In this document: positions 1-64,000 of the stretch, piece after piece
How the letters are laid out: each line of letters starts with the position of its first letter
How positions within the stretch are numbered: the first letter of the stretch is position 1
Origin: Salinibaculum litoreum
GTDB taxonomy: Archaea > Halobacteriota > Halobacteria > Halobacteriales > Haloarculaceae
DNA: 64,000 nucleotides
Assembly: GCA_009789175.1 (NCBI GenBank)
Contig: CP046866.1
Location: 1,488,001 to 1,552,000, forward strand
Direction: 5' to 3'
Translations under genes and position numbers: made by a program
The notes under the pieces: model-generated
What the model saw: only the letters and a program-made list of their open reading frames with translations
Database searches by the model: none
Told to the model about the DNA's origin: nothing

Positions 1-2
1 AA

Positions 3-833
3 GAGTTGCTCGGGGTAATGCAGGCCCACCGCCAGTTCGTCTATCGCAGGCGTCTCTGTGAAAATCCGCTTTACCAGGAGCCCGAGGAACCAAATGACCT
101 GGTCGACCCGATACCGGACGCCGAGCGTGTCCTGGAGACGGCATATGACCTCACCGGCGCCCGTGATGCTATCGACCGCCGGGAGCAGCGTGTGGGCGTA
201 CTCAATCGTGTCCTGCGGCACAACCTGCGCAACGACCTCAACGTTGTCCGCAGCCACGCCGAGTTGATGCGGGAGGCCAGCGACGACGCCGAGGTCGGAG
301 AGAGCGCAGATGCGATTCTCGATGCGACGGACCGGCTGATGGACATTGCTGAGGAAGCAAAGCAAATCGAAAAATCGGTCGGAAACGGTGGCGATACCCG
401 AGTCCCCATTGACCTCTCACGTGCTATCGAGGAGGCCGCTGCTCGCACGCGCACCCGCCATCCGGGCGTCGCCGTCGTGCGTGGCGTCGACGAGCCCACC
501 TGGGTCGAATCCAGCGAGCAACTGGAGTTCGCACTCGCAGAGTTGTTCGAGGCGCTCGCCAGCATGGCCGACGACGGGGCGAAAATCCTCGTCGAAATCG
601 ACGAGGCCTGTTCGACGGCCTCCCGTCGGTGTCTCGTGGTCCAGTGTGACGGAGCGGATCTCCCCAAATCGGAGGTACAAGCCCTCCTACAGGGTAAGGA
701 AACGCAACTGTCTCACGGGAGCGGACTCGGACTCTGGCTGGTCAACTGGATTGTCGAACTCTCCGGTGGTAGCCTCTCGTTCCAGACGACAGACGACGAG
801 GAGCGTGTCATGCTCGACCTCGTCGCCGTCTGA
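3..833 (+). CDS. Sensor histidine kinase, C-terminal part (5' truncated by window edge)
   Basis: The reading frame is open to the window edge, so the true start lies upstream. The visible part is a haloarchaeal two-component kinase core. A dimerisation/H-box helix carries RHNLRND, with the phosphoacceptor His about 73 residues in. A weak ATPase domain follows and ends in a G2-type box, GSGLGLWLVNW. The N and D boxes are poorly conserved: there is no clear NAxKF motif, only LAELFEALASMA. The lost N-terminus would be expected to carry PAS, GAF or receiver domains, as in related haloarchaeal kinases, but this cannot be seen. The next gene is convergent, ending 15 bp away. Confidence 0.85.
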   Translation, partial: ELLGVMQAHRQFVYRRRLCENPLYQEPEEPNDLVDPIPDAERVLETAYDLTGARDAIDRREQRVGVLNRVLRHNLRNDLNVVRSHAELMREASDDAEVGESADAILDATDRLMDIAEEAKQIEKSVGNGGDTRVPIDLSRAIEEAAARTRTRHPGVAVVRGVDEPTWVESSEQLEFALAELFEALASMADDGAKILVEIDEACSTASRRCLVVQCDGADLPKSEVQALLQGKETQLSHGSGLGLWLVNWIVELSGGSLSFQTTDDEERVMLDLVAV

Positions 834-848
834 CCGGCGAGCCAGATT

Positions 849-1544
849 CTACAGTGGCGTCGCGAACTGCTCGACCGCTTCCAGGAACCCATCAGCATAG
901 GCTGCCTCTGTCACGTACTCGGCAGCAGCACGGACCTGCTCGTCAGCGTTGGCGACGGCGACACCTCTGCCCGCCACCTCGAAGGTAGGGGCATCGTTTT
1001 CCGAGTCGCCAACAGCCAGAAAATCAGCCGGCGTCAGGTCCAGTTCCGTCGCTACTGCTTCCAGTCCCTTGCCCTTGTCCACGTCCGGCGAGACGACGTG
1101 GTAGGCAAAGCCAGTGTCGAGAACGACCATCCCGTGGTCGGTGGCAATCTCCTCGAGCGGGGACAGCGGCATGTCACGGCTCACGGCCAGTTCCGTCTCC
1201 CGCCAGCGGTTGACAAGGTCGGCTGCCCCCCAGCCCAGTTCGTACCCACGCTCGCGGTACTCGGTTGCGACTGCTTCCGCCGCTGTACGGTCGCCGACGA
1301 TAGAGAGGGTGTCGCGGCCAGCCAGCGCCACCCCGCCGTTTTCCGCGACGACATACTGTGCCATCCCGAGAAACTCACAGAGAGCAACGGGATAGGGCAT
1401 CGCCTTGCCCGTGGCGACGACGACCGGCGTCGGCCAGGAACGAAGCACTGCCATGACGCGGGGGTCCAGCGCGCGCTGGTCGTCTGTCAGCGTGCCGTCG
1501 ATGTCGACCACGAGCGGCGGCGCGTCCTCGGGTACGGTGACCAT
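849..1544 (-). CDS. pgp: Phosphoglycolate phosphatase, archaeal HAD type
   Basis: A 231-aa HAD-superfamily phosphatase that would hydrolyse 2-phosphoglycolate to glycolate in the cytoplasm, so clearing a product of DNA repair and oxidative side reactions. HAD motif I is VVDIDGTLT near the N-terminus, motif II is VVATGKAMP, motif III is the lysine in VDKGKG, and motif IV is AVGDSENDAPTF near residue 185. The Cof-like C2 cap between motifs II and III and the overall length match archaeal PGP. The frame extends further upstream without a stop, but that part is low-complexity shadow sequence; the ATG at 1544 is the first start giving a normal HAD N-terminus. The J-protein gene upstream is on the same strand, 31 bp away. 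Confidence 0.88.
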   Translation of the reverse strand: MVTVPEDAPPLVVDIDGTLTDDQRALDPRVMAVLRSWPTPVVVATGKAMPYPVALCEFLGMAQYVVAENGGVALAGRDTLSIVGDRTAAEAVATEYRERGYELGWGAADLVNRWRETELAVSRDMPLSPLEEIATDHGMVVLDTGFAYHVVSPDVDKGKGLEAVATELDLTPADFLAVGDSENDAPTFEVAGRGVAVANADEQVRAAAEYVTEAAYADGFLEAVEQFATPL

Positions 1545-1575
1545 ACCCGGTCGTCGGTGCGGTGAGCCTTCCCGG

Positions 1576-2124
1576 TTACGTCTCGTTGAGCACTTCGTAG
1601 GCTTCCTGAACGCGTTTGAACTCCTCTTCGTCGCCGCTGTCGGCATCCGGGTGGACCTCCTTGATACGCTCGCGGTAGGCCCGCCTGACCGCACTGTCGT
1701 CGGCATCCGGTGAGACACCGAGGACCTGCGATGCCTGACGGACGCTCTGTCGGGACTGCTGGACACCGCCGCGGGCCTGTTGCTGGCGACGCCGTTGTTC
1801 CTGACGGACCCGCTGTCGGCGGGCACGCTGGCGCTGTTCCTGTCGGGGGGGAGTCCACTCCTCTCGGGGGCCGGCACCGAACCCGCCGCGGTCACTCTGA
1901 CGACGCCGCTGTGCTCGGTTGACAGCCGCCCGGCGCTCGACACCGCGATACATGCGAGCGAGCAACCGCCCGCTGGCCTGGTAGTACAGACCGTATGCGA
2001 CGGCTGCGAAGATTGCGGCCAGAATGAGAAGCGCCGGGCTGATGGCTATCGCCGCACCGAGGAGGACGGCCGTCATGAGAGCAAAGGCACCGGCGAGGCC
2101 GGAAACCAGACGCTGCTGTCGCAC
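1576..2124 (-). CDS. Membrane-anchored J-domain protein with Arg/Gln-rich linker
   Basis: A 182-aa protein with three parts. Residues about 7-50 form two closely spaced transmembrane helices. Residues about 60-130 form a very basic linker rich in Arg and Gln. Residues about 132-182 form a C-terminal J domain with the diagnostic HPD tripeptide (in KEVHPDAD), which stimulates Hsp70/DnaK ATPase. It lacks the Gly/Phe, zinc and substrate domains of DnaJ, so it is a class C J protein that probably recruits DnaK to the membrane. A strongly basic linker is unusual in an acidic haloarchaeal proteome. The gene is 31 bp from pgp on the same strand and may be co-transcribed with it. The client is unknown. 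Confidence 0.85.
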   Translation of the reverse strand: MRQQRLVSGLAGAFALMTAVLLGAAIAISPALLILAAIFAAVAYGLYYQASGRLLARMYRGVERRAAVNRAQRRRQSDRGGFGAGPREEWTPPRQEQRQRARRQRVRQEQRRRQQQARGGVQQSRQSVRQASQVLGVSPDADDSAVRRAYRERIKEVHPDADSGDEEEFKRVQEAYEVLNET

Positions 2125-2242
2125 GAATGCCTGTTAGGACGGCAAGCCTGTAAGCCTCTCGCTCCCTGCAGTCGATGCGGGACAGGTATCGGCGGACGCT
2201 GCCGGCAGAGGGTTCAAACGGCCGGCCGTGCTAGCCTGGCAC

Positions 2243-2452
2243 ATGAGCGTCTCCAGTCCGTGTGAAATCTGCAACCGGGCGGATGTCGACCACGTCTGTG
2301 ACCGCTGTGTCCAACTGGTCTGCTCGCGGCACTTCGATGAGGATGTCGGGCTCTGCATCGAGTGTGCCGCCGCAATCGAAGACGAGAGCCAGCCCCAGAA
2401 CATCCCCAACAGCGACGATATGCCGGATGGCGTGGACACCTACCGCTACTGA
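2243..2452 (+). CDS. Small HIT/B-box-like zinc-finger protein
   Basis: A 69-aa protein whose first half is a cysteine/histidine cluster, CEICN...CDRCVQLVCSRHF...CIEC. This spacing resembles HIT-type or B-box fingers that bind two zinc ions. The tail is acidic and ends in YRY. The ATG at 2243 is preferred over the upstream in-frame start because a TATA-like TTCAAAC lies about 28 bp before it, fitting a leaderless mRNA. It is convergent with the next gene, with a 7-bp overlap of ends. Its partner is unknown; small zinc proteins of this kind are common in haloarchaea and often have regulatory or RNA-linked roles. Confidence 0.75.
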   Translation: MSVSSPCEICNRADVDHVCDRCVQLVCSRHFDEDVGLCIECAAAIEDESQPQNIPNSDDMPDGVDTYRY

Positions 2453-3111
2453 GAGAGAACGCGCTGGGCAATCGCGCCGTGGATTCTTCCGAGCAGGCTC
2501 GTCAGATGGAGCGTCACGAGCGCGAGCACCAGCCCGATGACGCTTACGACCAGGGCTTCGGGGAGCGTATCGATGACGACGGGGCCGGCATCGCCGAGCA
2601 TATCGACCGGCCCGAGTGTGTACTCGACACTCGATAGCTGATAGACCAGCGGGGCGACGATGAATGCAACAGAGAGTGCTCCCAGAGTCACAAACACCGT
2701 GAACACGCCCAGACCGACCGGGAACGTCAGGAACAGGTACGCCAGCACAACGTAGCTGCGGAAGTCAGTCACAGTTGCTTTCAGGAGGGGGACAAGTGGC
2801 TGCTCGTTGGGGTCAGGATAGTCGTAGTCGACTGTCCGGCCGAGCAACTGCTCTGTGAGCGCCGCTTCGACCCGTCCGAGATACAGCGCACATAGCGGAA
2901 CGAAGGCGAGAATCGCGATGCCCACCACGAACGGAGTTAGCACGAGACCTGTAGAGAGTGTCGTGACGAAAATCGTGAAGTAGATGATACCCAGCGGGAA
3001 CCGGAGGAGGAGGTACAGTATGTTCTTGTAGGTCTGTGCATCGGTGAGCGCACCGAACACGGGAATACCGGAGGAGCGGTCCGCGTCAGCGGGTGGGGTC
3101 TGAGTCGACAT
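2446..3111 (-). CDS. Polytopic membrane protein of the putative sensor-domain family
   Basis: A 221-aa integral membrane protein with two similar halves. Each begins with a YKNILYLLLRFPLG- or FRSYVVLAYLFLTFPVG-like segment followed by a pair of transmembrane helices, and one further C-terminal helix ends the protein (about five in all). The LLRFPLGI.YF pattern and the duplication match the 'putative sensor' membrane domain found in some bacterial histidine kinases and standing alone in haloarchaea. No kinase or DNA-binding domain is attached. The start at 3111 (MSTQTPP) is chosen over the frame's first ATG because it follows a possible TATA (GGTTATAGG) at normal distance. The ligand is unknown. 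Confidence 0.7.
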   Translation of the reverse strand: MSTQTPPADADRSSGIPVFGALTDAQTYKNILYLLLRFPLGIIYFTIFVTTLSTGLVLTPFVVGIAILAFVPLCALYLGRVEAALTEQLLGRTVDYDYPDPNEQPLVPLLKATVTDFRSYVVLAYLFLTFPVGLGVFTVFVTLGALSVAFIVAPLVYQLSSVEYTLGPVDMLGDAGPVVIDTLPEALVVSVIGLVLALVTLHLTSLLGRIHGAIAQRVLSQ

Positions 3112-3193
3112 CTGTCGGTAGTCGATACGTCTCGGCGACGACACCTATAACCGGAGTCAGCGATGGCAGGATAGAATCGCTGAGAAAGATTTA

Positions 3194-4045
3194 TTAGCCT
3201 CGGTATTCGTTCAGCCGTTTCTTGAGGCGTTTGGCCGACTCGCCGGCGGCACGGAAGTACGCTGACTCGTCGACCTGTCCCCGGCCCTGTTGTTCACCCG
3301 CGAAGATGATGCCCCGTGAGGAGTTGACCAGTCCAACGGGCGTGGTGTCGGCCTCGGCTTCGGCCAGTCCGAACTCGACGGCGGCCTCCGCGTCCCCGCC
3401 CTGTGCGCCGACGCCGGGGACGAGGAAGGGCACGTCGGGGACGACCTCGCGTACTTCCTCTAGTTCCTCGGGGGCCGTCGCGCCGACGACGAGACCGACG
3501 TTGCCGTGTTCGTTCCAGCGGTCCGCGACGGCAGCGACGCGCTCGTACAGCGGTTCCCCAGAGGCGAGTTCGAGGTCCTGCAGGTCCCCACCGCCGGCGT
3601 TGGAGGTCCGACAGAGAACGAACACCCCCTTGTCGGGATTGCTGAGAAACGGGGCCAGCGAGTCCCGGCCGAGGTAGGGGTTGACCGTGATGGCGTCGGC
3701 AGCGGGGCCGTGGTCGTCGTCGAGGATGCGTGCGTACTGCCGGGCGGTGTTGCCGATGTCGCCCCGTTTGGCATCGAGCAGAACTGGCACGTCCTTACCG
3801 TGGGCGTAGGCGATGGTCTCTCGCAGGGCACGCCAGCCGTCGGGGTCTTCATAAAAGGCAGCGTTTGGCTTGTAACAGGCAGCGTGTTCGTGGGTGGCGT
3901 CGATAATCCGGCGGTTGAAGGCCCACCGGGGAAGGTCAGCGTCGGCGACAGAGGCAGGCAGCCGGTCCGGGTCGGGGTCGAGCCCGACCGAGACGACGCT
4001 GTCGACGGCCTCGATGCGGTCGCGCAGGCGGTCGAAGAACGTCAT
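3194..4045 (-). CDS. pyrF: Orotidine 5'-phosphate decarboxylase
   Basis: A 283-aa enzyme for the last step of UMP synthesis, decarboxylating OMP. The catalytic Lys-Asp array is seen in LLDAKRGDIGNT, and a phosphate-binding loop lies in VNSSRGIIFAG near the C-terminus. The length and the FDRLRDRIEAVDSVVSVGLDPDPDRLP opening place it in the longer PyrF type 2 subfamily, not the ~220-aa type seen in methanogens. The ATG at 4045 (MTFFDRL) is chosen; an upstream in-frame ATG would add 36 residues unlike the family. The gene stands alone and borders the accessory patch at 4.1-6.5 kb. Confidence 0.93.
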   Translation of the reverse strand: MTFFDRLRDRIEAVDSVVSVGLDPDPDRLPASVADADLPRWAFNRRIIDATHEHAACYKPNAAFYEDPDGWRALRETIAYAHGKDVPVLLDAKRGDIGNTARQYARILDDDHGPAADAITVNPYLGRDSLAPFLSNPDKGVFVLCRTSNAGGGDLQDLELASGEPLYERVAAVADRWNEHGNVGLVVGATAPEELEEVREVVPDVPFLVPGVGAQGGDAEAAVEFGLAEAEADTTPVGLVNSSRGIIFAGEQQGRGQVDESAYFRAAGESAKRLKKRLNEYRG

Positions 4046-4193
4046 TGCGAGAGAGCGACGCGACGGGACAATAAAGAGGCGACGGTCCGCGGTGCCGTCG
4101 ACAGGACTCCGCGTCTCGATAACAGTCGTCGTGAATATGGTTCCTTTATTCACTTAACCAGTGAAACGACTGCTCACTAGACCTGCGAAAGTA

Positions 4194-4300
4194 CCTTTTT
4201 CCGGCTCGGGTTTCCTCGCTTACTGCGTTCGCTGCGGGAACCGCTCGCCGCAAAAATCTACGCTAAAAAGGCTGAACGCTCGGCTTCGCCTCGCGTTCAG
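4194..4300. repeat. Palindromic intergenic cassette between pyrF and the first toxin pair
   Basis: The 395 bp between pyrF and the PIN gene holds no gene. It contains a nested set of inverted repeats: CCTTTTT at 4194-4200 facing AAAAAGG at 4265-4271, then CTGAACGC at 4272-4279 facing GCGTTCAG at 4293-4300 with a 13-nt loop, followed by further CTCGCTTC/CGCGAA-type short palindromes to about 4330. From memory, similar cassettes are scattered in haloarchaeal intergenic DNA near accessory genes. No coding capacity or terminal repeats of an insertion sequence are visible. It may act as a terminator for one or both flanking genes. Confidence 0.6.
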
Positions 4301-4440
4301 TGAATCGCGCTCACTCCGTTCGCGCGAATGCTTGCTGGTCACAGCACGGCCTGTATCGATCGATTCAATCTGTGACGACTGGTGTGGTATGCGAACTGTT
4401 CTAGAACTCTCTCACTAGAGAAAACCAACCGCACATTGAG

Positions 4441-4857
4441 TTAGAGCGTGTCAAATGAGTCGATTACGTCGCTTGTGGAATACGTCGCAACCAGCCCCTG
4501 TTCGTTGAAATCAGAGTCATCGCTCCAGATGGCTGCATCGCTGGCTATCGCACACGCCAGATAGAGTACGTCGTCGGGGTCTATGTCACCAATTGCTTTG
4601 TCTACACTATCGATAGCTGGATAGAAATCGTCGGCAGGGACGACTTCGATATACTGGAACAAGAGGTCGATAAACTGTGCCACTCGGTCCGGTTCCATCC
4701 CGGACTTCTCCACGATCAGCTCTTCGTAGTTGTCGATCTCGTCGTAGACGAACGCGGGTGTCAAGAGATCCGGTTCGAGCGTGACGATGAGCTCCCGCGT
4801 TTTCGAATCAGCGACGAGTGCGGAGATGACGACGTTTGCATCGATGACCAGCTTCAT
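4441..4857 (-). CDS. PIN-domain toxin (VapC-like ribonuclease)
   Basis: A 138-aa PIN-domain protein, likely a Mg-dependent endoribonuclease toxin. It opens with MKLVIDANVVISAL, giving acidic residue D6; further candidates are E40 in VYDEIDNYEE, D95/D96 in DPDDVLYL, and the D113/D114/D116 cluster in SDDSDF. These match the four-acid PIN active site of the PilT N-terminus family. The partner antitoxin gene lies directly upstream on the same strand with a 9-bp gap, the usual order. Natural targets of VapC enzymes are tRNA or rRNA; the target here cannot be read from sequence. Confidence 0.88.
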   Translation of the reverse strand: MKLVIDANVVISALVADSKTRELIVTLEPDLLTPAFVYDEIDNYEELIVEKSGMEPDRVAQFIDLLFQYIEVVPADDFYPAIDSVDKAIGDIDPDDVLYLACAIASDAAIWSDDSDFNEQGLVATYSTSDVIDSFDTL

Positions 4858-4866
4858 CAGTCGTGT

Positions 4867-5097
4867 CTACGCTGATTCCTCGTCAACGTGCTTGCGTCCA
4901 CTCTCGTTGATTTTGTCAGCAATCTCCTGCACGTCGCTCTCCGTGAGTTCGCTCTCGCTAGTGAGTTCGTCCATCACTTCGAGCGTCTCGATTTTCTCTT
5001 GGATGGCCTGCCGCGTGACCTCACTCCAGTTGATTTCCGGGTGCTTCTCCATGCGCTCTTTGAGATCGTCGTCAACGTTGACTGTAATCGTCGGCAT
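4867..5097 (-). CDS. Ribbon-helix-helix antitoxin partner of the PIN toxin
   Basis: A 76-aa acidic protein. The N-terminal strand TITVNVDDDLKERME followed by helices around NWSEVTRQAIQEKIE is a ribbon-helix-helix DNA-binding fold. The acidic C-terminal half is the probable toxin-neutralising tail. It precedes the PIN gene by 9 bp, so the pair should be co-transcribed and autorepressed by antitoxin binding upstream. No clear operator palindrome was found in the first 40 bp upstream. Confidence 0.82.
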   Translation of the reverse strand: MPTITVNVDDDLKERMEKHPEINWSEVTRQAIQEKIETLEVMDELTSESELTESDVQEIADKINESGRKHVDEESA

Positions 5098-5718
5098 ACA
5101 GAAGGCTATGTGAGCACAGAATACTGTGTTTTTCGGTGCGTCTCAGACCCGCTGGTTTTGGCCGCCTCACGCCTGAAAGGTAGCTCCGTCCGTGTATCGG
5201 ACCAAAGCCTGCAGCGCCTATAGTGGGTTTACCCCCCGAATACACGAATTACAGCTCCTAATTCAGACGTTTAGCGTTCTGCTGTTGCAATGCGTTTGCT
5301 TTCGTCCGATGAGCAACCGGGCGAGTAGTGTCCGCGGGAATTAGCGACCGAAGCATGTCATAGAACCATTCTCATGGTGGTTGTTTCATCGACATCTGGT
5401 TGAACCACCCCGGCCAGTAAGCCTGCGTATCGACCGGTGGAAAAGTTACCAGATCAGAATTGTATTTGCGATGGTATGCAAGATGGAAGGCGCGAGTCTT
5501 GCACGACGCTCTGCTCAAATAGTGGGTGAAGAGAATCGCTCGATACAGAGCGTGCAGTCAGCATAGCGCTGTGCTTTCTTTCACCACCGCGATACTGAAC
5601 CAACTGCCCACCAAACTTGCTTGCTGAGCGACATATTCACCCAATCGCCGCCGAAAATCTCCACGTTGCGAAGAGTCCTACGACACCCAATATGGTCGTT
5701 TTTCAGACTGCGAAAGCG
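5098..5718. other. Non-coding stretch of about 620 bp between two toxin-antitoxin pairs
   Basis: No convincing gene is present. Short open frames lack family resemblance, and base composition is lower in GC than in the neighbouring genes. The one recognisable item is the 29-nt repeat at 5477-5505, listed separately. The stretch looks like decayed or spacer DNA in an accessory insertion site; no transposase remnant could be identified by eye. Confidence 0.55.
5477..5505 (+). repeat. 29-nt dispersed repeat, copy 1
   Basis: This segment matches the complement of 25862-25890 at 26 of 29 positions. Its ends form a perfect 7-bp inverted repeat, TGCAAGA at the left and TCTTGCA near the right, so each copy can fold as a hairpin with a 13-nt loop. 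It lies between two toxin-antitoxin pairs; the second copy lies between the two phoU genes. It could be the end of a non-autonomous mobile element or a REP-like unit. Confidence 0.6.
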
Positions 5719-5730
5719 TTTTATATGTAA
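5719..5730 (+). promoter_or_regulatory. TATA box of the AbrB/PIN operon
   Basis: The AT-rich TTTTATATGTAA begins about 40 bp before the ATG at 5760. With the archaeal TATA-to-start distance of roughly 25-28 bp, transcription would begin about 10-15 bp before the antitoxin ATG. Confidence 0.6.
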
Positions 5731-5759
5731 CTATAGTAGTGGGAAATAGGTGACTCGGG

Positions 5760-6035
5760 ATGGGAAATAGTTCAGTCGAGGTGGCTTCAGCGGAAGAAAT
5801 CACGCTGAAAGTCGATGACAGAGGAAGGGTCACGCTCCCAAAAGAGATTCGGGACCAACTCGGAATCGAATCGAACGACGAGATTCCAGCACGGTTGGTT
5901 GGCTCGGTTCTAGAGGTCAATCCAAAGCCGAGTTCGAAACTGCAAACGGCAACAGCTGGCCACAATTCGTGGGAGAACACGACTCCGAGTGACGCCGGCG
6001 AAAGCCTATTTGGCCCGATGGATGGCCACGAATGA
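5760..6035 (+). CDS. SpoVT/AbrB-type antitoxin
   Basis: A 91-aa protein whose residues about 12-52 are a swapped-hairpin AbrB DNA-binding domain: EITLKVDDRGRVTLPKEIRDQLGI is the family signature (D-RGR-T-P-IR). The remainder is a polar tail, probably the toxin-binding arm. It overlaps the downstream PIN gene by 4 bp (ATGA), which indicates translational coupling. Chromosomal AbrB-PIN pairs are common toxin-antitoxin modules in archaea; AbrB proteins also act as ordinary regulators, but the tight coupling favours an antitoxin role. Confidence 0.85.
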   Translation: MGNSSVEVASAEEITLKVDDRGRVTLPKEIRDQLGIESNDEIPARLVGSVLEVNPKPSSKLQTATAGHNSWENTTPSDAGESLFGPMDGHE

Positions 6036-6520
6036 GCAGACAGGTGAACACGCTCCCAACTGAGGTAACGGTACTTACGGATGTGAACATCCTCGCCATT
6101 GGCCTGACAGACGACCATCCTGCGTACGATGACGTCTCCTCGTGGATTGAGGATGCAATCGACGGACCGAATGCGTTGCTCGTATTCGACTACTACCCCT
6201 TTCGAGCACAGTACATCATGGTGCAGAAATTCGGTGTGGGGCCGGTGGACGCTCGAAACGCCGTCCAGTCCCTCGTTCAAAGCCCGGCACGGATTATTAG
6301 CGCCACCGACACCACGATACTGGAGGCATACGATATCAGTGCCGACAAAAATCACGACGTGTACGACTCCTTCCTTCTCGCGCTCGCACGGTCGTACGAC
6401 GCTGACTATTTGCTCACTACTGATACCGACTTTGAGGAACTCTGTGAGGCGGAAGACGTGACCTATCAGAATCCAATTCCTGCAGAGAAACGCGACGTTT
6501 TGACCGTCACTGACGGATAA
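6032..6520 (+). CDS. PIN-domain toxin paired with AbrB antitoxin
   Basis: A 162-aa PIN-domain protein. Candidate metal ligands are D17 in LTDVNILAIG, D112 in HDVYDSFLLALA, and D131/D133 in TTDTDFEEL. The C-terminal motif matches the fourth PIN acid, with the usual DxDF. The ATG overlaps the stop of the AbrB gene. Unlike the first PIN gene, which pairs with a ribbon-helix-helix antitoxin, this one pairs with AbrB, so the two modules are of different lineages and not a duplication. Confidence 0.86.
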   Translation: MSRQVNTLPTEVTVLTDVNILAIGLTDDHPAYDDVSSWIEDAIDGPNALLVFDYYPFRAQYIMVQKFGVGPVDARNAVQSLVQSPARIISATDTTILEAYDISADKNHDVYDSFLLALARSYDADYLLTTDTDFEELCEAEDVTYQNPIPAEKRDVLTVTDG

Positions 6521-6706
6521 ATACAGCTGATCTCACATCAGAAGAGGTACTCGGTAGACTCACTGTCTCGAGCACAGACGCACGCATAGAATTGCCATAT
6601 ACACAACCACTGCTAATCAACAGTTGCCACTCAGGTGGGACAGGCTGCGAGGACGACCAATTCGAAACGGACACACTCTAAGTCCTCGACAGCGAATCAG
6701 GGGGCG

Positions 6707-7363
6707 ATGGCACTCGCTGCGGTGGTCTTCGACCTCGATTACACGCTCGCTGTCCCCCAGCGGGACCGACAGACCCTGCTCGACGAGGCAGCCGCGGCCG
6801 CCGGGGTCGACGGACTCGAGCGCTCGGCCTATCTCGACGTGCACGGCCAGCACCGCGCGACGACCACGCGAACCCCGATTTTCGACGCGCTACTCGACGA
6901 CGGGGACCCGGAGACCGCCGCACGCGCCTATCGTAATGCGGTCAACGACGCGCTCGCGCCGGTCGGGGATATCCCGGAGTTGCTTGCCGAACTCCGGACC
7001 CAGTACCGGGTGGGGTTGCTGACGGATGGCCCCGTCCAGGCCCAGCAGACGAAACTGGAGACGCTGGGCTGGGAGAACTGCTTCGATGGGGTCGTCATCA
7101 CTGGCTCACTGCCAGCGGGCAAGCCCGACGGACGCGCGTTCGAGGCAATCTGTGCCGACCTCGGCGTCACGCCCGAGGTCACAGCCTACGTCGGAGACCA
7201 CCCGGACGCGGACATCCGCGGGGCGAGTGCGGCCGGAATGGTCGCCGTGCAAGTCCTGACAGACCGCTTCGAGCGCGCACCGGACGCGGATTATTACGTC
7301 GAACGGGACAGACTGGCCCCACAGCTCAGGGAAGTGCTAGAACGACACCACTACGGCCGCTAA
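6707..7363 (+). CDS. HAD-superfamily hydrolase
   Basis: A 218-aa haloacid-dehalogenase-type phosphatase. Motif I is VVFDLDYTL at the N-terminus, motif II is GLLTDGP, motif III is the lysine in GKPDGRAFE, and motif IV is YVGDHPDADIRGA. The helical C1 cap lies between motifs I and II, as in the phosphoglycolate phosphatase/phosphonatase-like (Gph) group. The substrate is not predictable. The start at 6707 is preferred because motif I must lie at the N-terminus; the in-frame extension upstream is low-complexity. The stop abuts the stop of the convergent gene. Confidence 0.85.
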   Translation: MALAAVVFDLDYTLAVPQRDRQTLLDEAAAAAGVDGLERSAYLDVHGQHRATTTRTPIFDALLDDGDPETAARAYRNAVNDALAPVGDIPELLAELRTQYRVGLLTDGPVQAQQTKLETLGWENCFDGVVITGSLPAGKPDGRAFEAICADLGVTPEVTAYVGDHPDADIRGASAAGMVAVQVLTDRFERAPDADYYVERDRLAPQLREVLERHHYGR

Positions 7364-7726
7364 CTACGGCAGCGTCGAGCGCACGATATCGACCGCCCCC
7401 TTGACTGCAGCACCCGTCGATACCAGCAGCCGGAGCCCGTCATCCGACGTTTCTACTTCGAGTCCCTCCCGACTGTCAGCCGGTGGCTCCATGTCGTCGA
7501 CAGCGTCGAGTACCACGGCAGCGGCCTCGGGATACAGCAGGACACGACCGACTTCTTTCCCGTGGGCGGCGATGGCGTATGCGACAGTCCCCTGAGGGCT
7601 CGGTGTCGCATCCTGATCAGCGTCGACCACCTCGACGGCCGACAGCGGCTCTGTCGCCAGCCCGGTCAGTTCGGAGGCGAGCAGTTCGGCGATACGTTTC
7701 GGGTCAGTGATTGTCTCTTTGACCAT
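7364..7726 (-). CDS. Conserved haloarchaeal protein of unknown function
   Basis: A 120-aa acidic soluble protein with no catalytic motif that I recognise. The start codon overlaps the stop of the upstream DUF2240 gene by one base, so the two form a translationally coupled operon. The middle region is rich in short strands (GKEVGRVLLYPEAAAVVL), suggesting a small alpha/beta fold. There are no membrane segments or metal clusters. Function unknown. Confidence 0.65.
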   Translation of the reverse strand: MVKETITDPKRIAELLASELTGLATEPLSAVEVVDADQDATPSPQGTVAYAIAAHGKEVGRVLLYPEAAAVVLDAVDDMEPPADSREGLEVETSDDGLRLLVSTGAAVKGAVDIVRSTLP

Positions 7727-8166
7727 TACAGTTCACCTCGTGCGCGCTCTGCGAGGTCTGTCACGTCGAGACCCTGTCGGCGCGCATAGAGAACGGCGGC
7801 AGCCTCGATAGTGAGACCGAGGTCGGCCTGCAGACGGTTGATATCGGCAACTGCGGTCTGTTTTTCGACGCCCACGTCCACGACGGCATCGAGTACGCGC
7901 TCGAAGACAGACCGCTCCTGGACGACGGACTCGTCGGGGACGAAGTCGTCGGGGATGTCAACGCCGCCGACATCGAAGGCTGCGACCACGTCGTCGCCGT
8001 CACGGTCGAGCAGACCCTCACCGGTGGCAGTGTCGACGAGGCGTTTGGCCTGGTCCGGCGAGAACCAGTCCCTGTCCAGTGACAGCTCCACGACGAATTC
8101 GCTTTCGTTCATCCGGTCGACGCCCCGCTGTCGGAAGGGAGCGGCGACGGCCCGACGGAGACTCAT
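7726..8166 (-). CDS. DUF2240 family protein
   Basis: A 146-aa archaeal protein resembling the DUF2240 family, which begins MSLR.AVAAPF and carries a helical DRDWFSPDQAKRLVDTATGEGLL segment like a winged-helix or UBA-type module. The C-terminal LGLTIEAAAVLYARRQGLD also suggests a second small helical domain. A nucleic-acid or protein-interaction role is possible but unproven. The ATG at 8166 follows a TATA-like CATTTAGG at about 8192-8199. The gene is divergent from rps8e and shares a 119-bp intergenic region with it. Confidence 0.72.
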   Translation of the reverse strand: MSLRRAVAAPFRQRGVDRMNESEFVVELSLDRDWFSPDQAKRLVDTATGEGLLDRDGDDVVAAFDVGGVDIPDDFVPDESVVQERSVFERVLDAVVDVGVEKQTAVADINRLQADLGLTIEAAAVLYARRQGLDVTDLAERARGEL

Positions 8167-8285
8167 CAGTTGATGACGGGCGCGCACGACGCCTAAATGT
8201 ATCGTCACGGGCCAGCCTGCCCGTCGACCGCCGGCAGGAAAGCAGCATCGAGAGGTTGAAGTGGCCCGTGATACTTCCTGCGGGT

Positions 8286-8660
8286 ATGAAGTACCAGGGC
8301 CCATCACAGCGCAAGCGGACCGGTGGCCGACGGCGACCGGCCAGCGACAAGAAGAAACACCAGCTCGGTTCCGAGTTCACCGAGTCCCAGGTCGGCGACG
8401 GCAAGTTCAAGACCGTCGACGCCCGCGGCAACACGACGAAAGTTCGGACAATCACAGCCGATACGGCCAGCGTCGCCATCGACGGCGAGACGGTCGCCGC
8501 CGACATCGAAAACGTCGCTGAAAACCCGTCGAACCCCAACTACGCACGCCGAAACATCATCACGAAAGGTGCAATCCTCGAAACCAGCGAGGGTCGCGCA
8601 CGCGTCACCTCCCGCCCCGGACAGGACGGCCAGATCAACGCCGTGCTGGTCGAGGAATAA
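8286..8660 (+). CDS. rps8e: 30S ribosomal protein S8e
   Basis: A 124-aa archaeal/eukaryotic-type small-subunit protein. The N-terminus MKYQGPSQRKRTGGRRRPASDKKK is the basic rRNA-binding arm typical of S8e, and the C-terminal half has the conserved NPNYARRNIITKGAI segment. The frame is open further upstream, but the family start is the ATG at 8286. It is preceded at about -30 by TTGAAGTGG, a TATA variant also seen before the gene at 47791. A T-run at 8672-8676 may terminate transcription. Confidence 0.95.
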   Translation: MKYQGPSQRKRTGGRRRPASDKKKHQLGSEFTESQVGDGKFKTVDARGNTTKVRTITADTASVAIDGETVAADIENVAENPSNPNYARRNIITKGAILETSEGRARVTSRPGQDGQINAVLVEE

Positions 8661-9090
8661 CTCGTCGGCTACTTTTCAAAAAGGGCAGCGTGAAACCGCC
8701 CAGACGTGCGAGTACCCACGGAACAGCGAGGGCAGGCCAGTACCGACCTCCCGTGTATATCCGCACGTCAACAGACTCGATAGGTACGAGTCGCTTACGT
8801 CCATCTCTTCGCACCCTGCGCGAGCTGTCCCGTGCCGCAGTCACGCGGTTTGCCCGCGGAAAGAGTGTGTCTGATGTGGGATGAACAACAGTCACTGCCG
8901 AGTCGACATACCGGAGAGACTGGCGGGAAACCCGCCAGGACGTGCCTGACAGAGGCTACCGATAGTGACAGGATGGCTGATATATCTGGATTCGAGCGAG
9001 CACGCCATATGCGAGAGATGGTCGCGAGCGCATAAGCGTCGCTAAGTGTCGGTGTGTAGGGTCGGTTCCACACAGGTCTCGTCAGGAGTG
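8661..9090. other. Intergenic region with a strong hairpin, before the phosphatase-ppk operon
   Basis: About 430 bp without a credible family-level gene. It holds an 8-bp perfect stem, CTGGCGGG (8920-8927) and CCCGCCAG (8931-8938), around an AAA loop, and the 21-nt element at 8986-9006 that recurs before pstC2. A 53-codon open frame (8874-9035) spans both but has no recognisable features. A long leader or small RNA is possible. Confidence 0.5.
8986..9006 (+). repeat. 21-nt element shared with the pstC2 upstream region, copy 1
   Basis: The 21 nt starting CTGGATTCGAGCGAGC match 19979-19999 with a single mismatch (G for A at position 11). Both copies precede phosphate genes: here the phosphatase-ppk operon 160 bp downstream, there pstC2 10 bp downstream. 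This makes it a candidate phosphate-linked regulatory site. Confidence 0.5.
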
Positions 9091-9099
9091 GTATATATC

Positions 9100-9159
9100 G
9101 GTACCGAGTGGTACCGACCACTCATATAAAGGGTATATAATGGAGCCAGTGACGGTACC
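9100..9159 (+). promoter_or_regulatory. Promoter and palindromic operator of the phosphatase-ppk operon
   Basis: A TATA-like ATATAAA lies at 9124-9130, about 35 bp before the ATG, and a second AT-rich TATATAA at 9134-9140. Immediately upstream is a perfect 7-bp inverted repeat, GAGTGGT (9106-9112) and ACCACTC (9117-9123), which would cover the BRE position. The hexamer GGTACC occurs three times, at 9100, 9110 and 9154, bracketing the TATA boxes. This arrangement looks like binding sites for a repressor or activator controlling transcription initiation. Confidence 0.6.
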
Positions 9160-9164
9160 GGTAG

Positions 9165-9890
9165 ATGACAGGATGTGAAGCCCACCGCGACGAGCCGACG
9201 TGGCGCTTCTCGGACCAAGTCGAACAACACCACCAGCGAATCGACCCCACAGCCTGGGATGACCTCTACGTCGTTGGCGACATCCACGGCTGTCGTGAGC
9301 CATTCGAGCGCCTGCTGGACAGACTGAATATCGAGTCGACCGACCTCGTGGTCTGTGTCGGCGACCTCGTTCGGAAGGGGCCGGACAGCGCCGGCGTCGT
9401 CGACATCGTCAGGGACAACGAGAATATCCTCTCGGTCCGCGGGAACAACGAGCAGAAAGTCCTCGACGGGCGGAAGACTGTCGATGGTATAGACGGCGAC
9501 GATATCGACTTCCTGCAGACGCTTCCGCTCGCTATTTCCTGGGAAGACCTGCTGGTCGTCCACGGTGGCATCGACCCGACGACGGCGCTCTCGACGCAGG
9601 GCCGGGACACGGTGTTGACGATGCGTTCTCACCACGGCAATGGCTACGACGGTCCCTTCTGGTTCGACGCTCACGAGGGTCCTCCGCGGGTGTTTTTCGG
9701 CCATACGGTGCTGGCTGCACCCATCGAACGCGAGTGGGCAGTCGGAGTTGACACCGGTTGTGTCTACGGGGGCTCACTGACGGCCTACGACGTGACAGAC
9801 GGGGTGTTCGTCTCCGTGCCGGCCGAGACGACCCACCAGAGCCGACCGCAGGAGAAGTTCCTCGCCGACGGACAGACAGGCAAACCATGA
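9165..9890 (+). CDS. PPP-family metallophosphoesterase (serine/threonine phosphatase type)
   Basis: A 241-aa calcineurin-like phosphatase with the full PPP signature: GDIHG at residues 38-42, GDLVRKGPDS at 66-75, RGNNE at 92-96, then VVHGGI and FGHTV supplying metal-ligand histidines. The two-metal site would hydrolyse phosphoserine/threonine, diadenosine polyphosphates or related substrates. It overlaps ppk by 4 bp (ATGA), so the products are made together, which suggests a role in phosphate or polyphosphate metabolism or signalling. The ATG at 9165 fits the promoter at 9124-9140. It could act as a protein phosphatase or an ApaH-like hydrolase; motifs alone do not decide. Confidence 0.87.
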   Translation: MTGCEAHRDEPTWRFSDQVEQHHQRIDPTAWDDLYVVGDIHGCREPFERLLDRLNIESTDLVVCVGDLVRKGPDSAGVVDIVRDNENILSVRGNNEQKVLDGRKTVDGIDGDDIDFLQTLPLAISWEDLLVVHGGIDPTTALSTQGRDTVLTMRSHHGNGYDGPFWFDAHEGPPRVFFGHTVLAAPIEREWAVGVDTGCVYGGSLTAYDVTDGVFVSVPAETTHQSRPQEKFLADGQTGKP

Positions 9891-12448
9891 CAGCGGACGA
9901 TGAAGACCCCGGCGAGCCTGACCTGTCGAGCCCGGAGTACTATCTGAACAGGGAGTTGAGCGAGGTGGCGTTCCAGCGACGGGTCCTCAACGAGGCTGTC
10001 GATGCTCGGAATCCGCTGCTCGAACGGGTGAAATTTCTCGCCATCTTCACACAGAACATGGACGAGTTCTTCCGCAAGCGTGTCGGAGGGCTCAGCCAGC
10101 AGATGGCGGCAGGTGTCACCGAGGCAACCGTCGACGGGATGACCCCCGAACAGCAGTGGGCAGCCATCCTCACCGAATCCCGGCCACTGTTCGAGCGACA
10201 GGCCGAGACCTATCGCGAGATACGCGAGGAACTCGCCGCCGAAGGGATTCACATCGAAGCGTACGACGACCTCACCGAGAACGAGCAGGCTGACCTCCGG
10301 GAGTACTTCCGGGAGTCGGTGATGCCGACGCTGACCCCACTGACCTTCGACCCGGCCCATCCGTTCCCCCACATCTCGAATCTCAGCCTCTCGCTTGCAG
10401 TTCTCACCCGGGAAGACCCCGACGCCAGCCCGGTCTTCTCCCGGGTGAAGGTGCCCGGCAACAGACCGCGACTCCTGCAGGTGGGTGAGGATACACGGTA
10501 CGTGTTGCTCGAGGATGTCATCGGGGAGAATCTCGATTTGCTCTTCCCGAACGTCGAAATCATCGATTACTCGACGTTCCGGGTGACCCGAAACGCCGAG
10601 GTGCGGCGCAACGAGGAAGTCGCCGAGGACCTCGTCGAGCAGATACAGGAGGTCATCCGCGAACGCGAGTTTGGTCGCGTCGTCAGGCTGGAAATCGACG
10701 AAGACGCCCCGCCCGAGGTCCGTGACCTCCTCATCGAGCAACTCGACCTCGACGGGCCGGAGGTGTTCGACCTGCCGACGCCGCTGGATTACCGGGACTT
10801 CATGTCCTTGCTCGACCTCGACCGGCCGGAACTGAAACGCGAGTCCTGGGAGCCTCGCGCCCACCCGCGCCTGCCCGACACTGACGACATGAATGTCTTC
10901 GATGAGATTCGCAACGGCGATGTCCTCGTGCATCACCCATATCATTCCTTCAAAGGCACTGTCCAGCGCTTTCTCCAGACGGCCGCACGTGACCCCGACG
11001 TGCTTGCCATCAAGGCGGCCATCTACCGGACTGCAGAGGACTCGAAAGTCGTCGAGAGCCTCATCGAGGCCGCCCGAAACGGCAAGCAGGTCGGCGTGAT
11101 GGTCGAACTGAAAGCGCGCTTCGACGAGGAGAACAATCTGCGGTGGGTCGAACGCCTCGAAGAGGAGGGGATTCACGTTGCCTACGGGAAACTGGGCTAC
11201 AAGACCCACACCAAGACCTCGCTGGTCGTCCGCGAGGAGGCCGACGGCGTACGCATCTACTCACACGTCGGAACGGGCAACTACCACTCCGAGACCGCAA
11301 AACAGTACGAAGACCTCGGACTGTTGACCGCGGACCCCGCCATCGGGCAAGACCTCGTGAAACTGTTCAACTACTTTACAGGCCACAGCCTCCACGAGGA
11401 GTACGAGAAGGTACTGATAGCGCCGACGGATATGCGCGAGCGGCTGGTCAACCGTATCCACAACGAGGTCGAGATCGCCCGCCAGGGCGGCAACGCACGT
11501 ATCGTCGCCAAAGCCAACCGGCTGGAAGACCCCACAATCATCACCGAACTCTACCGCGCTTCCCGGGCAGGCGTGGAGATAGACCTGATAGTCCGGGACA
11601 TCTGTCGCCTGCGGCCGGGTATCGAGGGCGTCAGTGAGAACATCTCCGTCCGAAGCATCGTTGGCCGATTCCTCGAACACTCCCGCGTGTTTTACTTCCG
11701 CAACGACGGCGACCCGGAGTATTTCATCGGGTCGGCAGACCTGATGCACCGCAATCTCGACGACCGGGTGGAGGCGGTGACTCCCGTCGAGGACACGCAA
11801 CTACAGGCGTATCTGGAGGCGTTCCTGCAGACGTTGCTCGCAGACAACCGCCGCGCCTGGGAGATGCAACCGGATGGCAGCTACGAGCAGTGCCAGCCCG
11901 CCGGTGAGGAAGTCATCGATACACAGGCCCGATTTATGGAACGGGCTATCGCCGACGAACCGGATGTGGAAGACGACCCCGTGGCAGTCGACCTCGAAGG
12001 GCCGCTTGCACCCGACCCGGAAGAAGTCGGCGAGCCGATTCAGTTGCCCGAAGAGTTCGTCGAACCGTCACTGGAGGAGGTGATTCGCAACTCCGATGTC
12101 ACGCCGGACTCCGTGTCGGACGACTCGGACGGCGAAGACCCGGCACACTCTCGGGAGGAGTCACCGGACGACCAGATGGGGGCAGAGACAACTGCCGACA
12201 GTCCGGGCGACCCCGCCAGCGACTGCGAAACAGAGCAAGGCCAAGATAGAAAACAGGGCGATACCGATGAGACGGGGCAGGCTGAAGACGGGCAGCGCGA
12301 CCAGGCAGACGGCGATGGGTGCAGGCAGGCAGAGGGCACTGTGACGACGATGAGTGTCGACACCGCTGACGGTAACGGAGACAGCGACGAAACGGGCGAC
12401 AGCGACGGTTCAGAGCGGGAATCACTCCTTCCCAACTGGCTGGACTGA
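9887..12448 (+). CDS. ppk: Polyphosphate kinase
   Basis: An 853-aa PPK1 that polymerises the ATP gamma-phosphate into polyphosphate, and can run in reverse. Family marks are the N-terminal domain opening YYLNRELSEVAFQRRVLNEA, the catalytic histidine in KTHTKTS near residue 441, the second conserved histidine in the C-terminal GSADLMHRNLD, and SHVGTGNYH. The last ~150 residues are an acidic, Asp/Gly/Glu-rich low-complexity tail ending LLPNWLD, which is not part of the ~700-aa core. The start is the ATG overlapping the phosphatase stop, because it leads straight into the family N-terminus. Its context with two Pst systems indicates storage of imported phosphate. Confidence 0.94.
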   Translation: MTADDEDPGEPDLSSPEYYLNRELSEVAFQRRVLNEAVDARNPLLERVKFLAIFTQNMDEFFRKRVGGLSQQMAAGVTEATVDGMTPEQQWAAILTESRPLFERQAETYREIREELAAEGIHIEAYDDLTENEQADLREYFRESVMPTLTPLTFDPAHPFPHISNLSLSLAVLTREDPDASPVFSRVKVPGNRPRLLQVGEDTRYVLLEDVIGENLDLLFPNVEIIDYSTFRVTRNAEVRRNEEVAEDLVEQIQEVIREREFGRVVRLEIDEDAPPEVRDLLIEQLDLDGPEVFDLPTPLDYRDFMSLLDLDRPELKRESWEPRAHPRLPDTDDMNVFDEIRNGDVLVHHPYHSFKGTVQRFLQTAARDPDVLAIKAAIYRTAEDSKVVESLIEAARNGKQVGVMVELKARFDEENNLRWVERLEEEGIHVAYGKLGYKTHTKTSLVVREEADGVRIYSHVGTGNYHSETAKQYEDLGLLTADPAIGQDLVKLFNYFTGHSLHEEYEKVLIAPTDMRERLVNRIHNEVEIARQGGNARIVAKANRLEDPTIITELYRASRAGVEIDLIVRDICRLRPGIEGVSENISVRSIVGRFLEHSRVFYFRNDGDPEYFIGSADLMHRNLDDRVEAVTPVEDTQLQAYLEAFLQTLLADNRRAWEMQPDGSYEQCQPAGEEVIDTQARFMERAIADEPDVEDDPVAVDLEGPLAPDPEEVGEPIQLPEEFVEPSLEEVIRNSDVTPDSVSDDSDGEDPAHSREESPDDQMGAETTADSPGDPASDCETEQGQDRKQGDTDETGQAEDGQRDQADGDGCRQAEGTVTTMSVDTADGNGDSDETGDSDGSERESLLPNWLD

Positions 12449-12559
12449 GACGGACCGCTGTGGCCGTGTGCAGCCCTGCTTGATTTGGTTATCGATTCGG
12501 GAGTTGTCCCGATGAGGTGTGGGAACCTAGCGGTAGCGACTTGCAGCAGTTCGCCCGCG

Positions 12560-13558
12560 TCAGGGACTCGGTGCGGCCTTCTGCAGGGCGCTTTCGGCGA
12601 TATTCCCCCCGTAGTCGGCAGTCCGGGAAAGGGAGTCAGCAACGAGCCCGAGCACCTGTGCGAGCTGGGGGTCATACTCGTGGATTTCCTTGTCGACGGC
12701 CCGGACGTACTCGTCGACCGTCTCGATGTGGTCCCGTGCCTGGTTGGCGAGTTCGACGGCTTGCTCGGAGTCGTCAGCCAGCAGGCCGTCCATCGCCGTG
12801 TCCGGCACGATACGGGCCTCGTCGTGGAGTTCACGGAGCGGGTCGGCGAGACTCTCGGGGATGTCTTCGACCTCCAGCGCGAGGTCCGCTATCTTGGTCG
12901 CGTGGTCGCCGATGCGCTCCAGTTGGCGGGCGCTTGACTGGTAATCGAAACTGGTCTCCCGCGAGAAGCCGATTTCGTTGGCCGCAGTGGGGTTGCGAAG
13001 CACTGTCCGGAACACCCGCGAGACCATATACCACAGGCGGTCGACATCGTCGTCGCGTTCTTTCACGTCGTATGCCAGTTCGTCGTCGTCGGTGAGCAAC
13101 GCCTCGATGGCGTCTTCGAGCATCGTGAGACTCACCAGACGCATGCGCGTGATGGCGTTGTGGACCGACAGCTCCGAGGAGTCAAGCAGGTCCTGCAAGA
13201 CGACACGGTCGGATGTCTCTTCGATGACCTCCAGCCCGACGAGTCCCTGGGTGGCCTCGCGGATGATGCGGCGCTGGGTCGCCGTGATGCGGGTCGTCTC
13301 CAGCCTGATGACGTCGAAGCCGCTGACGTACATCGTCATGACCGCCTGCGTGAGCTGGTGTTCGGATTCCAGTCCCGTGATATCCAGGCTCCCTTCGATG
13401 CGGTCCTCCTCGCGTTGGGGTGCCAGCAACAGCAAGTCTTCCTCCGAGTGGAACTCGACAACGCTGCCAGCGCTGACATCGTTGGTCGTTGCCCAGTCTT
13501 TCGGGAGTGACACCGTATACGTGGAACCGCCGGTCACCTGGACCTTGCGCGTCTCCAT
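12560..13558 (-). CDS. AbrB-PhoU fusion regulator
   Basis: A 332-aa protein with an N-terminal SpoVT/AbrB DNA-binding domain (METRKVQVTGGSTYTVSLPKDWA, residues 1-45) followed by two PhoU-type helical bundles. The second bundle carries the RQLERIGDHATKIADLALEVE metal-binding motif. This architecture is known in archaea and suggests that a PhoU sensor has been coupled directly to DNA binding, so it is a prime candidate for the transcriptional regulator of the surrounding phosphate genes. It is divergent from pstS1 and shares a 325-bp control region with it. The ATG at 13558 is preferred over one five codons upstream because the TATA lies at -25 to -30. Confidence 0.9.
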   Translation of the reverse strand: METRKVQVTGGSTYTVSLPKDWATTNDVSAGSVVEFHSEEDLLLLAPQREEDRIEGSLDITGLESEHQLTQAVMTMYVSGFDVIRLETTRITATQRRIIREATQGLVGLEVIEETSDRVVLQDLLDSSELSVHNAITRMRLVSLTMLEDAIEALLTDDDELAYDVKERDDDVDRLWYMVSRVFRTVLRNPTAANEIGFSRETSFDYQSSARQLERIGDHATKIADLALEVEDIPESLADPLRELHDEARIVPDTAMDGLLADDSEQAVELANQARDHIETVDEYVRAVDKEIHEYDPQLAQVLGLVADSLSRTADYGGNIAESALQKAAPSP

Positions 13559-13883
13559 ATTCCTCTCTCTCACCCCCAGGGATATAAATCACATCCCATC
13601 TATATAAAAACCTGTAAATAGATATATTTTCCATATATAGCCCACTGTACCCGCTGTAAGGTGGCTCTACCCGCCGTCATGGCCCAGCCAACAATAACAG
13701 GGCAGAGACAGACCGATTGTAGTCCAGTAGTTGGAAACGGCCCACTCAGTGGCTGGGAGAGAGATATTTCCGGTACGGGGAGAACCCTTGTGACAATTTC
13801 ACATTGCACCCCTACATACAGCTATATAGATTATGTATAGATAATAGAAGGGTATTTATTCATCACATTGTTCCCTTCGACTA
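13559..13883. promoter_or_regulatory. Divergent control region between the AbrB-PhoU regulator and pstS1
   Basis: 325 bp, AT-rich at both ends. On the minus strand TTTATA at 13588-13583 lies 25-30 bp before the regulator's ATG; on the plus strand TATTTAT at 13853-13859 lies 25-31 bp before pstS1. Both imply leaderless transcripts. Additional TATATA tracts at 13601-13640 and 13822-13846 could be alternative promoters or regulator-binding DNA. The middle is GC-rich and contains no gene. Confidence 0.65.
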
Positions 13884-14894
13884 ATGAGACGGGACGCGCG
13901 TGGACTCACACGGCGGCAATTTCTCGTCGGCACAGGGTCGGTAGGCGGACTGACTCTCGCTGGCTGTATCCAGCGTCGAGAGAACTACGATGGCGGTGGT
14001 TCAGACTCACAGAGAATAGCCGGTGAAATCGGCGTTGCCGGCAGCAGTACAGTGTACCCGCTCACGCGTGCGATGCGCGTGGAGTTCATCGATAAGTATC
14101 CCGATGTCGATATTTCGGTACAGTCGACCGGGACCGGCGGCGGGTTCGGGAGTTACTTTTGTAAGGGTGACAAGGCAATCAACAACGCCAGCCGTCGAGT
14201 GACGGACAACGAGCGCGAGCAGTGTAGCAACAACGGCATCGAGCCCGTTGAGATTCGGGTTGCGACGGACGCACTGACTGTCGTCGTGAATAACGACGCC
14301 GACTGGCTCGACTGCCTGACGACGGATGAGCTGGCACAGATATGGGGTGCCGACGGGGCAAAGCAGTGGAGCGATGTTCGCGACGAGTTCCCCGATGAGG
14401 ATATCGACCTCTATGGACCGGCCGAAACCTCCGGGACGTTCGACTACTTCAATGAGGCAATACTCGGTGAGGAAACGTCCCACCGTAGTGACTACGAATC
14501 CACCGAGGACGACAATACCATCGTTACGGGTGTCGAGGGTTCCGAGTACGCAATAGGCTACATGGGCTTTGCCTACTATCAGGGTAACAGCGACACCGTG
14601 AAAGCAATCGGCGTTGACGATGTCGACACGGACGGTGGCTGTGTCAAGCCCTCCCTGGAGACGGCAGCGAACGGAGAGTACACACCACTCTCCCGACCGC
14701 TGTTTATCTACGTAGCCAAAGACGCACTCGCACAGCGCCACGTCGCTGCGTTCTGTCGGTACTACGTGCACAATGCCACCAGCGAAAGTATCGTTGCCGA
14801 TTCGGTGGGTTACGTTCCCTTGACGGAGGACCAGCAGGTGACACAACTTGGCCAGTTGGAAGTGGCCATCCAGGACGCCAAATCAAACAACTGA
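13884..14894 (+). CDS. pstS: Phosphate ABC transporter, substrate-binding lipoprotein 1
   Basis: A 336-aa periplasmic-type phosphate-binding protein. The N-terminus has a Tat motif (TRRQFLVG) followed by a lipobox LAGC, so it is exported folded and lipid-anchored outside the membrane. The phosphate-binding loops are recognisable in AGSSTVYPLT near residue 55 and in the GTGGGFG and AETSGTFDYF segments. It is followed at 3 bp by pstC1 in a pstSCAB operon. Compared with PstS2 it is shorter and clearly diverged, so the two systems are not a recent duplication. Confidence 0.93.
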   Translation: MRRDARGLTRRQFLVGTGSVGGLTLAGCIQRRENYDGGGSDSQRIAGEIGVAGSSTVYPLTRAMRVEFIDKYPDVDISVQSTGTGGGFGSYFCKGDKAINNASRRVTDNEREQCSNNGIEPVEIRVATDALTVVVNNDADWLDCLTTDELAQIWGADGAKQWSDVRDEFPDEDIDLYGPAETSGTFDYFNEAILGEETSHRSDYESTEDDNTIVTGVEGSEYAIGYMGFAYYQGNSDTVKAIGVDDVDTDGGCVKPSLETAANGEYTPLSRPLFIYVAKDALAQRHVAAFCRYYVHNATSESIVADSVGYVPLTEDQQVTQLGQLEVAIQDAKSNN

Positions 14895-14897
14895 ACG

Positions 14898-15836
14898 ATG
14901 AGCAGCGAAACACCGGACATCGTGACAAGCGATACCGACGCCTCCAGAACGGCGCGTGAACAGACCTACCGCGTCCTCTTTCTACTCTGCGGGTTGCTTT
15001 CGATTCTGACGACTGTCGCCATCATCCTCACGCTGCTGGGTGATGCACTCACCTTCTGGAACGAGGTCCCGATTACGGACTTCCTCCTCGGAACGAACTG
15101 GAGTCCACAGATAGAAGGTGAGTACGGCGTCCTCCCGCTTGTCAGCGGAACGCTGATGATTACCGTCGGATCCGCACTCATCGCGCTCCCTATCGGCGTT
15201 CTCACCGCAATCTACCTCTCGGAGTACGCCAGCGAGCGCATCCGGGCAATCCTGAAGCCGACACTGGAGATTCTCGCCGGCGTCCCGACCGTCGTCTACG
15301 GCTTCTTTGCGCTGGTGTACATCACACCAATTCTGGAGAATATCTTTCCCACTATCGGGACGTTCAACGCGCTTTCAGCCTCCATCGTTGTCGGCATCAT
15401 GATCATCCCGATGGTATCAAGTCTAAGCGAAGACGCGATGAGCGCGGTGCCGGACTCACTTCGGAACGCGAGTTACGGCCTCGGCGCGACAAAATTCGAA
15501 GTCTCAACGACTGTCGTCGTCCCCTCAGCGGTCTCCGGTATCGTCTCCTCATTCATCCTCGCACTCTCGCGGGCCATCGGCGAGACGATGGCAGTGACCA
15601 TCGCTGCGGGGTCGACCGCACGCCTGTTCGATGGCTCCGACCCCATCGGCTCGTTTCTCCTGTCGACGGAGACGATGACAGCCGCGATGATAAACATCGG
15701 GAAGAGTGACGTTGACCCCACGTCACTGACCTACAAGAGCCTGTTTGCCATCGGACTGACGCTGTTTGCCATCACCTTCACGATGAACGTCATCAGTAAT
15801 CTCGTCGCCGCACGCTACCGGGAGGAGTACGAATAA
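14898..15836 (+). CDS. pstC: Phosphate ABC transporter permease PstC1
   Basis: A 312-aa inner-membrane permease with six transmembrane segments and the ABC-permease coupling (EAA) motif in [23 protein letters not shown] near residue 180. The large N-terminal loop and [18 protein letters not shown] are characteristic of PstC. The last base of its stop overlaps the first base of pstA1 (TAATG). It forms the channel with PstA1 and is energised by PstB1. Confidence 0.93.
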
Positions 15837-17761
15837 TGGCGACCAAAACCGACGACACGGCTGACTTCGGTCAGGTGAGTCGGATTCGTGGCATCGTCTT
15901 CGAGAACATCACACGCGCCGCGTCGTTCATCGGTGTCTTCGCGTTGTTCCTGCTGCTTGTCTACACGATGCTCGACGCCTTCCAGCCACAGACGGCGAGC
16001 CAGGAATGGTATCTCCTCGTTGGTGGTGTCTTCGGCGTTCCGACGCTGCTGGCGGCTGGTTACGGCTGGCGAAACCGGACCGCTGGCACTGTGGCACTGC
16101 GCGCGCTCGGAATCGTGACCGGGGCGGCCGTTGTCACGACAGCACTCGTGCTGTGGCTCGGCAGTCAGCTAACCGTCGTCATGTTCGTAGTGGCTATCTT
16201 CCCGACGGCCGCCACGCTGGTCTATCTGTACACCCGCCGGCGAGCATTGACGGTCGGCCTCCAGCTCGTCGGCGTCATCGTCGCTGGTGGCGGTGTCGCG
16301 TCGGTGCTGGCGCTCTTTCTCGGGACGCAAGCTACGCTTGTCGCTGCCGTAACCGTCGGCATCCCGGCCGCACTGTTGCTCCGGTATTTCCTCGCGAACC
16401 CGACGGTTGGGAAGCGGGGCGTCGTCGCCACCGTCGTGGCGGCTCTCGGGGCGATGCTTGCGGCCGTCGTACTCGAATTCGGGAGTGCCTTCGTCCCCAT
16501 ATCGCTGGGCGAACGTGCTGTCGCCGTCTATGCGCTTGGAGCAGTCCTCGCTGTGGCTGTCTACGCCGGCGTCACGCTCCGACAGAACCGCTCTGGACAG
16601 GTCGGACTCGTGGTACCGTTCGTCTTCATCGCGGGAGTACTGGTCGGGTATCTCTTCCATCGGACATACGTCATCGTCGCGCCCGTGGGTCCGATGCTGT
16701 ACGGGCTCACGGCAGGCGTACCTGCGCTCGTGTTCGCTGCCATGGTCTATCGCGACTACGACGAGGGTCAGTTGGGACTCGCACTACCGGTCGTCGCTGC
16801 CATCGGCGTCGCTGCTGGACTTGCCTTCCACCAGCGGTTTATCGTCCAGGCCCCGAACACGCTGCTCGCGTTCGGACTCGGCATCGGAGCGGCCTACGGC
16901 GGGTACGCAGCCTACGTCAGAAAGACCGACGCCGAAGGACAGAGCGGGCTCGGACTGTCGGTCGTCGTCATCGGGAGTCTACTGGTGGCTATCCTCGCCG
17001 AGCGACGACTGGGCCTCGCCGGTCCCGACACCTGGCTGGATGTATCGTTCCTGACCAGTGGTTCGCACTACAAACCGGCGCTCACGGGGGTTCACCCGGC
17101 GCTGGTCGGGTCACTGTACTTGATGTTTATCGTCGCGTTCGTGGCGTTCCCGCTGGGAGTCGGTACTGCCATCTATCTCGAAGAATACGCCCCGGACAAC
17201 CGGTGGAAGCGCCTGTTAGAGGTCAACATCTCGAACCTGGCAGGCGTCCCCTCAGTCGTCTATGGCCTGCTCGGAGTCGGGGTGTTCGTCCGCTACGGCG
17301 GGCTGTCGCTGGGTGCCATCGTCGCCGGCGGGTTCACTCTCGCCTTGCTCATCCTCCCCATCGTCATCATCTCCTCACAGGAGGCGATTCGAGCTGTCCC
17401 GGACTCGCTCCGGCAGGCATCCTACGGGATGGGTGCGACCCGCTGGCAGACTGTCCGCAACGTCGTGTTACCCCGTGCAGTCCCGGGTATCCTCACCGGA
17501 ACTATCCTCGCGCTGGGTCGCGCAGTCGGGGAGACGGCCCCCCTGCTGATGGTCGGCATCGCTGCCGTCGGGGGAATGCCCGGAGAACTGACCGGTCAGG
17601 GAACGGCACTGCCACTACAGGTATTCTCCTGGTCGCTGGACGCAAATCCCATTCTCAGGGAGAATGTCGCAGCCGCAGGCGCGATGACACTGCTCATCGT
17701 CCTGCTCTCGATGAACGCACTGGCAATCGTCATCCGCAACAGATACGAGCAAACTCAGTGA
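15836..17761 (+). CDS. pstA: Phosphate ABC transporter permease PstA1 with a long polytopic extension
   Basis: A 641-aa protein, about twice the usual PstA length (~280-300 aa). Residues about 420-640 are a canonical PstA permease: GVGTAIYLEEYAPDN, EAIRAVPDSLRQASYGMGATRWQT (EAA loop), and LGRAVGETAPLLMVG. The first ~400 residues comprise one PstA-like N-terminal helix followed by about ten additional hydrophobic helices with short charged loops, with no recognisable domain. The frame is continuous and codon usage does not change, so this is a real extension, not a fusion artefact. It is coupled to pstC1 by a one-base overlap and followed at 6 bp by pstB1. Confidence 0.88.
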   Translation: MATKTDDTADFGQVSRIRGIVFENITRAASFIGVFALFLLLVYTMLDAFQPQTASQEWYLLVGGVFGVPTLLAAGYGWRNRTAGTVALRALGIVTGAAVVTTALVLWLGSQLTVVMFVVAIFPTAATLVYLYTRRRALTVGLQLVGVIVAGGGVASVLALFLGTQATLVAAVTVGIPAALLLRYFLANPTVGKRGVVATVVAALGAMLAAVVLEFGSAFVPISLGERAVAVYALGAVLAVAVYAGVTLRQNRSGQVGLVVPFVFIAGVLVGYLFHRTYVIVAPVGPMLYGLTAGVPALVFAAMVYRDYDEGQLGLALPVVAAIGVAAGLAFHQRFIVQAPNTLLAFGLGIGAAYGGYAAYVRKTDAEGQSGLGLSVVVIGSLLVAILAERRLGLAGPDTWLDVSFLTSGSHYKPALTGVHPALVGSLYLMFIVAFVAFPLGVGTAIYLEEYAPDNRWKRLLEVNISNLAGVPSVVYGLLGVGVFVRYGGLSLGAIVAGGFTLALLILPIVIISSQEAIRAVPDSLRQASYGMGATRWQTVRNVVLPRAVPGILTGTILALGRAVGETAPLLMVGIAAVGGMPGELTGQGTALPLQVFSWSLDANPILRENVAAAGAMTLLIVLLSMNALAIVIRNRYEQTQ

Positions 17762-17767
17762 GACACA

Positions 17768-18658
17768 ATGTCATCCGAATCCAACACCACCAAATCCGAG
17801 CCGACCGAAGAGACCACGACCGACGAATCGAGCGACCGACTCATCGATACGGCAGCCGTTAGCACGACAGCCGACGAATCACGCCAGCAGTCCAATTCGA
17901 TGATAGCCGACACCGTCATCGAGACACGGAATCTCGATGTCCACTACGGCGAGACACAGGCCCTGGACAGCATCGACCTCGAGATTCCGGAAAACCAGGT
18001 GACCGCACTCATCGGTCCCTCCGGCTGTGGGAAATCGACCTTCCTGCGGTGTATCAACCGCATGAACGACCTGGTCGATTCCGCACGCATCGACGGTGAA
18101 CTCTTTTTCCGCGGGAAAAACGTCTACGACGACGACGTCGACCCCGTGGCGCTCCGGCGGAAAATCGGCATGGTGTTCCAGCACCCCAACCCCTTCCCCA
18201 AGAGCATCTACGACAACGTCGCCTACGGCCTGCGCATCCAGGACGACACCGAGAACCTCGACGAACGCGTCGAGCAGGCGCTGAAAGACGCCGCCCTCTG
18301 GGACGAGGTCAAAGACCAGCTCGATTCGAGCGCGCTGGACCTCTCGGGGGGACAACAACAGCGCCTCTGCATCGCTCGCGCCATCGCTGTCGGCCCCGAG
18401 GTCATCCTGATGGACGAGCCGGCCTCCGCACTCGACCCGATCGCCACCTCCAAAATCGAGGACCTCATCGAGGAACTCGCCGAGAAGTATACGGTGGTCA
18501 TCGTCACCCACAACATGCAACAGGCCGCCCGTATCTCCGACCAGACCGCCGTCTTCCTCACCGGTGGCGAACTGGTCGAAGTGGACGACACACAGAAAAT
18601 CTTCGAGAACCCCGACAGCCAGCGCGTCGAGGACTACATCACCGGCAAGTTCGGATAA
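17768..18658 (+). CDS. pstB: Phosphate ABC transporter ATP-binding protein PstB1
   Basis: A 296-aa ABC ATPase. Walker A GPSGCGKS is at residues 83-90, the signature LSGGQQQRL follows, then Walker B VILMDEP and the switch histidine in [13 protein letters not shown]. PstB-specific residues include [11 protein letters not shown]. An unusual ~50-residue hydrophilic N-terminal extension precedes the ATPase; an internal ATG at codon 45 could give a standard-length protein. The C-terminal third shares a 74-nt perfectly identical tract with pstB2, suggesting gene conversion. Last gene of the first pst operon. Confidence 0.94.
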
Positions 18659-18843
18659 GCGAGAGCGCGTAGTACTGGCTCGAAAACGGACTAAACAAGC
18701 GGATCCCTTCTTCTGGCCACCTCACACGGACACGCCAGTCACGTCTATATAGCACTACCAACGGAAACGAGTCCTCCCAAGGACTCGATAGCACTAGGTG
18801 GACAACCGAGCAGTCAGTGTGGGCACGTAGCCGAACAGTCGGG

Positions 18844-18865
18844 TATTATAAACGCGTTTTATTAT
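18844..18865 (+). promoter_or_regulatory. Promoter of the second pst operon
   Basis: Two TATA-like elements stand before pstS2: TATTATAAA at 18844-18852 (34-42 bp before the ATG) and TTTTATTAT at 18857-18865 (21-29 bp before). Either could be used. The 227-bp spacer after pstB1 contains no gene. Confidence 0.55.
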
Positions 18866-18885
18866 GTCCCCGGGAGATTCACCCG

Positions 18886-19959
18886 ATGACGCAAGATACG
18901 CGTCTTGACGACGTATCACGACGGAAATTCCTCGTTGGTACCGGCGCTGCAGGAGTAGCAGCACTGGCAGGGTGTTCGAGTGAGGCCTCGGACGACGACG
19001 AGGGTTCGGGCAACACCTCGCCGCTTGCAGCAGGTGGGTCCTCGACGGTGTACCCCATCATGAACTCGGCGGCGTCCTACTGGAACGCCAACCGGCCAGC
19101 AGACGATACCGAGTACTGGCCCCACGGCGAGTACGGCATCGACACGGACAAGAATCTCGCCGATTACTGGGCCGGCCTCTACGGGTTCGAAGCCAAGGAC
19201 AACAATAACCCACCGTTCCGGTTCACGGTTGCGCTCTCACACTCCGGGACCGGCGTCGAGAAGGTCCGCGACGAGAAACACGACATCGGAAACTCCTCGG
19301 GGAACGTCGAGGACGAACTCCCCGACCGGGACTCCTACAATAAGTTCAAAGACCACGTCGTCGGCGTCGACGGCCAGCCGCTGGTCGTCTCCCAGGAAAT
19401 CGCGGACGCTGGCGTCGATGTCATCACCGGCCAGGAACTGAAAGACCTCTACAAGGGCGAAATCACCGACTGGCAGGACATCGAGGCCTACGAAGGTCCG
19501 AGCAAGGAAGTCCAGGTGCTCGCTCGCGTCAAGGGGTCGGGGACCCGGACCTCTTTCGTGAGCAACGTCTTCGGCGACCCCGAAGCGGAGACCACGGTCT
19601 CGAACCGCTTCGGCCAGAATCAGCGCCTCGCACAGGCCGTCGGCCAGGCCGACAACGCCATCAGCTACCTCGCACTGGCGTTTATCGATACCGACGGACT
19701 GAGCGATGTTGCTCTCAACTGGGAGGGCACACGCTACGAGTACCAGGCCAGCGAAAACGGGCTGGACGCGACGGAGTACCCCCTCTCGCGTGACCTCCAC
19801 TGTTACACCTGGGCAGAAACCTCGAAGAAGGAGGCCGCCGTCCTCAACATGGTGCTGTCGGACTTCGGTCAGGACACCTTCGTGGCCCCGAACAACTACT
19901 TCAGGCTCTCAGAGGCCCGCCGCGAAGAAGAGCGCAACAAACTGCCGGACCAGGAGTAA
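18886..19959 (+). CDS. pstS: Phosphate ABC transporter, substrate-binding lipoprotein 2
   Basis: A 357-aa phosphate-binding lipoprotein with Tat motif SRRKFLVG and lipobox LAGC within the first 35 residues. The phosphate loop AAGGSSTVYPIM, the second loop HSGTGVEKV and GSGTRTSFVSN are all present. It is longer than PstS1 because of insertions rich in charged and aromatic residues (YWPHGEYGIDTDKN). The start at 18886 places the Tat signal right at the N-terminus; the in-frame extension upstream does not. It heads a second pstSCAB-phoU operon; the spacer to pstC2 carries the 21-nt shared element. Confidence 0.92.
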   Translation: MTQDTRLDDVSRRKFLVGTGAAGVAALAGCSSEASDDDEGSGNTSPLAAGGSSTVYPIMNSAASYWNANRPADDTEYWPHGEYGIDTDKNLADYWAGLYGFEAKDNNNPPFRFTVALSHSGTGVEKVRDEKHDIGNSSGNVEDELPDRDSYNKFKDHVVGVDGQPLVVSQEIADAGVDVITGQELKDLYKGEITDWQDIEAYEGPSKEVQVLARVKGSGTRTSFVSNVFGDPEAETTVSNRFGQNQRLAQAVGQADNAISYLALAFIDTDGLSDVALNWEGTRYEYQASENGLDATEYPLSRDLHCYTWAETSKKEAAVLNMVLSDFGQDTFVAPNNYFRLSEARREEERNKLPDQE

Positions 19960-19978
19960 CCTGGACCGACTGCAGTAA

Positions 19979-19999
19979 CTGGATTCGAACGAGCACGCC
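19979..19999 (+). repeat. 21-nt element shared with the ppk upstream region, copy 2
   Basis: Lies in the 49-bp gap between pstS2 and pstC2, ending 9 bp before the pstC2 ATG, and matches 8986-9006 at 20 of 21 positions. The gap position suggests either an internal promoter-associated site or an RNA-level signal that sets the ratio of PstS2 to the rest of the operon. Confidence 0.5.
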
Positions 20000-20008
20000 T
20001 ACTATCCA

Positions 20009-21139
20009 ATGCTATCGTACATCGCATCACGCGCACAGGTCATTCTCGTCGGAGAAGATGCATCAGCGGGCTCGCTGTCCGTCGTGAGCGCAGCGGCGTT
20101 GTCGCTTGCAGCCACGATACTTGTCTTTCTGTTCCTGCCGTCGCTCGCGCTCCCGGTACTCGGTGTCTTCGTCATCGTGACGGCCATCGGGTGGGCCACC
20201 CACCAGTCGGAGATGGCACGACTGCTTACCCTCATCGCGACGGTGTTGACCGTCCTGACGGTCGCGTTCATCACGTATTTCCTGTTTGCGAGTGCGTTCC
20301 CGGCGTTTCGCGAACACAGCGCCGGATTGCTCGCCGTCCCGCTGGACAGTAATGGAAACGTCCGCTGGTTTTTCTTCCTCGAAGCAGTGCTACCGGTCGG
20401 GGAAACACAAGCAGTCTGGAACCCATCGGGCGGCGTCTACTCGCTGTTACCTGCAATCTGGGCGACGGTCATCGTCACCGTCATCGCAGGGGCCGTCGCT
20501 GGCCCGCTCGGGTTGATGGGCGCGCTGTACATCGCCGAGATTGCGAGTGACAGGGTCCGTGAAATCATCAAACCGGCCGTTGAGATTCTGGCCGGGATTC
20601 CGTCCATCGTCTACGGCTTCATCGGCTTTCAGGTGCTCAACAGCTTCGTTCAAGACGCCTTTCTCGACCAGCAGGCGAGTTTCCTCATCGCCGGCCTCGT
20701 GGTCGGCGTGATGGCGCTGCCGACAGTCGTCTCCGTCGCCGAGGACGCCATCTCCAGTGTCCCGAGTTCGATGTCCGACGGCTCCGTCGCGATGGGAGCC
20801 ACGGAGTGGCAGACGATGAAGAGCATCTCGATTCCCGCGGCCTTCTCGGGTATCTCAGCGGGAGTCATCCTCGGACTGGGACGTGCTATCGGCGAGACGA
20901 TGGCCGTCGCAGCGATTATGGCCGCCGGAACCGGCCTCTCGGACCCGCTGTTCGACGTCTTCGATCAGAGTGTCACGCTGACCAGCCGCATCGCAACCTC
21001 CTACGGTGATGCCTCGGAGAGCACCGTCGAGGTGCTGTTCGTCGCCGGCGTCATGCTCTTTGTCATCGTCGCGGGGATGAGCGTTATCGCACAGTACATC
21101 GAACGACGCATGAAACGGAAACTGAAGGGGAACGCATGA
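20009..21139 (+). CDS. pstC: Phosphate ABC transporter permease PstC2
   Basis: A 376-aa permease. The canonical PstC core is present, with an EAA loop in DAISSVPSSMSDGSVAMGATEWQT and the family-typical [18 protein letters not shown]. It is longer than PstC1 because of about 70 N-terminal residues with two or three extra hydrophobic helices. The stop overlaps pstA2 by 4 bp (ATGA). It forms the channel with PstA2. Confidence 0.92.
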   Translation: MLSYIASRAQVILVGEDASAGSLSVVSAAALSLAATILVFLFLPSLALPVLGVFVIVTAIGWATHQSEMARLLTLIATVLTVLTVAFITYFLFASAFPAFREHSAGLLAVPLDSNGNVRWFFFLEAVLPVGETQAVWNPSGGVYSLLPAIWATVIVTVIAGAVAGPLGLMGALYIAEIASDRVREIIKPAVEILAGIPSIVYGFIGFQVLNSFVQDAFLDQQASFLIAGLVVGVMALPTVVSVAEDAISSVPSSMSDGSVAMGATEWQTMKSISIPAAFSGISAGVILGLGRAIGETMAVAAIMAAGTGLSDPLFDVFDQSVTLTSRIATSYGDASESTVEVLFVAGVMLFVIVAGMSVIAQYIERRMKRKLKGNA

Positions 21140-23805
21140 GTGAAGCATACGTCCGCGAAACGACCCTCGTCACCGACGATTCCGATTACTTCGAGCGGGT
21201 GCTGGACGGAACTGTCGGTCTCAGTCTCGTGAGTTTCGTCGTCGGCATCGCGGCGCTCGCCGACGTGATTGCACTCGGAGCAACGGGGTCCGAACTCGGG
21301 CGACCCCTGTTGACGCTTGCAGTTGCGGCCGTCGGCGGTGTCGGAGTCGTCGCTATCTGTGACCGTCTCGGGCTTGTGTCAATCACCTCACAGCGCGCCA
21401 CCAACGCCGCCACCGGAGTCGTCGTGAGTCTGCTTGCGTTGACTGCCCTGGCGTTTGCAGCCGAGATGACGCTTGCGCGTCTGTTCGGCATCACATTGCT
21501 CGTCCAGGCTGTCGCAGTGGTCAGTGCCGGGGCAGCGTCCCGATTCGACGTGGCAGACACAACCCCGGACCCCAGCGCTGGTCTGCTCGCCGGACTGGCG
21601 TTCGGTGCCATTGGACTCATCTTCGGCGCGGCCATCGGCGGTTCGCTCGTCGGCTTCGATTCGACGCTGCTGGCCGGCGTTCCTACCTGGGTCGTCGTGA
21701 CGCTCGCGTCCGGAGTCGGAATGACAGTCGTCACTGTGCTCCCGCGTGAAGACATCGGCTCGACGCTGCCGGCAGCGCTGATCGTCGGCGCACTCGGCGT
21801 GACGGTCACCACGGCCGCAGTCGGCGTCGGATGGCAGTGGAACCCGGAGACAATCGACGGCGGGTTCACCGGCGGTGTCGTTGTCCCGCTGTTTGTGCTC
21901 TTTGGCTCGATGGTCGCCGGATGGGCTGCCTCGAAAGCACGGGCCGGCTTCGGTGCCCGCGGCCGGCAACTCGGTGCGTTCTACGTCGTCAACGTCAACG
22001 CGGCTCTCATCGTGACGGTGATGATAACCATCGTGGTGTTCGTTGCCGTCAAAGGCATCGGATATGCCTTCCACGGCTTCGCCATCGGGGCGCTGTCGGG
22101 ACTCGTCGTGCTGGCACCGCTGTTCGTCCTCGCTCTCCAGTGGGCGCGGGGGCCAGCCGGCACCGCCCGGTGGAACTCGACCGTGAGACAGTTGGTTCGC
22201 GTGACGCCGCTGGCTGCAGTCGGTGCATTGGCCGCCGTGTTACTCGGAGTTCTCGCTACCGGCCGAACGCTCGATTACCCCTTCACTTACACCGTCCAGG
22301 TCAACAGGGAACCCGTCGTACTGGACACGAGTCTGGCGATTACCCCCGCACTCGAAATCGGCAACCTGCTGCTCATCATCTCGGGTGGCTTCCTGGCAGT
22401 GTACTTCCTCCGGAAGTACGGCACGCTCAGGAACGTCGGCAACAAATCGGACCGGCTCGTGACCGTCCGACGGCTGGTCCCCCGTGCAATCGGGGGGCTC
22501 CTGCTCGCAGGTGTCATCATCGCCATCCTCGGCCGGTCGCCGGCCGGCATCCCGCTGTCAGAAACAGTCGGGAGCGGCCTGGTTCTGGCCGGCGCGCTCG
22601 CTGCCGTCGCGTTCACTGTCAGTCCCCTCGCGGCTGTCGGGTTCGGCGACGGAACACGCAGAGAGCGGGCCGAGCAAGCCGCTCGGGTGGTCAGCGTCTC
22701 GCTGTTCAGCGCGCTCGGGCTGTTGACTACTGCCGTGCTCCTCGAATCCCTCTCCGGCGCGAATCCCTCTCTGGGTCCGGTCAACATCGTCCCGGTACTG
22801 GCGCTGGTCGCCACCGCCGCTGCCGGGTGTTTTGCCCTCATCTGCGCACTGACGCTCCGTAAGACGGATGACGCAAATCTCCGTCGGATTCTCCGCAACG
22901 AGGGAACCCTCGGGCTGGCAGCAGCCAGTGGATTCGTCGCGCTGTTCGGGCTCCACATCGCGTTGACCCAGGCAGCCTATATCGCCGGCCCAGTCCGCAT
23001 AGGTCTGACCGGAAGCCTCTCCTGGCCGATGGCACTCGAAGCCTACAAACCGCTCGGCCCACAGCCGGGTGGTATCTGGCCGGCCGTGGTCGGCACCATC
23101 TGGCTCGTCACCGGGGCCTCGGCGTTTGCAGTCCCGCTGGGCGTCGGCGCTGCCATCTTCCTGACCGAGTACGCCGAGCAGGGGCGTGCGACTGCTCTGG
23201 TCGAGATAGCGACAAACGCACTCTGGAGCACGCCAAGCGTCGTCTTCGGCCTGTTCGGTGCGGCGTTTATCCTGCCGCGACTGGGCGGTGACGAGTCACT
23301 GCTGGCCGGGATGCTCGTGCTCGGGTTCATGTTGCTCCCGCTGGTGCTCATCACCAGCCGGGAAGCCATCAAGTCCGTCCCGGACGAGTACCGTGACGCG
23401 AGCGCGGCGCTGGGCGTGAGCCGCTGGGAGACGATTCGGAGCGTCGTCCTGCCGGCAGCGATGCCGGGCGTCGTCACCGGCGTCATCCTGGGCGTCGGCC
23501 GCATCGCCGGTGAGACGGCCCCGCTCATCCTCGTGTTGGGGTCGACGCTGAACTCCACGCGAGCCATCGATGTCATCGGAGGCTTTCGGTTCCTCAACCA
23601 GCCGCCGTTCATCATCAACGACGCACTGACACAGGCCTCGGCCGCACTGCCGACTCAGGTGTGGGCAGTTATCTCCGCCGGAGTCAGCGGGTCCCCATCT
23701 ATGGGATGGGCGTCGGCATTCCTGTTGCTGACAGTGGTGCTTGGCTTCTATGCCGTCGGCATCGTCACGCGAACGTACTTCAGGAGGAAGTTGAACTATG
23801 AGTAA
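21136..23805 (+). CDS. pstA: Phosphate ABC transporter permease PstA2, giant form
   Basis: An 889-aa integral membrane protein, roughly three times a normal PstA. The C-terminal ~270 residues are a complete PstA permease ([56 protein letters not shown]). The first ~610 residues contain roughly fifteen hydrophobic helices in clusters with two longer polar loops, one with [19 protein letters not shown]. No ABC, kinase or solute-binding motif is visible there. It overlaps pstC2 by 4 bp and pstB2 by 8 bp. PstA1 has a shorter extension of the same character, so this is a shared trait of both systems. Confidence 0.87.
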
Positions 23806-24718
23806 CGCAGTCGATACAGAGAGAGACACGGACACGGAACTGACAGAGGCACCGAGTGGCAAACGGACGACCGGCGAGAGCGACGAGACCGTCGAGGAGG
23901 CCTGGACCGACTACCGCTTCGACGGCGACGCCAAACTCGACGTGGAGAATCTGGACGTGTGGTACGGCGACGAACACGCGCTCAAGGACGTCTCGATGGA
24001 GATTCCCGAGGAAAGCGTCACGGCTCTTATCGGTCCCTCCGGGTGTGGCAAGTCCACGTACCTTCGCTGTCTCAACCGGATGAACGACCGCATCAAGTCG
24101 GCCCGCGTGGAGGGGTCGGTGAAACTGGACGACACCGAAATCTACGACCCCAACGCCAACCTCGTCGAACTCCGCAAGCGGGTCGGGATGGTGTTCCAGT
24201 CGCCCAATCCCTTCCCGAAGTCCATCCGGGAGAACGTCTCCTACGGCCCGCGCAAACACGGCGATATCGAGAAGGGACTGCTCGCCCGTCTCTTCGGTCG
24301 CGACGACACCGAAGAAGAGTACGACCTCGTCGAGCAGTCGCTGAAACAGGCCGCGCTCTGGGAGGAGGTCAGCGACCGACTCGAGGACAACGCCCTCGGT
24401 CTCTCCGGCGGACAACAACAGCGTCTCTGTATCGCCCGCTGTCTCGCCGTCGGGCCCGAGGTCATCCTGATGGACGAGCCAGCCTCCGCACTCGACCCAA
24501 TCGCCACCTCCAAAATCGAAGATCTGGTCGAAGACCTCGCGGAGGATTATACGGTGGTCATCGTCACCCACAACATGCAACAGGCCGCCCGTATCTCCGA
24601 CCAGACCGCCGTCTTCCTCACTGGTGGCGAACTCGTCGAGTACGACGACACCGACAAAATCTTCGAGAACCCCGAGAGCCAGCGCGTCGAGGACTACATC
24701 ACCGGCAAGTTCGGGTAG
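23798..24718 (+). CDS. pstB: Phosphate ABC transporter ATP-binding protein PstB2
   Basis: A 306-aa ABC ATPase with Walker A GPSGCGKS, signature LSGGQQQRL, Walker B VILMDEP and [13 protein letters not shown]. An insert of about 15 residues between the Q-loop and the signature ([23 protein letters not shown]) is absent from PstB1. The N-terminal ~45 residues are charged and poorly conserved. The start overlaps the end of pstA2 by 8 bp, and the stop directly abuts phoU1. A 74-nt segment (24548-24621) is identical to pstB1. Confidence 0.94.
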
Positions 24719-25387
24719 ATGCCACGCGATTCCTTCCAGGCGGAGCTCAGTGCGCTCCGGTCGGCCGTGGTCGACCTCGGTGAGACCGTCGTCGAGCGAC
24801 TGCGCCAGGCTGCTCAGGCACTCGCCGACAACGACCGGGAGCAAGCACGGTACGTCCTCGAACACGACCATGAAATAAACGAGCGGTATCTCGAACTGGA
24901 GGCCGACTGTATCGACCTCTTCACACTCCAGCAGCCGGTGGCCGGTGACCTGCGCTTCGTCGCCGCCTCCTTTAAGATTCTCACCGACCTCGAACGGGTC
25001 GGCGACCTGGCGATGAATCTCGGAGGGTATGTCACGGGGATGAGCGACGAGTTCGTCCCCCGGGCTGACCTGGTCGCTATCGGCGAGTTGGTGGCCGACC
25101 AGGTGGAGGCAGCCGTCGCGGCCTACGAGAACGAGGACCCCGAAGCCTGCCACGATGTCGCAGAGCGCGACGACGAAGTCGACGGCCTATGTGAGCGTGC
25201 TGCGGAGGTGTTGTTGCGTGACCTCGTGGACCGCGCACCACGGGGAACACAACTGGAAACGCTGTTAGAGGAAGTCTTCCAGTTGCTGTTGACTATCCGT
25301 GACCTCGAACGAATCGGCGACCACGCCGTCAACATCGCTGCCCGCACGCTGTATATGGTCGAAAGCGACGACGCCTTGCTGTACTGA
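24719..25387 (+). CDS. phoU: PhoU phosphate-signalling protein 1
   Basis: A 222-aa protein made of two PhoU three-helix bundles, each with the conserved acidic metal-binding motif: LERVGDLAMNLGG near residue 97 and LERIGDHAVNIAARTLY near the C-terminus. PhoU restrains Pst transport and signalling when phosphate is plentiful. Its ATG immediately follows the pstB2 stop, so it is the terminal gene of the second pst operon. It is closely related to the second phoU at 26627 and shares a 51-nt identical tract with it. Confidence 0.92.
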   Translation: MPRDSFQAELSALRSAVVDLGETVVERLRQAAQALADNDREQARYVLEHDHEINERYLELEADCIDLFTLQQPVAGDLRFVAASFKILTDLERVGDLAMNLGGYVTGMSDEFVPRADLVAIGELVADQVEAAVAAYENEDPEACHDVAERDDEVDGLCERAAEVLLRDLVDRAPRGTQLETLLEEVFQLLLTIRDLERIGDHAVNIAARTLYMVESDDALLY

Positions 25388-25512
25388 CCACAGCGGCGAT
25401 AGCGGTGAGTTCCTCCCTCTCTGGTGTAAGGTGTCACAGAAACAGTCAGTCTCGATTTACTCCGATTCCATCGGGCGTGAAAATGTGTCCTTAGGCACAG
25501 TTGCAGAAGGCA

Positions 25513-25891
25513 GTGCAAGATAGAGAGGGTTCAGCAGTCTGTCACCGTCGATTTCATACTGTTTCGGTCGATCAGTCACTCTGGGTAATGGGTGACTCCT
25601 GTCTTCTCGATAGCCCGTACAGGCCGTAGATCAATAGGGCAATACCAGTGGCAAAATAGACGGCAGCTGGTGGTCTGACCGTAATCGTGTCTGTCAAGAG
25701 ACCGATGCCGTATGCGAAAACAACGACACCAATTACGAATTGAAGTGCAGTCCAGTTCATCTCTGTTGTGGTCGGTGCAGTACTGTTCGCAGGACTCTCG
25801 TATACATAATTTGAATGGCCTGTAACGACCGATCACAGCAGTCTTGCACAGGTTGTTCCACCGTGCAAGACTCGCTCCTTCTATTTTGCAC
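25513..25891. repeat. Possible small element with imperfect terminal inverted repeats
   Basis: The left end reads GTGCAAGATAGAGAGGG (25513-25529) and the right end, read inward on the other strand from 25891, GTGCAAAATAGAAGGAG. The two match at about 14 of 17 positions, allowing one gap. The right end contains copy 2 of the 29-nt repeat (25862-25890, minus strand). No target-site duplication is evident. The 379-bp interval encloses one small membrane-protein gene. It may be a degraded non-autonomous element, or the ends may just be separate repeats. Confidence 0.4.
25572..25760 (-). CDS. Small two-helix membrane protein
   Basis: A 62-aa hydrophobic protein with two predicted transmembrane helices separated by a short TDTITVRPPAA turn and a polar C-terminus (SRRQESPITQSD). 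An ATG with an AT-rich TATATAC/AAATTA region about 45 bp upstream supports expression. No family is recognised. It lies between phoU1 and phoU2 inside a lower-GC patch bounded by related short repeats, so it is probably accessory. Confidence 0.5.
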   Translation of the reverse strand: MNWTALQFVIGVVVFAYGIGLLTDTITVRPPAAVYFATGIALLIYGLYGLSRRQESPITQSD

Positions 25892-26019
25892 CGGCACTCC
25901 CGAATCATACATTTTCTGCCAGTAATCGCGTGACCGACTCAGAGGGTTAGTCAGCCAATCAGCACGGTTTCCCCACGTCGTCACTGACCAAGCCTGCTAT
26001 CGAAGGGTTGCACGCAAGG

Positions 26020-26364
26020 TCAGCTGGATGAGTTCTGCTCTGTCGGTTCACAGAGCGCGACACGTATGTATCCCGAAGAGACACCAACAATGACGACATT
26101 CAGATTATATCGGTCAGCGAGGGTCTGGATGTCATTCGGAACGTCATCCGGGCCAGCACATGCAACGGGCCCGCTACCCGGGAAAGAGCCAACAATTCGC
26201 TGCCAGAGCGGTTGATTCTCTTCGTTCGATTGTTCCTCATGTGTAACTTTACCGACTACCCACTCACCCTGCAATTCCGGTATAACAGTCTTTCCGCTGT
26301 CGAACTCAAAACTGGCATACCCCGCCTCCCGGAGTTCCTGTTTTATCTGTTCCCACTTGACCAT
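26020..26364 (-). CDS. Hypothetical protein of the inter-phoU island
   Basis: A 114-aa protein beginning MVKWEQIKQELREAG. It has no catalytic motif, membrane segment or signal that I recognise. The C-terminal half has alternating strands and helices (DIQTLADRYNLNVVIVGVSSGYIRVALCE), suggesting a compact alpha/beta fold. The start at 26364 is chosen because the minus-strand TATA ATTTTAAT at 26396-26389 lies 25-32 bp upstream; a longer frame exists but its extra 76 residues are low-quality sequence. Codon use and GC are lower than in the flanking phoU genes, consistent with acquired DNA. Confidence 0.55.
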   Translation of the reverse strand: MVKWEQIKQELREAGYASFEFDSGKTVIPELQGEWVVGKVTHEEQSNEENQPLWQRIVGSFPGSGPVACAGPDDVPNDIQTLADRYNLNVVIVGVSSGYIRVALCEPTEQNSSS

Positions 26365-26450
26365 CGGTTGACAATTGCGGTGGGATCGATTAAAATCCAC
26401 GTATATATCGCCCGATTTGACCGTTTCAATTTTGAGAGACTTACAATGCA

Positions 26451-26473
26451 TGATGCGTGCCTTGTATCTTGCA
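26451..26473 (-). repeat. Degenerate copy of the 29-nt repeat
   Basis: Read on the minus strand this segment begins TGCAAGATACAAGGCACGC and matches the first 22 positions of copy 1 at about 17 sites. It is the third related sequence within 1 kb between phoU1 and phoU2. Confidence 0.35.
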
Positions 26474-26626
26474 GAGAAGTCTTGACAATACGTAGACGGG
26501 CAAAGCGTGCGGAGCGGTCGATAACAGGCAGTCTTGGTGTGTTGTGGTGGCTGGCCGTTGGGTCCCGAACAAGAGAATACTGTAGCAGGCACAACGTACT
26601 TGTCTCGGGACGGCGGACGGGGGTGT

Positions 26627-27301
26627 ATGCCGCGAGAGGGGTACCAAGAGAAGCTGAATCAGTTGCGTGAGGATATCCTCTATATGAGCGAGGTCGTGCT
26701 CGAACAGCTCCGGGACGGGCTGAACGCGCTCGACGAGAAAGACGAGGACCAAGCGTGGGATGTCATCGAGGGAGACCACGAAATAAACGAACTCTATCTG
26801 GAACTCGAACAGGAGTGCGTGGACCTGCTCGCACTCCAGCAGCCGGTGGCCGGCGACCTGCGATTTATCGCCGCCTCGTTCAAGATCATCACCGACCTCG
26901 AACGCATCGGTGACCTTGCGACGAATCTCGGCGATTACACGCTCGACGCCGAGGAGGAACTGTTCCCGGATGTCGATATCCAGTCCATCGGGAGCGAAGT
27001 CATCGCGATGATAGAGAACGCGATGGAGGCTTACGCGGAGCAGGACCCCGAGTTCTGCTATGCGATTGCCGACCACGACGACGATGTCGACGAGATGTGC
27101 GAACGCGCATCCGAGACCGTCGCACGGGACCTCATCGAACGACAGGACATCGACAGCGAGGACGAAGTCGAGCGCATCATGCAGGATGTCTACCGACTGC
27201 TTTTGACTATCCGGGACCTCGAGCGGGTCGGCGACCACGCCGTCAACATCGCTGCCCGCACGCTGTATATGGTCGAAAACGACGACGACCTGCTGTACTG
27301 A
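26627..27301 (+). CDS. phoU: PhoU phosphate-signalling protein 2
   Basis: A 224-aa PhoU with two bundles: LERIGDLATNLGDY and LERVGDHAVNIAARTLY are the metal-binding motifs. It ends almost identically to PhoU1 (VENDDDLLY versus VESDDALLY). It is separated from the pst2 operon by a 1.2-kb island, so it either has its own promoter or was split off by insertion. The ATG at 26627 is chosen by comparison with PhoU1, which begins MPRDSFQ; here MPREGYQ. The frame is open upstream but unlike the family. Confidence 0.92.
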   Translation: MPREGYQEKLNQLREDILYMSEVVLEQLRDGLNALDEKDEDQAWDVIEGDHEINELYLELEQECVDLLALQQPVAGDLRFIAASFKIITDLERIGDLATNLGDYTLDAEEELFPDVDIQSIGSEVIAMIENAMEAYAEQDPEFCYAIADHDDDVDEMCERASETVARDLIERQDIDSEDEVERIMQDVYRLLLTIRDLERVGDHAVNIAARTLYMVENDDDLLY

Positions 27302-27376
27302 CGGTCAGGCTTTTTCGCTGGACCGCACGGTAGCGAGGTGTGGCGACAAAGAAAACAGTGGTCGATTCGCGATGGA

Positions 27377-28102
27377 TTAGCTACCGAACTGCGATTCGTC
27401 GACCCAACTGGGCTGGCTGACCGAGATGCCGCCTCTGGTTATCGTGAGGTCGACACCAGCCTCCCCTTCCGAGGAGGTAATGCGGACCGACGCGGACTTG
27501 AGACCATCCTCTGTGATGACCATCTCGCCGCTAGCTGACTGGATTTCAGCACCATCAGTCTGGAAATCAGTATTCTCGATGGCGGACTGGTTTATCGAAT
27601 CCGCTTCGTAGACGACAGCGTCTTGACCGTCAACCGTCGTGGTACGGGCCTGCTCCCAATCCATGATACCGATGTAGGCAAAGCCAGCGAAGGCGAAAAG
27701 CGCACTGAAGCCTGCTTCGGCTTCGAGCCGGCCGCCACCGCTGCCGTATCGGGTCTCCCCTGTCGAGGAGTTACGGTAGGCACTACCACCGTCGGTGATG
27801 TAGTATGTATCACTGCTCCCGCTGGGACCTTCGAGTCGGACGAGTTGGTTCTGCGTGTCGTTGCGCCACAGGAACGACGCCTGTTCTGACCCGTTGATGA
27901 GGGTCATATCCAGCTCGACCGACCCAGCGAACAGGTCCTCCGAGGCGTTGGCGGCTGCCATCGGGTCCGTCTCGAACGCGGGTTCACCATTCTCAGGTGT
28001 CGCTGTCGAGTTTGCATCTGTCTCATTACCACCGTTGCCACCGGAACTGCATCCGGCGAACACAACCATGAGAGCAACCAGGAAGATTGCGGCTTTTCTC
28101 AT
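27377..28102 (-). CDS. Secreted lipoprotein of unknown function
   Basis: A 241-aa protein with a short hydrophobic signal (MRKAAIFLVALMVVF) and lipobox FAGC, so it should be lipid-anchored on the outer face. A Ser/Gly/Asn-rich linker follows, then a beta-rich domain with VELDMTLINGSEQASFLWRND and a C-terminal IRGGISVSQ-like strand pattern. It resembles the LolA/LppX-like lipoproteins that haloarchaea carry in many copies, but I cannot assign a substrate. No twin arginine is present, so export would be Sec-dependent, less common here than Tat. It is convergent with phoU2, with 75 bp between stops. Confidence 0.68.
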   Translation of the reverse strand: MRKAAIFLVALMVVFAGCSSGGNGGNETDANSTATPENGEPAFETDPMAAANASEDLFAGSVELDMTLINGSEQASFLWRNDTQNQLVRLEGPSGSSDTYYITDGGSAYRNSSTGETRYGSGGGRLEAEAGFSALFAFAGFAYIGIMDWEQARTTTVDGQDAVVYEADSINQSAIENTDFQTDGAEIQSASGEMVITEDGLKSASVRITSSEGEAGVDLTITRGGISVSQPSWVDESQFGS

Positions 28103-28123
28103 ACGAGCAGGTATTCATGTTAG

Positions 28124-28132
28124 AATAAATAA
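28124..28132 (-). promoter_or_regulatory. TATA box of the lipoprotein gene
   Basis: On the minus strand TTATTTATT lies 22-30 bp before the ATG at 28102, the position expected for a leaderless transcript. Confidence 0.6.
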
Positions 28133-28257
28133 TTAACGGCTATTGAGCAACGTGATAATGACGAGTGGTATACAGCCGGTTTCTGGCCCTCTCTGTGGTT
28201 TCTTCTGGTAGCAGACGGGTAACATATGCGATTTCGGAAATAAACATAAAACTTATC

Positions 28258-28950
28258 TTACCGTTCACTCGCTGCCAGACCCTCGCCTGTAATCCGGAAC
28301 TGTGCGGTCTCGCCGGCCTCACGGGCGTGGTGTTTCTCGAGCGTCGCCCGCCGGTTCCCGCCCCGGAAACGGTCGAGTCGCAGGATGATAGCCGACCAAT
28401 GGTCGAGCGTGTGGCCACCCAGTGCGCGCGCCTGGTCGGAATCGGGGTCGGTGAAGACCTGATTGGTAAATGCGACCGCGAGGTCTTCCTTGCGGGCCAG
28501 CGAGAGCAAGTGGGTAATCTGACGGGCAACCCCCCGGAGTGCTTCCCCATCGGCCTGTTCGGTCCGTTCCAGCCGATAAAAGCCCGTGGCGCTGTCGAGG
28601 ACGACGAGATCGACCTCCTCGGCGAAGTCGGCGGCGTCCTGCACTGCCTCTTCCTGCTGTTCGTAGGAGAATGCCTCCGTGATAATCAGCCGGGACGCGA
28701 GGTCGTCGACAGTCTGGTCGGGACCGGCGTGGGCTGTTGCGAGTTGCTCCATCCGGTCCAGCGACAGCCCCTCGGTGTCGATGTACAACACGGACTGACC
28801 GGCAGCGGTGGCCTCCATCGCCGCCGAGAGGACGACGTTGGTCTTTCCGGCGGCAGGGGAGCCGTACACCTGCGTGGCCGCGCCGCGCTCGAAGCCGCCA
28901 CCAAGCAAGTCGTCGATAGGGTCACAGCCAGTCGGGACGGGGTCGCTCAC
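28258..28950 (-). CDS. radB: DNA repair and recombination protein RadB
   Basis: A 230-aa RecA-family ATPase. It has Walker A GSPAAGKT near residue 30 and Walker B VDLVVLDSA near 115, and lacks the helix-hairpin-helix N-terminal domain of RadA, which defines RadB. RadB is a euryarchaeal recombination mediator that assists RadA. The start is a GTG at 28950, with TTTTATGC on the minus strand (28980-28973) placed 23-30 bp upstream. A polytopic membrane gene follows upstream on the same strand. Confidence 0.94.
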   Translation of the reverse strand: MSDPVPTGCDPIDDLLGGGFERGAATQVYGSPAAGKTNVVLSAAMEATAAGQSVLYIDTEGLSLDRMEQLATAHAGPDQTVDDLASRLIITEAFSYEQQEEAVQDAADFAEEVDLVVLDSATGFYRLERTEQADGEALRGVARQITHLLSLARKEDLAVAFTNQVFTDPDSDQARALGGHTLDHWSAIILRLDRFRGGNRRATLEKHHAREAGETAQFRITGEGLAASER

Positions 28951-28995
28951 ACCCGGGGGTTGGTGCGGGCTCGCATAAAAGGACGCGTCTCGCTG

Positions 28996-29901
28996 CTACC
29001 GCGCTGGCAGGCGGGGGAGGGACTCGGAGAGAGTGTCGAGGACGTGCTCTTCGTCGTCGAGTGCATCGCGGTCACAGATAACCGGGAACCGCCACGGAGC
29101 GCGGAAGTGGATGACGATTGCATCCGCGGCGACGGTGTACCCCTCGAAGCGGTCCCATTCGTAGAGTTCGCGGTTGGCAGGCATCTGCCGGACGAGTCCC
29201 GCCGCGTTCGCACGGTAGGTCCGGGGATTGTGGCCGAACATGAACAGGACGATGCCGACCGGGAGCAGGAGATGTCCGAGTGCACGAACGGGGGACTCAG
29301 GCGCGACGAATCCGAAGGCGAAAGCACCAGCGCCGGCGATGGCTGTGAGCGCACCGGTGACCTTCGGCAACCGTCGCCGACCCGGAGGCCACGCGGCACG
29401 CCACTCGGCAAGTGTCTCGACGCCTTCTTCGACGGCTCTGGCATAGCGGGTGCGCGCCATCATCGCGAGAACGCTCCCGAGGAGGACCCCGCCGGCGAGA
29501 GCGACCAGCCCGAAGAGGAGAGTCGACTCCTCGACGTTCCCTGCCGTGGCGACGGCCCGGGAGCCACCGGCCACGACGACGACGGCGAGTGGAGCGAACA
29601 CGAGCCACCAGCGACCCCTGCGTGCCCCGAGTCGGTAATCGAGTCCCGACACCCGGCGGACGGCGAGTGCGACGCCAGTGAGGACGACTGTGCCGCCGCC
29701 GAGGGCGACCAGGAAGAGCGTGCCAGCGCCCGAGACGGTGCCGAGAAGCCAGGCGAGCGCGACTGGAACGACGACGGCAGCAACGTACAGACCGGACACG
29801 AGAGCGAATACGTCGTCGGGGCCGTCGCGCAGCGCGGGCGGGTCCGGTCGCTGATTGGGCGGGGTCTCAGCAGCCGTGGAAGTGTCGGTGGAGGGCGACA
29901 T
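28996..29901 (-). CDS. Polytopic membrane protein with a soluble C-terminal domain
   Basis: A 301-aa protein. The N-terminal ~35 residues are polar and Pro-rich; six or so hydrophobic helices follow (residues about 35-205), including a pair near 175-200. The last ~80 residues form a soluble domain with aromatic strands (YEWDRFEGYTVAADAIVIHF, WRFPVICDRDALDD), similar in pattern to bacterial pleckstrin-homology-like domains on membrane proteins. No enzymatic motif is seen. The ATG at 29901 is preferred to an earlier one by the MSPSTDTS start and nearby promoter space. Function unknown. Confidence 0.65.
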   Translation of the reverse strand: MSPSTDTSTAAETPPNQRPDPPALRDGPDDVFALVSGLYVAAVVVPVALAWLLGTVSGAGTLFLVALGGGTVVLTGVALAVRRVSGLDYRLGARRGRWWLVFAPLAVVVVAGGSRAVATAGNVEESTLLFGLVALAGGVLLGSVLAMMARTRYARAVEEGVETLAEWRAAWPPGRRRLPKVTGALTAIAGAGAFAFGFVAPESPVRALGHLLLPVGIVLFMFGHNPRTYRANAAGLVRQMPANRELYEWDRFEGYTVAADAIVIHFRAPWRFPVICDRDALDDEEHVLDTLSESLPRLPAR

Positions 29902-29973
29902 AGCACACAGTGGGGGCGCCAGTGGCATAAAATCGACCGAGTGGCTAAGTAGGGAGCCGTCCAATCTCCGGCC

Positions 29974-30711
29974 GTGATAGTCGTCGCTACCGACGACTTC
30001 GAGGTGTACCACGAGGTCGTCACCGAACTCCGGGACCGAGGGCTTGAGTTCACCACCGTCGAACCAGGCGACGCTCTCCCCGAACGAGCAACAGTCGTCG
30101 TGACGAGCGAGGCCGACGACGTGGCGGTCCCGGACGGCGTCGACGTGGTGACAGCACTCCCGGAGCGACCCAGAGCAGCCATCGAGGAAGTCGTCGACTT
30201 GCTCCGTGGGGAAAGCGGCCGCACCGTCGTCGGTATCGACCCCGGAGAGCGGCCGGGCATCGCAGTGCTGTCCGGTGACATGGTCGTCGCGACGTTTCAG
30301 GTACCGGCCGAGCGAACCGCGGCAGTCGTGCGCGAGGAACTCGAAGACGCCGGCGACCCGCTGGTTCGCATCGGCGACGGGGCCCGCCTGGTCGGGTCAC
30401 GAATCATCGACGACCTCCCCGACGTACCGGTCGAACTGGTCGACGAGTCCGGGACGACGCCGTATCTCGGGGCCGGCGCTCGGGGCACTGGCGACATCCT
30501 CGCAGCAGTCAATATCGCTCGCATCGACGGCGAACCCATCGAGAGCCGCGAGGTAGAGCCGACGGCCGGCGAACTCCAGCGTATCAAGGACCGCTCCCGC
30601 GAGGCCGGCGAGGACAACCGCGCCATCGACGCCGACCTCGCCCGACAAGTCGCCGTGGGTGACCTCACCATCCGGGAAGCACTGGAGACACACCGCGAGG
30701 ACGGAAGCTAG
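29974..30711 (+). CDS. Predicted RNase H-fold (RuvC/YqgF-like) protein
   Basis: A 245-aa protein with a GTG start. The N-terminal ~75 residues form a small Rossmann-like domain. From residue 84 the pattern is that of the RuvC/YqgF branch of the RNase H fold: VVGIDPGERPGIAVL puts Asp89 on the first strand, VELVDESGTT puts acids at 154-158 on the fourth strand, and GTGDILAAVNIA supplies Asp174 on the last helix. This acid spacing resembles a nuclease or resolvase site. A hydrophilic helix rich in charged residues ends the protein. No family name is recalled with certainty. It stands divergent from the radB side and convergent with larC. Confidence 0.7.
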   Translation: MIVVATDDFEVYHEVVTELRDRGLEFTTVEPGDALPERATVVVTSEADDVAVPDGVDVVTALPERPRAAIEEVVDLLRGESGRTVVGIDPGERPGIAVLSGDMVVATFQVPAERTAAVVREELEDAGDPLVRIGDGARLVGSRIIDDLPDVPVELVDESGTTPYLGAGARGTGDILAAVNIARIDGEPIESREVEPTAGELQRIKDRSREAGEDNRAIDADLARQVAVGDLTIREALETHREDGS

Positions 30712-30732
30712 GCTGAGGACAGTCGTCGACGG

Positions 30733-32046
30733 TCACTCTTCGCGGACGCAACGCTCCGCTCGACGGCCGATTTCCCTGACCGGCAGGTCTGTCGCCTGGG
30801 CGACGGCAAGCGCGTCGTCGTACTCGGCGCTTACGTCGTAGACTGTGTCTGCTGCACTGGCGATTTTCACGCCCACCTCGTAGTCGGTCCCGTCGAGCGT
30901 GAGCGTCACGGTGGTGGTCTCGCGGTCGGCAATCCATCGATGGCCAGCCCCGTGTTCGCGGATACCCAGTGTGCCCGTCTCCTCGGCAAGGCGGCGTGCT
31001 ACACGCTGGGCGTCTTCGGGCCTGACGATGACTTTGACCAGATGGCCCGGCCTGGATTTTTTCATCGTGAGCGGGACGATAGAGACATCGAGTGCGCCAG
31101 CGTCCGCCAAGCGTTCCTGTAGCCCACCCAGAACTTCCGGCGTCGCATCGTCGAGATTGGTTTCGAGTACGGTGATGGCCTCTCGCGGGAAGTCGCCAGA
31201 AGTCTCGCCGACGAGTGCCCGGAGGACGTTGGGGTGGGCGTCGAAGCTGTAGCCGCCGGCCCCGTACCCGGAACGTTCGACAGTCATCGACGGGAGTTCG
31301 TCGGCACCGTCTGCAACATGGGCGAGGATTGCTGCGCCCGTCGGGGTCAGGAGTTCCGTCTCGACCGGCCCGCCACGGAGTTGCCAGTCCGCACGCTCGG
31401 CGAGTTCGACGACGGCCGGTGTCGGGACGGGATAGGTGCCGTGGGACATCTCCACCGCACCGCCACCAGTTGCCAGCGGTGTAGTCACGACCTGCTCGGG
31501 GTCGAGGTCAGCGAGCAGCAGACAGACGCCGACCACGTCGGCGATGGCATCATCCGCCCCCACCTCGTGAAAGTGAGTCTCCGTCAGGTCGGTCCCGTGG
31601 ACGCTGGCTTCGGCTTTCCCGAGCAGTTCGAAGATAGCGAGCGCATCCGTCTCGACGCCGGCCGGAAGGGCCATCCCTTCGACTAGTTCGACAACCTCCG
31701 CGTACGTCCGTGACGGACCGTGACCCTCCGCGTGCGTGTGGTCGTCGTCGTGATGGTCCCCGTTATGGTCGTGGTGGCTCTCGTTGTGGTCTGGGTTCTC
31801 ATGGTGGCTCTCGCCGTGGTCGTAGTCTGTCACAGGGTCGTGTGACTCGGCAGGGCTGGCAGTCAGGACGACATCGACGGTCGTCGCATGGATGCCGTTT
31901 TTCCTAGTCTCACCGACGACATACTCGATGTCAAGTGCGTCCTCGACGGGGTCGAGCGCGTCGCGGTCGGCACCGGCCGCCAGCAACGCTGCGAGGAGCA
32001 TGTCGCCGCTTGCCCCCATTCGGCCGTCGAACGCGAGCGTGTGCAT
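30733..32046 (-). CDS. larC: LarC-type nickel insertion protein
   Basis: A 437-aa protein of the LarC family, which completes the nickel-pincer cofactor of lactate racemase by inserting Ni in a CTP-dependent step. Family features are the opening FDGRMGASGDMLLAALLAAGAD, ETHFHEVGADDAIADVVG in the middle, and the C-terminal ETNLDDATPEVLGGL. Residues about 66-110 are a strongly histidine/aspartate-rich insert (HESHHDH-type runs), likely a nickel-binding reservoir. LarA, LarB and LarE are not in the window. The ATG at 32046 (MHTLAFDG) is the family start. Confidence 0.9.
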   Translation of the reverse strand: MHTLAFDGRMGASGDMLLAALLAAGADRDALDPVEDALDIEYVVGETRKNGIHATTVDVVLTASPAESHDPVTDYDHGESHHENPDHNESHHDHNGDHHDDDHTHAEGHGPSRTYAEVVELVEGMALPAGVETDALAIFELLGKAEASVHGTDLTETHFHEVGADDAIADVVGVCLLLADLDPEQVVTTPLATGGGAVEMSHGTYPVPTPAVVELAERADWQLRGGPVETELLTPTGAAILAHVADGADELPSMTVERSGYGAGGYSFDAHPNVLRALVGETSGDFPREAITVLETNLDDATPEVLGGLQERLADAGALDVSIVPLTMKKSRPGHLVKVIVRPEDAQRVARRLAEETGTLGIREHGAGHRWIADRETTTVTLTLDGTDYEVGVKIASAADTVYDVSAEYDDALAVAQATDLPVREIGRRAERCVREE

Positions 32047-32114
32047 GCACGAGGAAAGACGACCACGGAGTAATACGCTGACGGTCCGGCGAACCCGTGC
32101 CGGAAAAGCCCGCC

Positions 32115-32366
32115 TTACGGGTCGAACCGCCACTCGCTGTCGTCGTCTCCGGCCGGGTCGGAGTCGCGATAGACGACGACGAGGCCGCCGATGCCGACGG
32201 CAGCGACGAACTTGGCCGAGCCGATGGCCACAATATGTTCGGTCAACGAGAGACCGTACTGTGCAGTCAGTGACGGTGGTACGAACAACCCGAGTACTGC
32301 GACGGCTGCAAGCGCCAGAACGAGTACCCAGACGTGGGGCGGAAAGTACTCCTTCAGGGATGCCAT
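32115..32366 (-). CDS. Small two-helix membrane protein
   Basis: An 83-aa protein with two hydrophobic helices (VWVLVLALAAVAVLGLFV and FVAAVGIGGLVVVY) and an acidic C-terminus. A minus-strand TATA (ATTATAAC) near 32390-32397 lies about 25-31 bp before the ATG, supporting a leaderless gene. It reads in the same direction as larC, ending 68 bp upstream of it. The family is not recognised; a heme/copper-oxidase-accessory or small transport subunit role is possible but unsupported. Confidence 0.6.
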   Translation of the reverse strand: MASLKEYFPPHVWVLVLALAAVAVLGLFVPPSLTAQYGLSLTEHIVAIGSAKFVAAVGIGGLVVVYRDSDPAGDDDSEWRFDP

Positions 32367-32564
32367 CAGCGCGTGCGTAGACGACTACTTGTTATAATCT
32401 TTCCGCCTTTCGGGCATATTTACTCAAACATAGGTGGAATTACCTGATTTACTTGGCGTATAGCACAACAATAACAGAAAACCGTCAACTCTATGCAGGA
32501 CGTTTCGGCTGTCACTCCGACCGGCGACGGGAGGCTTCGACAGCCTGGTGTCTGCGGAGACCGG
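32367..32564. other. Short AT-rich intergenic stretch
   Basis: 198 bp between the small membrane gene and the UspA gene. Apart from the TATA region at 32388-32397 nothing structured is seen, and no tRNA or repeat is present. Confidence 0.5.
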
Positions 32565-32987
32565 TCAGTGCGAACGGACGATAAACACGTCGTAGTCGGC
32601 GTCGACGGCAATGTCACCGAACGGCGTCGTCAGGCGGTCGTCCGCCTCGTCGCTCGCACCGACAAAGAGGATGGAGGCGTCGACATCGTCGGCGGCCTGT
32701 CGGATGTGGTCGCCGATACCGTCGGTCGGGGCGTTAGCCCTCGCCTCGAAGGAGCGTTCGGCGTCGTCGGTTGCCTCCTCGATTTTCCGACGGAGGTCGG
32801 CGCTGGCGGTCTCGGTGGCGAAATCCTCATCGGGCTGAATCCACTTCCTACGCTCGGCGTAGTCCGCACCGGTCGGAACGAAACTCACCGCGACGACTTG
32901 CTCATCGAGCGCCTGTCCGTGGTCGACCGCGCGTGCCAGTGCTGCTTCGGAGACGGGTGACCCGTCGAAGGGAACCAGAAAGACCAT
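32565..32987 (-). CDS. Universal stress protein (UspA family)
   Basis: A 140-aa single-domain UspA protein. It begins VFLVPFDGSPVSEAALARAVD, the usual first strand and helix, and ends with a GVGASDEADDRLTTPFGDIA-type segment that corresponds to the nucleotide loop. The normal ATP-binding G-2x-G-9x-G-S/T pattern is partly altered (GASDEADDRLTTPFG), so nucleotide binding is uncertain. The ATG at 32987 precedes a normal first strand, while the frame upstream overlaps the divergent YrdC gene. Function in stress tolerance is general to the family. Confidence 0.82.
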   Translation of the reverse strand: MVFLVPFDGSPVSEAALARAVDHGQALDEQVVAVSFVPTGADYAERRKWIQPDEDFATETASADLRRKIEEATDDAERSFEARANAPTDGIGDHIRQAADDVDASILFVGASDEADDRLTTPFGDIAVDADYDVFIVRSH

Positions 32988-33078
32988 ACGCTGCGCTATT
33001 ACGTCGATGGTTATCAAAGTATGCGCGCCGGAAACTGGGTTCCCGACGTTTCTGTCAACGCTTCCCCAAGTCCTGGCG

Positions 33079-33713
33079 ATGACAGCGCGGGTCCTTGAGC
33101 CGACACCCACGAACGTCCGGCGGGTCGCCGACTGCGTTCGAAACGGCGGCGTCGTCGCCGTGCCGACGGACACGAACGTTGGCCTGCTGGTGGACCCGTG
33201 GCGTGCTGACGCCATCGGGGAGGTCTCCGAATTGAAAGGCCGGTCGCGCTCGAAGCCACTGGCACTGTTCGTGAGAGCGCCCGAGGACTGGCGACGCTTT
33301 GGCACCCACGACGACCCCGACGTTGTCGAGGCGATGGTCGATACATGCTGGCCGGGACCGCTGATATCGTCCTCGAACGGACCGAACGCGTCCACGACGG
33401 CCGCCTCTGCAAGGGGTCGACGGTCTCAATCGGCTGTATCTCAAACCCGAGGTGGCGTGAGATTGTCGCCGAGGTGGGCGGGCCAGTTGCGATGACCTCC
33501 GCCAACACAGCCGGGGAGACAGACGACCGGTTGGTCGCTGTCGAATATACCCGCGAGCAAGTCGGCGACGGGGTGGAGTACATCCTCGATGACGAACCGC
33601 AGGGCACGACCACGGCGAGTACAATCCTGGATATGACCGGTGAGCCGGACATTCTTCGCAAGGGAGATATTACTGCAACGACTCTCAACGATATAGCCGG
33701 CCTGGGGCTCTGA
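33079..33713 (+). pseudogene. Sua5/YrdC/YciO-type gene with a frameshift
   Basis: Two frames together encode a full YrdC-fold protein. The first (from 33079) gives VRNGGVVAVPTDTNVGLLVDPW...LKGRSRSKPLALF and reaches CWPGPL at 33361-33363. The continuation, LERTERVHDG...GGPVAMTSANTAGE, is in another frame. Exactly one base appears to be missing at about 33364-33365: restoring it turns ATATC into an ACNATC-like sequence and yields the family motif WPGPLT followed by IVLERT. The repaired protein would be 211 aa. YrdC/Sua5 proteins make threonylcarbamoyl-AMP for tRNA t6A. This could be a genuine pseudogene (a second, essential copy would be needed elsewhere) or a sequencing error. Confidence 0.8.
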
Positions 33714-33823
33714 CCGGGTGGGAAATCGACAGCCACTGGTTGGTTGCGGTTCCCCGGGCCGACCGCCGGTAGCAAAAAGCATATCTCCGGCCGGTTACGA
33801 CTGTCAACACATCACAGTCTACT

Positions 33824-36049
33824 ATGAATGAAGTCCAACTGGAGGTGGCGAAGGCCTACCCCAACGACTCGGGTCGTGGCATTGCGCGTCTCGACCCAGA
33901 CACGCTGTTGCATCTCAAGCTCTCGCCCGGCGACATCATCGAGATAGAGGGCGCAGACACCACGGCGGCGAAAGTCTGGCGCGCTGACCGTCAGGACTGG
34001 AACACCGACACCGTGCGCATCGACGGCTTCACGCGGCAAAATGCCGACGTGGGCATCGGCGAACGCGTCGAGATTCGCAAAGCCGAGGCCGAGAAAGCCG
34101 ACAAGCTGGTGCTTGCACCACCCGAGGAGGCCAGCGTCCAGTTCGGCTCCGACGCCGCTGGCATGGTCAAACGCCAGATTCTCAAGCGGCCGGTCGTCGA
34201 GCGCGACATCGTCCCAGTCATGTCGTCGACGAATCACCCGTTCATGCGCTCGCCCGGGCAGGCGATTCCGCTCATCGCCGTGGAAACTGAACCCGAGGGC
34301 GTCTGTCTCATCACCGAAGACACCGATGTCGAGCTTCGGGAAGAGCCGATCTCCGGGTTCGAGAAGACTGGCGGGGGGATTACCTACGAGGACATCGGCG
34401 GCCTGCAAAACGAGATTCAGCGGGTCCGCGAGATGGTCGAGTTGCCGATGAAACACCCCCAGATATTCAAGAAACTCGGCATCGAGCCACCCCAGGGGGT
34501 GTTGCTGCACGGCCCGCCTGGCACTGGGAAGACCCTGCTCGCAAAGGCCGTCGCAAACGAGACCTCGGCCAGTTTCTTCTCTATCGCTGGCCCGGAGATT
34601 ATCTCCAAATACTACGGCGAATCCGAGCAACAGCTCCGGGAAATCTTCGAGGACGCGAGCGAGGAGTCACCCTCTATCATCTTCATCGACGAACTGGACT
34701 CGATTGCGCCCAAACGCGAGGACGTAACCGGCGAGGTCGAGCGCCGGGTCGTCGCCCAGTTGCTGACGATGATGGACGGCCTGGAGTCCCGGGGCCAGGT
34801 CATCGTCATCGCTGCCACGAACCGCGTCGACTCCGTCGACCCTGCGCTCCGTCGCCCCGGCCGGTTCGACCGCGAAATCGAAATCGGCGTCCCCGACGAG
34901 GTGGGCCGCGAGGAAATCCTCCAGATACACACCCGCGGGATGCCGCTGTCCGACGACGTGAACCTCTCGAAGCTGGCGACCGAAACGCATGGCTTCGTCG
35001 GTGCCGACATCGAGAGTCTGACCAAAGAGTCCGCGATGAAAGCCCTGCGGCGCTACCTCCCGGAAATCGACCTGGACGAAGAGGATATCCCGCCGAGTCT
35101 CATCGACCGGATGATAATCAAACGCGACGACTTCCGCGGGGCATTGAACGAGGTGAGTCCATCGGCGATGCGGGAAGTGCTGGTGGAGTTGCCCAAGGTC
35201 AACTGGGACGACGTTGGCGGGCTCGAAGACGCCAAAAAGGAGGTCAGAGAATCCGTCGAATGGCCGATGAACAGCCCCGAGAAGTTCGAGCGGATGGGCA
35301 TCAACCCACCCTCGGGAGTGTTGCTGTACGGACCGCCCGGTACCGGGAAGACGCTGATGGCAAAAGCCGTCGCCAACGAGACCGACGCCAACTTCATCTC
35401 GGTCCGGGGGCCACAGTTGCTCTCGAAGTGGGTCGGCGAATCCGAGAAGGCTATCCGCCAGACCTTCCGGAAGGCCAGGCAGGTCGCCCCGACAATCATC
35501 TTCTTCGACGAACTCGACTCGCTGGCACCGGGGCGGGGCGGCGAGACCGGCTCGAACGTCTCCGAGCGTGTCGTCAATCAGCTCCTGACGGAACTCGACG
35601 GGCTCGAAGAGATGGAGGACGTGATGGTCATCGGCGCGACCAACCGGCCGGACATGATCGACCCTGCGCTCATCCGCTCGGGGCGGTTCGACAGGCTGTG
35701 TATGATCGGCGAACCCAACGTCGAGGGCCGCGAGAAGATTCTGAAGATTCACACCGAGGACTCGCCGCTGGCACCGGACGTCAGCCTGCGTGAACTCGCC
35801 GAAATCACCGAGGGCTACGTCGGCTCGGACCTCGAATCTATCGGCCGCGAGGCCGCAATCGAGGCCCTGCGCGAAGACGAAGACGCCGACAGCGTCGAGA
35901 TGAAGCACTTCCGGCAGGCGATGGACAACGTCCGACCGACGATTACCGAAGACATCCGCGATTACTACGAGCAGATGCAGGAAGACTTCAAAGGCGGCGG
36001 CCCCGAACCCCAGCGCGGCCGCGGTGGCGGGCGCATCGGGTTCCAGTAA
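33824..36049 (+). CDS. cdc48: Cdc48/p97-type AAA ATPase
   Basis: A 741-aa double AAA+ unfoldase, the archaeal Cdc48. The N-domain (about residues 1-180) carries the double-psi beta-barrel start [21 protein letters not shown]. Walker A GPPGTGKT occurs near residue 230 and again near 502, with Walker B IIFIDELD and IIFFDELD and sensor ATNR in both rings. The C-terminal tail is Gly/Arg-rich, ending RIGFQ. It remodels or unfolds proteins, feeding the proteasome. A single gene with no intein; it is likely the housekeeping copy. Confidence 0.95.
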
Positions 36050-36195
36050 CTCTCCCGACCGTTCCTCCGTTCGCTTCTGGCTCACAGTACCCCGACCGAT
36101 CACTTCTCGTGTTTAAATGTACTGGCGCGGTTCTCCCTATGCAGTACTGTGCGTATTTATAGGGGCGTAGTCGAGAAAGCCGGTAGTAGAGTAAC

Positions 36196-38715
36196 ATGTC
36201 CAGAGACAGTCTCCGCCGTGCCGTGTCGCTCGTCACGGAGCACAACCGCATCACGTTGCTCGTGATGGTGCTTCTGACGGCCGTGGTACTGGCCGGCATC
36301 CCCATGATCGACACCGAGAGTCAAGCCGGAGGCGACCCGGAAGACTTCGAGGATGTCGACCGACTACAGAAGGCACAGTACATCACCGAAAACTACGGGA
36401 ATGCGAGTGAGCGACAGTCGAACAGGAGCGTTCTGCCGGTCTACGTCTGGCAAGAGTCCGGCGATGTCCTCACCAAGGAGTCGCTGCTTTCGGGATTGCG
36501 TTATCAGCAGGACATAATGGAGAACGAGTCGGTGCGGACTGCCCTCCACGAGGACGGCATCGTCGGCCTCGAAAACATCGTCGCCAAGCAGGCCGCCGGT
36601 GACCAGAACGCCTCACTCGATGAGCAAATCCGGGCACTGGACAACGCGAGTGCCGCACAGGTAGAACAACTCGTCGGCCAGACCCTGGAGAACAACCCGC
36701 GCTCACAGCGGTTCCTCCCACAGGACCACGACGGGGGGACGAGTTCGACTGACCGCCGGATGGTTGTCGTCCTCAATACGACCGAAGACATCGACACCCG
36801 TGATGCGGCCGGTGCCGCACTCTACGAGACCGCGAACGAACGACCCGAGACGGGCATCTTCGCCCTCAACAATCACGCCTGGGCTGACGCGAGTGACCAC
36901 ACCTTCGGAGAGATAGTCGAACTCGTCGTTCCGGTGGCGCTGTTGCTCATCCTGCTCGTGCTCGGCTTTGCCTACCGTGACCTCGTGGATGTCGTCGTCG
37001 GGATGGCCGGCGTCGTCCTCTCGGTACTGTGGATGTTCGGCCTGCTCGGTTGGCTCGGCGTGAGCGCAGGGATCGTCAGCATCGTGCCAGTCGTGCTTGT
37101 CACGGGGCTGAGTATCGACTTCGGGTTCCACATCTTCAATCGCTATCGTGAGGAGCGCGGGGCAGACGAAGGCATCCGGGAACCGATGGGTCGTGGGCTA
37201 CGACTCGTCACGACGGCGCTCATCCTCGTGACGGCCACTGCCGCAATCGGCTTCCTGGCGAACCTGGCGAACCCACTCCCGCTCATCCGCAACCTCGGCG
37301 TGAGCATCACGCTGGGTGTCGTCTCGGCACTCGTCATCTTCGTCACCGTGGTCCCGGCACTGAAAATCAGTATCGACGGGCTGCTCGAACGCGTCGGCAT
37401 GGACCGCCGTAAGCAGGCACTCGGTCACGGGACCTACCTCCGGCCCGTGCTTGAACGCAGCGTGACACTCGCACGTCGGGCCGCTCCAGTCGTGCTAGTG
37501 CTTGCGGTTCTCGTCGGTGCCGTCGGTGGACTGGCCTGGTTCAGTCTCGGCCAGGAGAGTTTCCAGCAAAGCAACGGCGAAGTCGCCGAGTGGAAGCAGA
37601 ATCTCCCGGACCCGGTGGGCTGGGAGCCGAGTGATGTGCAACAGCAAAACGCTCACGTCAACGAGGTGTACCAGCCTGCAGATGCCGATGCAGCCATCCA
37701 GTCACGGATACTCGTAGAGGGTGATGTGACGAGCGACAGTACCCTCGAAGACATCGACGAAGGCGTCAGCGAACTGAAAGATAAAAACGTCGTCATCGAC
37801 CAGAAGGGGACCAACCCCGAACGGTCACCGGTGACCGAGATGCGCCGTGTCGCCGCCGAGAACGAGTCGTTCAACGAGACGTTCCACGCGGCCGACTCCG
37901 ACGGGAACGGCATCCCTGACCAGAATATCGAACAGCTCTACGATGCGTTCTACGACGCCGATGCAGGGGCTGCACAGGGCGTCATCGAACGGAGCGACGG
38001 CGAGTATCGCTCGGTGCTGGTCTCGGTTTCGCTGAGCGGTGATTACGGCGACCGCCAGGACGTGGTCCCCAAACTCGATGACGGAGCGGCCACGATGGAG
38101 GGCAATGCCGACCGGACCGCGACGCCTGCTGGGTCGATGTCGGTCAGCAAAGCAATCACCGACCAGATTGTCGGCGGTATCGTCATGACGATGCTCATCG
38201 CTCTGGCGGCCATCATCATCACGCTGACGGCCGTGTTCAAGTACATGCACGGGAGCGCGACGCTAGGGACGGTCGTCTCCGGCCCCATCGTCCTGGTCGT
38301 CGGCCTCGTCATCGGCGGGATGTTCCTGCTCGATATTCCGCTGACGCTGCTGACGGCAATCCTGATGAGCCTCGTCATCGGACTGGGTGTGGACTACAAC
38401 ATCCACATCGGTGACCGCTTTGCCGACGAACTCCGCCAGGGAGCGACCTCCGTCGAAGCACTCCGCGCCGCCGTCACCGGTACCGGAGGTGCACTCCTGG
38501 GGAGTACGCTCACCTCGGCGGGTGCGTTCGCGACCATTGCGCTGGTCCCGCACCCACAGATGCAGAGTCTCGGGAACATGGTCGTCATCGCCATGGTGAC
38601 CTCGTTCCTGGTGAGCATCCTCGTCCTCCCGAGCGCGCTGTTGCTCTGGGACCGCTACTCGGCCAGTTCCGTCACGTCCGAAGACGCGAGCGAGGACGCG
38701 ATGCCACAGGACTGA
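36196..38715 (+). CDS. RND-superfamily (MMPL/HAE3-type) exporter
   Basis: An 839-aa membrane transporter with the RND duplication: helix 1, an external domain (residues about 45-240), helices 2-6 around 245-420, helix 7 near 435, a second external domain (about 450-650), and helices 8-12 to the end. The motif GLSIDFGFHIFNRYREE and its partner LGVDYNIHIGDRFADE on the symmetrical helices carry the proton-relay acids. The substrate may be lipids or hydrophobic compounds. The TATA TATTTATA near 36153 precedes the ATG by about 36-43 bp. Confidence 0.88.
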   Translation: MSRDSLRRAVSLVTEHNRITLLVMVLLTAVVLAGIPMIDTESQAGGDPEDFEDVDRLQKAQYITENYGNASERQSNRSVLPVYVWQESGDVLTKESLLSGLRYQQDIMENESVRTALHEDGIVGLENIVAKQAAGDQNASLDEQIRALDNASAAQVEQLVGQTLENNPRSQRFLPQDHDGGTSSTDRRMVVVLNTTEDIDTRDAAGAALYETANERPETGIFALNNHAWADASDHTFGEIVELVVPVALLLILLVLGFAYRDLVDVVVGMAGVVLSVLWMFGLLGWLGVSAGIVSIVPVVLVTGLSIDFGFHIFNRYREERGADEGIREPMGRGLRLVTTALILVTATAAIGFLANLANPLPLIRNLGVSITLGVVSALVIFVTVVPALKISIDGLLERVGMDRRKQALGHGTYLRPVLERSVTLARRAAPVVLVLAVLVGAVGGLAWFSLGQESFQQSNGEVAEWKQNLPDPVGWEPSDVQQQNAHVNEVYQPADADAAIQSRILVEGDVTSDSTLEDIDEGVSELKDKNVVIDQKGTNPERSPVTEMRRVAAENESFNETFHAADSDGNGIPDQNIEQLYDAFYDADAGAAQGVIERSDGEYRSVLVSVSLSGDYGDRQDVVPKLDDGAATMEGNADRTATPAGSMSVSKAITDQIVGGIVMTMLIALAAIIITLTAVFKYMHGSATLGTVVSGPIVLVVGLVIGGMFLLDIPLTLLTAILMSLVIGLGVDYNIHIGDRFADELRQGATSVEALRAAVTGTGGALLGSTLTSAGAFATIALVPHPQMQSLGNMVVIAMVTSFLVSILVLPSALLLWDRYSASSVTSEDASEDAMPQD

Positions 38716-38864
38716 GTCGGTAGCCGATCCCTCGGAGAACGGTTTCTATCGGCGACCGCTCCATACTGGCTCCGGTCGTGTCATGACTCTACTCACACAC
38801 AGATAGTCGGTAGTAAGAGAAAGACGGTATAGCAGGAAGACAGGAGCAACGACAGGTTGTCAGC

Positions 38865-40007
38865 TTACAGCTCGCCGAGTTTGCGCAGGAGCTGTCCGCG
38901 GTACTCCTCGTCGGCCTGGACGCCTTTCAGTTCGAGCACGTTCCGTTCGAGTTTGTCCGTCGCCACGCGGAACGCGGTGTCCGCGCCGTAGCCCTCACCC
39001 GAGCCAGCGGCCTGGCCCTTGTTAGTGCGCAGGCGAATCTGGCACTGGATGAGTGGCGTGCCACGCAGTTTCTCCTTGTGCTCGTGGAAGCGGACGTGGG
39101 CGTGTTGGACCTGCATGTCGCGGTACTTGTCGGCGACGCCCTCGATGCGCTGGCGAATCTCCTCGCGGGTGAGCGTCTCCAGCACGGAGATGTTCGTAAT
39201 CTGGACGTCCATGTGTTCCTCCTCGGTGAAGGTGAGCGCCCGGAGGACATCCGTTTTCGTGATGACGCCGGCGACGAGGCGGTCGTCGGCCTCCGGGGTA
39301 ACGACCAGCCCGTCGTAGTTGTTCTCCAGCATCTCCTCGACGGCGTCCCGGACGGAGGCGTCCATCCCCGTCGTCGAGACGGGACTGCTCATCACGTCAT
39401 AGACCGGCAGGTCGAGGACGCGGTCGGTGTCACCCGAGCGGTCGCCGACCGTCGTCTTGTCCATCCCCCGGACGACCACGTCGACGATGTCGTGGGTCGT
39501 GAGGATGCCGGTGAGTGAGCCGTCGTCGTCCAGCACCGGGAGCCGCGAGATGCCGTTTTCACGGAAGAGGTTGATGGCCTGCCCGATGTTTGTCTCCTCG
39601 GTAATCGTCACGACATCGACCGTAGCGATTTCCTCGACGACGAGGGCGTCCAGGTTTTCCAGAACGGCGTCGAGTATCTGGTCACCGGAGATGGTGCCCC
39701 AGAGTTCGCCAGCCTCGAAGACCGGCGCAATCTTCGAGCCGCCCTCGACGAGGACGCGCGCTACCTCGCGGACATCCGCAGTCCGCTCTACTTTCGGTGC
39801 GGTCCGCATCAGCGCGCGAGCCTTGGCATCGTCCTCAACGTGCGACTGCACCAGCTGTCTCTGTGTGATGACGCCAACATAATCGTCGTCCTCGGTAACG
39901 ACGATTCCCCGGGGGTTCTCCCGCTCGAAGATGGAGCGAACCTTCCCGAGCCGTTCGTCGGCGTCTACCTCGACATATTCGCTGGTGGCAATGTCAGCAA
40001 TATCCAT
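38865..40007 (-). CDS. Four-CBS-domain protein with a C-terminal HPF-like domain
   Basis: A 380-aa protein. Residues 1-265 hold four CBS domains in two Bateman modules, e.g. RGIVVTEDDDYVGVITQRQLV and SRLPVLDDDGSLTGILTTHDIV. The last ~110 residues (MDVQITNISVLETLTREEIRQRIEGVADKYRDM...) have an alternating strand-helix pattern resembling the S30AE/HPF fold of ribosome-hibernation factors. CBS modules bind adenosyl ligands, so this protein may couple nucleotide state to ribosome dormancy; CBS-containing ribosome hibernation factors have been reported in archaea. The ATG at 40007 (MDIADIATSEYV) is the family-type start. Confidence 0.8.
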   Translation of the reverse strand: MDIADIATSEYVEVDADERLGKVRSIFERENPRGIVVTEDDDYVGVITQRQLVQSHVEDDAKARALMRTAPKVERTADVREVARVLVEGGSKIAPVFEAGELWGTISGDQILDAVLENLDALVVEEIATVDVVTITEETNIGQAINLFRENGISRLPVLDDDGSLTGILTTHDIVDVVVRGMDKTTVGDRSGDTDRVLDLPVYDVMSSPVSTTGMDASVRDAVEEMLENNYDGLVVTPEADDRLVAGVITKTDVLRALTFTEEEHMDVQITNISVLETLTREEIRQRIEGVADKYRDMQVQHAHVRFHEHKEKLRGTPLIQCQIRLRTNKGQAAGSGEGYGADTAFRVATDKLERNVLELKGVQADEEYRGQLLRKLGEL

Positions 40008-40123
40008 CGTAGATTCCCATTCTGATGGTTCGATATGTGGCTTAATCAAAGTTGGTAATGGTCCCACCCGATGGGAACCACCGGCGGGTTATCGCCGCTT
40101 CGACGGGGGGTAGCCCTGTCCAG

Positions 40124-40744
40124 TCAGGGCACGGACCGTCCGAGTATCGTCAGCGCGATGCCCGACACCAGAAAGGCACCGGTCGCGAGCGGATACTGGG
40201 CCGTCGAGACCGTACTCGCGACGGCACCGGCACCGAGCGAACCAGCCACGCCGGCAATCAGCGGCGCGGTACAACTCACGCAGGCGAACAACCCGACGAG
40301 ACCCGCGGCAGTCGTCCGGAACAGCGACTCGACGGCCGTCGCCGCGAGCACGCCCAGCGTAGCGTAGCCGACGAACAGGAACGGGACGACCGTCAGGTAG
40401 ACGAACGGTCCCGCATAGAGGAGCGCCGGCCCCCAGCCCGGCGCTCCGAGGTGGACGGACACGCCCGATGCTCCCATCGACTGGCCGAGCAGTCCGGCAG
40501 TCCAGAGCAACGTGAGCGTGTACAGCCCGCCGACGACCAGTGCGCGGCGGCCGACCGTCCGCAGGTTGTCACGGACGGCCCAGAGGAAAGCCACGCTGGC
40601 GGCGACCCAGACCACCGGGTAGAGGACCTGCCCGGTGGAGTGAATCACCGGGTCGACCGCGAGGGTGTACCCGAGGACACCCCCGGCCAGGCAGGCCAGG
40701 GCGACCAGGTGGCGAGGCAGCCGCGGCGTGGCGTGGTGTGACAT
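40124..40744 (-). CDS. Membrane protein, last gene of the ba3 oxidase cluster
   Basis: A 206-aa hydrophobic protein with six or seven predicted helices. The helix near residue 155 contains CVSCTAPLIAG, a cysteine pair often seen in membrane proteins linked to copper or thiol handling. It follows the 71-aa gene after a 6-bp gap and is the last gene of a five-gene run ending the ba3 operon. A role in oxidase assembly is plausible but inferred from context only. Confidence 0.65.
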   Translation of the reverse strand: MSHHATPRLPRHLVALACLAGGVLGYTLAVDPVIHSTGQVLYPVVWVAASVAFLWAVRDNLRTVGRRALVVGGLYTLTLLWTAGLLGQSMGASGVSVHLGAPGWGPALLYAGPFVYLTVVPFLFVGYATLGVLAATAVESLFRTTAAGLVGLFACVSCTAPLIAGVAGSLGAGAVASTVSTAQYPLATGAFLVSGIALTILGRSVP

Positions 40745-40750
40745 TATTCG

Positions 40751-40966
40751 TTACGTCGCCGTGTCCGGGCTAGTCGAGCGCGTGACATCGAGATAGACGC
40801 CGACGATGCTCAGAATGGCGACCATGCCGATGAAGTACGGCGCTGCCGGGAGGTCGATGCCGAACAGCATCCCGGCGACCGTCCGGAGTTCGAAGCCGAT
40901 GGCGCCGAGCATCACGAGACCCACGAGCATCCCGCCACGGGTTCGCACGAAACTCGGGAGTGTCAT
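40751..40966 (-). CDS. Small ba3 oxidase-cluster membrane protein
   Basis: A 71-aa protein with two hydrophobic helices (MLVGLVMLGAIGFELRTVAG and YFIGMVAILSIVGVYLDV). It overlaps the subunit I gene by 4 bp, so it is co-translated with the oxidase. Small one- or two-helix subunits (CbaD/CbaE type) are known in haloarchaeal ba3 oxidases, but the exact identity is not certain. Confidence 0.7.
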   Translation of the reverse strand: MTLPSFVRTRGGMLVGLVMLGAIGFELRTVAGMLFGIDLPAAPYFIGMVAILSIVGVYLDVTRSTSPDTAT

Positions 40967-42714
40967 GCTATCACCTCCGCCAGGCCGGCAAGGGTCGCAC
41001 CCGCCCAGTCAAACAGCGGCCGAACGAGCATCGGGTACGGCTCGATGCCCACACCAAACAGGCCGTTGTCGGAGATGATGGCCCCCAGCGGCAGGGCATA
41101 CGCCAGCACGACCAGCACCACGGCGATGGCGGCCCACAGCTTCATGTTGTCCAGCACGGCCGGACTGTCTTCGGGGCCGGAGAGTGCCGGCGGAATCGTC
41201 TGACCGAAGCCTTCGCGCTTGGGCGTCCCGAGCGAGAACGCGAGGTTGGACAGGAACAGCACCGTCGAGATGAACAGCAGCGTGCCACCGACGGCAATCT
41301 GCAGGCGCAGTTCGCCGATGGTCCCGAACAGGGCCGGGAAGTCGAAGCTGTACTGGGGCTCTGCGGTCCGACGCGGGACGCCGAACAGCCCGGCGACGTG
41401 CATCGCGTTGGACATCAGCGCCATCCCGCCGAACCACATGACGACCTGTGCGAGCGCGATGGGACGGGAGTAAATCTCCCGGTTGGTGAGCTGTGGCCAC
41501 AGCCAGTAGGTCCCGGCCATGAACGTCAGCGCAACGGCCGTCCCGACGGTGAGGTGGAAGTGGCCAGGCACCCACAGCGTGTTGTGGACGAGGTAGTTGA
41601 TGTTCATCCCGGCGTTGACCATCCCGGAGAAGCCACCGGCCGCAAAGAGCAGGCCGGCAAGCGCCATCCCGGTGAACGCGGGGTCACGCCAGGGAAGCGC
41701 CGTCAGCCAACCGAACAGCCCCGTGCCGCCACGCTGGCGAGCGCCGTGCTCGATACTGGCGACGACCGTAAAGGCGGTCAGGAGGCTCGGCAACAGCAGG
41801 AACATGGTGTTCGTCATCGCGATGAACTTGAAGCCCTGTGCGATACCGGGGTCGACGTACTGGTGGTGGATGCCGACAGGCGTCGACAGGAGCACGAAGA
41901 GGATGAAGACCACGCGTGCGAGTGGGTCACTGAACAGGCGGCCGCCGGCAATCTTTGGCATGACCGTGTACCACAGCAGGTACGCCGGCATGAGCCAGAA
42001 GTAGACGACCGGGTGACCGAAGAACCAGAACAGCGTCCGCGTCAGCAGCGGGTCGACGCTGTCGATGAGACCAAGCGACCACGGCAGCAGGAAGACGAGA
42101 ACCTCGACGGCGACGCCGAGCGTCGCGACGTACCACATAATCATCGTCGTCAACACCATGAACGTCTGCAGCGGGATGCGCTCGTCGGGGTTGTCCTTGC
42201 GCCAGGCCAGCCACGTGCGGAACCAGTCAGCGCCGGCCATCCACGTCCCGACGATGAAGATGGCGAGTCCCGCATAGAAGATGGGATGGGCCTGCAGCGG
42301 TGCGTAGAAGGTAAAGAGCACGTCCGCACTGACCGGGACCTCGTCGATGAACCCGAGCAGGATTGCCGCGCCGGCCATCAGCGAGCCGACGGTCATCATC
42401 GTCGCCCACGCGTGGGTGAACCGAATGTCCACGGGCGAGCGGTCGAGGCTCCGCGTGACGGCCCACTGGTAGAGGCCGACGAGGAAGAATATCGTGAAGA
42501 CGATGGCGAGGAACACGCCGTGGGCGGTCAACACGGTGTAGTAGTCGGCCGAGTCGATGATGCGCAAGACGTTCGTCCGGTGCAGAGCCTGTACGAGGCC
42601 CATCAGGGCACCGATGCCGAGCATGACGAATGCCACGAGGAGCGAGCGCCGAACGACAGCGGCTTCCTCGGGATACCGGTCCACGAACGACGGTTGGTCA
42701 GTCTGTGTGCTCAT
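40963..42714 (-). CDS. cbaA: ba3-type terminal oxidase subunit I
   Basis: A 583-aa heme-copper oxidase subunit I of the B family. The heme ligand is in LTAHGVFLAIVF, the copper-B histidines in WFFGHPVVYFWLMP and STPVGIHHQYVD, and the low/high-spin heme histidines in WVPGHFHLTVGT. About 13 transmembrane helices are predicted. It reduces oxygen to water and pumps protons. Its start overlaps the stop of subunit II by 4 bp. The assembly genes for copper lie divergently 0.8 kb away. Gene order matches the cba cluster known from Natronomonas pharaonis. Confidence 0.93.
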   Translation of the reverse strand: MSTQTDQPSFVDRYPEEAAVVRRSLLVAFVMLGIGALMGLVQALHRTNVLRIIDSADYYTVLTAHGVFLAIVFTIFFLVGLYQWAVTRSLDRSPVDIRFTHAWATMMTVGSLMAGAAILLGFIDEVPVSADVLFTFYAPLQAHPIFYAGLAIFIVGTWMAGADWFRTWLAWRKDNPDERIPLQTFMVLTTMIMWYVATLGVAVEVLVFLLPWSLGLIDSVDPLLTRTLFWFFGHPVVYFWLMPAYLLWYTVMPKIAGGRLFSDPLARVVFILFVLLSTPVGIHHQYVDPGIAQGFKFIAMTNTMFLLLPSLLTAFTVVASIEHGARQRGGTGLFGWLTALPWRDPAFTGMALAGLLFAAGGFSGMVNAGMNINYLVHNTLWVPGHFHLTVGTAVALTFMAGTYWLWPQLTNREIYSRPIALAQVVMWFGGMALMSNAMHVAGLFGVPRRTAEPQYSFDFPALFGTIGELRLQIAVGGTLLFISTVLFLSNLAFSLGTPKREGFGQTIPPALSGPEDSPAVLDNMKLWAAIAVVLVVLAYALPLGAIISDNGLFGVGIEPYPMLVRPLFDWAGATLAGLAEVIA

Positions 42715-43226
42715 TGTGTACTCCCGTTGTATTCATCCTCAGGAACGACGCGGAGGAGCCCTTCCATATTGTGGTGGCCCTCACCGCAGTATTCGTGACA
42801 GACGATACCGTACTCACCGGTTTCCTCGGTCTCGATAGTTATCTCGGCGACTTCACCGGGGATGACCATCGTGTTGGCGTTCGTCCCGGCGATGGAGAAA
42901 CCATGTATCACGTCTGCGGAGGTCACATAGAAGTTGACGGTGCTGTTGACCGGCACCTCGATAGCTCCGTAGACCTCCGAGCCGGGGTTGAAGACGAACT
43001 GTCGGGCGACGACGTGTACGTCGTACTCGTTTTCACCGACTTTCTCGACGCCTGGCTCGCCAAATTCTTCGTGTTCGGAGACGTTGCCCGGTTCGACGTT
43101 GCCACCGGAGTCATCGACCATCTGAACGCCGGCTCCGACAGTCCCGTAGGTGATGGTGCCGATGAAGCCGACGATGAGTAACAGCGCCATCCCGAGCCAG
43201 AGTTTTTCGTAGCTGTGGATGTGCAT
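42711..43226 (-). CDS. cbaB: ba3-type terminal oxidase subunit II (CuA protein)
   Basis: A 171-aa subunit with an N-terminal signal/anchor helix (LWLGMALLLIVGFIGTITYG) and a cupredoxin domain. The dinuclear CuA site is formed by His in VIHGFSIAG and by the CHEYCGEGHHNM motif. It accepts electrons from a small blue copper donor such as halocyanin. It follows the 74-aa gene with a 6-bp gap and overlaps cbaA by 4 bp. Confidence 0.93.
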   Translation of the reverse strand: MHIHSYEKLWLGMALLLIVGFIGTITYGTVGAGVQMVDDSGGNVEPGNVSEHEEFGEPGVEKVGENEYDVHVVARQFVFNPGSEVYGAIEVPVNSTVNFYVTSADVIHGFSIAGTNANTMVIPGEVAEITIETEETGEYGIVCHEYCGEGHHNMEGLLRVVPEDEYNGSTQ

Positions 43227-43232
43227 CGATAG

Positions 43233-43457
43233 TCACCCCACCACGACCAGCTCGTTACCCAGGAACTCGACGAAGTACATGAACACCCACATCGCCATGA
43301 GGATGGCGAAATAGATGAGGATGAGTGCCAGAGTCCCTTTCGGGTCGTACTCCTCGTGAGAGAGTTCCCGCTGTATCTCCTCCTGTCCAGTTGCGGCCGA
43401 GACGCTCGGCTCGGCCTCCGTCTCGTTGCTTTCTGCCGGAACTGTCGTACCGCTCAT
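43233..43457 (-). CDS. Small single-helix oxidase subunit (IIa-like)
   Basis: A 74-aa protein with a polar N-terminus rich in Glu and one C-terminal helix (TLALILIYFAILMAMWVFMYFVEFLG). It is the first gene of the ba3 operon, followed by subunit II, matching the position of subunit IIa of ba3 oxidases. The TATA box is at 43482-43488 on the minus strand, about 25-31 bp before the ATG. Confidence 0.75.
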   Translation of the reverse strand: MSGTTVPAESNETEAEPSVSAATGQEEIQRELSHEEYDPKGTLALILIYFAILMAMWVFMYFVEFLGNELVVVG

Positions 43458-43559
43458 GGGTGTGCCTCACGTTTACGGGGTATTAATCTTGGCGACGGAT
43501 TCCCAGATGTCTGGAATAGGCCCCGATGGTATTATTTATACGACGGCTAAACGCTCTGT
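43458..43559. promoter_or_regulatory. Divergent promoter region: ba3 oxidase and copper-assembly genes
   Basis: A 102-bp region. Minus strand: TATTAAT (43482-43488) lies 25-31 bp before the oxidase operon ATG. Plus strand: TTATTTATA (43532-43540) lies 20-28 bp before the ATG at 43560. The back-to-back arrangement means the oxidase and its assembly genes could share a regulator. Both transcripts look leaderless. Confidence 0.68.
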
Positions 43560-43751
43560 ATGAGCATCGCACCACGACTTGTTGGACTGCTCAGTCTGCT
43601 TGCGTTGGCCCCGGCGGCCGTGTTCGTCAGTCTCGGTGGAGAGACAATCGCCGCAGTGACGTTCGTGAACGTCCTCATCATCACTGCAAGTCTCGCCATC
43701 GCGTTCTCACCACACGAGGGCGGCGACCACGCCACTGCGAACGGAGCGTAG
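43560..43751 (+). CDS. Small two-helix membrane protein, copper-assembly operon leader
   Basis: A 63-aa protein of two hydrophobic helices (LVGLLSLLALAPAAVFVSL; VTFVNVLIITASLAIAF) and a short polar tail. It begins a three-gene run with the SafE-like and P-type ATPase genes, with a 1-bp gap to the next. A role beside the oxidase, comparable to bacterial CcoH/CcoS-type accessory subunits, is suggested only by location. Confidence 0.68.
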   Translation: MSIAPRLVGLLSLLALAPAAVFVSLGGETIAAVTFVNVLIITASLAIAFSPHEGGDHATANGA

Positions 43752-43752
43752 T

Positions 43753-44637
43753 ATGGCTCCCCCGGCGGCGGTCGGGCGCGTCGCTGTTTCAGTTCACTCC
43801 GCTCGCGTGCTGCCGCCAATGGACTCGGTAGCCGGCGGTCTGCTGGCGCTTCCGGCCGGTAACATCGCCGGCGATGTCGACCTCGTCCTCTTTCTCGTCG
43901 TGGGCGCTCTCGCGGGCGCACACTGTCTGGGTATGTGTGGCCCCCTGGTAACCACCTACGCCGACCGCATCACTGCGACCGGGGAACGCTCCCGTCGCGA
44001 GCGCGTGACAGCACGTGATGTCAGACAGCACGGCCTGTTCAACCTCGGCCGGACGGCCGGCTATACCGTCGTCGGCGGGCTCTTTGGTCTGGCGGGGAGC
44101 GTCGTGGTTGGGACCGCCGAGACCGTGGTTCCCATCACATCAGCCGTCCGCGGGGGCGTCGGGATTCTCGTCGGGGCGTTCATCGTCGCCGCAGGGCTTG
44201 GCTATCTCCTCGGCGGAAAGACGGCCGCGACGACGGCACAGGGTTTGCCCGGCCTCGACCGGGTGTTTGGTCGGGTGAGTGGCGTCCTCACCTCACAGGT
44301 CGACCGGCTGGCCGGGTCCCCTGCTATCGTCGGGCTTGGCACCGTCCACGCGCTGTTGCCGTGTCCGATTCTGTACCCGGCGTACCTCTATGCGTTCGCC
44401 ATCGGGGACCCAGTCAGGGGCGCGCTCGCGCTCGGTCTGCTCGGTGTCGGTACGATACCGACGCTGTTCGTCTACGGGCTGGCGCTGGGGTCGCTTTCGA
44501 CAGGCAACAGACGGCTGTTGCATCGTGCGATGGGCGTTGCCTTTCTCGCGCTGGGATATCTCCCCCTTGCCCACGGACTGATGTTGTTCGGCGTACAACT
44601 GCCCTATCCGGACGTGCCGTTTTACCAGCCACTATGA
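43753..44637 (+). CDS. Sulfite exporter TauE/SafE-like (UreH-type) membrane protein
   Basis: A 294-aa polytopic protein with about six helices. The signature AHCLGMCGPLVTTYA near residue 55 is the cysteine motif of DsbD/CcdA-like and TauE/SafE-annotated proteins that sit beside ccoI in bacteria and help load copper into cbb3-type oxidases. A second conserved stretch, LHALLPCPILYPAYL-like near residue 197, contains a further cysteine. It overlaps the P-type ATPase start by 4 bp. An alternative start at 43819 would remove a 22-residue segment without homology. Confidence 0.82.
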   Translation: MAPPAAVGRVAVSVHSARVLPPMDSVAGGLLALPAGNIAGDVDLVLFLVVGALAGAHCLGMCGPLVTTYADRITATGERSRRERVTARDVRQHGLFNLGRTAGYTVVGGLFGLAGSVVVGTAETVVPITSAVRGGVGILVGAFIVAAGLGYLLGGKTAATTAQGLPGLDRVFGRVSGVLTSQVDRLAGSPAIVGLGTVHALLPCPILYPAYLYAFAIGDPVRGALALGLLGVGTIPTLFVYGLALGSLSTGNRRLLHRAMGVAFLALGYLPLAHGLMLFGVQLPYPDVPFYQPL

Positions 44638-47027
44638 CCGGATGTACACTCTGTGACCTCGATTTGCCCGAGGAACCGATTACCGCCGAGGATGTCGAGG
44701 GGTCCTTTTGCTGTCAGGGTTGTCTGACCGTCGCGCGGTCACTGGAAGAGGTCCCCGAAGAGGCGACCGACCCCGAGTCGGTTCTGGATGCCGGCGCGGA
44801 CGACGCCGACGGCGAGGTGTCGTATCTCTCCGTCGACGGCATGCACTGCTCAACGTGTGAGCTATTCCTCGAATCCAGAGCCACCGACCACGACGGCATC
44901 GAGGCCGCCTCGGCCAGTTACGCGACGGACACGATGAAGGTCGTCTACGACGATGAACGCGTCACCGGGGAGAACCTCCCCGAAGTCGTCTCGGGGGCGG
45001 GCTACGAGGCACGCGAGCGCGATGTCGAGCGGTCACCGGAACCGGAGGACGCACAGGTCGCCCGCCTGCTCGCCGGCGGGGGCTTTCTCGGGATGATGGT
45101 GATGCTGTGGTACGCGCTGTTCGTCTACCCACAGCACTTCGGGTTCGAGCCAATCGTCGATTTCGGCACCTTCGGCCGGCTCTACCTGCTCGGACAGATA
45201 TGGCTGTTCACGACAGCGATACTCCTGTATACCGGCTTTCCGTTGCTCCGTGGGGCCTACGTCAGTCTCCGGGCCGGCCAGCCGAACATGGACCTCCTCG
45301 TGGCGCTTGCGGCGACCAGTGCCTACCTCTACAGTACCGCCGTCACGGTACTGGGCGGCATCGACGTGTACTTCGACGTGACAGTCGCCATCGTGCTGGT
45401 CGTGACCGCGGGCAACTACTACGAGGACCGCGTGAAGGCCTCGGCGGTGGGGCTGCTGGCGGACCTGACCGCCGACCAGGTCAGCGAGGCTCGAACGCGT
45501 GACGGCGAGACGCTTGCCGTCGAGGAAGTCACCCCGGGAACGGAACTGCTCGTGAGACCCGGGGAGCAAATCCCACTCGACGGAACCGTTATCGAGGGGG
45601 TCGCCGCCGTCGACGAGGCGCTGGTGACCGGCGAGTCCCTGCCGGTGACCCGACGGCCGGGCGACGAGGTGGTCGGGGGCAGCGTCGTCACGGACGAACC
45701 GCTCGTGGTCGAGGTGAGCGAGGAGGGGACGAGCACGCTCGACCGCATCGTCGGCTTGCTCTGGGAAGTCCAGAGCGCACGGCCCGGCGTCCAGCAACTG
45801 GCCGACAAACTGGCGACCATTTTCGTCCCGCTGGTGACGCTCGTGGCGCTGCTGGCTGCGGCCGGGACCGTCGCCCTGGGCGGCGGTCCCACGAGTGCGC
45901 TGCTGGTCGGGCTGACGGTTCTCATCGTCTCCTGCCCGTGTGCGCTCGGGCTGGCGACCCCGCTTGCCGTCGCCGCCGGCGTCGGGCGGGCCGCCGAGGA
46001 CGGTATCGTCGTCGCCTCCGAGACGGCCTTCGAGACGCTCCCGGAGACGGACGTGGTCGCCCTCGACAAGACCGGGACGCTGACCGAAGGCGAGATGACC
46101 GTCACCGATGTGGACGGAACCGAAAAAGTGCTCGCACGCGCGAGTGCGCTCGAACGGTACGACAGACACCCCGTTGCCGACGCCATCGTCGCCCACGCCA
46201 GCACAGTCGGCGTGGACAGTGCCAGTATCGACGGCGCGCCAGCCACCGATGGCGGCACAGAGATTGCGGACCGGGAGACAACCGCCGACGAGCAGCCAGT
46301 CAGCGTCGAAACCAAGGGCGTCTCGGGAACTGTGGCTGGCGACGAGACGCTGGTCGGTCACCCTGACCTCTTCGAGAAGCGTGGCTGGACAGTTCCACAG
46401 CGCTACCGCGAACGGGCACGGGAAGCAGCCGCAAGCGGTGCCATCCCCGTACTCGTGGGATGGAGCGGGCGCTGCCAGGGTTGCATCGTCGTCGACGACC
46501 AACCCAGGGACGACTGGGACACAGTCGTCGAGGAGATAGCTGGCGAAGACCGGGACGTGGTCGTTCTCACGGGCGATGATAGCAGCGCAGTCGAGAGCTT
46601 CGAGGACCACCCCGCAGTCGACGAGGTGTTCGCCGGCCTCCCGCCCGACGGGAAGGTGGCGGCAATCGAGCGCCTGCGCGAGCGTGGGCGGGTGACGATG
46701 GTCGGCGACGGAGCCAACGACGCACCAGCCCTCGCGGCCGCCGACGCCGGCATCGCCATCGCACAGGGGCGCAAGCTTGCAGCGGACGCTGCCGACGCTG
46801 TCGTGACGACTGGTCGGCTGGGTGCCGTGTCGACGACATTCGACGTGGCGACGGCAACCAGGCGACGGGTCCGACAGAACCTCGGGTGGGCGTTTGGCTA
46901 CAACCTCGTCGCGATTCCCCTCGCCGCGACGGGACTGTTGAACCCGCTGTTTGCCGCCCTCGCGATGGGAACGAGCAGCGCGCTCGTCGTCATCAACTCC
47001 AGCCGGACCGTCGTTCCCAATGACTGA
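44634..47027 (+). CDS. Copper-translocating P-type ATPase (CtpA/CcoI type)
   Basis: A 797-aa P1B-type ATPase. It starts with a cysteine-rich metal domain (CTLCDLDLPEE...SFCCQGC) typical of CcoI/CtpA ATPases, then a heavy-metal-associated domain with GMHCSTC. Membrane motif SCPCALGLATP, phosphorylation motif DKTGTLTEGEMT, TGES, the HP dipeptide in RYDRHPVADAI and hinge GDGANDAPALAAAD are all intact. The family moves Cu(I) outwards to supply oxidase maturation rather than only for detoxification. Clustering with ba3 oxidase and the SafE-like gene supports that role. Confidence 0.9.
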   Translation: MTGCTLCDLDLPEEPITAEDVEGSFCCQGCLTVARSLEEVPEEATDPESVLDAGADDADGEVSYLSVDGMHCSTCELFLESRATDHDGIEAASASYATDTMKVVYDDERVTGENLPEVVSGAGYEARERDVERSPEPEDAQVARLLAGGGFLGMMVMLWYALFVYPQHFGFEPIVDFGTFGRLYLLGQIWLFTTAILLYTGFPLLRGAYVSLRAGQPNMDLLVALAATSAYLYSTAVTVLGGIDVYFDVTVAIVLVVTAGNYYEDRVKASAVGLLADLTADQVSEARTRDGETLAVEEVTPGTELLVRPGEQIPLDGTVIEGVAAVDEALVTGESLPVTRRPGDEVVGGSVVTDEPLVVEVSEEGTSTLDRIVGLLWEVQSARPGVQQLADKLATIFVPLVTLVALLAAAGTVALGGGPTSALLVGLTVLIVSCPCALGLATPLAVAAGVGRAAEDGIVVASETAFETLPETDVVALDKTGTLTEGEMTVTDVDGTEKVLARASALERYDRHPVADAIVAHASTVGVDSASIDGAPATDGGTEIADRETTADEQPVSVETKGVSGTVAGDETLVGHPDLFEKRGWTVPQRYRERAREAAASGAIPVLVGWSGRCQGCIVVDDQPRDDWDTVVEEIAGEDRDVVVLTGDDSSAVESFEDHPAVDEVFAGLPPDGKVAAIERLRERGRVTMVGDGANDAPALAAADAGIAIAQGRKLAADAADAVVTTGRLGAVSTTFDVATATRRRVRQNLGWAFGYNLVAIPLAATGLLNPLFAALAMGTSSALVVINSSRTVVPND

Positions 47028-47071
47028 AAATTCGAGTATTCGTTTTTACTATGTCTTACATCTCCTCTGGT

Positions 47072-47308
47072 ATGTCCCACCACAGAGGCCCGTGGGAGAA
47101 CGACAGTAAAGGCCCAGCAGAAACGTTTCTCGATTACGTGAGCCGTGCGGGTATCGCTATCACTGCCTTGCTCGTCGCAGCAGTGGTAGTCGGCCTGCTC
47201 GCAGTCGTCCTCCCGGCGACTGAGGCGATTGCGACAGTCGTTTTCACCGGTCTGCTCGTCGCCGTCGTCGGCTACGTCTACCGGCTATCGAACCAGCGCG
47301 CAGTCTGA
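47072..47308 (+). CDS. Small two-helix membrane protein upstream of a cyclase-like gene
   Basis: A 78-aa protein (MSHHRGP start) with two hydrophobic helices around residues 30-75 and a basic C-terminus. An ATG at 47051 in frame is also possible, but the TTTTTACT at about 47043-47050 serves better as a TATA for the later start. It is separated by 9 bp from the cyclase-like gene and probably co-transcribed. No family recognised. Confidence 0.6.
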   Translation: MSHHRGPWENDSKGPAETFLDYVSRAGIAITALLVAAVVVGLLAVVLPATEAIATVVFTGLLVAVVGYVYRLSNQRAV

Positions 47309-47317
47309 GACAGCCGC

Positions 47318-47713
47318 GTGAGCGAGGCGGGCATTTTAGGCCAGTTGCGACCCAACGAGCAGGGTGTGTTACCAGACATCACTGTCTTCGGTCCGTACAC
47401 ATACCTCGTGACCGAACTGTTCTGGGGCTCGCTTGCAGTGACACTCGTTGCGTACGCTGGCGCGTGGCGGGAAGCCGCACGAACCGTGGCCCTGGTCTAT
47501 CTACCGGCGTACATCTGGGACTGGTATACGCTGACTGTCGGCGTCTTCGCTATCCCGATGCGAACCGGCGTCGAACTGCTTGGCATCCCCATCGAGGAAC
47601 ACATCTTCATGGTGGTCGTCCCGACGATGGTCATCGGCACCCACGAGACGCTCCGAAAACTCGACAGCGAGGGGCACCTGCCGGCGGTACTCACGATGGA
47701 AGACGGAGAGTAG
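47318..47713 (+). CDS. Single lycopene-cyclase-domain protein
   Basis: A 131-aa membrane protein with about three helices. The segment GIPIEEHIFMVVVPTMVIG matches the PxEE(H/F)xFF-type signature of the CrtYcd/CrtYcYd lycopene cyclases, and LVYLPAYIWDWYTLTVGVF matches the preceding helix. Typical haloarchaeal lycopene cyclase is a fused two-domain protein of about 270 aa; this is a single half, like the heterodimeric cyclase subunits of some bacteria. It starts with GTG. No crt genes are nearby, so its substrate may be a different isoprenoid or it may be a relic. Confidence 0.62.
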   Translation: MSEAGILGQLRPNEQGVLPDITVFGPYTYLVTELFWGSLAVTLVAYAGAWREAARTVALVYLPAYIWDWYTLTVGVFAIPMRTGVELLGIPIEEHIFMVVVPTMVIGTHETLRKLDSEGHLPAVLTMEDGE

Positions 47714-47790
47714 AGCAGGCTATAGCCATTATACCCGCTATATAGTACTCTGAGCAACGTTGAAGTGGCGAGGAGTGAGATGTGTACTCG

Positions 47791-48282
47791 ATGACACCCA
47801 ATCAGCCACCGGCAGTCGAGCTGTATGTCAGGTCACTCTCCTCGCGGACCTGTCGAACCGAGCGCGTCATCGAGCAGTTGCGCCAGCTCGATGCCGACGG
47901 TGAACTGTCGGACCTGGCTGTCACCGTCTGGGGGGACGGAGTCGACCTCTCGTCGACGGCTATCGAGACACCGCGAGGGCAAGCAATTCTCGACACCGTC
48001 GAGGAATTCCGGACGTGGGCCGAAGGCAGAGACCACTCGGTCGAGCCCTTCTTCCAGCGCCAGAAGGCACAGTCGACGATGACCGGCAAGACCCACGCCA
48101 CGTTGCAGTTACCCTCGATGATGCTGGCCGAATACGCTGGCGACCAGCTCATCCGGGTCACCCCCCACGAGGAGAACGGCACCGTCTGGACGGTCAGCGA
48201 CCGGGTCGAAAGACTCGCGACCGACATCGAGGAGACGCCTGAAAGTCGGACTGTCAAACCAGAGGGCCCCGGACCGGCCTGA
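47791..48282 (+). CDS. Conserved haloarchaeal HTH-type protein
   Basis: A 163-aa protein beginning MTPNQPPAVELYVRSLSSRTCRTERVIEQLRQLDADGEL. The N-terminal helices around RTERVIEQLRQL resemble a winged-helix/HTH half, and TVWGDGV plus KTHATLQLPSMMLAEY are conserved blocks of a haloarchaeal family of unknown role. An ATG three codons earlier is possible, but the TATA-like TTGAAGTGG at 47760-47768 sits about 25-30 bp before 47791, supporting the later start. Function unknown; probably regulatory. Confidence 0.6.
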   Translation: MTPNQPPAVELYVRSLSSRTCRTERVIEQLRQLDADGELSDLAVTVWGDGVDLSSTAIETPRGQAILDTVEEFRTWAEGRDHSVEPFFQRQKAQSTMTGKTHATLQLPSMMLAEYAGDQLIRVTPHEENGTVWTVSDRVERLATDIEETPESRTVKPEGPGPA

Positions 48283-48368
48283 GACTGGGACAGCGAGTAC
48301 GAAAGAGTCGTCTGCACGAAGACACTGGCTCGGGCAAGTACCGGGCGGGACTTTCGTTCCCGAGCGCT

Positions 48369-48788
48369 TCAGGCCGTGGCCGCGGCGAGGTCTTCGAGAT
48401 AGTCGAACTGGGCGTTCAGTTCCTTCTTGCGCTGGCGGCGGATGATTGTCCCATCGAGAATCGACCCGACGAGGCTCACGTCCAGCGCGAAATCCGTCGT
48501 CGCCGTGACCGTTACGGTGCCGTCGCCCTCCTCCAGCGTGTATCTGGTGACCATCGACTCGAAGATGCCCTCGACCTGCTCGTATGCGAGGACCGAGTCG
48601 CTGTCGATGACCCGCAGGTCCAGTTCGATAGTCAGCAGGCCGACGTGGTTGGCAATCGAGACCGCATCGCCGTCGACGACCACATCGTCGAAGCCCGCCG
48701 CCTCGATGAACGGCCCCAAATCGAGCATTGCCTCCCGGACCTGGTCGGCCTCGCCCTCGAACGAGCGACTTACCGATACCGTTTCCAT
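48369..48788 (-). CDS. SRPBCC-fold (START-like) protein
   Basis: A 139-aa protein of the Bet v1/SRPBCC helix-grip superfamily. It begins with METVSVSRSFEGEADQVREAM, the strand-helix opening typical of this fold, and has the central beta pattern VTVTATTDFALDVSLVGSILDG and the long final helix RRQRKKELNAQFDYLEDLA that lines the cavity. The fold binds small hydrophobic ligands. The gene is divergent from the HTH regulator gene at 48914 across a 125-bp region with three matching palindromes, so it is probably that regulator's target or effector partner. Confidence 0.75.
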   Translation of the reverse strand: METVSVSRSFEGEADQVREAMLDLGPFIEAAGFDDVVVDGDAVSIANHVGLLTIELDLRVIDSDSVLAYEQVEGIFESMVTRYTLEEGDGTVTVTATTDFALDVSLVGSILDGTIIRRQRKKELNAQFDYLEDLAAATA

Positions 48789-48823
48789 GCTCGTCCTACG
48801 CACATCCAACTGAAGTGGATGTC

Positions 48824-48915
48824 GACGAACGTGTTCGTCTGATTTCGGCGGAGGTTCTATACGTCGAACATGTTCGGGAACACTGATTGCCCTCGGGACG
48901 AATATATTCGAATAT
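48824..48915. promoter_or_regulatory. Three related palindromic operators between the SRPBCC and HTH genes
   Basis: Site 1 at 48824-48839: GACGAAC/GTTCGTC, 7-bp arms with a 2-nt spacer. Site 2 at 48865-48876: CGAACATGTTCG, a perfect 12-bp palindrome. Site 3 at 48899-48910: CGAATATATTCG, also perfect, with a further palindrome ATATTCGAATAT (48904-48915) overlapping it. Shared consensus CGAA(C/T)N2(A/G)TTCG, centres 39 and 34 bp apart. Site 3 overlaps the ATG at 48914 and could double as a TATA-like element. The pattern implies a dimeric regulator binding cooperatively and controlling both divergent genes. Confidence 0.72.
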
Positions 48916-49564
48916 GCCACAGGCAAAGCTTCGACTCACGCTGCCGGAAGAGGTGTGGGTCGGGGAAGTGACCCGGTCGTTCCCCGACGCGACGATACGG
49001 ATTCTCGCAGCGCTGTCGGACGAAGGGGCAGGTGTCGGGCTGGCCGAAATCTCAGCGCCGGACCCACGGGAGGTCGTCCGGGCGATGAAAGCAGCGGAGG
49101 ACGTGACGGGCATCGAGACGCTCAAATACAGCGAAGACGAGGTGTTGGTGCAGTTCGAGACCACCATGCCGTTGCTGTTGTTACCGGCGCGTGACTCGGG
49201 TGTCCCCCTGGAGATGCCCTTCGAGATTCAGGACGGGACGGCCGTCTGGGAGGTGACAGCGCCGAGTGACCGGCTGTCCGAACTCGGGACACAACTGGAA
49301 GCGTTCGATATCTCCTTCACGGTCGACTACGTCCAACAGCGTCTCGACCAGGAACAGCTCGTGACCGACCGACAACGGCGTATTATCCTCCAGGCCATCG
49401 AGGAGGGCTACTACGACACGCCACGGACCTGCTCGCTGACGGAACTCGCGGACACCGTGGATATCGCCAAATCGACCGCAAGCGAGACGCTTCACCGTGC
49501 CGAGGAGAAAATCGTCAAACACTTCGCCGAGCAACTCGCCAGCGACCCGACTGACCGAGTCTAG
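48914..49564 (+). CDS. Bat-like helix-turn-helix transcription regulator
   Basis: A 216-aa haloarchaeal regulator. The N-terminal half (PQAKLRLTLPEEVWVGEVTRSFPDATIRILAAL) is the conserved sensor-like domain of the bacterioopsin-activator-like group; the C-terminal HTH_10-type domain is near residues 150-205 (TELADTVDIAKSTASETLHRAEEKIVKHF). It reads towards the Pit transporter and overlaps its stop by 4 bp in convergent orientation. Palindromes at its start suggest autoregulation. The signal it senses is unknown. Confidence 0.85.
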   Translation: MPQAKLRLTLPEEVWVGEVTRSFPDATIRILAALSDEGAGVGLAEISAPDPREVVRAMKAAEDVTGIETLKYSEDEVLVQFETTMPLLLLPARDSGVPLEMPFEIQDGTAVWEVTAPSDRLSELGTQLEAFDISFTVDYVQQRLDQEQLVTDRQRRIILQAIEEGYYDTPRTCSLTELADTVDIAKSTASETLHRAEEKIVKHFAEQLASDPTDRV

Positions 49565-50736
49565 AGGCCAAACAGGGGGACAAAGCGGAAGGTCAGATAG
49601 GCCGAGACGGTCGCCAGCACCGGCACGAGGTTTTGCATCAACACGACGCGTGCCGTCGTCGAGGGATTAAACAGTTCGCTGGCAGCCGGCAGGTCTTCGG
49701 GGTCTTCCTCTCCGATGTCGGGGATGTCTTCACCTCCTTCGTCAGTGGCCAGTGCGCCGGGAGACATCGCTGTCTCCTGGCCGCGGACACCTTCGGCGAC
49801 GGTGGTCGTCCGGGTCGCACGCCCCCAGCCCAGTCCGACGATGCTCATCGTCGCAATGATGACGAAACTCGCGGGAATGCCGATAGCAGAGAGCAGGGTC
49901 ACGATAGTCGCAGACACCGTCGCAACGACGATTGCAGCGGTCAGCGGTAGCTGTGTGAGGTCACTGCCAAGCGTATCCAGCGTCCGGCGGGCGATGGTGA
50001 GCGCACCGACGGCGACGGCAGCGGACCCGAACATGATGCCGATGTTCATCCCGAGGTCGCCGCTGCCGACCAGTGGCGCGATGGCGTTAGCGATGTTCGA
50101 TGTCCCCGCTGAGAAGGCCATCAGACAGCCGATGACGACGACGATGGACGTTCCGACCAGTTCGCGACTTGTGGTGTTTGGCCCCATTGCTGGTCGGGGG
50201 ATAGCTCCGCTACGGTCGAGTATGAGGAGCGGACCCTCGCTCTGTGCGAGCGCGACCCGGCGGTTGAGCCGTGCATAGAAGTACCGCCCGACGACGCCGG
50301 ACACCCAGAACGCGAGGATAGGGGCCACAATCCACCACGTCATAATCTCGCCCATCACGGCCCAATCCAGCGCGCCGCCGGCCAGCCCCAGTCCAGCGAT
50401 GGCCCCCACAGCGGTCATCGAGGTAGATGCAGGGACGCCGACGTAGTTCCCGAGAAAGAGCGCGCCACCGATGAAAAACAGGACGGTGACGTTGGCCTCC
50501 AGTGAGAAGACGGCCGTGCTGGTGACGAGTTCCGTCCCGAGCGTGTCGACGACGCGGCGGCCGACCGTCCACGCACCGAGGAAGAAGAATATCGCCATCA
50601 AACTTCCGGCAGTAATCTTCGACAGCGTGCCCGCCCCGACGGCTGGACCGAAGGCTGGACCCGTGTTCGCGCCGCCGATGTTGAAGCCGACGAACGCAGC
50701 GATAACGAGACCAACGATGAGGAGGACTTCAGTCAC
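49561..50736 (-). CDS. pit: Inorganic phosphate permease, Pit/Pho4 family
   Basis: A 391-aa low-affinity phosphate transporter with about ten helices. The duplicated GANDxxN-like family motif is present in modified form: FNIGGANTGPAFGPAVGAG near the N-terminus and FSAGTSNIANAIAPLVG in the second half. The replacement of the usual aspartate (GAND) by other residues is seen in the archaeal branch. An acidic cytosolic loop (DEGGEDIPDIGEEDPEDLP) separates the halves. GTG start at 50736, with a minus-strand TATA CATTTAATTC around 50767-50761 giving a leaderless mRNA. It complements the two high-affinity Pst systems at 13.9-24.7 kb. Confidence 0.85.
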   Translation of the reverse strand: MTEVLLIVGLVIAAFVGFNIGGANTGPAFGPAVGAGTLSKITAGSLMAIFFFLGAWTVGRRVVDTLGTELVTSTAVFSLEANVTVLFFIGGALFLGNYVGVPASTSMTAVGAIAGLGLAGGALDWAVMGEIMTWWIVAPILAFWVSGVVGRYFYARLNRRVALAQSEGPLLILDRSGAIPRPAMGPNTTSRELVGTSIVVVIGCLMAFSAGTSNIANAIAPLVGSGDLGMNIGIMFGSAAVAVGALTIARRTLDTLGSDLTQLPLTAAIVVATVSATIVTLLSAIGIPASFVIIATMSIVGLGWGRATRTTTVAEGVRGQETAMSPGALATDEGGEDIPDIGEEDPEDLPAASELFNPSTTARVVLMQNLVPVLATVSAYLTFRFVPLFGL

Positions 50737-50760
50737 AGTTCCTGAAATGACCGGCGGCGA

Positions 50761-50767
50761 ATTAAAT
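50761..50767 (-). promoter_or_regulatory. TATA box of the Pit gene
   Basis: Minus-strand ATTTAAT lies 25-31 bp before the GTG at 50736. No palindrome like those at 48824-48915 is present in this 107-bp divergent region, so Pit is probably not controlled by the same operator type. Confidence 0.6.
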
Positions 50768-50843
50768 GCCCGCCTTTTGGGTTGCAGTTACTCGGGGCAG
50801 TAGATAGCTACCGCGGGAGCGTGATGACGGACCGTATCAGTGA

Positions 50844-52256
50844 GTGACAGCCACAGAACGCTTTTTGGAATCCGGATATTCAGCCCCGGACGTGTGGGCC
50901 CGGACTCCATTGCGGCGACACCGCGAGCGTGGGATTTCCCCAGTCATCGGTGTCGTCATTCTCGTCGCGATTACCGTATTGCTAGTCGCGATTGGTGGAG
51001 TGTTCTTTTTGAACCTGACAGATAACCCGACGCCGGCCCCCGAATCCTCCTTCGAGTTCGAGTACGACGAGGACACGAATGAAGTGACAGTAACAGTCGA
51101 AGCTGGCGGCCCCTTCACTGATACGAACACGGACCAGTTGGTCGTGGTCGTGGACAGCGGGAACGGCAACAGGCGCGCAGTGTGGGCCGATTCCGGTGGG
51201 AGTGTCGTCGACCTGACCAGTGGGAAACTGAGCTCCGGTCAGTCCATTACCATCGACGACGACGCCGGCAGCGACACTGGTGACAAAACGCTCTCGTTCG
51301 AACTCGAAGCGGGCGACGAGATTAGCGTCGTCTGGCTTTCGCCCGACGACGACACCACCGCACGGCTGGCGAGCGATACCGTACCGTCACTGGAGGAAGA
51401 TGCCGTCGCGCCGTTCGACCAGCCTGGCGGCATCACGACAGTCGACGATGGCGCAGCCGGCGATGGTGGGGCGAGTGTCGGAGTCGGACCAGGGAGTGCG
51501 GAAGTGCTCGGAAACACCGGCGATATCGACGGCGATGGGCGGACGGAACTCCCATACGTCGACAGTAGCGGCAATCTGCAAGTCAACGACAGCAGTGGCC
51601 AGACCGAGACGCTGGTCGATGCCAGTAGCGTCTCACAGGGTGACCCAGAGACGACGAACAGCCTGATGGCGACTGGCACCTGGAACGGAAGCGACACCGC
51701 TGTCTTCTACGCGGACGACAGCCGGAACGCCATCTATCGGGTGAGTCCAGGGGGGTCGCCCACGGAAGTCACGAGCGGTGACGGGAGTTCCAACGGTATC
51801 CAGAGCGTGCTCGGGTTCGGGGACATCGATGGCGACGGGACCGACGAACTGGTCTTTGCCGACGACTCCCAGAACGTCCAGTACCTGGACCCGGATGGGA
51901 CGAAATCGGGGAACATCTTCACCTCGACGGGCAACAACAACGGCATCGGAAATGGCCCGCTACCCGACCCCGACGGTGACGGGACCGACGAGGCAGTCGT
52001 CGTCACAGGGAGCAACGAAGTTGCCCTGGTCGATACCGGCGGCCTCGATGCAACCCTGACGAGCGGCGGGGCAGCCAAATCACCGGCAACCGCCGCCGAT
52101 GTCGACGACGACGGTAGTCTGGAAATCGTCTTCGTGGACGCCAGCGAGACGGTCAAATACGTCGATGACGTGAGCGGGTCGAACACCGAAAAACCCCTCG
52201 AAGATGAAGACGGTAACGCCGTCACTGCCGACGACGAGACAGGCGTCGTCTCGTGA
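50844..52256 (+). CDS. Type IV pilin fused to an FG-GAP/VCBS repeat domain
   Basis: A 470-aa surface protein. The archaeal prepilin signal RERG followed by ISPVIGVVILVAITVLLVAIGG (cleavage after Gly30 from the GTG at 50844, or after a 14-residue leader from a GTG at 50892) is that of class III pilins processed by PibD. A DUF1628-type pilin domain reaches about residue 170. The second half has at least four FG-GAP-like calcium motifs (DIDGDGRTEL, DIDGDGTDEL, DPDGDGTDEA, DVDDDGSLEI), forming a partial beta-propeller. The fusion suggests a pilus-tip or cell-surface adhesin. The start is uncertain. Confidence 0.8.
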   Translation: MTATERFLESGYSAPDVWARTPLRRHRERGISPVIGVVILVAITVLLVAIGGVFFLNLTDNPTPAPESSFEFEYDEDTNEVTVTVEAGGPFTDTNTDQLVVVVDSGNGNRRAVWADSGGSVVDLTSGKLSSGQSITIDDDAGSDTGDKTLSFELEAGDEISVVWLSPDDDTTARLASDTVPSLEEDAVAPFDQPGGITTVDDGAAGDGGASVGVGPGSAEVLGNTGDIDGDGRTELPYVDSSGNLQVNDSSGQTETLVDASSVSQGDPETTNSLMATGTWNGSDTAVFYADDSRNAIYRVSPGGSPTEVTSGDGSSNGIQSVLGFGDIDGDGTDELVFADDSQNVQYLDPDGTKSGNIFTSTGNNNGIGNGPLPDPDGDGTDEAVVVTGSNEVALVDTGGLDATLTSGGAAKSPATAADVDDDGSLEIVFVDASETVKYVDDVSGSNTEKPLEDEDGNAVTADDETGVVS

Positions 52257-52292
52257 GACAAAGGTTTTCTCCGTGCCGGCCACAGCGGGCGT

Positions 52293-52541
52293 ATGGAAAC
52301 TGACGCAGTCGAGACCCTCATCGAGGACGGCATCCCGGACGCAGACGCGACCGTGACGACGCCACGTGACCCCGACGACGACGACCACTACGCGGCTGAA
52401 GTTATCTCACCTGCCTTCGAAGACGAATCGCTGGTCGACCGCCACCAGCGCGTTCACGACGCACTCGACGAGCACATGCACGATGAGATTCACGCCATCG
52501 AGATTCGCGCCTACACGCCCGAAGAGTACGACGACGCATAG
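52293..52541 (+). CDS. BolA-family protein
   Basis: An 82-aa BolA-like protein. It begins VETLIEDGIPDADATVTTPRDPDDDDHYAAEVISPAF and continues ESLVDRHQRVHDALDEHMHDEIHAIEIRAYTPEE, matching the BolA helix-strand pattern and the RHR/H signature that completes the [2Fe-2S] site with monothiol glutaredoxins. It is followed 63 bp later by such a glutaredoxin gene, the usual functional partner in iron-sulfur handling. Confidence 0.83.
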   Translation: METDAVETLIEDGIPDADATVTTPRDPDDDDHYAAEVISPAFEDESLVDRHQRVHDALDEHMHDEIHAIEIRAYTPEEYDDA

Positions 52542-52604
52542 TCGACTGCGGTGCCAGTACGGACGAGCACAACCCCTTTACTCACAGCGCCGATAAGGGA
52601 GGGC

Positions 52605-52946
52605 ATGACCTTCGAGCAGGAGGCCGACTACACCCAAGAAGAGCTCAACGAGGAAGTCGACCAGCTCATCGAGGACAACGAGGTAGTGCTGTTCATGAAA
52701 GGAACGGAGCTGATGCCCCAGTGTGGCTACTCCCGCAAGGCCATCGCACTGATACAGCGCCACCGCGAGGACGTGGAAACGGTGGACGTACTGGAGGCGC
52801 TCGACCAGTACCGCGCCGCCCTGGAGCGTCACAGCAACCGTGAGACAATCCCCCAGACGTTCGTCGACGGCGAGTTCGTCGGCGGGAGCGACATCCTCGA
52901 ACAGTTGCAAGAGCGTGGCGAACTGGGCGAGAAGCTAAACGCCTGA
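52605..52946 (+). CDS. Monothiol glutaredoxin (Grx4/CGFS type)
   Basis: A 113-aa glutaredoxin. The active site is CGYS within MPQCGYSRKAIAL, the CGFS-family variant with one cysteine; IPQTFVDGEFVGGSDILEQL supplies the glutathione/cis-Pro and GG motifs. The family carries a bridging [2Fe-2S] cluster with BolA and delivers it to targets. In haloarchaea, which lack glutathione, the small thiol is likely gamma-glutamylcysteine. The ATG at 52605 (MTFEQEAD) precedes the family fold. Confidence 0.87.
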   Translation: MTFEQEADYTQEELNEEVDQLIEDNEVVLFMKGTELMPQCGYSRKAIALIQRHREDVETVDVLEALDQYRAALERHSNRETIPQTFVDGEFVGGSDILEQLQERGELGEKLNA

Positions 52947-53222
52947 TTAGCCACCTGCTTTTCGCTGGGCGATACGCCCGACGACCAGCCCGGCGGCTAT
53001 CATCAGCGCCGCGAGCATCGAGTAGAAGGCTGCCTGCGTGTATGCGCCTTCCTGGACGGCCACCCACGCAACCGGCAGGATGCCACCGGCGGCAAGGAAG
53101 TGCAAGCCGATGACCAGTCCGCCGACAGAGAACAGCGAGGGGAGCCACCCGTCGGACTCCGAGGGCGTCGGGTCGAGTTCCGGGTCGAGGTAGTCCTCGA
53201 TATCGTCGTCCTCGTCGGTCAC
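52947..53222 (-). CDS. Small two- or three-helix membrane protein
   Basis: A 91-aa protein beginning at a GTG (VTDEDDDIEDYLDPELDPTPSE). The N-terminus is very acidic; then two helices (LFSVGGLVIGLHFLAAGGILPVAWVAV; FYSMLAALMIAAGLVVGRI). A TTG further upstream is possible but gives a basic unusual N-terminus. It shares its end with the convergent glutaredoxin gene. No family recognised. Confidence 0.62.
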   Translation of the reverse strand: MTDEDDDIEDYLDPELDPTPSESDGWLPSLFSVGGLVIGLHFLAAGGILPVAWVAVQEGAYTQAAFYSMLAALMIAAGLVVGRIAQRKAGG

Positions 53223-53275
53223 AGGTCGGGGTAAACGACCGCCCCACAAACAAGCGTCGAAACGGGAGACGAACG

Positions 53276-55123
53276 TCAGGACCGCCGTGCGAGAACCAGG
53301 GCGGCGACCAACGTGGCGACCAGCGCCACAACAACACCAAAGCCAGGGCCGAATGCCCCGCTCGACTCCTCAGCGGTGTCGTCCTCGTCGTCCTCGTCGT
53401 CATCATCGGCACTCTGTTCGACACCGGAACGAACCTCCAGTTCGGAGACAGCGTCCTCGTGGAGACGGAAGATAGCAGTGTTGCCCCGGGTCTCGATGGC
53501 GTTCGTCTCCGTTATCTCACCGGGCATGGTGATACGGTAAGTCGATGTCCCGAGGGTTGGGTCCTCCGACGGGACCTCGATATTCGTGACCCGGAAGGTC
53601 ACCTCGTCGCCCTCACGTGTCACAGTGAGGTTTTCCGCTGCCGAGGCGTTTACCGCGACATCGAAGACCATTCGGGTCCCTTTCGCACTGTCGATATCTC
53701 TGGCGTTCCCGTACTCGGTGTAGCCCTCTTCAGTTTCAACTAGCTGGTTCGCAAGGACCTCAGCACCGGAGTCGTACCCCTGCTCCTCTGCAGTCGTCTG
53801 GAACTGCTGGTAGGTCTCGTCAGTCACGTCGAGTGAGACCGACCCCGAATCGACAGTTCCGTCACTGCCGACAGTGAGGTTGAACTGGAGGTCGAAGCCG
53901 CTCTGTTGCTGGTCGTCGTTTTGCGGGTCGTCCGGCCCGGACGTGGCATCCGTGGCGGAGGTGACACGCATCGTCGGCGGTGGGTTCCGGTGAAGTGCCC
54001 ACACCGCCACCGACCCACTCACAGTGTCGGCATTCGAGTCGATGATTCGACCCGGCATGTGGTACCGAGAGACGACACGTCCGAGTGCGGGGTCTTCGTT
54101 CGCTGTCTCGACGTTGATCGTCTCGACCGTCAATCGTCCGTTTTCGACAGTGACTGAGGTGTTCTCCGCTGCGCTCAGGTCGGCCTCGTACACAACGGTC
54201 ATCCTCGTTCCCTTCGCTGAGTCTTCAGACCTGTACTCGATGATAGCGGTCACCTCATCGTTCTGTTCGAGATAGGCGTTCGCAAACCACTCCGCGCCAC
54301 TCTCGTACCCCCGCTCGTCGGCGGCAGTCTCGAACTGCCGGTAAGATTCATCGTCGACATCCAGCGTCAGCTGATAGGCACCGATGCTGCCATCATCCGC
54401 GAAGAAGATGTCCTGTGTCCAATCCAAGCCGTCGCTTGTCTGCTGGTTGTCGTCATCTCGTTCGTTTACGGCAGACGTAGCGTCCGTCGTCGAGGCGACC
54501 ACCAGCCGAGACTGAGGGTTTTCGTGCAGCGCCCACACGGCGGTCGACCCACTCACAGCATCGGCGTTCGAGTCTGTGACTTCGCCTGGCATGTGGTAAC
54601 GATACACCACTTCCTCGACCGAGGAGTCCTCGGTCGGGTCCTGAACGTTGACCGTCTCGACGACCAACTCTCCGTTCTCGATGGCGACCGTGGTGTTCTC
54701 CGCTGCCGTCACGTCGGCATCGTAGACCAGAGTCATCGCTGTCCCCTTCGCAGTGCTTTGCGTTCCGTAGTCACGGATGGCAGTCATCTCGTCGTTCTGT
54801 TCGAGATAAAAGTTTGCCAACCACTCCGCGCCACTGTCGTATCCCTCGCTGTCGGCAGCATCCTCGAACTGCTGGTAGGATTCGTTATCGACATCGAGGG
54901 AAATCTGGAACGCCTGAATACTACCGTCGTCGTTGAACACAACGTCCTGTATCAGGGTGAAGCCCTCGCTCTCTTGCTGGCTGAACTCGTCACCGGTCGC
55001 AGCAGCCGTCCCGTTTGGTCCCTCCGCAACGGCCGGCGCTGTCGCCACTCCGAGCAATACGAGCGTCGCAGCGACGACTGTCGCCGCCAGAAGAAGTCGT
55101 CTCGCTGAGTGATGCGTTCCCAT
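53276..55123 (-). CDS. PGF-CTERM surface protein with a triplicated LppM-like domain
   Basis: A 615-aa exported protein. A Sec-type signal peptide lies at residues about 1-34. Three homologous units of 150-160 residues follow (about 53-212, 232-392, 408-560), each containing a DVVF/DIFF-DGSI...SLDV opening, a YDSGAEWLAN-type helix, a SAKGT.M..VY strand and an MPGE(V/I).xSNA...SGxxAVWALHxN ending. The last resembles the PG-V...NG-...W motif of LppM-domain lipoproteins. The C-terminus is an acidic D/E run followed by GPGFG and a hydrophobic helix ending ARRS, the archaeosortase (ArtA) anchor. Mature protein would be lipid-linked at the S-layer. Function unknown. Confidence 0.82.
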   Translation of the reverse strand: MGTHHSARRLLLAATVVAATLVLLGVATAPAVAEGPNGTAAATGDEFSQQESEGFTLIQDVVFNDDGSIQAFQISLDVDNESYQQFEDAADSEGYDSGAEWLANFYLEQNDEMTAIRDYGTQSTAKGTAMTLVYDADVTAAENTTVAIENGELVVETVNVQDPTEDSSVEEVVYRYHMPGEVTDSNADAVSGSTAVWALHENPQSRLVVASTTDATSAVNERDDDNQQTSDGLDWTQDIFFADDGSIGAYQLTLDVDDESYRQFETAADERGYESGAEWFANAYLEQNDEVTAIIEYRSEDSAKGTRMTVVYEADLSAAENTSVTVENGRLTVETINVETANEDPALGRVVSRYHMPGRIIDSNADTVSGSVAVWALHRNPPPTMRVTSATDATSGPDDPQNDDQQQSGFDLQFNLTVGSDGTVDSGSVSLDVTDETYQQFQTTAEEQGYDSGAEVLANQLVETEEGYTEYGNARDIDSAKGTRMVFDVAVNASAAENLTVTREGDEVTFRVTNIEVPSEDPTLGTSTYRITMPGEITETNAIETRGNTAIFRLHEDAVSELEVRSGVEQSADDDDEDDEDDTAEESSGAFGPGFGVVVALVATLVAALVLARRS

Positions 55124-55322
55124 GACTGGTACGACACGAAGGGGCTACAAGAAACGTGTGGTATGCGGGTATAAACAGGAATGACACCTGCACAGGTCCG
55201 ATAGACAGCCCTCCGACTGATAGGAATCAGTATCACTCTCCGACGGCCGAGGTCCCGCCTCCTGTCGTCCAAACCCACATATTAGAGACTGTCCGCTCGC
55301 GAGTTTGTCGGCCGGAAGAATA

Positions 55323-55397
55323 TGGGTTCGGACGGATTTGAACCGTCGGCCTCCTCCATGTCAAGGAGGTGTCGTAACCGATCTAGACCACGAACCC
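55323..55397 (-). tRNA. tRNA-Val (GAC anticodon)
   Basis: The minus-strand sequence folds as a full cloverleaf: acceptor stem GGGTTCG/CGAACCC, anticodon stem CCTCC/GGAGG enclosing the loop TTGACAT with anticodon GAC, a variable loop, and a T arm GACGG-TTCAAAT-CCGTC. Anticodon GAC reads GUC/GUU valine codons. The discriminator base is A and no CCA is encoded. It stands alone, 159 bp before trpD; no integrase gene is adjacent. Confidence 0.95.
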
Positions 55398-55498
55398 ACG
55401 CTGACTGAGCGCATTTTCGGGTTGAGGGTAGGGACAATTGAAGGTTTCGAATTCAAACCCGGATGCCGTCCCTCGAATCGACCGGTGAGCCGATACGC

Positions 55499-55543
55499 TT
55501 AAGTTGGTGTACGATTGTGTTCATTGTAACACGGAAACGTACA
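55499..55543 (+). promoter_or_regulatory. trp promoter with nested inverted repeats
   Basis: A TATA-like TTAAGTTGG at 55499-55507 is followed at once by a symmetric element: TGTACG (55508-55513), GTGTT (55517-55521), AACAC (55528-55532), CGTACA (55538-55543). The two outer and two inner arms are perfect inverted repeats around one centre near 55525. It lies at the likely transcription start, 14-49 bp before the trpD ATG. TGTACA-type boxes are the known sites of the archaeal trp regulator TrpY in Methanothermobacter; this is a candidate operator by analogy. Confidence 0.55.
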
Positions 55544-55556
55544 TTGGTGATTCCAA

Positions 55557-56555
55557 ATGGAAGATTATATCGAGCGCGTGACGGAGGGAGAGGACTTGAC
55601 ACAGGTGGAGGCCCGGGAGGCGGCGACGGCCGTCTTCGAGGACGCCACCGAGGCTCAAATCGGGGCGTTGCTGGCCGCACTCCGGGCGAAAGGTGAGACG
55701 GAGACGGAGATAGCCGGCTTCGCGGAGGGGATGCGCGACGCCGCACGGACGATTGCCCCACAGCGGGAGACGCTGGTCGATACCTGCGGGACCGGTGGCG
55801 ACGACTACGACACGATTAACGTCTCGACCACGTCGGCCATCGTCGCCGCCGGTGCCGGGGTCCCCGTCGCCAAACATGGCAACTACTCCGTCTCATCGTC
55901 CTCCGGCAGCGCCGACGTGCTGGAAGAGGTCGGCGTCAACGTCGAAGCCGAACCGCCGGCCGTCGAGGGAGCAATCGAGGACAGCGGCATCGGCTTCATG
56001 CTCGCACCCGTCTTCCACCCCGCGATGAAAGCGGTCATCGGCCCGCGCAAGGAACTCGGGATGCGAACCATCTTCAACGTGCTGGGCCCGCTGACGAACC
56101 CGGCCGGTGCAGACGCCCAGATCGTCGGCGTCTACGACCCCGACCTCGTTCCCGTCCTCGCCCGGGCGCTCGCACAGATGGATGTCGAACGAGCGATGGT
56201 CGTCCACGGCTCCGGGCTGGACGAAATCACCATCCACGACGAGACGACCGTCGCGGAGATTAGCGGCGAGGAGGTGACCGAGTACACGCTCACGCCCGCA
56301 GACCTCGGCATCGAGCAGGCATCCATCGACGCCGTTGCCGGTGGCACACCCGGAGAGAACGCCGCCGACATGGAGGCCATCGTCACCGGCGAGGAGCGTG
56401 GTCCCAAGCGGGACATCATCCTCGCAAACGCGGGTGCGGCACTCTACGTGGCCGGCGAGGCCGAATCCCTGGAGGCCGGTGTGGACCGCGCTGCCGAAGC
56501 CATCGACTCCGGCAGCGCCGAGGAAAAACTCGACGAGTTACGGGACGCAGCATGA
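55557..56555 (+). CDS. trpD: Anthranilate phosphoribosyltransferase
   Basis: A 332-aa enzyme joining anthranilate to PRPP in tryptophan synthesis. The PRPP-binding motif DTCGTGGDDYDTINVSTTSA sits at residues about 78-97, and KHGNYSVSSSSGSADVLEEVG is the anthranilate loop. Later GPLTNPA and VVHGSGLDEIT are conserved. It is the first gene of trpDFEG, in which every junction overlaps by 4 bp. The ATG at 55557 follows the promoter element. Confidence 0.95.
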   Translation: MEDYIERVTEGEDLTQVEAREAATAVFEDATEAQIGALLAALRAKGETETEIAGFAEGMRDAARTIAPQRETLVDTCGTGGDDYDTINVSTTSAIVAAGAGVPVAKHGNYSVSSSSGSADVLEEVGVNVEAEPPAVEGAIEDSGIGFMLAPVFHPAMKAVIGPRKELGMRTIFNVLGPLTNPAGADAQIVGVYDPDLVPVLARALAQMDVERAMVVHGSGLDEITIHDETTVAEISGEEVTEYTLTPADLGIEQASIDAVAGGTPGENAADMEAIVTGEERGPKRDIILANAGAALYVAGEAESLEAGVDRAAEAIDSGSAEEKLDELRDAA

Positions 56556-57187
56556 CGCGGGTCAAAGTCTGTGGCATCACGCGGGAAGCCGACCGCGAGG
56601 CCGTCGTTGCAGCGGGGGCCGACGCCGTTGGGTTCATCGTCGACGTGGACGTGGACACGCCGCGAGAAATCGACGCCGAGCGCGCTCGCGAACTCGTCGC
56701 TGGCGTCCCGCCGTTTGTCACCAGTGTCCTCGTGACGATGCCCGCGACGGTCCAGGACGCGCTCGCGTTGCAGGCAGAGGTCGGGGCCGACGCCATCCAG
56801 GCCCACGGGACGCTCGGGCCGGCCTACCTCGGCGGCTTGCGTGCACGCGCTGACGTACCCGTCATCGCCGCCGTCGGACCCGACGCGAATCTCCCGGCGT
56901 ATGCCGATGCCGCCGACGCGTTGCTCGTCGATTCCATCGACGAACAGGGCGGCGGGGGGACCGGCGAGACACAGGACTGGGAGCGCACCGCAGAACTGGT
57001 CGCCGACCTCGACGTGCCAGTGATACTAGCCGGCGGGCTGACCCCCGAGAACGTCCGGACTGCCGTCGAGACGGTCGACCCCTTCGCCGTCGATACCGCG
57101 AGCGGTGTGGAGGAGTCAGGCGGCGTCAAAGACCACGACGCCGTCGAGCAGTTCGTCGCACGGGCGACCGGGAGGGTGGGGGCATGA
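56552..57187 (+). CDS. trpF: Phosphoribosylanthranilate isomerase
   Basis: A 211-aa TIM-barrel enzyme for the third step of the tryptophan branch. It starts VKVCGITREADREAV, the conserved first strand carrying the catalytic cysteine, and has VILAGGLTPENVRTAV near the C-terminus with the phosphate loop; the catalytic aspartate lies in AVDTASGVEE. It overlaps both trpD and trpE by 4 bp. Confidence 0.94.
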   Translation: MTRVKVCGITREADREAVVAAGADAVGFIVDVDVDTPREIDAERARELVAGVPPFVTSVLVTMPATVQDALALQAEVGADAIQAHGTLGPAYLGGLRARADVPVIAAVGPDANLPAYADAADALLVDSIDEQGGGGTGETQDWERTAELVADLDVPVILAGGLTPENVRTAVETVDPFAVDTASGVEESGGVKDHDAVEQFVARATGRVGA

Positions 57188-58797
57188 GCCTCGACATCGA
57201 TCGCGAGACGTTCGTCGACCTCGCCGAGGGTGACGGCCCCGCCGTCGTCCGGACCGAGGCGGAACTCGACAGCGACGCGGAACCGCTGGCTGCCTACGCC
57301 GCACTCACCGGCCGGACGACCGACGTGGCGGACGGCGAGTACAGCTTCCTGCTGGAAAGCGCCGAGAAAGTCGCGTCGAGTGACCCCGACGGCGCGTTCG
57401 CTCCCACACGGGAGAAACGTCACGCCCGCTTTTCGTTCGTCGGCTACGACCCCGAAGCCGTCGTCACCGTCGACGAGGGGGGCGAGTCGGCGGCCATAGA
57501 CGTGCTCGATGACCGCTACGAGGGACTGCTCACGACCAACGGCGGGGACACCCTGGATACGCTCCGGGCGGCCTTGCCCGATGTCTCCCTGCACGGGTTC
57601 ACCGAGACGGACCGCCAGCACCTCGAAGGCGGCCTCGTCGGCTTTCTCTCGTACGACGCCGTGTATGACCTCTGGCTCGACGAGGTCGGTGTCGAACATC
57701 CCGATTCGCGGTATCCCGACGCGCAGTTCGTCCTCAACACGAAGACGGTCGTCTTCGACCACGCCGACGAGAGCGTCTCGCTGGTGTTCACACCAGTACT
57801 GCGAGACAGCGACGACCCCGGCGCAGTGTACGACCGCCTCGAAGCGGAGGCCGAGCGCGTCGCTGCCCTGCTCGCGGACGCCGAGGTCCCCGAGACCGGC
57901 GGCTTCCGCCGCGAGCGCGAGGACGCCGGCCCACGGGAGGCCTACGAGGAGGCTGTCGAGCGCGCCAAGGAGTACGTGTACAGCGGCGACATCTATCAGG
58001 GCGTCATCTCCCGGACACGGGAACTGTATGGCGAAGTGGACTCCCTTGGGTTCTACGAGGCGCTGCGCTCGGTCAACCCCTCGCCGTACATGTATCTGCT
58101 TGGCTACGGTGACCTGACCATCGTCGGTGCGAGCCCGGAGACGCTGGTCTCGGTGGGGAATCGCCACGTCGTCTCGAACCCCATCGCGGGGACCTGCTCG
58201 CGGGGGACCTCCCCTGTCGAGGACCGCCGCCTGGCCGGCGAGATGCTCGCGGATGGCAAGGAGCGAGCCGAACACACGATGCTCGTCGACCTCGCGCGCA
58301 ACGACGTGCGACGCGTGGCGGAGGCCGGCAGCGTCCGGGTCGAGGAGTTCATGAACGTCCTGAAATACAGCCACGTCCAGCATATCGAATCGACAGTCAC
58401 GGGCACACTCGACGCCGAATACGACGCCTTCGACGCTGTCAGGGCCTCGTTCCCGGCCGGGACACTCTCGGGCGCGCCGAAGATACGCGCGATGGAAATC
58501 ATCGACGAACTCGAACGCCAGCCTCGTGGCCCCTACGGCGGCGGCGTCGGCTACGTCTCCTGGCAGGACGACGCCGACTTTGCCATCGTGATTCGGTCGG
58601 CGACGGTCGAAGAGTTACAGGACGACCCCGAAGACCAGCGAATCACCGTCCAGGCTGGTGCGGGCATCGTCGCCGACAGCGACCCCGCCGCCGAGTACGA
58701 GGAGACCGAGAACAAGATGGACGGCGTCCTGACCGCACTGGAGGCAATTGAAGAGGGGTCAGTCGGTGCAGATGCCAGCCAGGAGGTGTCCCGATGA
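57184..58797 (+). CDS. trpE: Anthranilate synthase component I
   Basis: A 537-aa chorismate-using subunit. The tryptophan feedback motif LLES is at residues 56-59, so the enzyme should be allosterically inhibited. Catalytic stretches GASPETLV, PIAGTCSRG, HTMLVDLARND and FPAGTLSGAPK are intact. It uses ammonia from TrpG to make anthranilate. It overlaps trpF and trpG by 4 bp each, giving matched synthesis of the two components. Confidence 0.95.
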   Translation: MSLDIDRETFVDLAEGDGPAVVRTEAELDSDAEPLAAYAALTGRTTDVADGEYSFLLESAEKVASSDPDGAFAPTREKRHARFSFVGYDPEAVVTVDEGGESAAIDVLDDRYEGLLTTNGGDTLDTLRAALPDVSLHGFTETDRQHLEGGLVGFLSYDAVYDLWLDEVGVEHPDSRYPDAQFVLNTKTVVFDHADESVSLVFTPVLRDSDDPGAVYDRLEAEAERVAALLADAEVPETGGFRREREDAGPREAYEEAVERAKEYVYSGDIYQGVISRTRELYGEVDSLGFYEALRSVNPSPYMYLLGYGDLTIVGASPETLVSVGNRHVVSNPIAGTCSRGTSPVEDRRLAGEMLADGKERAEHTMLVDLARNDVRRVAEAGSVRVEEFMNVLKYSHVQHIESTVTGTLDAEYDAFDAVRASFPAGTLSGAPKIRAMEIIDELERQPRGPYGGGVGYVSWQDDADFAIVIRSATVEELQDDPEDQRITVQAGAGIVADSDPAAEYEETENKMDGVLTALEAIEEGSVGADASQEVSR

Positions 58798-59465
58798 GCA
58801 GCAGCGACCCCGGCGACGAAGCGGTCGGCACCGACAGCCCGGACAGCGTCGCCGAAAGCGGGGACAGTCCGGAGCAACCGGCGGACCGGCCCCGCGTCCT
58901 GTTCGTCGACAACTTCGACTCGTTCACCTACAACCTCGTGGAATACGTCAGCGAACACGCCGAGACCGAAGTCGTTCGCAACACCGCCACGCTGGATGAC
59001 GTTCGCGCTTTCGACCCGGACGCAATCATCATCTCGCCCGGCCCCGGCCACCCGGAAAACGACCGGGACGTGGGCGTGACACTCGATGTCCTCCGGGAGA
59101 TCAGTCCGGACGTGCCGACACTCGGCGTCTGTCTCGGACTGGAGGCGGCCGTCTACGCCTACGGCGGCGAAGTCGGGCGTGCGCCAGAACCCATTCACGG
59201 CAAAGCGTTCCCCATCGACCACGACGGCGAAGGCGTCTATGCGGGCCTCGAACAGGGCTTCCAGGGCGGACGGTATCACTCCCTAGTAGCCACCGACGTG
59301 CCCGAGGAATTCGAGGTGACTGCCACGACCGATGCCGACGGGACGGAACTGGTGATGGGCATCCGCCACCGCGAGTACCCCATCGAAGCGGTGCAGTTCC
59401 ACCCCGAGAGCGTCCTGACTGCCGTCGGTCACGACGTTCTCCGGAACTTCCTCGGAGATGTGTAA
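58794..59465 (+). CDS. trpG: Anthranilate synthase component II (glutamine amidotransferase)
   Basis: A 223-aa class I amidotransferase. The nucleophile cysteine is in GVCLGLEA and the His-Glu pair in AVQFHPESVL. The residues after GVCLG are LE, not the usual HQ. About 35 low-complexity acidic residues precede the family start VLFVDNFDSFTYNL, an extension kept by the 4-bp overlap with trpE. Last gene of the operon. Confidence 0.94.
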   Translation: MSSSDPGDEAVGTDSPDSVAESGDSPEQPADRPRVLFVDNFDSFTYNLVEYVSEHAETEVVRNTATLDDVRAFDPDAIIISPGPGHPENDRDVGVTLDVLREISPDVPTLGVCLGLEAAVYAYGGEVGRAPEPIHGKAFPIDHDGEGVYAGLEQGFQGGRYHSLVATDVPEEFEVTATTDADGTELVMGIRHREYPIEAVQFHPESVLTAVGHDVLRNFLGDV

Positions 59466-59878
59466 CCACCGGACGCCGGCAGTAGCAGCCGGGCGCTGGC
59501 CAGCCGCGTTCCAGAACCTGACAACGACACAAGACGTAACCGTCCACCACGACAATCTCCAGTCGAAACCCCCTTCGATTTCCACTGCAAGTCCACCGCC
59601 ATCATGCATATGACCCCGACTGAATTCCACTTTCACTCCGGTTTGATACCCATTAAGTTGGAGCGGTCACTGCATACAGGTCGTACAGACGCATCCGCGA
59701 GCGGGGAGCCTCGCGGTGGAAAAACCACCGAAGTGACATCTGTATCGGACAGCAAAAACCGGATACCAAACAGTTATTTGGGACCAAAGCCAACACGACT
59801 TTCGCCACAAATGAGAGGAATGGGGCCACACGTTAGCCGGTGTATCGCCACACGAACCGCACGGAGAGGTGACCGCGT
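59466..59878. promoter_or_regulatory. nrdJ upstream region: promoter and structured leader
   Basis: 413 bp without a gene. The TATA-like TTAAGTTGG at 59653-59661 predicts a start near 59683, giving a leader of about 195 nt. Within it a 7-bp hairpin CCGCGAG (59695-59701)/CTCGCGG (59710-59716) and a 6-bp hairpin CGGTGG (59714-59719)/CCACCG (59725-59730) with an AAAAA loop share bases 59714-59716 and so exclude each other. The first 190 bp contain nothing recognised. Confidence 0.5.
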
Positions 59879-62800
59879 ATGAGTTCTGAGTTGAGCGCGG
59901 ACGACCTGACACTGCCCATCAAGCGCACGGAAGGAAACACCCTCCAGGAACGACTGACTGACAACGCATATCACAACATTCTACCCGCCCGTTACCTGCG
60001 GAAAGACGCCGACGGGGACCTCATCGAGCAACAGGAGGACCTCTTCGAACGAGTCGCCAAAAACATCGCGCTAGCCGAGGCAGTCTTCGAGGCTCGCAAC
60101 GAGGACATCGACATCGAAGTCTCGCCCGACCAGCTCAAGCCCGACCACCCCCGCCGGGACGAACTCGCCGAGGAAGTCTTCGGGAAGGGAACGACCGCCG
60201 ACGCCGACGTGACAACCACGCTTTCGGAATACAACGTCAACAAGTTTGCCTACGAGACGGTCGTCCCCGAACTGCCGTCCGAGGTCCGCGGCCACGTCGA
60301 ATCGGTCGCCAGCGAGTTCCAGAGTCTGATGGAGAATCTCTCCTTTATGCCGAACTCGCCCACGCTGATGAACGCGGGCGACGAACTCCAGCAGCTCTCT
60401 GCCTGTTTCGTCGACTCGCCGGGCGACGACATCGACGACATCCACCAGACCGCAAAGGAGGCCGCACAGGTCTTCCAGAGCGGCGGTGGCATGGGGTATG
60501 CGTTCTGGAAGCTGCGCCCCTACGGTGACCCCGTCGGCTCCACCGGCGGCATCGCCTCGGGACCGATTACGTTCATGCGCACCTACGACCAGATGTGTGA
60601 GACCATCGCCCAGGGCGGTGCCCGCCGGGGTGCCCAGATGGGCGTCATGCGCGTCTCGCACCCGGACGTTATTCAGTTCATCCACGCCAAGAACAAGGAT
60701 GTCTCGCTGGCCCACACGCTGCGCCTGAACGACCCCGACGACTACACACACAACTCTTTCGCCGAGGCGCTGGAGGAGTCCCGCGAACTCATCGACGACG
60801 ACGGGAAGGTCCCCAAGCACCTCCGCAACGCCGTCGAGGGTCACCTCTCGAATTTCAACATCTCCGTGGGTATCACGGACGCCTTCATGGAGGCCGTCAA
60901 GGAGGACGAGGAGTTCACTTTCACCAACCCGCGGACCGGCGAACCCCACATCGCCACCGCACAGACGAAGGAACTGTACGAGATGTTCGACCTCGGCGAA
61001 CACGTCGAGGTCGGCGAAGTCCTCTCGGTTCCTGCCAACGAAATCTGGGAGCGTATCGTCCAGGGTGCACACGAGAACGGCGAGCCCGGCGTCATCTACC
61101 TCGAACGGGTCAACAAGGAGCACTCCTTCGACGTGGAGGAACACCCCGACCACCGCATTCTCGCCACCAACCCCTGTGGCGAACAGCCCCTTGAGGAGTA
61201 CGAGGCCTGTAACCTCGGCCACATCAACCTCTCGACGCTTGCAGCCGAGGACGCGCCGGACTGGCGTGTCTGGCAGGACGCTCACGCCGAGGAGTACGGC
61301 ACGCAGGAAGCCGCCATCGGTGCCTTCCTCGAAGAGGCAATCGACTGGGAGGAGTTCGACCGCCGCATCGAACTCGGGACGCGCTTCCTCGAAAACGTCG
61401 TCACGATGTCGGACTTCCCGGTCACGGAAATCGAGGAGAAGGTCCGGCAGATGCGGAAAATCGGACTGGGCATCATGGGACTGGCACAGCTGTACATCCA
61501 GCTGGGCATGAAATACGGCTCCGATGCAGCCAACGAGACGGCCCGTCAGCTGATGACCCACATCAACCACCAGTCCAAGTGGACGAGCCACGAACTCGCC
61601 ACCGAGCGCGGTGCCTTCGCCGAGTGGGACAACTCGAAATACGCCGACCCAACCGAGTACCGCGAGTGGTTCGAGAAACAGACCGGGCTGGATGCGTCGG
61701 ACTGGGAGGACGGCTTCCACATTCGCAACCACAACACCACCACGATTGCACCGACTGGCACCACGTCGATGGTCGGCAACACCACCGGCGGCTGTGAACC
61801 CATCTACAACGTCGCCTACTACAAGAACGTCTCCGACGACGTACAGGGCGACGAGATGCTGGTGGAGTTCGACGACTACTTCCTCCGCACACTGGAGGAA
61901 AACGACATCGACGTCGAGGCAGTCAAGAAGGAAGCCCAAGAGCAGATGGCCAACAACGCCTTCGACGGCGTGGACGGCCTGACGACGGTGCCCGATGCAG
62001 TCGGTGAGCTGTTCGTTACGACCGGCGACCTCTCCGCGAAGGAACACGCAGGCATCCAGACGGCCTGTCAGGAGGGTGTCGACTCCGCCATCTCGAAGAC
62101 GGTGAACGCGCCCAACGACTCGACCACCGAGGACGCCAAAGAGGTCTTCGAGTGGGTCTACGACCACGGCGGCAAAGGTGTCACCTACTACCGCGACGGC
62201 ACCCGCTCGAAGCAGGTGCTGACCACGCGGGCGGACAACACCGAGTTCGCCGACGAGGCCGAAGCCGCGGAGGCACTCGTCGAGCAGATCGAGGAGGTCT
62301 TCGGCGGCATCGAGGCCTTCGTCGAGAGCGAGGAAGTCGAGGCCGTACTCGACCAGCAGGTCTCGGAGATTCTGGGCAGCGTCGACGGCGACGCCGAGGA
62401 GTTCGCCCACAAGCAGTCACGGCCGGACGTGCTCCACGGCGTGACCCAGCGCATCGACACCGGCTACGGGAAGCTCTACGTCAACATCAACGAGGACCCC
62501 GAGGCCGACCGACCCTTCGAACTGTTCGCGAACATCGGCAACTCCGGTGGCTTCACCGCCTCCTTCACCGAGGCGCTGGCCAAGACCATCTCGACGGCCC
62601 TGCGTGCGGGCGTCGACCCCAGCGAGATTGCCGAGGAACTGCAGGGCATCCGCTCGCCGAAGGTCGCCTGGGACAAAGGCGAGCAGATTCAGTCCATCCC
62701 GGACGCTATCGGAACCGCGATGCGCCGGTATCTCGACGGCGATGTCGAGCGGGCCTACCCGCAACAGCAGACGCTCGAAGAGACGGCCGAGGAGGCCGAC

Positions 62801-63025
62801 GACGCTGCTGAGAGTGGACAGGCAGAACTGGGCGCGACGGAGCCCAAGTCCGACGGCGGCGCAGTCGCCTCAGACGGACCCGCCGACGCGGAAGCGACGA
62901 CCGGCGACCAGCAGGCGCTTATCGACGCCGGCGAGAATCCGGAGTGCCCCGACTGTGGGTCACTCTCGCTGTACTACTCCGAGGGCTGCAAGACCTGCGA
63001 GTCCTGTGGCTGGTCGGAGTGCTAA
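59879..63025 (+). CDS. nrdJ: Adenosylcobalamin-dependent (class II) ribonucleotide reductase
   Basis: A 1048-aa class II enzyme that reduces ribonucleotides to deoxyribonucleotides with coenzyme B12, requiring no oxygen. Active-site segments are LSACFVDSPGDDIDD (first redox cysteine), NPCGEQPLEEYEACNLGHINL (radical cysteine and Asn/Glu), and APTGTTSMVGNTTGGCEPIY. The C-terminus ends in a four-cysteine zinc-ribbon-like redox tail: CPDCG and CETCESCG. The C-terminal ~250 residues before it form the extra domain with VEQIEEVFGGIEAFVE and an acidic linker. No intein interrupts the gene. Confidence 0.95.
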   Translation: MSSELSADDLTLPIKRTEGNTLQERLTDNAYHNILPARYLRKDADGDLIEQQEDLFERVAKNIALAEAVFEARNEDIDIEVSPDQLKPDHPRRDELAEEVFGKGTTADADVTTTLSEYNVNKFAYETVVPELPSEVRGHVESVASEFQSLMENLSFMPNSPTLMNAGDELQQLSACFVDSPGDDIDDIHQTAKEAAQVFQSGGGMGYAFWKLRPYGDPVGSTGGIASGPITFMRTYDQMCETIAQGGARRGAQMGVMRVSHPDVIQFIHAKNKDVSLAHTLRLNDPDDYTHNSFAEALEESRELIDDDGKVPKHLRNAVEGHLSNFNISVGITDAFMEAVKEDEEFTFTNPRTGEPHIATAQTKELYEMFDLGEHVEVGEVLSVPANEIWERIVQGAHENGEPGVIYLERVNKEHSFDVEEHPDHRILATNPCGEQPLEEYEACNLGHINLSTLAAEDAPDWRVWQDAHAEEYGTQEAAIGAFLEEAIDWEEFDRRIELGTRFLENVVTMSDFPVTEIEEKVRQMRKIGLGIMGLAQLYIQLGMKYGSDAANETARQLMTHINHQSKWTSHELATERGAFAEWDNSKYADPTEYREWFEKQTGLDASDWEDGFHIRNHNTTTIAPTGTTSMVGNTTGGCEPIYNVAYYKNVSDDVQGDEMLVEFDDYFLRTLEENDIDVEAVKKEAQEQMANNAFDGVDGLTTVPDAVGELFVTTGDLSAKEHAGIQTACQEGVDSAISKTVNAPNDSTTEDAKEVFEWVYDHGGKGVTYYRDGTRSKQVLTTRADNTEFADEAEAAEALVEQIEEVFGGIEAFVESEEVEAVLDQQVSEILGSVDGDAEEFAHKQSRPDVLHGVTQRIDTGYGKLYVNINEDPEADRPFELFANIGNSGGFTASFTEALAKTISTALRAGVDPSEIAEELQGIRSPKVAWDKGEQIQSIPDAIGTAMRRYLDGDVERAYPQQQTLEETAEEADDAAESGQAELGATEPKSDGGAVASDGPADAEATTGDQQALIDAGENPECPDCGSLSLYYSEGCKTCESCGWSEC

Positions 63026-63031
63026 CGGGGA

Positions 63032-63682
63032 ATGGGAGCCACCGACAACGCACCCGCGCGTGACGGGGTTCGGTGGCTCGCAACAAGGCGTGTGACGCTC
63101 GGAGTCATCTCACTGCTCGTCGTCGTTTTTCTCTTCGAACTCGTCGTCTGGCAGCTGTACGGCGCGGTTGGTTGGCAGTATGTCTTTCTTGCCGACCTGG
63201 GGCCATCGCCGGGCTGGGTGATGGCACCGTTTTCCCACCGGAGCATCTCGCATCTGCTCACGACGATATCGGTCATCGTCATCTACGGCGGCCTCGTCGA
63301 GGGACAGGTGGACCCGGACAGCTACTTCGCGTTTTACGTACTCGCGGGCTATGCGAGTACGGTCGCACAGCTCGTGGCGTATCTCGATGGCGTCCCCGGG
63401 CTCGGGACTCTCGGTGCCAGCGGCGCAGCGCTTGGACTCGTGACGCTGTTCGCGACGACGACAGCCCTCGGTTACGCCCGTGACCCCACAGCGGTGGCCG
63501 ACGTAGAAGTTATCTTCGCGGTGACTGGCGGTGTCATCACAGCACTCGTCCTGACGAACGACTTCATCCCCGGTATCGTCTTCACGCCGGGGACGGCCCC
63601 GCTTGGCCACGCCGGCGGGATGGCTGCCGGGGTCTGCTATGGCTTGTGGCGAGCACAACAGGCAAGTACACAGCGGACCTGA
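63032..63682 (+). CDS. Rhomboid-family intramembrane serine protease
   Basis: A 216-aa membrane protein with about six helices. The catalytic Ser-His dyad is at Ser130 in GASGAALG and His193 in LGHAGGMAAG, the standard rhomboid motifs. The GG after the His favours dimer packing of the last helix. The Asn/HxxxN motif on helix 2 is replaced by FSHRSISHLLTTIS, carrying two histidines. It starts only 6 bp after the nrdJ stop, so read-through co-transcription is possible. The cleaved substrates are unknown. Confidence 0.83.
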   Translation: MGATDNAPARDGVRWLATRRVTLGVISLLVVVFLFELVVWQLYGAVGWQYVFLADLGPSPGWVMAPFSHRSISHLLTTISVIVIYGGLVEGQVDPDSYFAFYVLAGYASTVAQLVAYLDGVPGLGTLGASGAALGLVTLFATTTALGYARDPTAVADVEVIFAVTGGVITALVLTNDFIPGIVFTPGTAPLGHAGGMAAGVCYGLWRAQQASTQRT

Positions 63683-63690
63683 CCGACACC

Positions 63691-63810
63691 ATGGCCGAGG
63701 AGGGCGGACGACCGTGTCCGGCGTGCGACAGGCCGATGTACCGGCGCCACTGCAAGTACGTCTGCCCGGAACACGGCGTCGTCTTCGATTGCTCTGATAC
63801 CTTCTACTGA
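63691..63810 (+). CDS. 39-aa zinc-finger microprotein
   Basis: A very small protein: MAEEGGRPCPACDRPM then HCKYVCPEHGVVFDCSDTFY. It has a CPAC and a CPEH motif, with one more cysteine, giving a CXXC...CXXH zinc knuckle. Haloarchaea encode many such tiny zinc proteins. The ATG follows the rhomboid gene by 8 bp, so it is likely its third partner in the same transcript. Function unknown. Confidence 0.75.
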   Translation: MAEEGGRPCPACDRPMYRRHCKYVCPEHGVVFDCSDTFY

Positions 63811-63849
63811 CACACCATTTATGTGTCCAGGCGGGTTACCGCTCAGACA

Positions 63850-64000
63850 ATGAGTGCCGAGCGTGTCGGGGAGATTCGCGTCCTCGCTGTCGACGATAAC
63901 GCGGATCTTGTCGAGGTCGTCGGGGAGTTCCTGGAGCGGGAACACGACGCTATCTCGGTGCGAACCGCCACGAGCGGTGACGAAGCGCTCGACAAACTGA
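63850..64000 (+). CDS. Response-regulator receiver domain (3' truncated by window edge)
   Basis: The first 50 codons read IRVLAVDDNADLVEVVGEFLEREHD, a CheY-type receiver start with the acidic pair (VDDN) that binds Mg. The phosphoacceptor Asp would lie just past the window. In haloarchaea such receivers often precede PAS and kinase modules. The TATA-like TTTATG at 63828-63833 is 17-22 bp before the ATG, short for a standard promoter. Confidence 0.8.
   Translation, partial: MSAERVGEIRVLAVDDNADLVEVVGEFLEREHDAISVRTATSGDEALDKL

Follow-up and report, generated by a model that had tools for sequence, protein, structure and literature searches.

Which protein reads the three palindromes in the gap between the divergent genes of an SRPBCC protein and an HTH_10 regulator, and what do they control? 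The initial annotation had suggested that this locus could be a private, autoregulated two-gene switch, made of a Bat-like regulator and a ligand-pocket protein and responding to a small hydrophobic molecule. We analysed the whole stretch of 64 kb (the window), the complete genome, 80 named orthologues of the regulator from one scan (Haloferax mediterranei itself is absent from this set) and 58 related genomes. The palindromes appear to be operators of a nitrogen-oxide (denitrification or nitrosative stress) regulon, with the adjacent HTH_10 protein as their most likely binder; the probability of this reading is roughly 0.7. Its basis is the sites, their conservation and fixed positions, the genes sharing them, and the linkage of the regulator family to nirK and qNor, all taken from sequence.

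Palindromes and proteins of the divergent locus

The 125-bp gap contains three perfect CGAAY-RY-RTTCG palindromes (Table 1), all fitting the narrower consensus CGAAYRYRTTCG. The matched palindromes and their spacings of 39 and 34 bp, as given in the initial annotation, were confirmed with exact sequences and coordinates. Its last palindrome does not, however, overlap the start codon of the HTH gene: the orthologues begin at the same MPxA, hence the start is ATG 48914, and palindrome 3 therefore ends three bases upstream of the gene. An alternative start at TTG 48887, which would place palindrome 3 inside the gene, was rejected for the same reason. An inverted repeat ACATCC-aactgaagt-GGATGT (48802-48807 / 48817-48822) lies between palindrome 1 and the SRPBCC start; it may be the site of a second factor or a product of chance.

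Table 1. Features of the SRPBCC/HTH_10 promoter region, in window coordinates
Feature	Position	Strand	Description
SRPBCC/START-fold gene	48369..48788	-	139 aa; divergent from the HTH gene; fold from the model (pLDDT 90.5), Foldseek and VIA-align
Palindrome 1	48826..48837	.	CGAACGTGTTCG; centre at -43.5 relative to the SRPBCC ATG; presumed to activate SRPBCC from upstream
Palindrome 2	48865..48876	.	CGAACATGTTCG; centre at -43.5 relative to the HTH ATG; abuts BRE/TATA; putative activating site of the HTH gene
HTH core promoter	48877..48898	+	GGAACACTGATTG...; resembles BRE/TATA, with a poor TATA; flanked by palindromes 2 and 3
Palindrome 3	48899..48910	.	CGAATATATTCG; centre at -9.5 relative to the HTH ATG; lies between the TATA region and the start of transcription; putative site of autorepression
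HTH_10 regulator gene	48914..49564	+	216 aa; PF04967, 68.4 bits (cut-off 23.1); start conserved; model pLDDT 91.5

The looser pattern CGAAYNNRTTCG has no matches in the 64-kb window besides these three; in 100 dinucleotide shuffles of the same 64 kb the mean was 0.47, and three matches anywhere were reached in one shuffle. The genome-wide search suggested by the initial annotation yielded 40 sites in 3.73 Mb, compared to 3 for a reversed control pattern. Most of the other matches fall within long frames and are probably background. The AT-centred form CGAAYATRTTCG occurs three times in the genome, twice in the HTH/SRPBCC gap and once before a multicopper oxidase (MCO) gene.

The predicted structure of the regulator combines an ACT/ferredoxin-like N-terminal domain (residues 1-143) with a C-terminal HTH of the sigma4/LuxR type. 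The best VIA-align match is Ta1207 (Z 11.6, 2.9 A, 137 residues), ACT and NikR structures being weaker (Z about 6), and these matches are a hint of the fold only. The top Foldseek hits (peptidases, a poxvirus polymerase, gyrase) were disregarded for their very low TM-scores. The recognition helix AKSTxSExLHRAE is almost invariant in the family, and no conserved Cys or His was found in the sensor domain. The Bat-like character proposed initially holds for the HTH_10 (Bat-type) domain; however, the protein is not Bat, as it contains no PAS or GAF domain and its match to the BAT family (17.1 bits) is below the cut-off of 25.8.

The SRPBCC/START helix-grip fold with a long C-terminal helix, and with it the initial assignment of a ligand-pocket neighbour, is supported by the predicted structure (Foldseek E 6e-8 to 2d4r; VIA-align Z 16.2, 2.8 A over 133 residues, to 4n0g). 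The fold matches include CoxG structures and the PYL hormone receptors; no Pfam family, CoxG included, matched the protein at E 0.01. Beside the SRPBCC gene are those of a lycopene-cyclase-domain protein (47318-47713, sub-threshold) and an HTH_63 protein (47791-48282), both lacking the palindrome. A heavy-metal P-type ATPase is encoded at 45015-47027, and 6 of the 80 orthologue loci have CuATPase-like genes close to the regulator gene. In most Haloarcula relatives (L173, L177, L178, L186) the SRPBCC gene is followed by a TIGR04053 radical-SAM gene, AhbD-like (heme b synthase), which the window lacks.

A known box and its wider regulon

The denitrification box CGAAYATDKTYG of H. mediterranei precedes nirK, nor and nosZ (PMC10062603, PMC11218638). 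Its mutation significantly lowered the activity of the nosZ and nor promoters, and the dependence of promoter activity on the box under anoxic conditions has been shown for these two genes in H. mediterranei only (PMC10062603). A 2024 transcriptome study states that the regulator binding the box is undisclosed, and names as a candidate E6P09_00735, a bacterioopsin-activator-like gene that belongs to the nirK/nor cluster and is itself preceded by the box (PMC11218638). Palindromes 2 and 3 fit this consensus, palindrome 1 deviates from it by one mismatch, and palindrome 2, CGAACATGTTCG, is identical to the site of nosZ and nor in H. mediterranei. Judged by their sequence, the three palindromes are copies of the haloarchaeal denitrification box.

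The regulator family is linked to the same metabolism. Plasmid-borne orthologues in Halomarina, Haloferax larsenii, Halorussus, Haloprofundus and Halobaculum adjoin nirK, qNor, halocyanin and DUF2249 genes, and linkage to these or to MCO genes extends to Halobellus. Among the 80 orthologue loci, qNor is a neighbour in 27, nirK in 17 and a halocyanin-like gene in 31. The window regulator itself has SRPBCC as its partner, and its presumed targets are not linked to it. Since the box is a known one and the orthologues reside in nirK/qNor clusters, the HTH/SRPBCC pair belongs to a wider nitrogen-oxide regulon.

Thus the private two-gene switch proposed initially, with a small hydrophobic molecule held by the SRPBCC protein as its signal, was not borne out, and we regard it as highly improbable. 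It agrees with the divergent arrangement of the pair, kept in many Haloarculaceae, and with the fold of the SRPBCC protein, given the hormone receptors and CoxG among its matches. However, the palindrome occurs in many other promoters, in this genome and beyond. Moreover, the SRPBCC gene is near the HTH gene in only 21 of 80 orthologue loci and apart from it in some genomes. The hydrophobic signal found no support, nor did any contact; SRPBCC is one of many genes with the palindrome. Halobellus has the SRPBCC gene in its nirK/qNor clusters, and Halorientalis has it next to nirK; a modest reading is that it encodes an accessory protein of the same nitrogen-oxide response as the regulator.

Relatives have the box before nirK, nor, MCO and halocyanin genes. 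In the own genome the MCO gene has it at about -75 and the gene of a COX1-like membrane protein at -44.5; the halocyanin gene that diverges from nirK has a copy with one mismatch at -74.5. The own nirK was confirmed as a copper nitrite reductase gene, and its site is degenerate and far (-141.5). No near-palindrome was observed upstream of the own qNor gene on replicon C2 (L261 9877-12180), which is perhaps an import outside the regulon. A transposase-like ORF (7908-8729) lies upstream of that gene.

In the 58 related genomes we found 112 AT-centred sites versus a handful for the reversed pattern. The genes following them include HTH orthologues and genes encoding MoaD/ThiS-like, DUF2249 and COX1-like proteins and the hybrid-cluster protein (TIGR01703, 552 bits). 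In bacteria, this last protein and NO reductase typify nitrogen-oxide regulons (PMC1274295). A sister species has the palindrome at -45.5 of a gene for a methyl-accepting chemotaxis protein (L259 3-1973) with a PilJ-type (NarX-like) N-terminal domain, which suggests that taxis to nitrate or nitrite is part of the regulon. In two genomes (L140 899-1462, L233) the palindrome stands at -44.5 of a gene for an unannotated family of proteins (about 185 aa) that matches nothing in Pfam. About half of the AT-centred sites are not tied to a marker gene, and some of these lie inside long frames, so the list of regulon members is neither complete nor free of background. Genomes with an orthologue of the regulator contain 2.7 sites on average, and those lacking it 0.9 (p 8e-5 in a test that ignores phylogeny); the co-occurrence keeps p 0.006 after removal of the regulator's own sites and about 0.04 when also limited to near-complete genomes, phylogeny again being ignored.

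Site positions and the predicted circuit

Of the 80 orthologues, 67 have a perfect site (60 promoters) or one with a single mismatch at -40 to -55 of the HTH start, against 0.4 expected from the surrounding sequence; the other 13 promoters have no site at this distance. A second, proximal copy at -7 to -20 was observed in 22 of 80 promoters, where 0.3 are expected, and is distributed over several separate clades in the tree of the regulator. The distance between the upstream and the proximal sites is fairly constant, 34-37 bp. The initial annotation had made its proposal depend on conservation in relatives, and the palindromes are indeed conserved, at fixed positions. Its suggestion of autoregulation is likewise supported, as conserved fixed positions in the HTH gene's own promoter are what autoregulation predicts.

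These data also bear on the possibility that the palindromes are chance products of a GC-rich genome. The 40 matches to the looser pattern, most of them in coding regions, could be cited for it. However, at the genome density 0.0013 sites are expected in the 125-bp gap, compared to three found, and the conserved position in the orthologues already refutes this explanation, whose probability is negligible.

When 69 HTH promoters were aligned on the upstream palindrome, CGAACATGTTCG was immediately followed by GGgAA-ACTTAT, a BRE/TATA-like stretch. Thus the upstream palindrome abuts the core promoter and the proximal site lies downstream of it. Other targets keep positions of their own: the site is at -71 to -74 in 22 of 25 qNor promoters, at about -73 in 14 of 16 MCO promoters, at about -83 in 10 of 17 nirK promoters, and at -44/-45 in 10 of 13 promoters of COX1-like genes. 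The SRPBCC promoters have moderately kept their own site at -44 to -49, and palindrome 1 has the same position relative to SRPBCC in five relatives (G001, G002, G013, G021 and G044; 0-1 mismatch). In one further relative (L050) the gap is only 88 bp, with a single near-palindrome about 44 bp from both genes. Their positions explain the number of three palindromes in the window: the first would serve SRPBCC, the second and third the HTH gene.

The HTH_10 protein is probably the binder of the box. It would bind CGAAYRYRTTCG as a dimer. The upstream site is likely to activate: at a site about 44 bp before the start codon, beside BRE/TATA, the bound protein would recruit the transcription machinery, and at sites about 72 bp before the start the recruitment would be the same, a leader of about 27 nt being likely. 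Palindrome 1 would thus activate SRPBCC, and palindrome 2 the regulator's own gene. Palindrome 3, lying between TATA and the start, may well repress this latter gene, for which we see a somewhat better than even chance. The HTH promoter would then be blocked once the protein is abundant, positive feedback being followed by negative. The trigger is a guess: NO, nitrite or low oxygen, acting via the ACT-like N-terminal domain or a partner, would be the signal with about even odds.

Palindrome 3 could instead be a second contact of the activator, or an AT-rich promoter element that fits the consensus by accident. Its AT-rich centre, TATATA, is in keeping with the latter, and the near-constant 34-37 bp to palindrome 2 makes cooperative binding conceivable. 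However, a TATA box at palindrome 3 would start transcription within the gene, and Halorussus and Halovivax have the GC-centred CGAACGTGTTCG at -7.5, which contains no TATA box. We therefore consider both versions rather unlikely and prefer autorepression by the regulator.

It is also unlikely, somewhat more so, that the box is bound by another regulator, such as a NarO-type protein, the small winged-helix protein HTH2 encoded beside nirK and MCO genes, or a DtxR-like protein, the window HTH gene being only a target. Denitrification in H. volcanii is under the control of NarO, and a paper citing that work reports a similar motif from other haloarchaea (PMC10062603). The HTH2 gene accompanies the HTH gene at 28 of the 80 loci, and in the own genome it is found close to nirK. 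However, the CXCX7C part of the NarO motif is present in none of the 28 HTH_10 frames of the own genome, several long ones of which were read incompletely, and the promoters of HTH2 genes lack the palindrome in 21 of 29 cases, compared with the 72 of 80 HTH promoters that have it. The proximal site was observed in only one of 138 other target promoters examined, that of a DUF2249 gene; such near-confinement to the HTH promoter is what autoregulation predicts. Among the 28 HTH_10 genes of the own genome, only the window gene is preceded by palindromes. A paralogue on replicon C3 (L264, C3:31757-32374), 45% identical, has nearly the same recognition helix and a promoter with no palindrome, so the target cannot be read from the helix alone. 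Plasmid-borne relatives from the paralogue's clade are located near gdhB and rubrerythrin-like genes.

The window HTH_10 protein is, from these sequence comparisons, a strong candidate for the reader of the denitrification box. The comparison over 80 orthologues and 58 genomes indicates one regulator family with a box, a position rule and a list of targets, and predicts a two-site feedback circuit for the regulator's own promoter. The three-site promoter now makes the identity of the box-binding protein testable, and how N2O- and NO-producing respiration is controlled in salt environments becomes open to direct test. A broader proposal, which we consider doubtful, is that the family is the master regulator of nitrogen-oxide respiration throughout haloarchaea: the ACT-like domain would sense NO, nitrite or redox state with no conserved Cys or His, and the activator and repressor sites flanking its own core promoter would set its level.

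Relation to known regulators

By the features tested, the window regulator is neither Bat nor NarO. Bat, the activator of bop in Halobacterium salinarum, has its activator site just upstream of the TATA region. The window protein has the same HTH_10 DNA-binding domain, and its putative activator site is placed likewise; however, the PAS and GAF domains of Bat are missing, and the DNA motif and the targets differ. NarO of H. volcanii is likewise an HTH_10 regulator of haloarchaeal denitrification, and Hattori et al. in 2016 reportedly found its N-terminal CXnCXCX7C motif to be needed for function. This motif is absent from the window protein, which contains a single cysteine.

In the bacterial NnrR, DNR, HcpR and NsrR systems, nitrite and NO reductases and the hybrid-cluster protein are similarly controlled through one palindromic box (PMC1274295). 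However, the proteins are unrelated: HTH_10 with an ACT-like domain here, CRP/FNR or Rrf2 there. The window system would thus work like the NnrR/HcpR-type regulons by analogy, and is not a member of them.

A close likeness is to H. mediterranei, where the palindrome is the same, partly letter for letter, and the targets nirK, nor, MCO, halocyanin, DUF2249 and a bacterioopsin-activator-like gene are common to both. The latter, E6P09_00735, encodes an HTH_10 protein lacking PAS and GAF, in a nirK/nor cluster and with the motif in its promoter. Orthologues of the window regulator in other Haloferax species have the same surroundings, and from this synteny we infer that E6P09_00735 is orthologous to it. 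The window regulator differs in having no linkage to its presumed targets and an SRPBCC gene as its partner. We assign the window system to the haloarchaeal denitrification-box regulon as one more member. The H. mediterranei papers list the motif and a candidate activator and leave the binding protein unnamed (PMC10062603, PMC11218638); the present analysis adds the two sites flanking the core promoter of the regulator, the rule of fixed positions at -44 and -72, the occurrence in many families, and SRPBCC, Hcp and a nitrate-sensor-type MCP as targets.

Follow-up and report, generated by a model that had tools for sequence, protein, structure and literature searches.

The closest described system to the one reported here is LppM (Rv2171) of Mycobacterium tuberculosis, an exported envelope lipoprotein with a single domain (structure 2nc8, Pfam family PF21946). 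In the parts of the LppM report drawn on here, the protein was presented as a new fold that is not homologous to any other known lipoprotein of M. tuberculosis, its 11 strands forming a pseudo-beta-barrel that is closed by a helix, and was described as binding phosphatidylinositol mannosides (PMC6151718). A transposon mutant of lppM was described, in the section cited, as trafficking to acidified phagosomes and growing in clumps (PMC2936551). A second relevant system is archaeosortase A (ArtA) of haloarchaea. In the portion of the work cited, the S-layer glycoprotein undergoes C-terminal processing by ArtA and is then lipid-anchored (PMC8875312). A literature search on LppM or Rv2171 with archaea, in which most subscription papers lay outside the coverage, returned no title or abstract on an archaeal LppM.

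Here we describe a gene of Salinibaculum litoreum whose product belongs to the known LppM domain family, as an archaeal member that is tripled and of the ArtA type. The gene lies in a 64,000-nt stretch of DNA (GCA_009789175.1, CP046866.1, positions 1,488,001 to 1,552,000 of the forward strand), which is referred to below as the window and to which all coordinates refer. A genome search showed the triple-unit gene to be present as a single copy in the whole 3.73 Mb genome. The protein resembles LppM in its domain fold, its 11 strands, its sequence signature and its predicted character as an exported envelope protein. It differs in having three domains rather than one, and in having no cysteine and a PGF-CTERM end where LppM is a lipoprotein.

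Architecture and repeats of the triple-unit protein

A sequence-only reading of this DNA had placed three repeats of about 160 residues between a signal peptide and an archaeosortase anchor. This layout was confirmed by the 615-aa open reading frame, by BLASTP comparison of the units and by shuffling. The features of the gene and of its surroundings were as follows.

53276 to 55123, minus strand: complete coding sequence of 615 aa, from an ATG start and free of internal stops, for three LppM-fold units with a PGF-CTERM anchor
55022 to 55123, minus strand: N-terminal signal peptide, about residues 1-34, without a lipobox (from sequence; helix at residues 5-27 in the model)
54479 to 54967, minus strand: unit 1, residues 53-215 (BLASTP; strands and helices in the model as in unit 3; 2nc8 at Z 10.3 over residues 45-220)
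54434 to 54478, minus strand: disordered linker joining units 1 and 2, residues 216-230 (pLDDT below 50)
53954 to 54433, minus strand: unit 2, residues 231-390 (BLASTP; the model shows the elements of unit 3 here too)
53900 to 53953, minus strand: disordered, Asp/Gln-rich linker joining units 2 and 3, residues 391-408 (pLDDT below 50 at 393-408)
53420 to 53899, minus strand: unit 3, residues 409-568, with the Pfam LppM match (36.2 bits, E 8.9e-9, cut-off 27; model pLDDT 93.1; 2nc8 the top structure match)
53360 to 53419, minus strand: acidic stretch preceding the anchor, residues 569-588 (from sequence; pLDDT below 50 at 571-596)
53282 to 53359, minus strand: PGF-CTERM anchor with GPGF, a hydrophobic helix and an RR end, residues 589-614 (PF18204 and TIGR04126 above their cut-offs)
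53266 to 55321, no strand: slot bounded by a 100-aa membrane ORF and tRNA-Val, filled differently in the congener (there 599 bp with another 157-aa ORF)

The units were collinear, with a pitch of 178 and 177 residues. Units 1 and 2 were identical at 98 of 160 positions (61%; BLASTP E 1.6e-74), and unit 3 shared 39-40% identity with either of the others (63/160 with unit 1, E 4.7e-37; 63/159 with unit 2, E 4.5e-38). When units 1 and 3 were compared without gaps, the 63 identities observed far exceeded those obtained when unit 3 was shuffled 5000 times (mean 11.6, maximum 24). Based on this test and on the units matching along their entire length, chance or low complexity was ruled out as the source of the repeats. 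The C-terminal signature that had been proposed for all three units (MPGE...SNA...VWALHxN) stood unchanged for unit 1 alone (MPGE..SNA..VWALHEN). Unit 2 carries MPGR in place of MPGE (MPGR..SNA..VWALHRN), and unit 3 has TNA and IFRLHED (MPGE..TNA..IFRLHED), with a Phe at the position that is Trp in the other sequences.

The signal peptide contains RR followed by LLL, which is compatible with either the Sec or the Tat route. There is no cysteine among the 615 residues, and the protein therefore lacks a lipoprotein-type N-terminal lipid anchor; acidic residues account for 19.5% of its composition. The PGF-CTERM end, one of eight such ends in the genome, scored 20.2 bits with Pfam (cut-off 18.8) and 25.5 bits with NCBIfam (cut-off 24.5), and archaeosortase A is encoded in the same genome (TIGR04125, 304.3 bits versus a cut-off of 75). 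These scores supported the archaeosortase anchor proposed from the sequence and, together with the known role of ArtA, indicated that surface display is likely. We consider it highly probable that the triple-unit protein is processed at its C-terminus and located at the surface. N-glycosylation sequons gave no signal, as the protein has 7 versus 5.0 expected and 21% of shuffles reached 7.

Fold and family of the units

The relation to LppM that the sequence-only reading had suggested was borne out by structure prediction of a single unit. The model of unit 3, for which the alignment held 12 sequences, had a pLDDT of 93.1 and a pTM of 0.86, and showed 11 strands and two helices. A Foldseek search of this model against 350,542 chains identified 2nc8 as the top match (E 2.0e-6, TM-score 0.56), with the next match at E 1.0e-3. 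In addition, VIA-align over 998 chains gave 2nc8 a Z of 9.6 (141 aligned residues, rmsd 3.9, 15% identity), and it was the sole chain with a Z of at least 8. In the full-length model 2nc8 aligned on unit 1 (Z 10.3), again as the sole match with a Z of at least 8.

Profile searches identified unit 3 as an LppM domain, both when it was scanned alone (36.2 bits versus a Pfam gathering score of 27) and when the genome was searched with PF21946 (35.1 bits). Units 1 and 2 scanned singly were not matched by the Pfam LppM model, with E allowed up to 10, and LppM was absent from the list obtained in the full-length Pfam scan of the 615-aa protein. At E up to 1, PF21946 matched 13 of the 17 sequences, units and relatives together, that make up alignment A1. 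Comparisons with 2nc8 by sequence were weak (E 0.08 and 0.09). The match at E 0.09, obtained with the profile of alignment A3, showed that the signature is present in 2nc8 as FPAAVTSTNGDRIEPEVVQWKL (FP..VTSTNG....VQWKL), so that [MF]P..[IV]T.[ST]N[AG]..W is common to the units and 2nc8. Searches of the PDB with phmmer returned no match for unit 3 alone or for the unit of an Anaerolineales relative, and no NCBIfam family was above its cut-off for the unit. The pairwise similarity is weak, and it is the sequence profile, the signature and the fold together that support kinship with LppM. These data indicated that the units have the LppM fold and belong to its family, the earlier assignment being right at both levels.

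Other weak rows of the full-length Pfam scan, among them Imm51, rubrerythrin and Mis14, were below their cut-offs and mostly faded or vanished in scans of the separate units. The rubrerythrin and ferritin rows rest on a short helical stretch, and a single rubrerythrin row was left with alignment A3 (E 2.2).

The full-length model had a pLDDT of 75.8 and a pTM of 0.41, and units 1 and 2 shared the order of strands and helices seen in unit 3. The pLDDT was below 50 at residues 25-52, 216-230, 393-408 and 571-596. As the relatives in the alignment for this model were aligned to unit 3 only, and none to units 1 and 2, the relative placement of the units says merely that no fixed packing is predicted. 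With its disordered linkers and its pTM of 0.41, the model fits units that are separate beads. The invariant positions of the alignment are Gly, Met-Pro and Ala, and a Trp is near-invariant. We interpreted these residues as a structural core without a catalytic set, which makes binding or structural work likelier than enzyme activity.

Relatives and origin of the tripling

With profile A1, matches were obtained in 48 of the 391 class genomes, a minority of haloarchaea, and in 32 of 146 genomes of the family. In both lists the window's genome was the only one with more than one whole unit per frame, frames having been read in the fetched loci, which represent a part of the class matches. These loci gave 52 distinct frames, two of which were the window's own (one of them cut by the locus end), and two whole units were found in none of the other 50. 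Homologues with one, two or three units had been looked for in these genomes and frames, and apart from the window's protein they had one unit only. The family model PF21946 matched 8 of 292 genomes of the haloarchaeal class at E up to 0.001, with 2 over the cut-off, and thus under-reports these relatives. Among 150 genomes of the class that includes the Anaerolineales genome it matched 4, once each, with 2 over the cut-off. A profile search of genome contigs identified ten loci, including loci in a Methanosarcinaceae bin, an Omnitrophota bin and an Anaerolineales (Chloroflexota) bin; such single contigs of bins could be misplaced.

Two main architectures were seen among the relatives. One group of haloarchaeal proteins (L002-L006, L034, L064, L104) has a signal peptide, a unit, an acidic stretch and a PGF-CTERM end, and so shares the whole architecture of the triple-unit protein and its signature, including LHE or similar, but with one unit only; six of these proteins were 27-33% identical to unit 3. 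Another type consists of a lipobox, a unit and a PGF-CTERM-like end (e.g., L009 and L074, the latter from Haloferax elongans). These proteins are similar in the unit and the C-terminal anchor, and differ by their lipobox cysteine, the lack of LHE and their single unit. In L009, L074 and similar loci the lipobox was accompanied by a PGF-CTERM end over the NCBIfam cut-off, and their sequences suggest proteins that are possibly lipid-anchored at both ends. The bacterial-bin proteins from Omnitrophota (L077) and Anaerolineales (L078) have the MPG...SNA...W unit in common with the triple-unit protein, but each has a lipobox, one unit and no PGF-CTERM. The Anaerolineales protein, which scored 39.5 bits with PF21946, has a C-terminal membrane helix in addition to its lipobox.

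Several other frames were irregular. In L073, L106 and L107 one domain was matched in two pieces, and in L106 and L107 long acidic, glycine-rich insertions split the LppM-like unit before the signature. An apparent fusion of 731 aa (L105) appears to be frame read-through ahead of the true start. The one-unit relative L108 has an extra copy of its last 35 positions, with the WHLHE/WLLHE end of the signature partly repeated.

The sequence-only reading had proposed that units 1 and 2 are the closest pair and that they arose by stepwise duplication, and phylogenetic analysis agreed with the identities on this point. For the main tree, 60 candidate rows were reduced to 33 by removing those more than 85% alike. 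Also left out were L114 and L115, whose frames are broken, and, apart from L106-L108, rows below 60 bits, including L073 and L077. In this tree the three units formed one clade (99/96) within which units 1 and 2 grouped together (100/98); a 20-row tree of hand-picked rows gave the three-unit clade at 87/82. Since the three units form one clade and the relatives have one unit, the tripling is placed inside the protein's own lineage, and as units 1 and 2 are the closest pair within it, the stepwise duplication holds. The first duplication of a one-unit ancestor would have separated the line of unit 3 from that of units 1 and 2, which a second duplication would then have split. The latter two differed with dN 0.27 and dS 1.00 (unit 3 versus the others, dS 1.4 to 2.2), which indicated that the second duplication is old and that both copies have been under purifying selection.

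Proposed working and alternative readings

The explanation that we favor, with moderate confidence, is that of a surface protein, anchored by a lipid, which displays a loose string of three LppM-type pseudo-beta-barrels, each with a ligand or partner. The signal peptide would export the protein, and archaeosortase A would read the C-terminal PGF motif, cut off the hydrophobic helix and join the C-terminus to a membrane lipid. The three barrels would then lie bead-like between the membrane and the S-layer on short disordered acidic linkers. Each would bind an envelope partner or a ligand, either hydrophobic or a glycolipid, in the way that LppM binds phosphatidylinositol mannosides, and the three copies could raise avidity or reach. 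That the units bind some ligand or partner is reasonably probable. By analogy with mycobacterial LppM the ligand may be a lipid or glycolipid, a suggestion that we make tentatively. The sequence-only reading had likewise considered a membrane-lipid or cell-wall role possible. To our knowledge, haloarchaea do not have phosphatidylinositol mannosides of the mycobacterial kind, and the ligand must therefore differ from that of LppM.

The units could instead be spacer or adhesion domains, the tandem reaching through the S-layer or binding envelope proteins or cells with no lipid bound. The invariant Gly, Met-Pro and Ala and the near-invariant Trp are consistent with this reading in that they look like a structural core and not an active site. 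The disorder of the acidic linkers and the low pTM agree with a beads-on-a-string layout, and variation in unit number is confined to one lineage. However, the best-characterized relative, LppM, binds a glycolipid, one-unit relatives would be poor spacers, and purifying selection has been maintained on units 1 and 2, and we regard a spacer or adhesion role as possible rather than probable, at about the same likelihood as a lipid or glycolipid ligand. A very unlikely alternative is that the fold is a general beta-saddle common to the N-terminal domains of M1 aminopeptidases and to ribophorin I/Ost1, with the likeness to LppM being convergence. Ribophorin I/Ost1, M1 peptidases and the FMO protein do rank after 2nc8 in the structure searches, at Z of about 7 to 7.9, and the TM-score to 2nc8 is 0.56. 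Against convergence, unit 3 reached the curated Pfam LppM cut-off on sequence, the signature recurs in 2nc8, and the Chloroflexota lipobox protein keeps both the signature and its Pfam score of 39.5 bits.

Ost1/ribophorin I was the second-ranked fold for the single unit (Foldseek E 1.0e-3, probability 0.98; Z about 7.7). It differs from the triple-unit protein in being part of the multi-subunit eukaryotic oligosaccharyltransferase complex, and archaea have the single-subunit AglB. In the part of the Ost1 report drawn on here, two similar beta-rich luminal domains precede a single membrane helix, and Ost1 is suggested to stop the glycosylated peptide from sliding back (PMC7226087). In the full-length model Ost1 aligned over units 1 and 2 jointly (residues 55-395, 246 aligned, rmsd 15.3). 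A Z of 7 to 8 is the range of common arrangements, in which M1 peptidases and the FMO protein score like Ost1, and a Pfam scan of the 17 units at E up to 1 listed 15 families, none of them ribophorin I. It is highly improbable that the C-terminally anchored LppM-fold proteins are prokaryotic kin of ribophorin I/Ost1, with the window's tandem having arisen independently and acting on surface glycoproteins or glycolipids.

A further alternative, compatible with the fold, concerns the gene rather than the domain, namely that it is a recently acquired accessory gene (e.g., for surface variation or virus interaction) without a housekeeping role in the envelope. The triple-unit gene was absent from the congener, the one other species of the genus searched, in which the gene order is Pit transporter, BolA, glutaredoxin, 100-aa ORF, the 599 bp with the 157-aa ORF, tRNA-Val, trpD, trpF and trpE. 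The slot thus holds a different ORF there; loss in the congener is, however, an alternative to gain here, two species having been compared. The GC3 of the gene was 0.72, versus 0.82-0.84 for trpD and trpE, but the composition signal is weak, since the Pit gene, which is conserved in the congener, stood at 0.76. The units also sit on a side of the tree made up mostly of another family (f3), and the inspected members of their own family carry a lipobox, a grouping that hints at acquisition from outside. The two ends of the slot shared no word of at least 9 bases, which argues against integration at tRNA-Val. A viral origin was likewise rejected, as there was no phage match and viral structures gave nothing at E up to 0.001, and plasmid matches were limited to one record at 29% identity. 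Recent acquisition as an accessory gene is plausible but falls short of being probable.

The neighboring genes gave no pointer to envelope lipid genes, as no conserved operon partner was found in 20 loci of relatives (L070-L079 and L094-L103). In these loci, tblastn with six window neighbors (the 100-aa ORF, glutaredoxin, BolA, TrpD, the FG-GAP pilin and Pit) returned none at E up to 1e-3. Synteny among the relatives was seen in close pairs only.

The occurrence of the LppM domain as a minority surface protein in haloarchaea, in a Methanosarcinaceae bin and in bins of Chloroflexota and Omnitrophota suggests a basic function in the cell envelope rather than in infection. Haloarchaea are genetically tractable and do not have a mycolate envelope, so that the binding of the domain could be studied simply in a one-unit relative (e.g., L074 of Haloferax elongans). 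For the question of whether unit number matters, the tripled form provides a natural test.

Three other ORFs at or near the slot were observed. The 100-aa membrane ORF (52947-53249, minus strand) lies 26 bp downstream of the triple-unit gene, has no Pfam match, and is conserved in the congener (81% over 78 residues). The congener's own 157-aa membrane ORF in the slot (5919-6392 of L119, minus strand) also had no Pfam match. Between the Pit transporter gene and bolA, the window contains a gene for a protein that resembles type IV pilins (Pilin_N) and carries FG-GAP repeats (50844-52256, plus strand). The congener has about 70 bp in its place, and the pilin gene is thus a second surface gene that differs between the two species near the triple-LppM gene.
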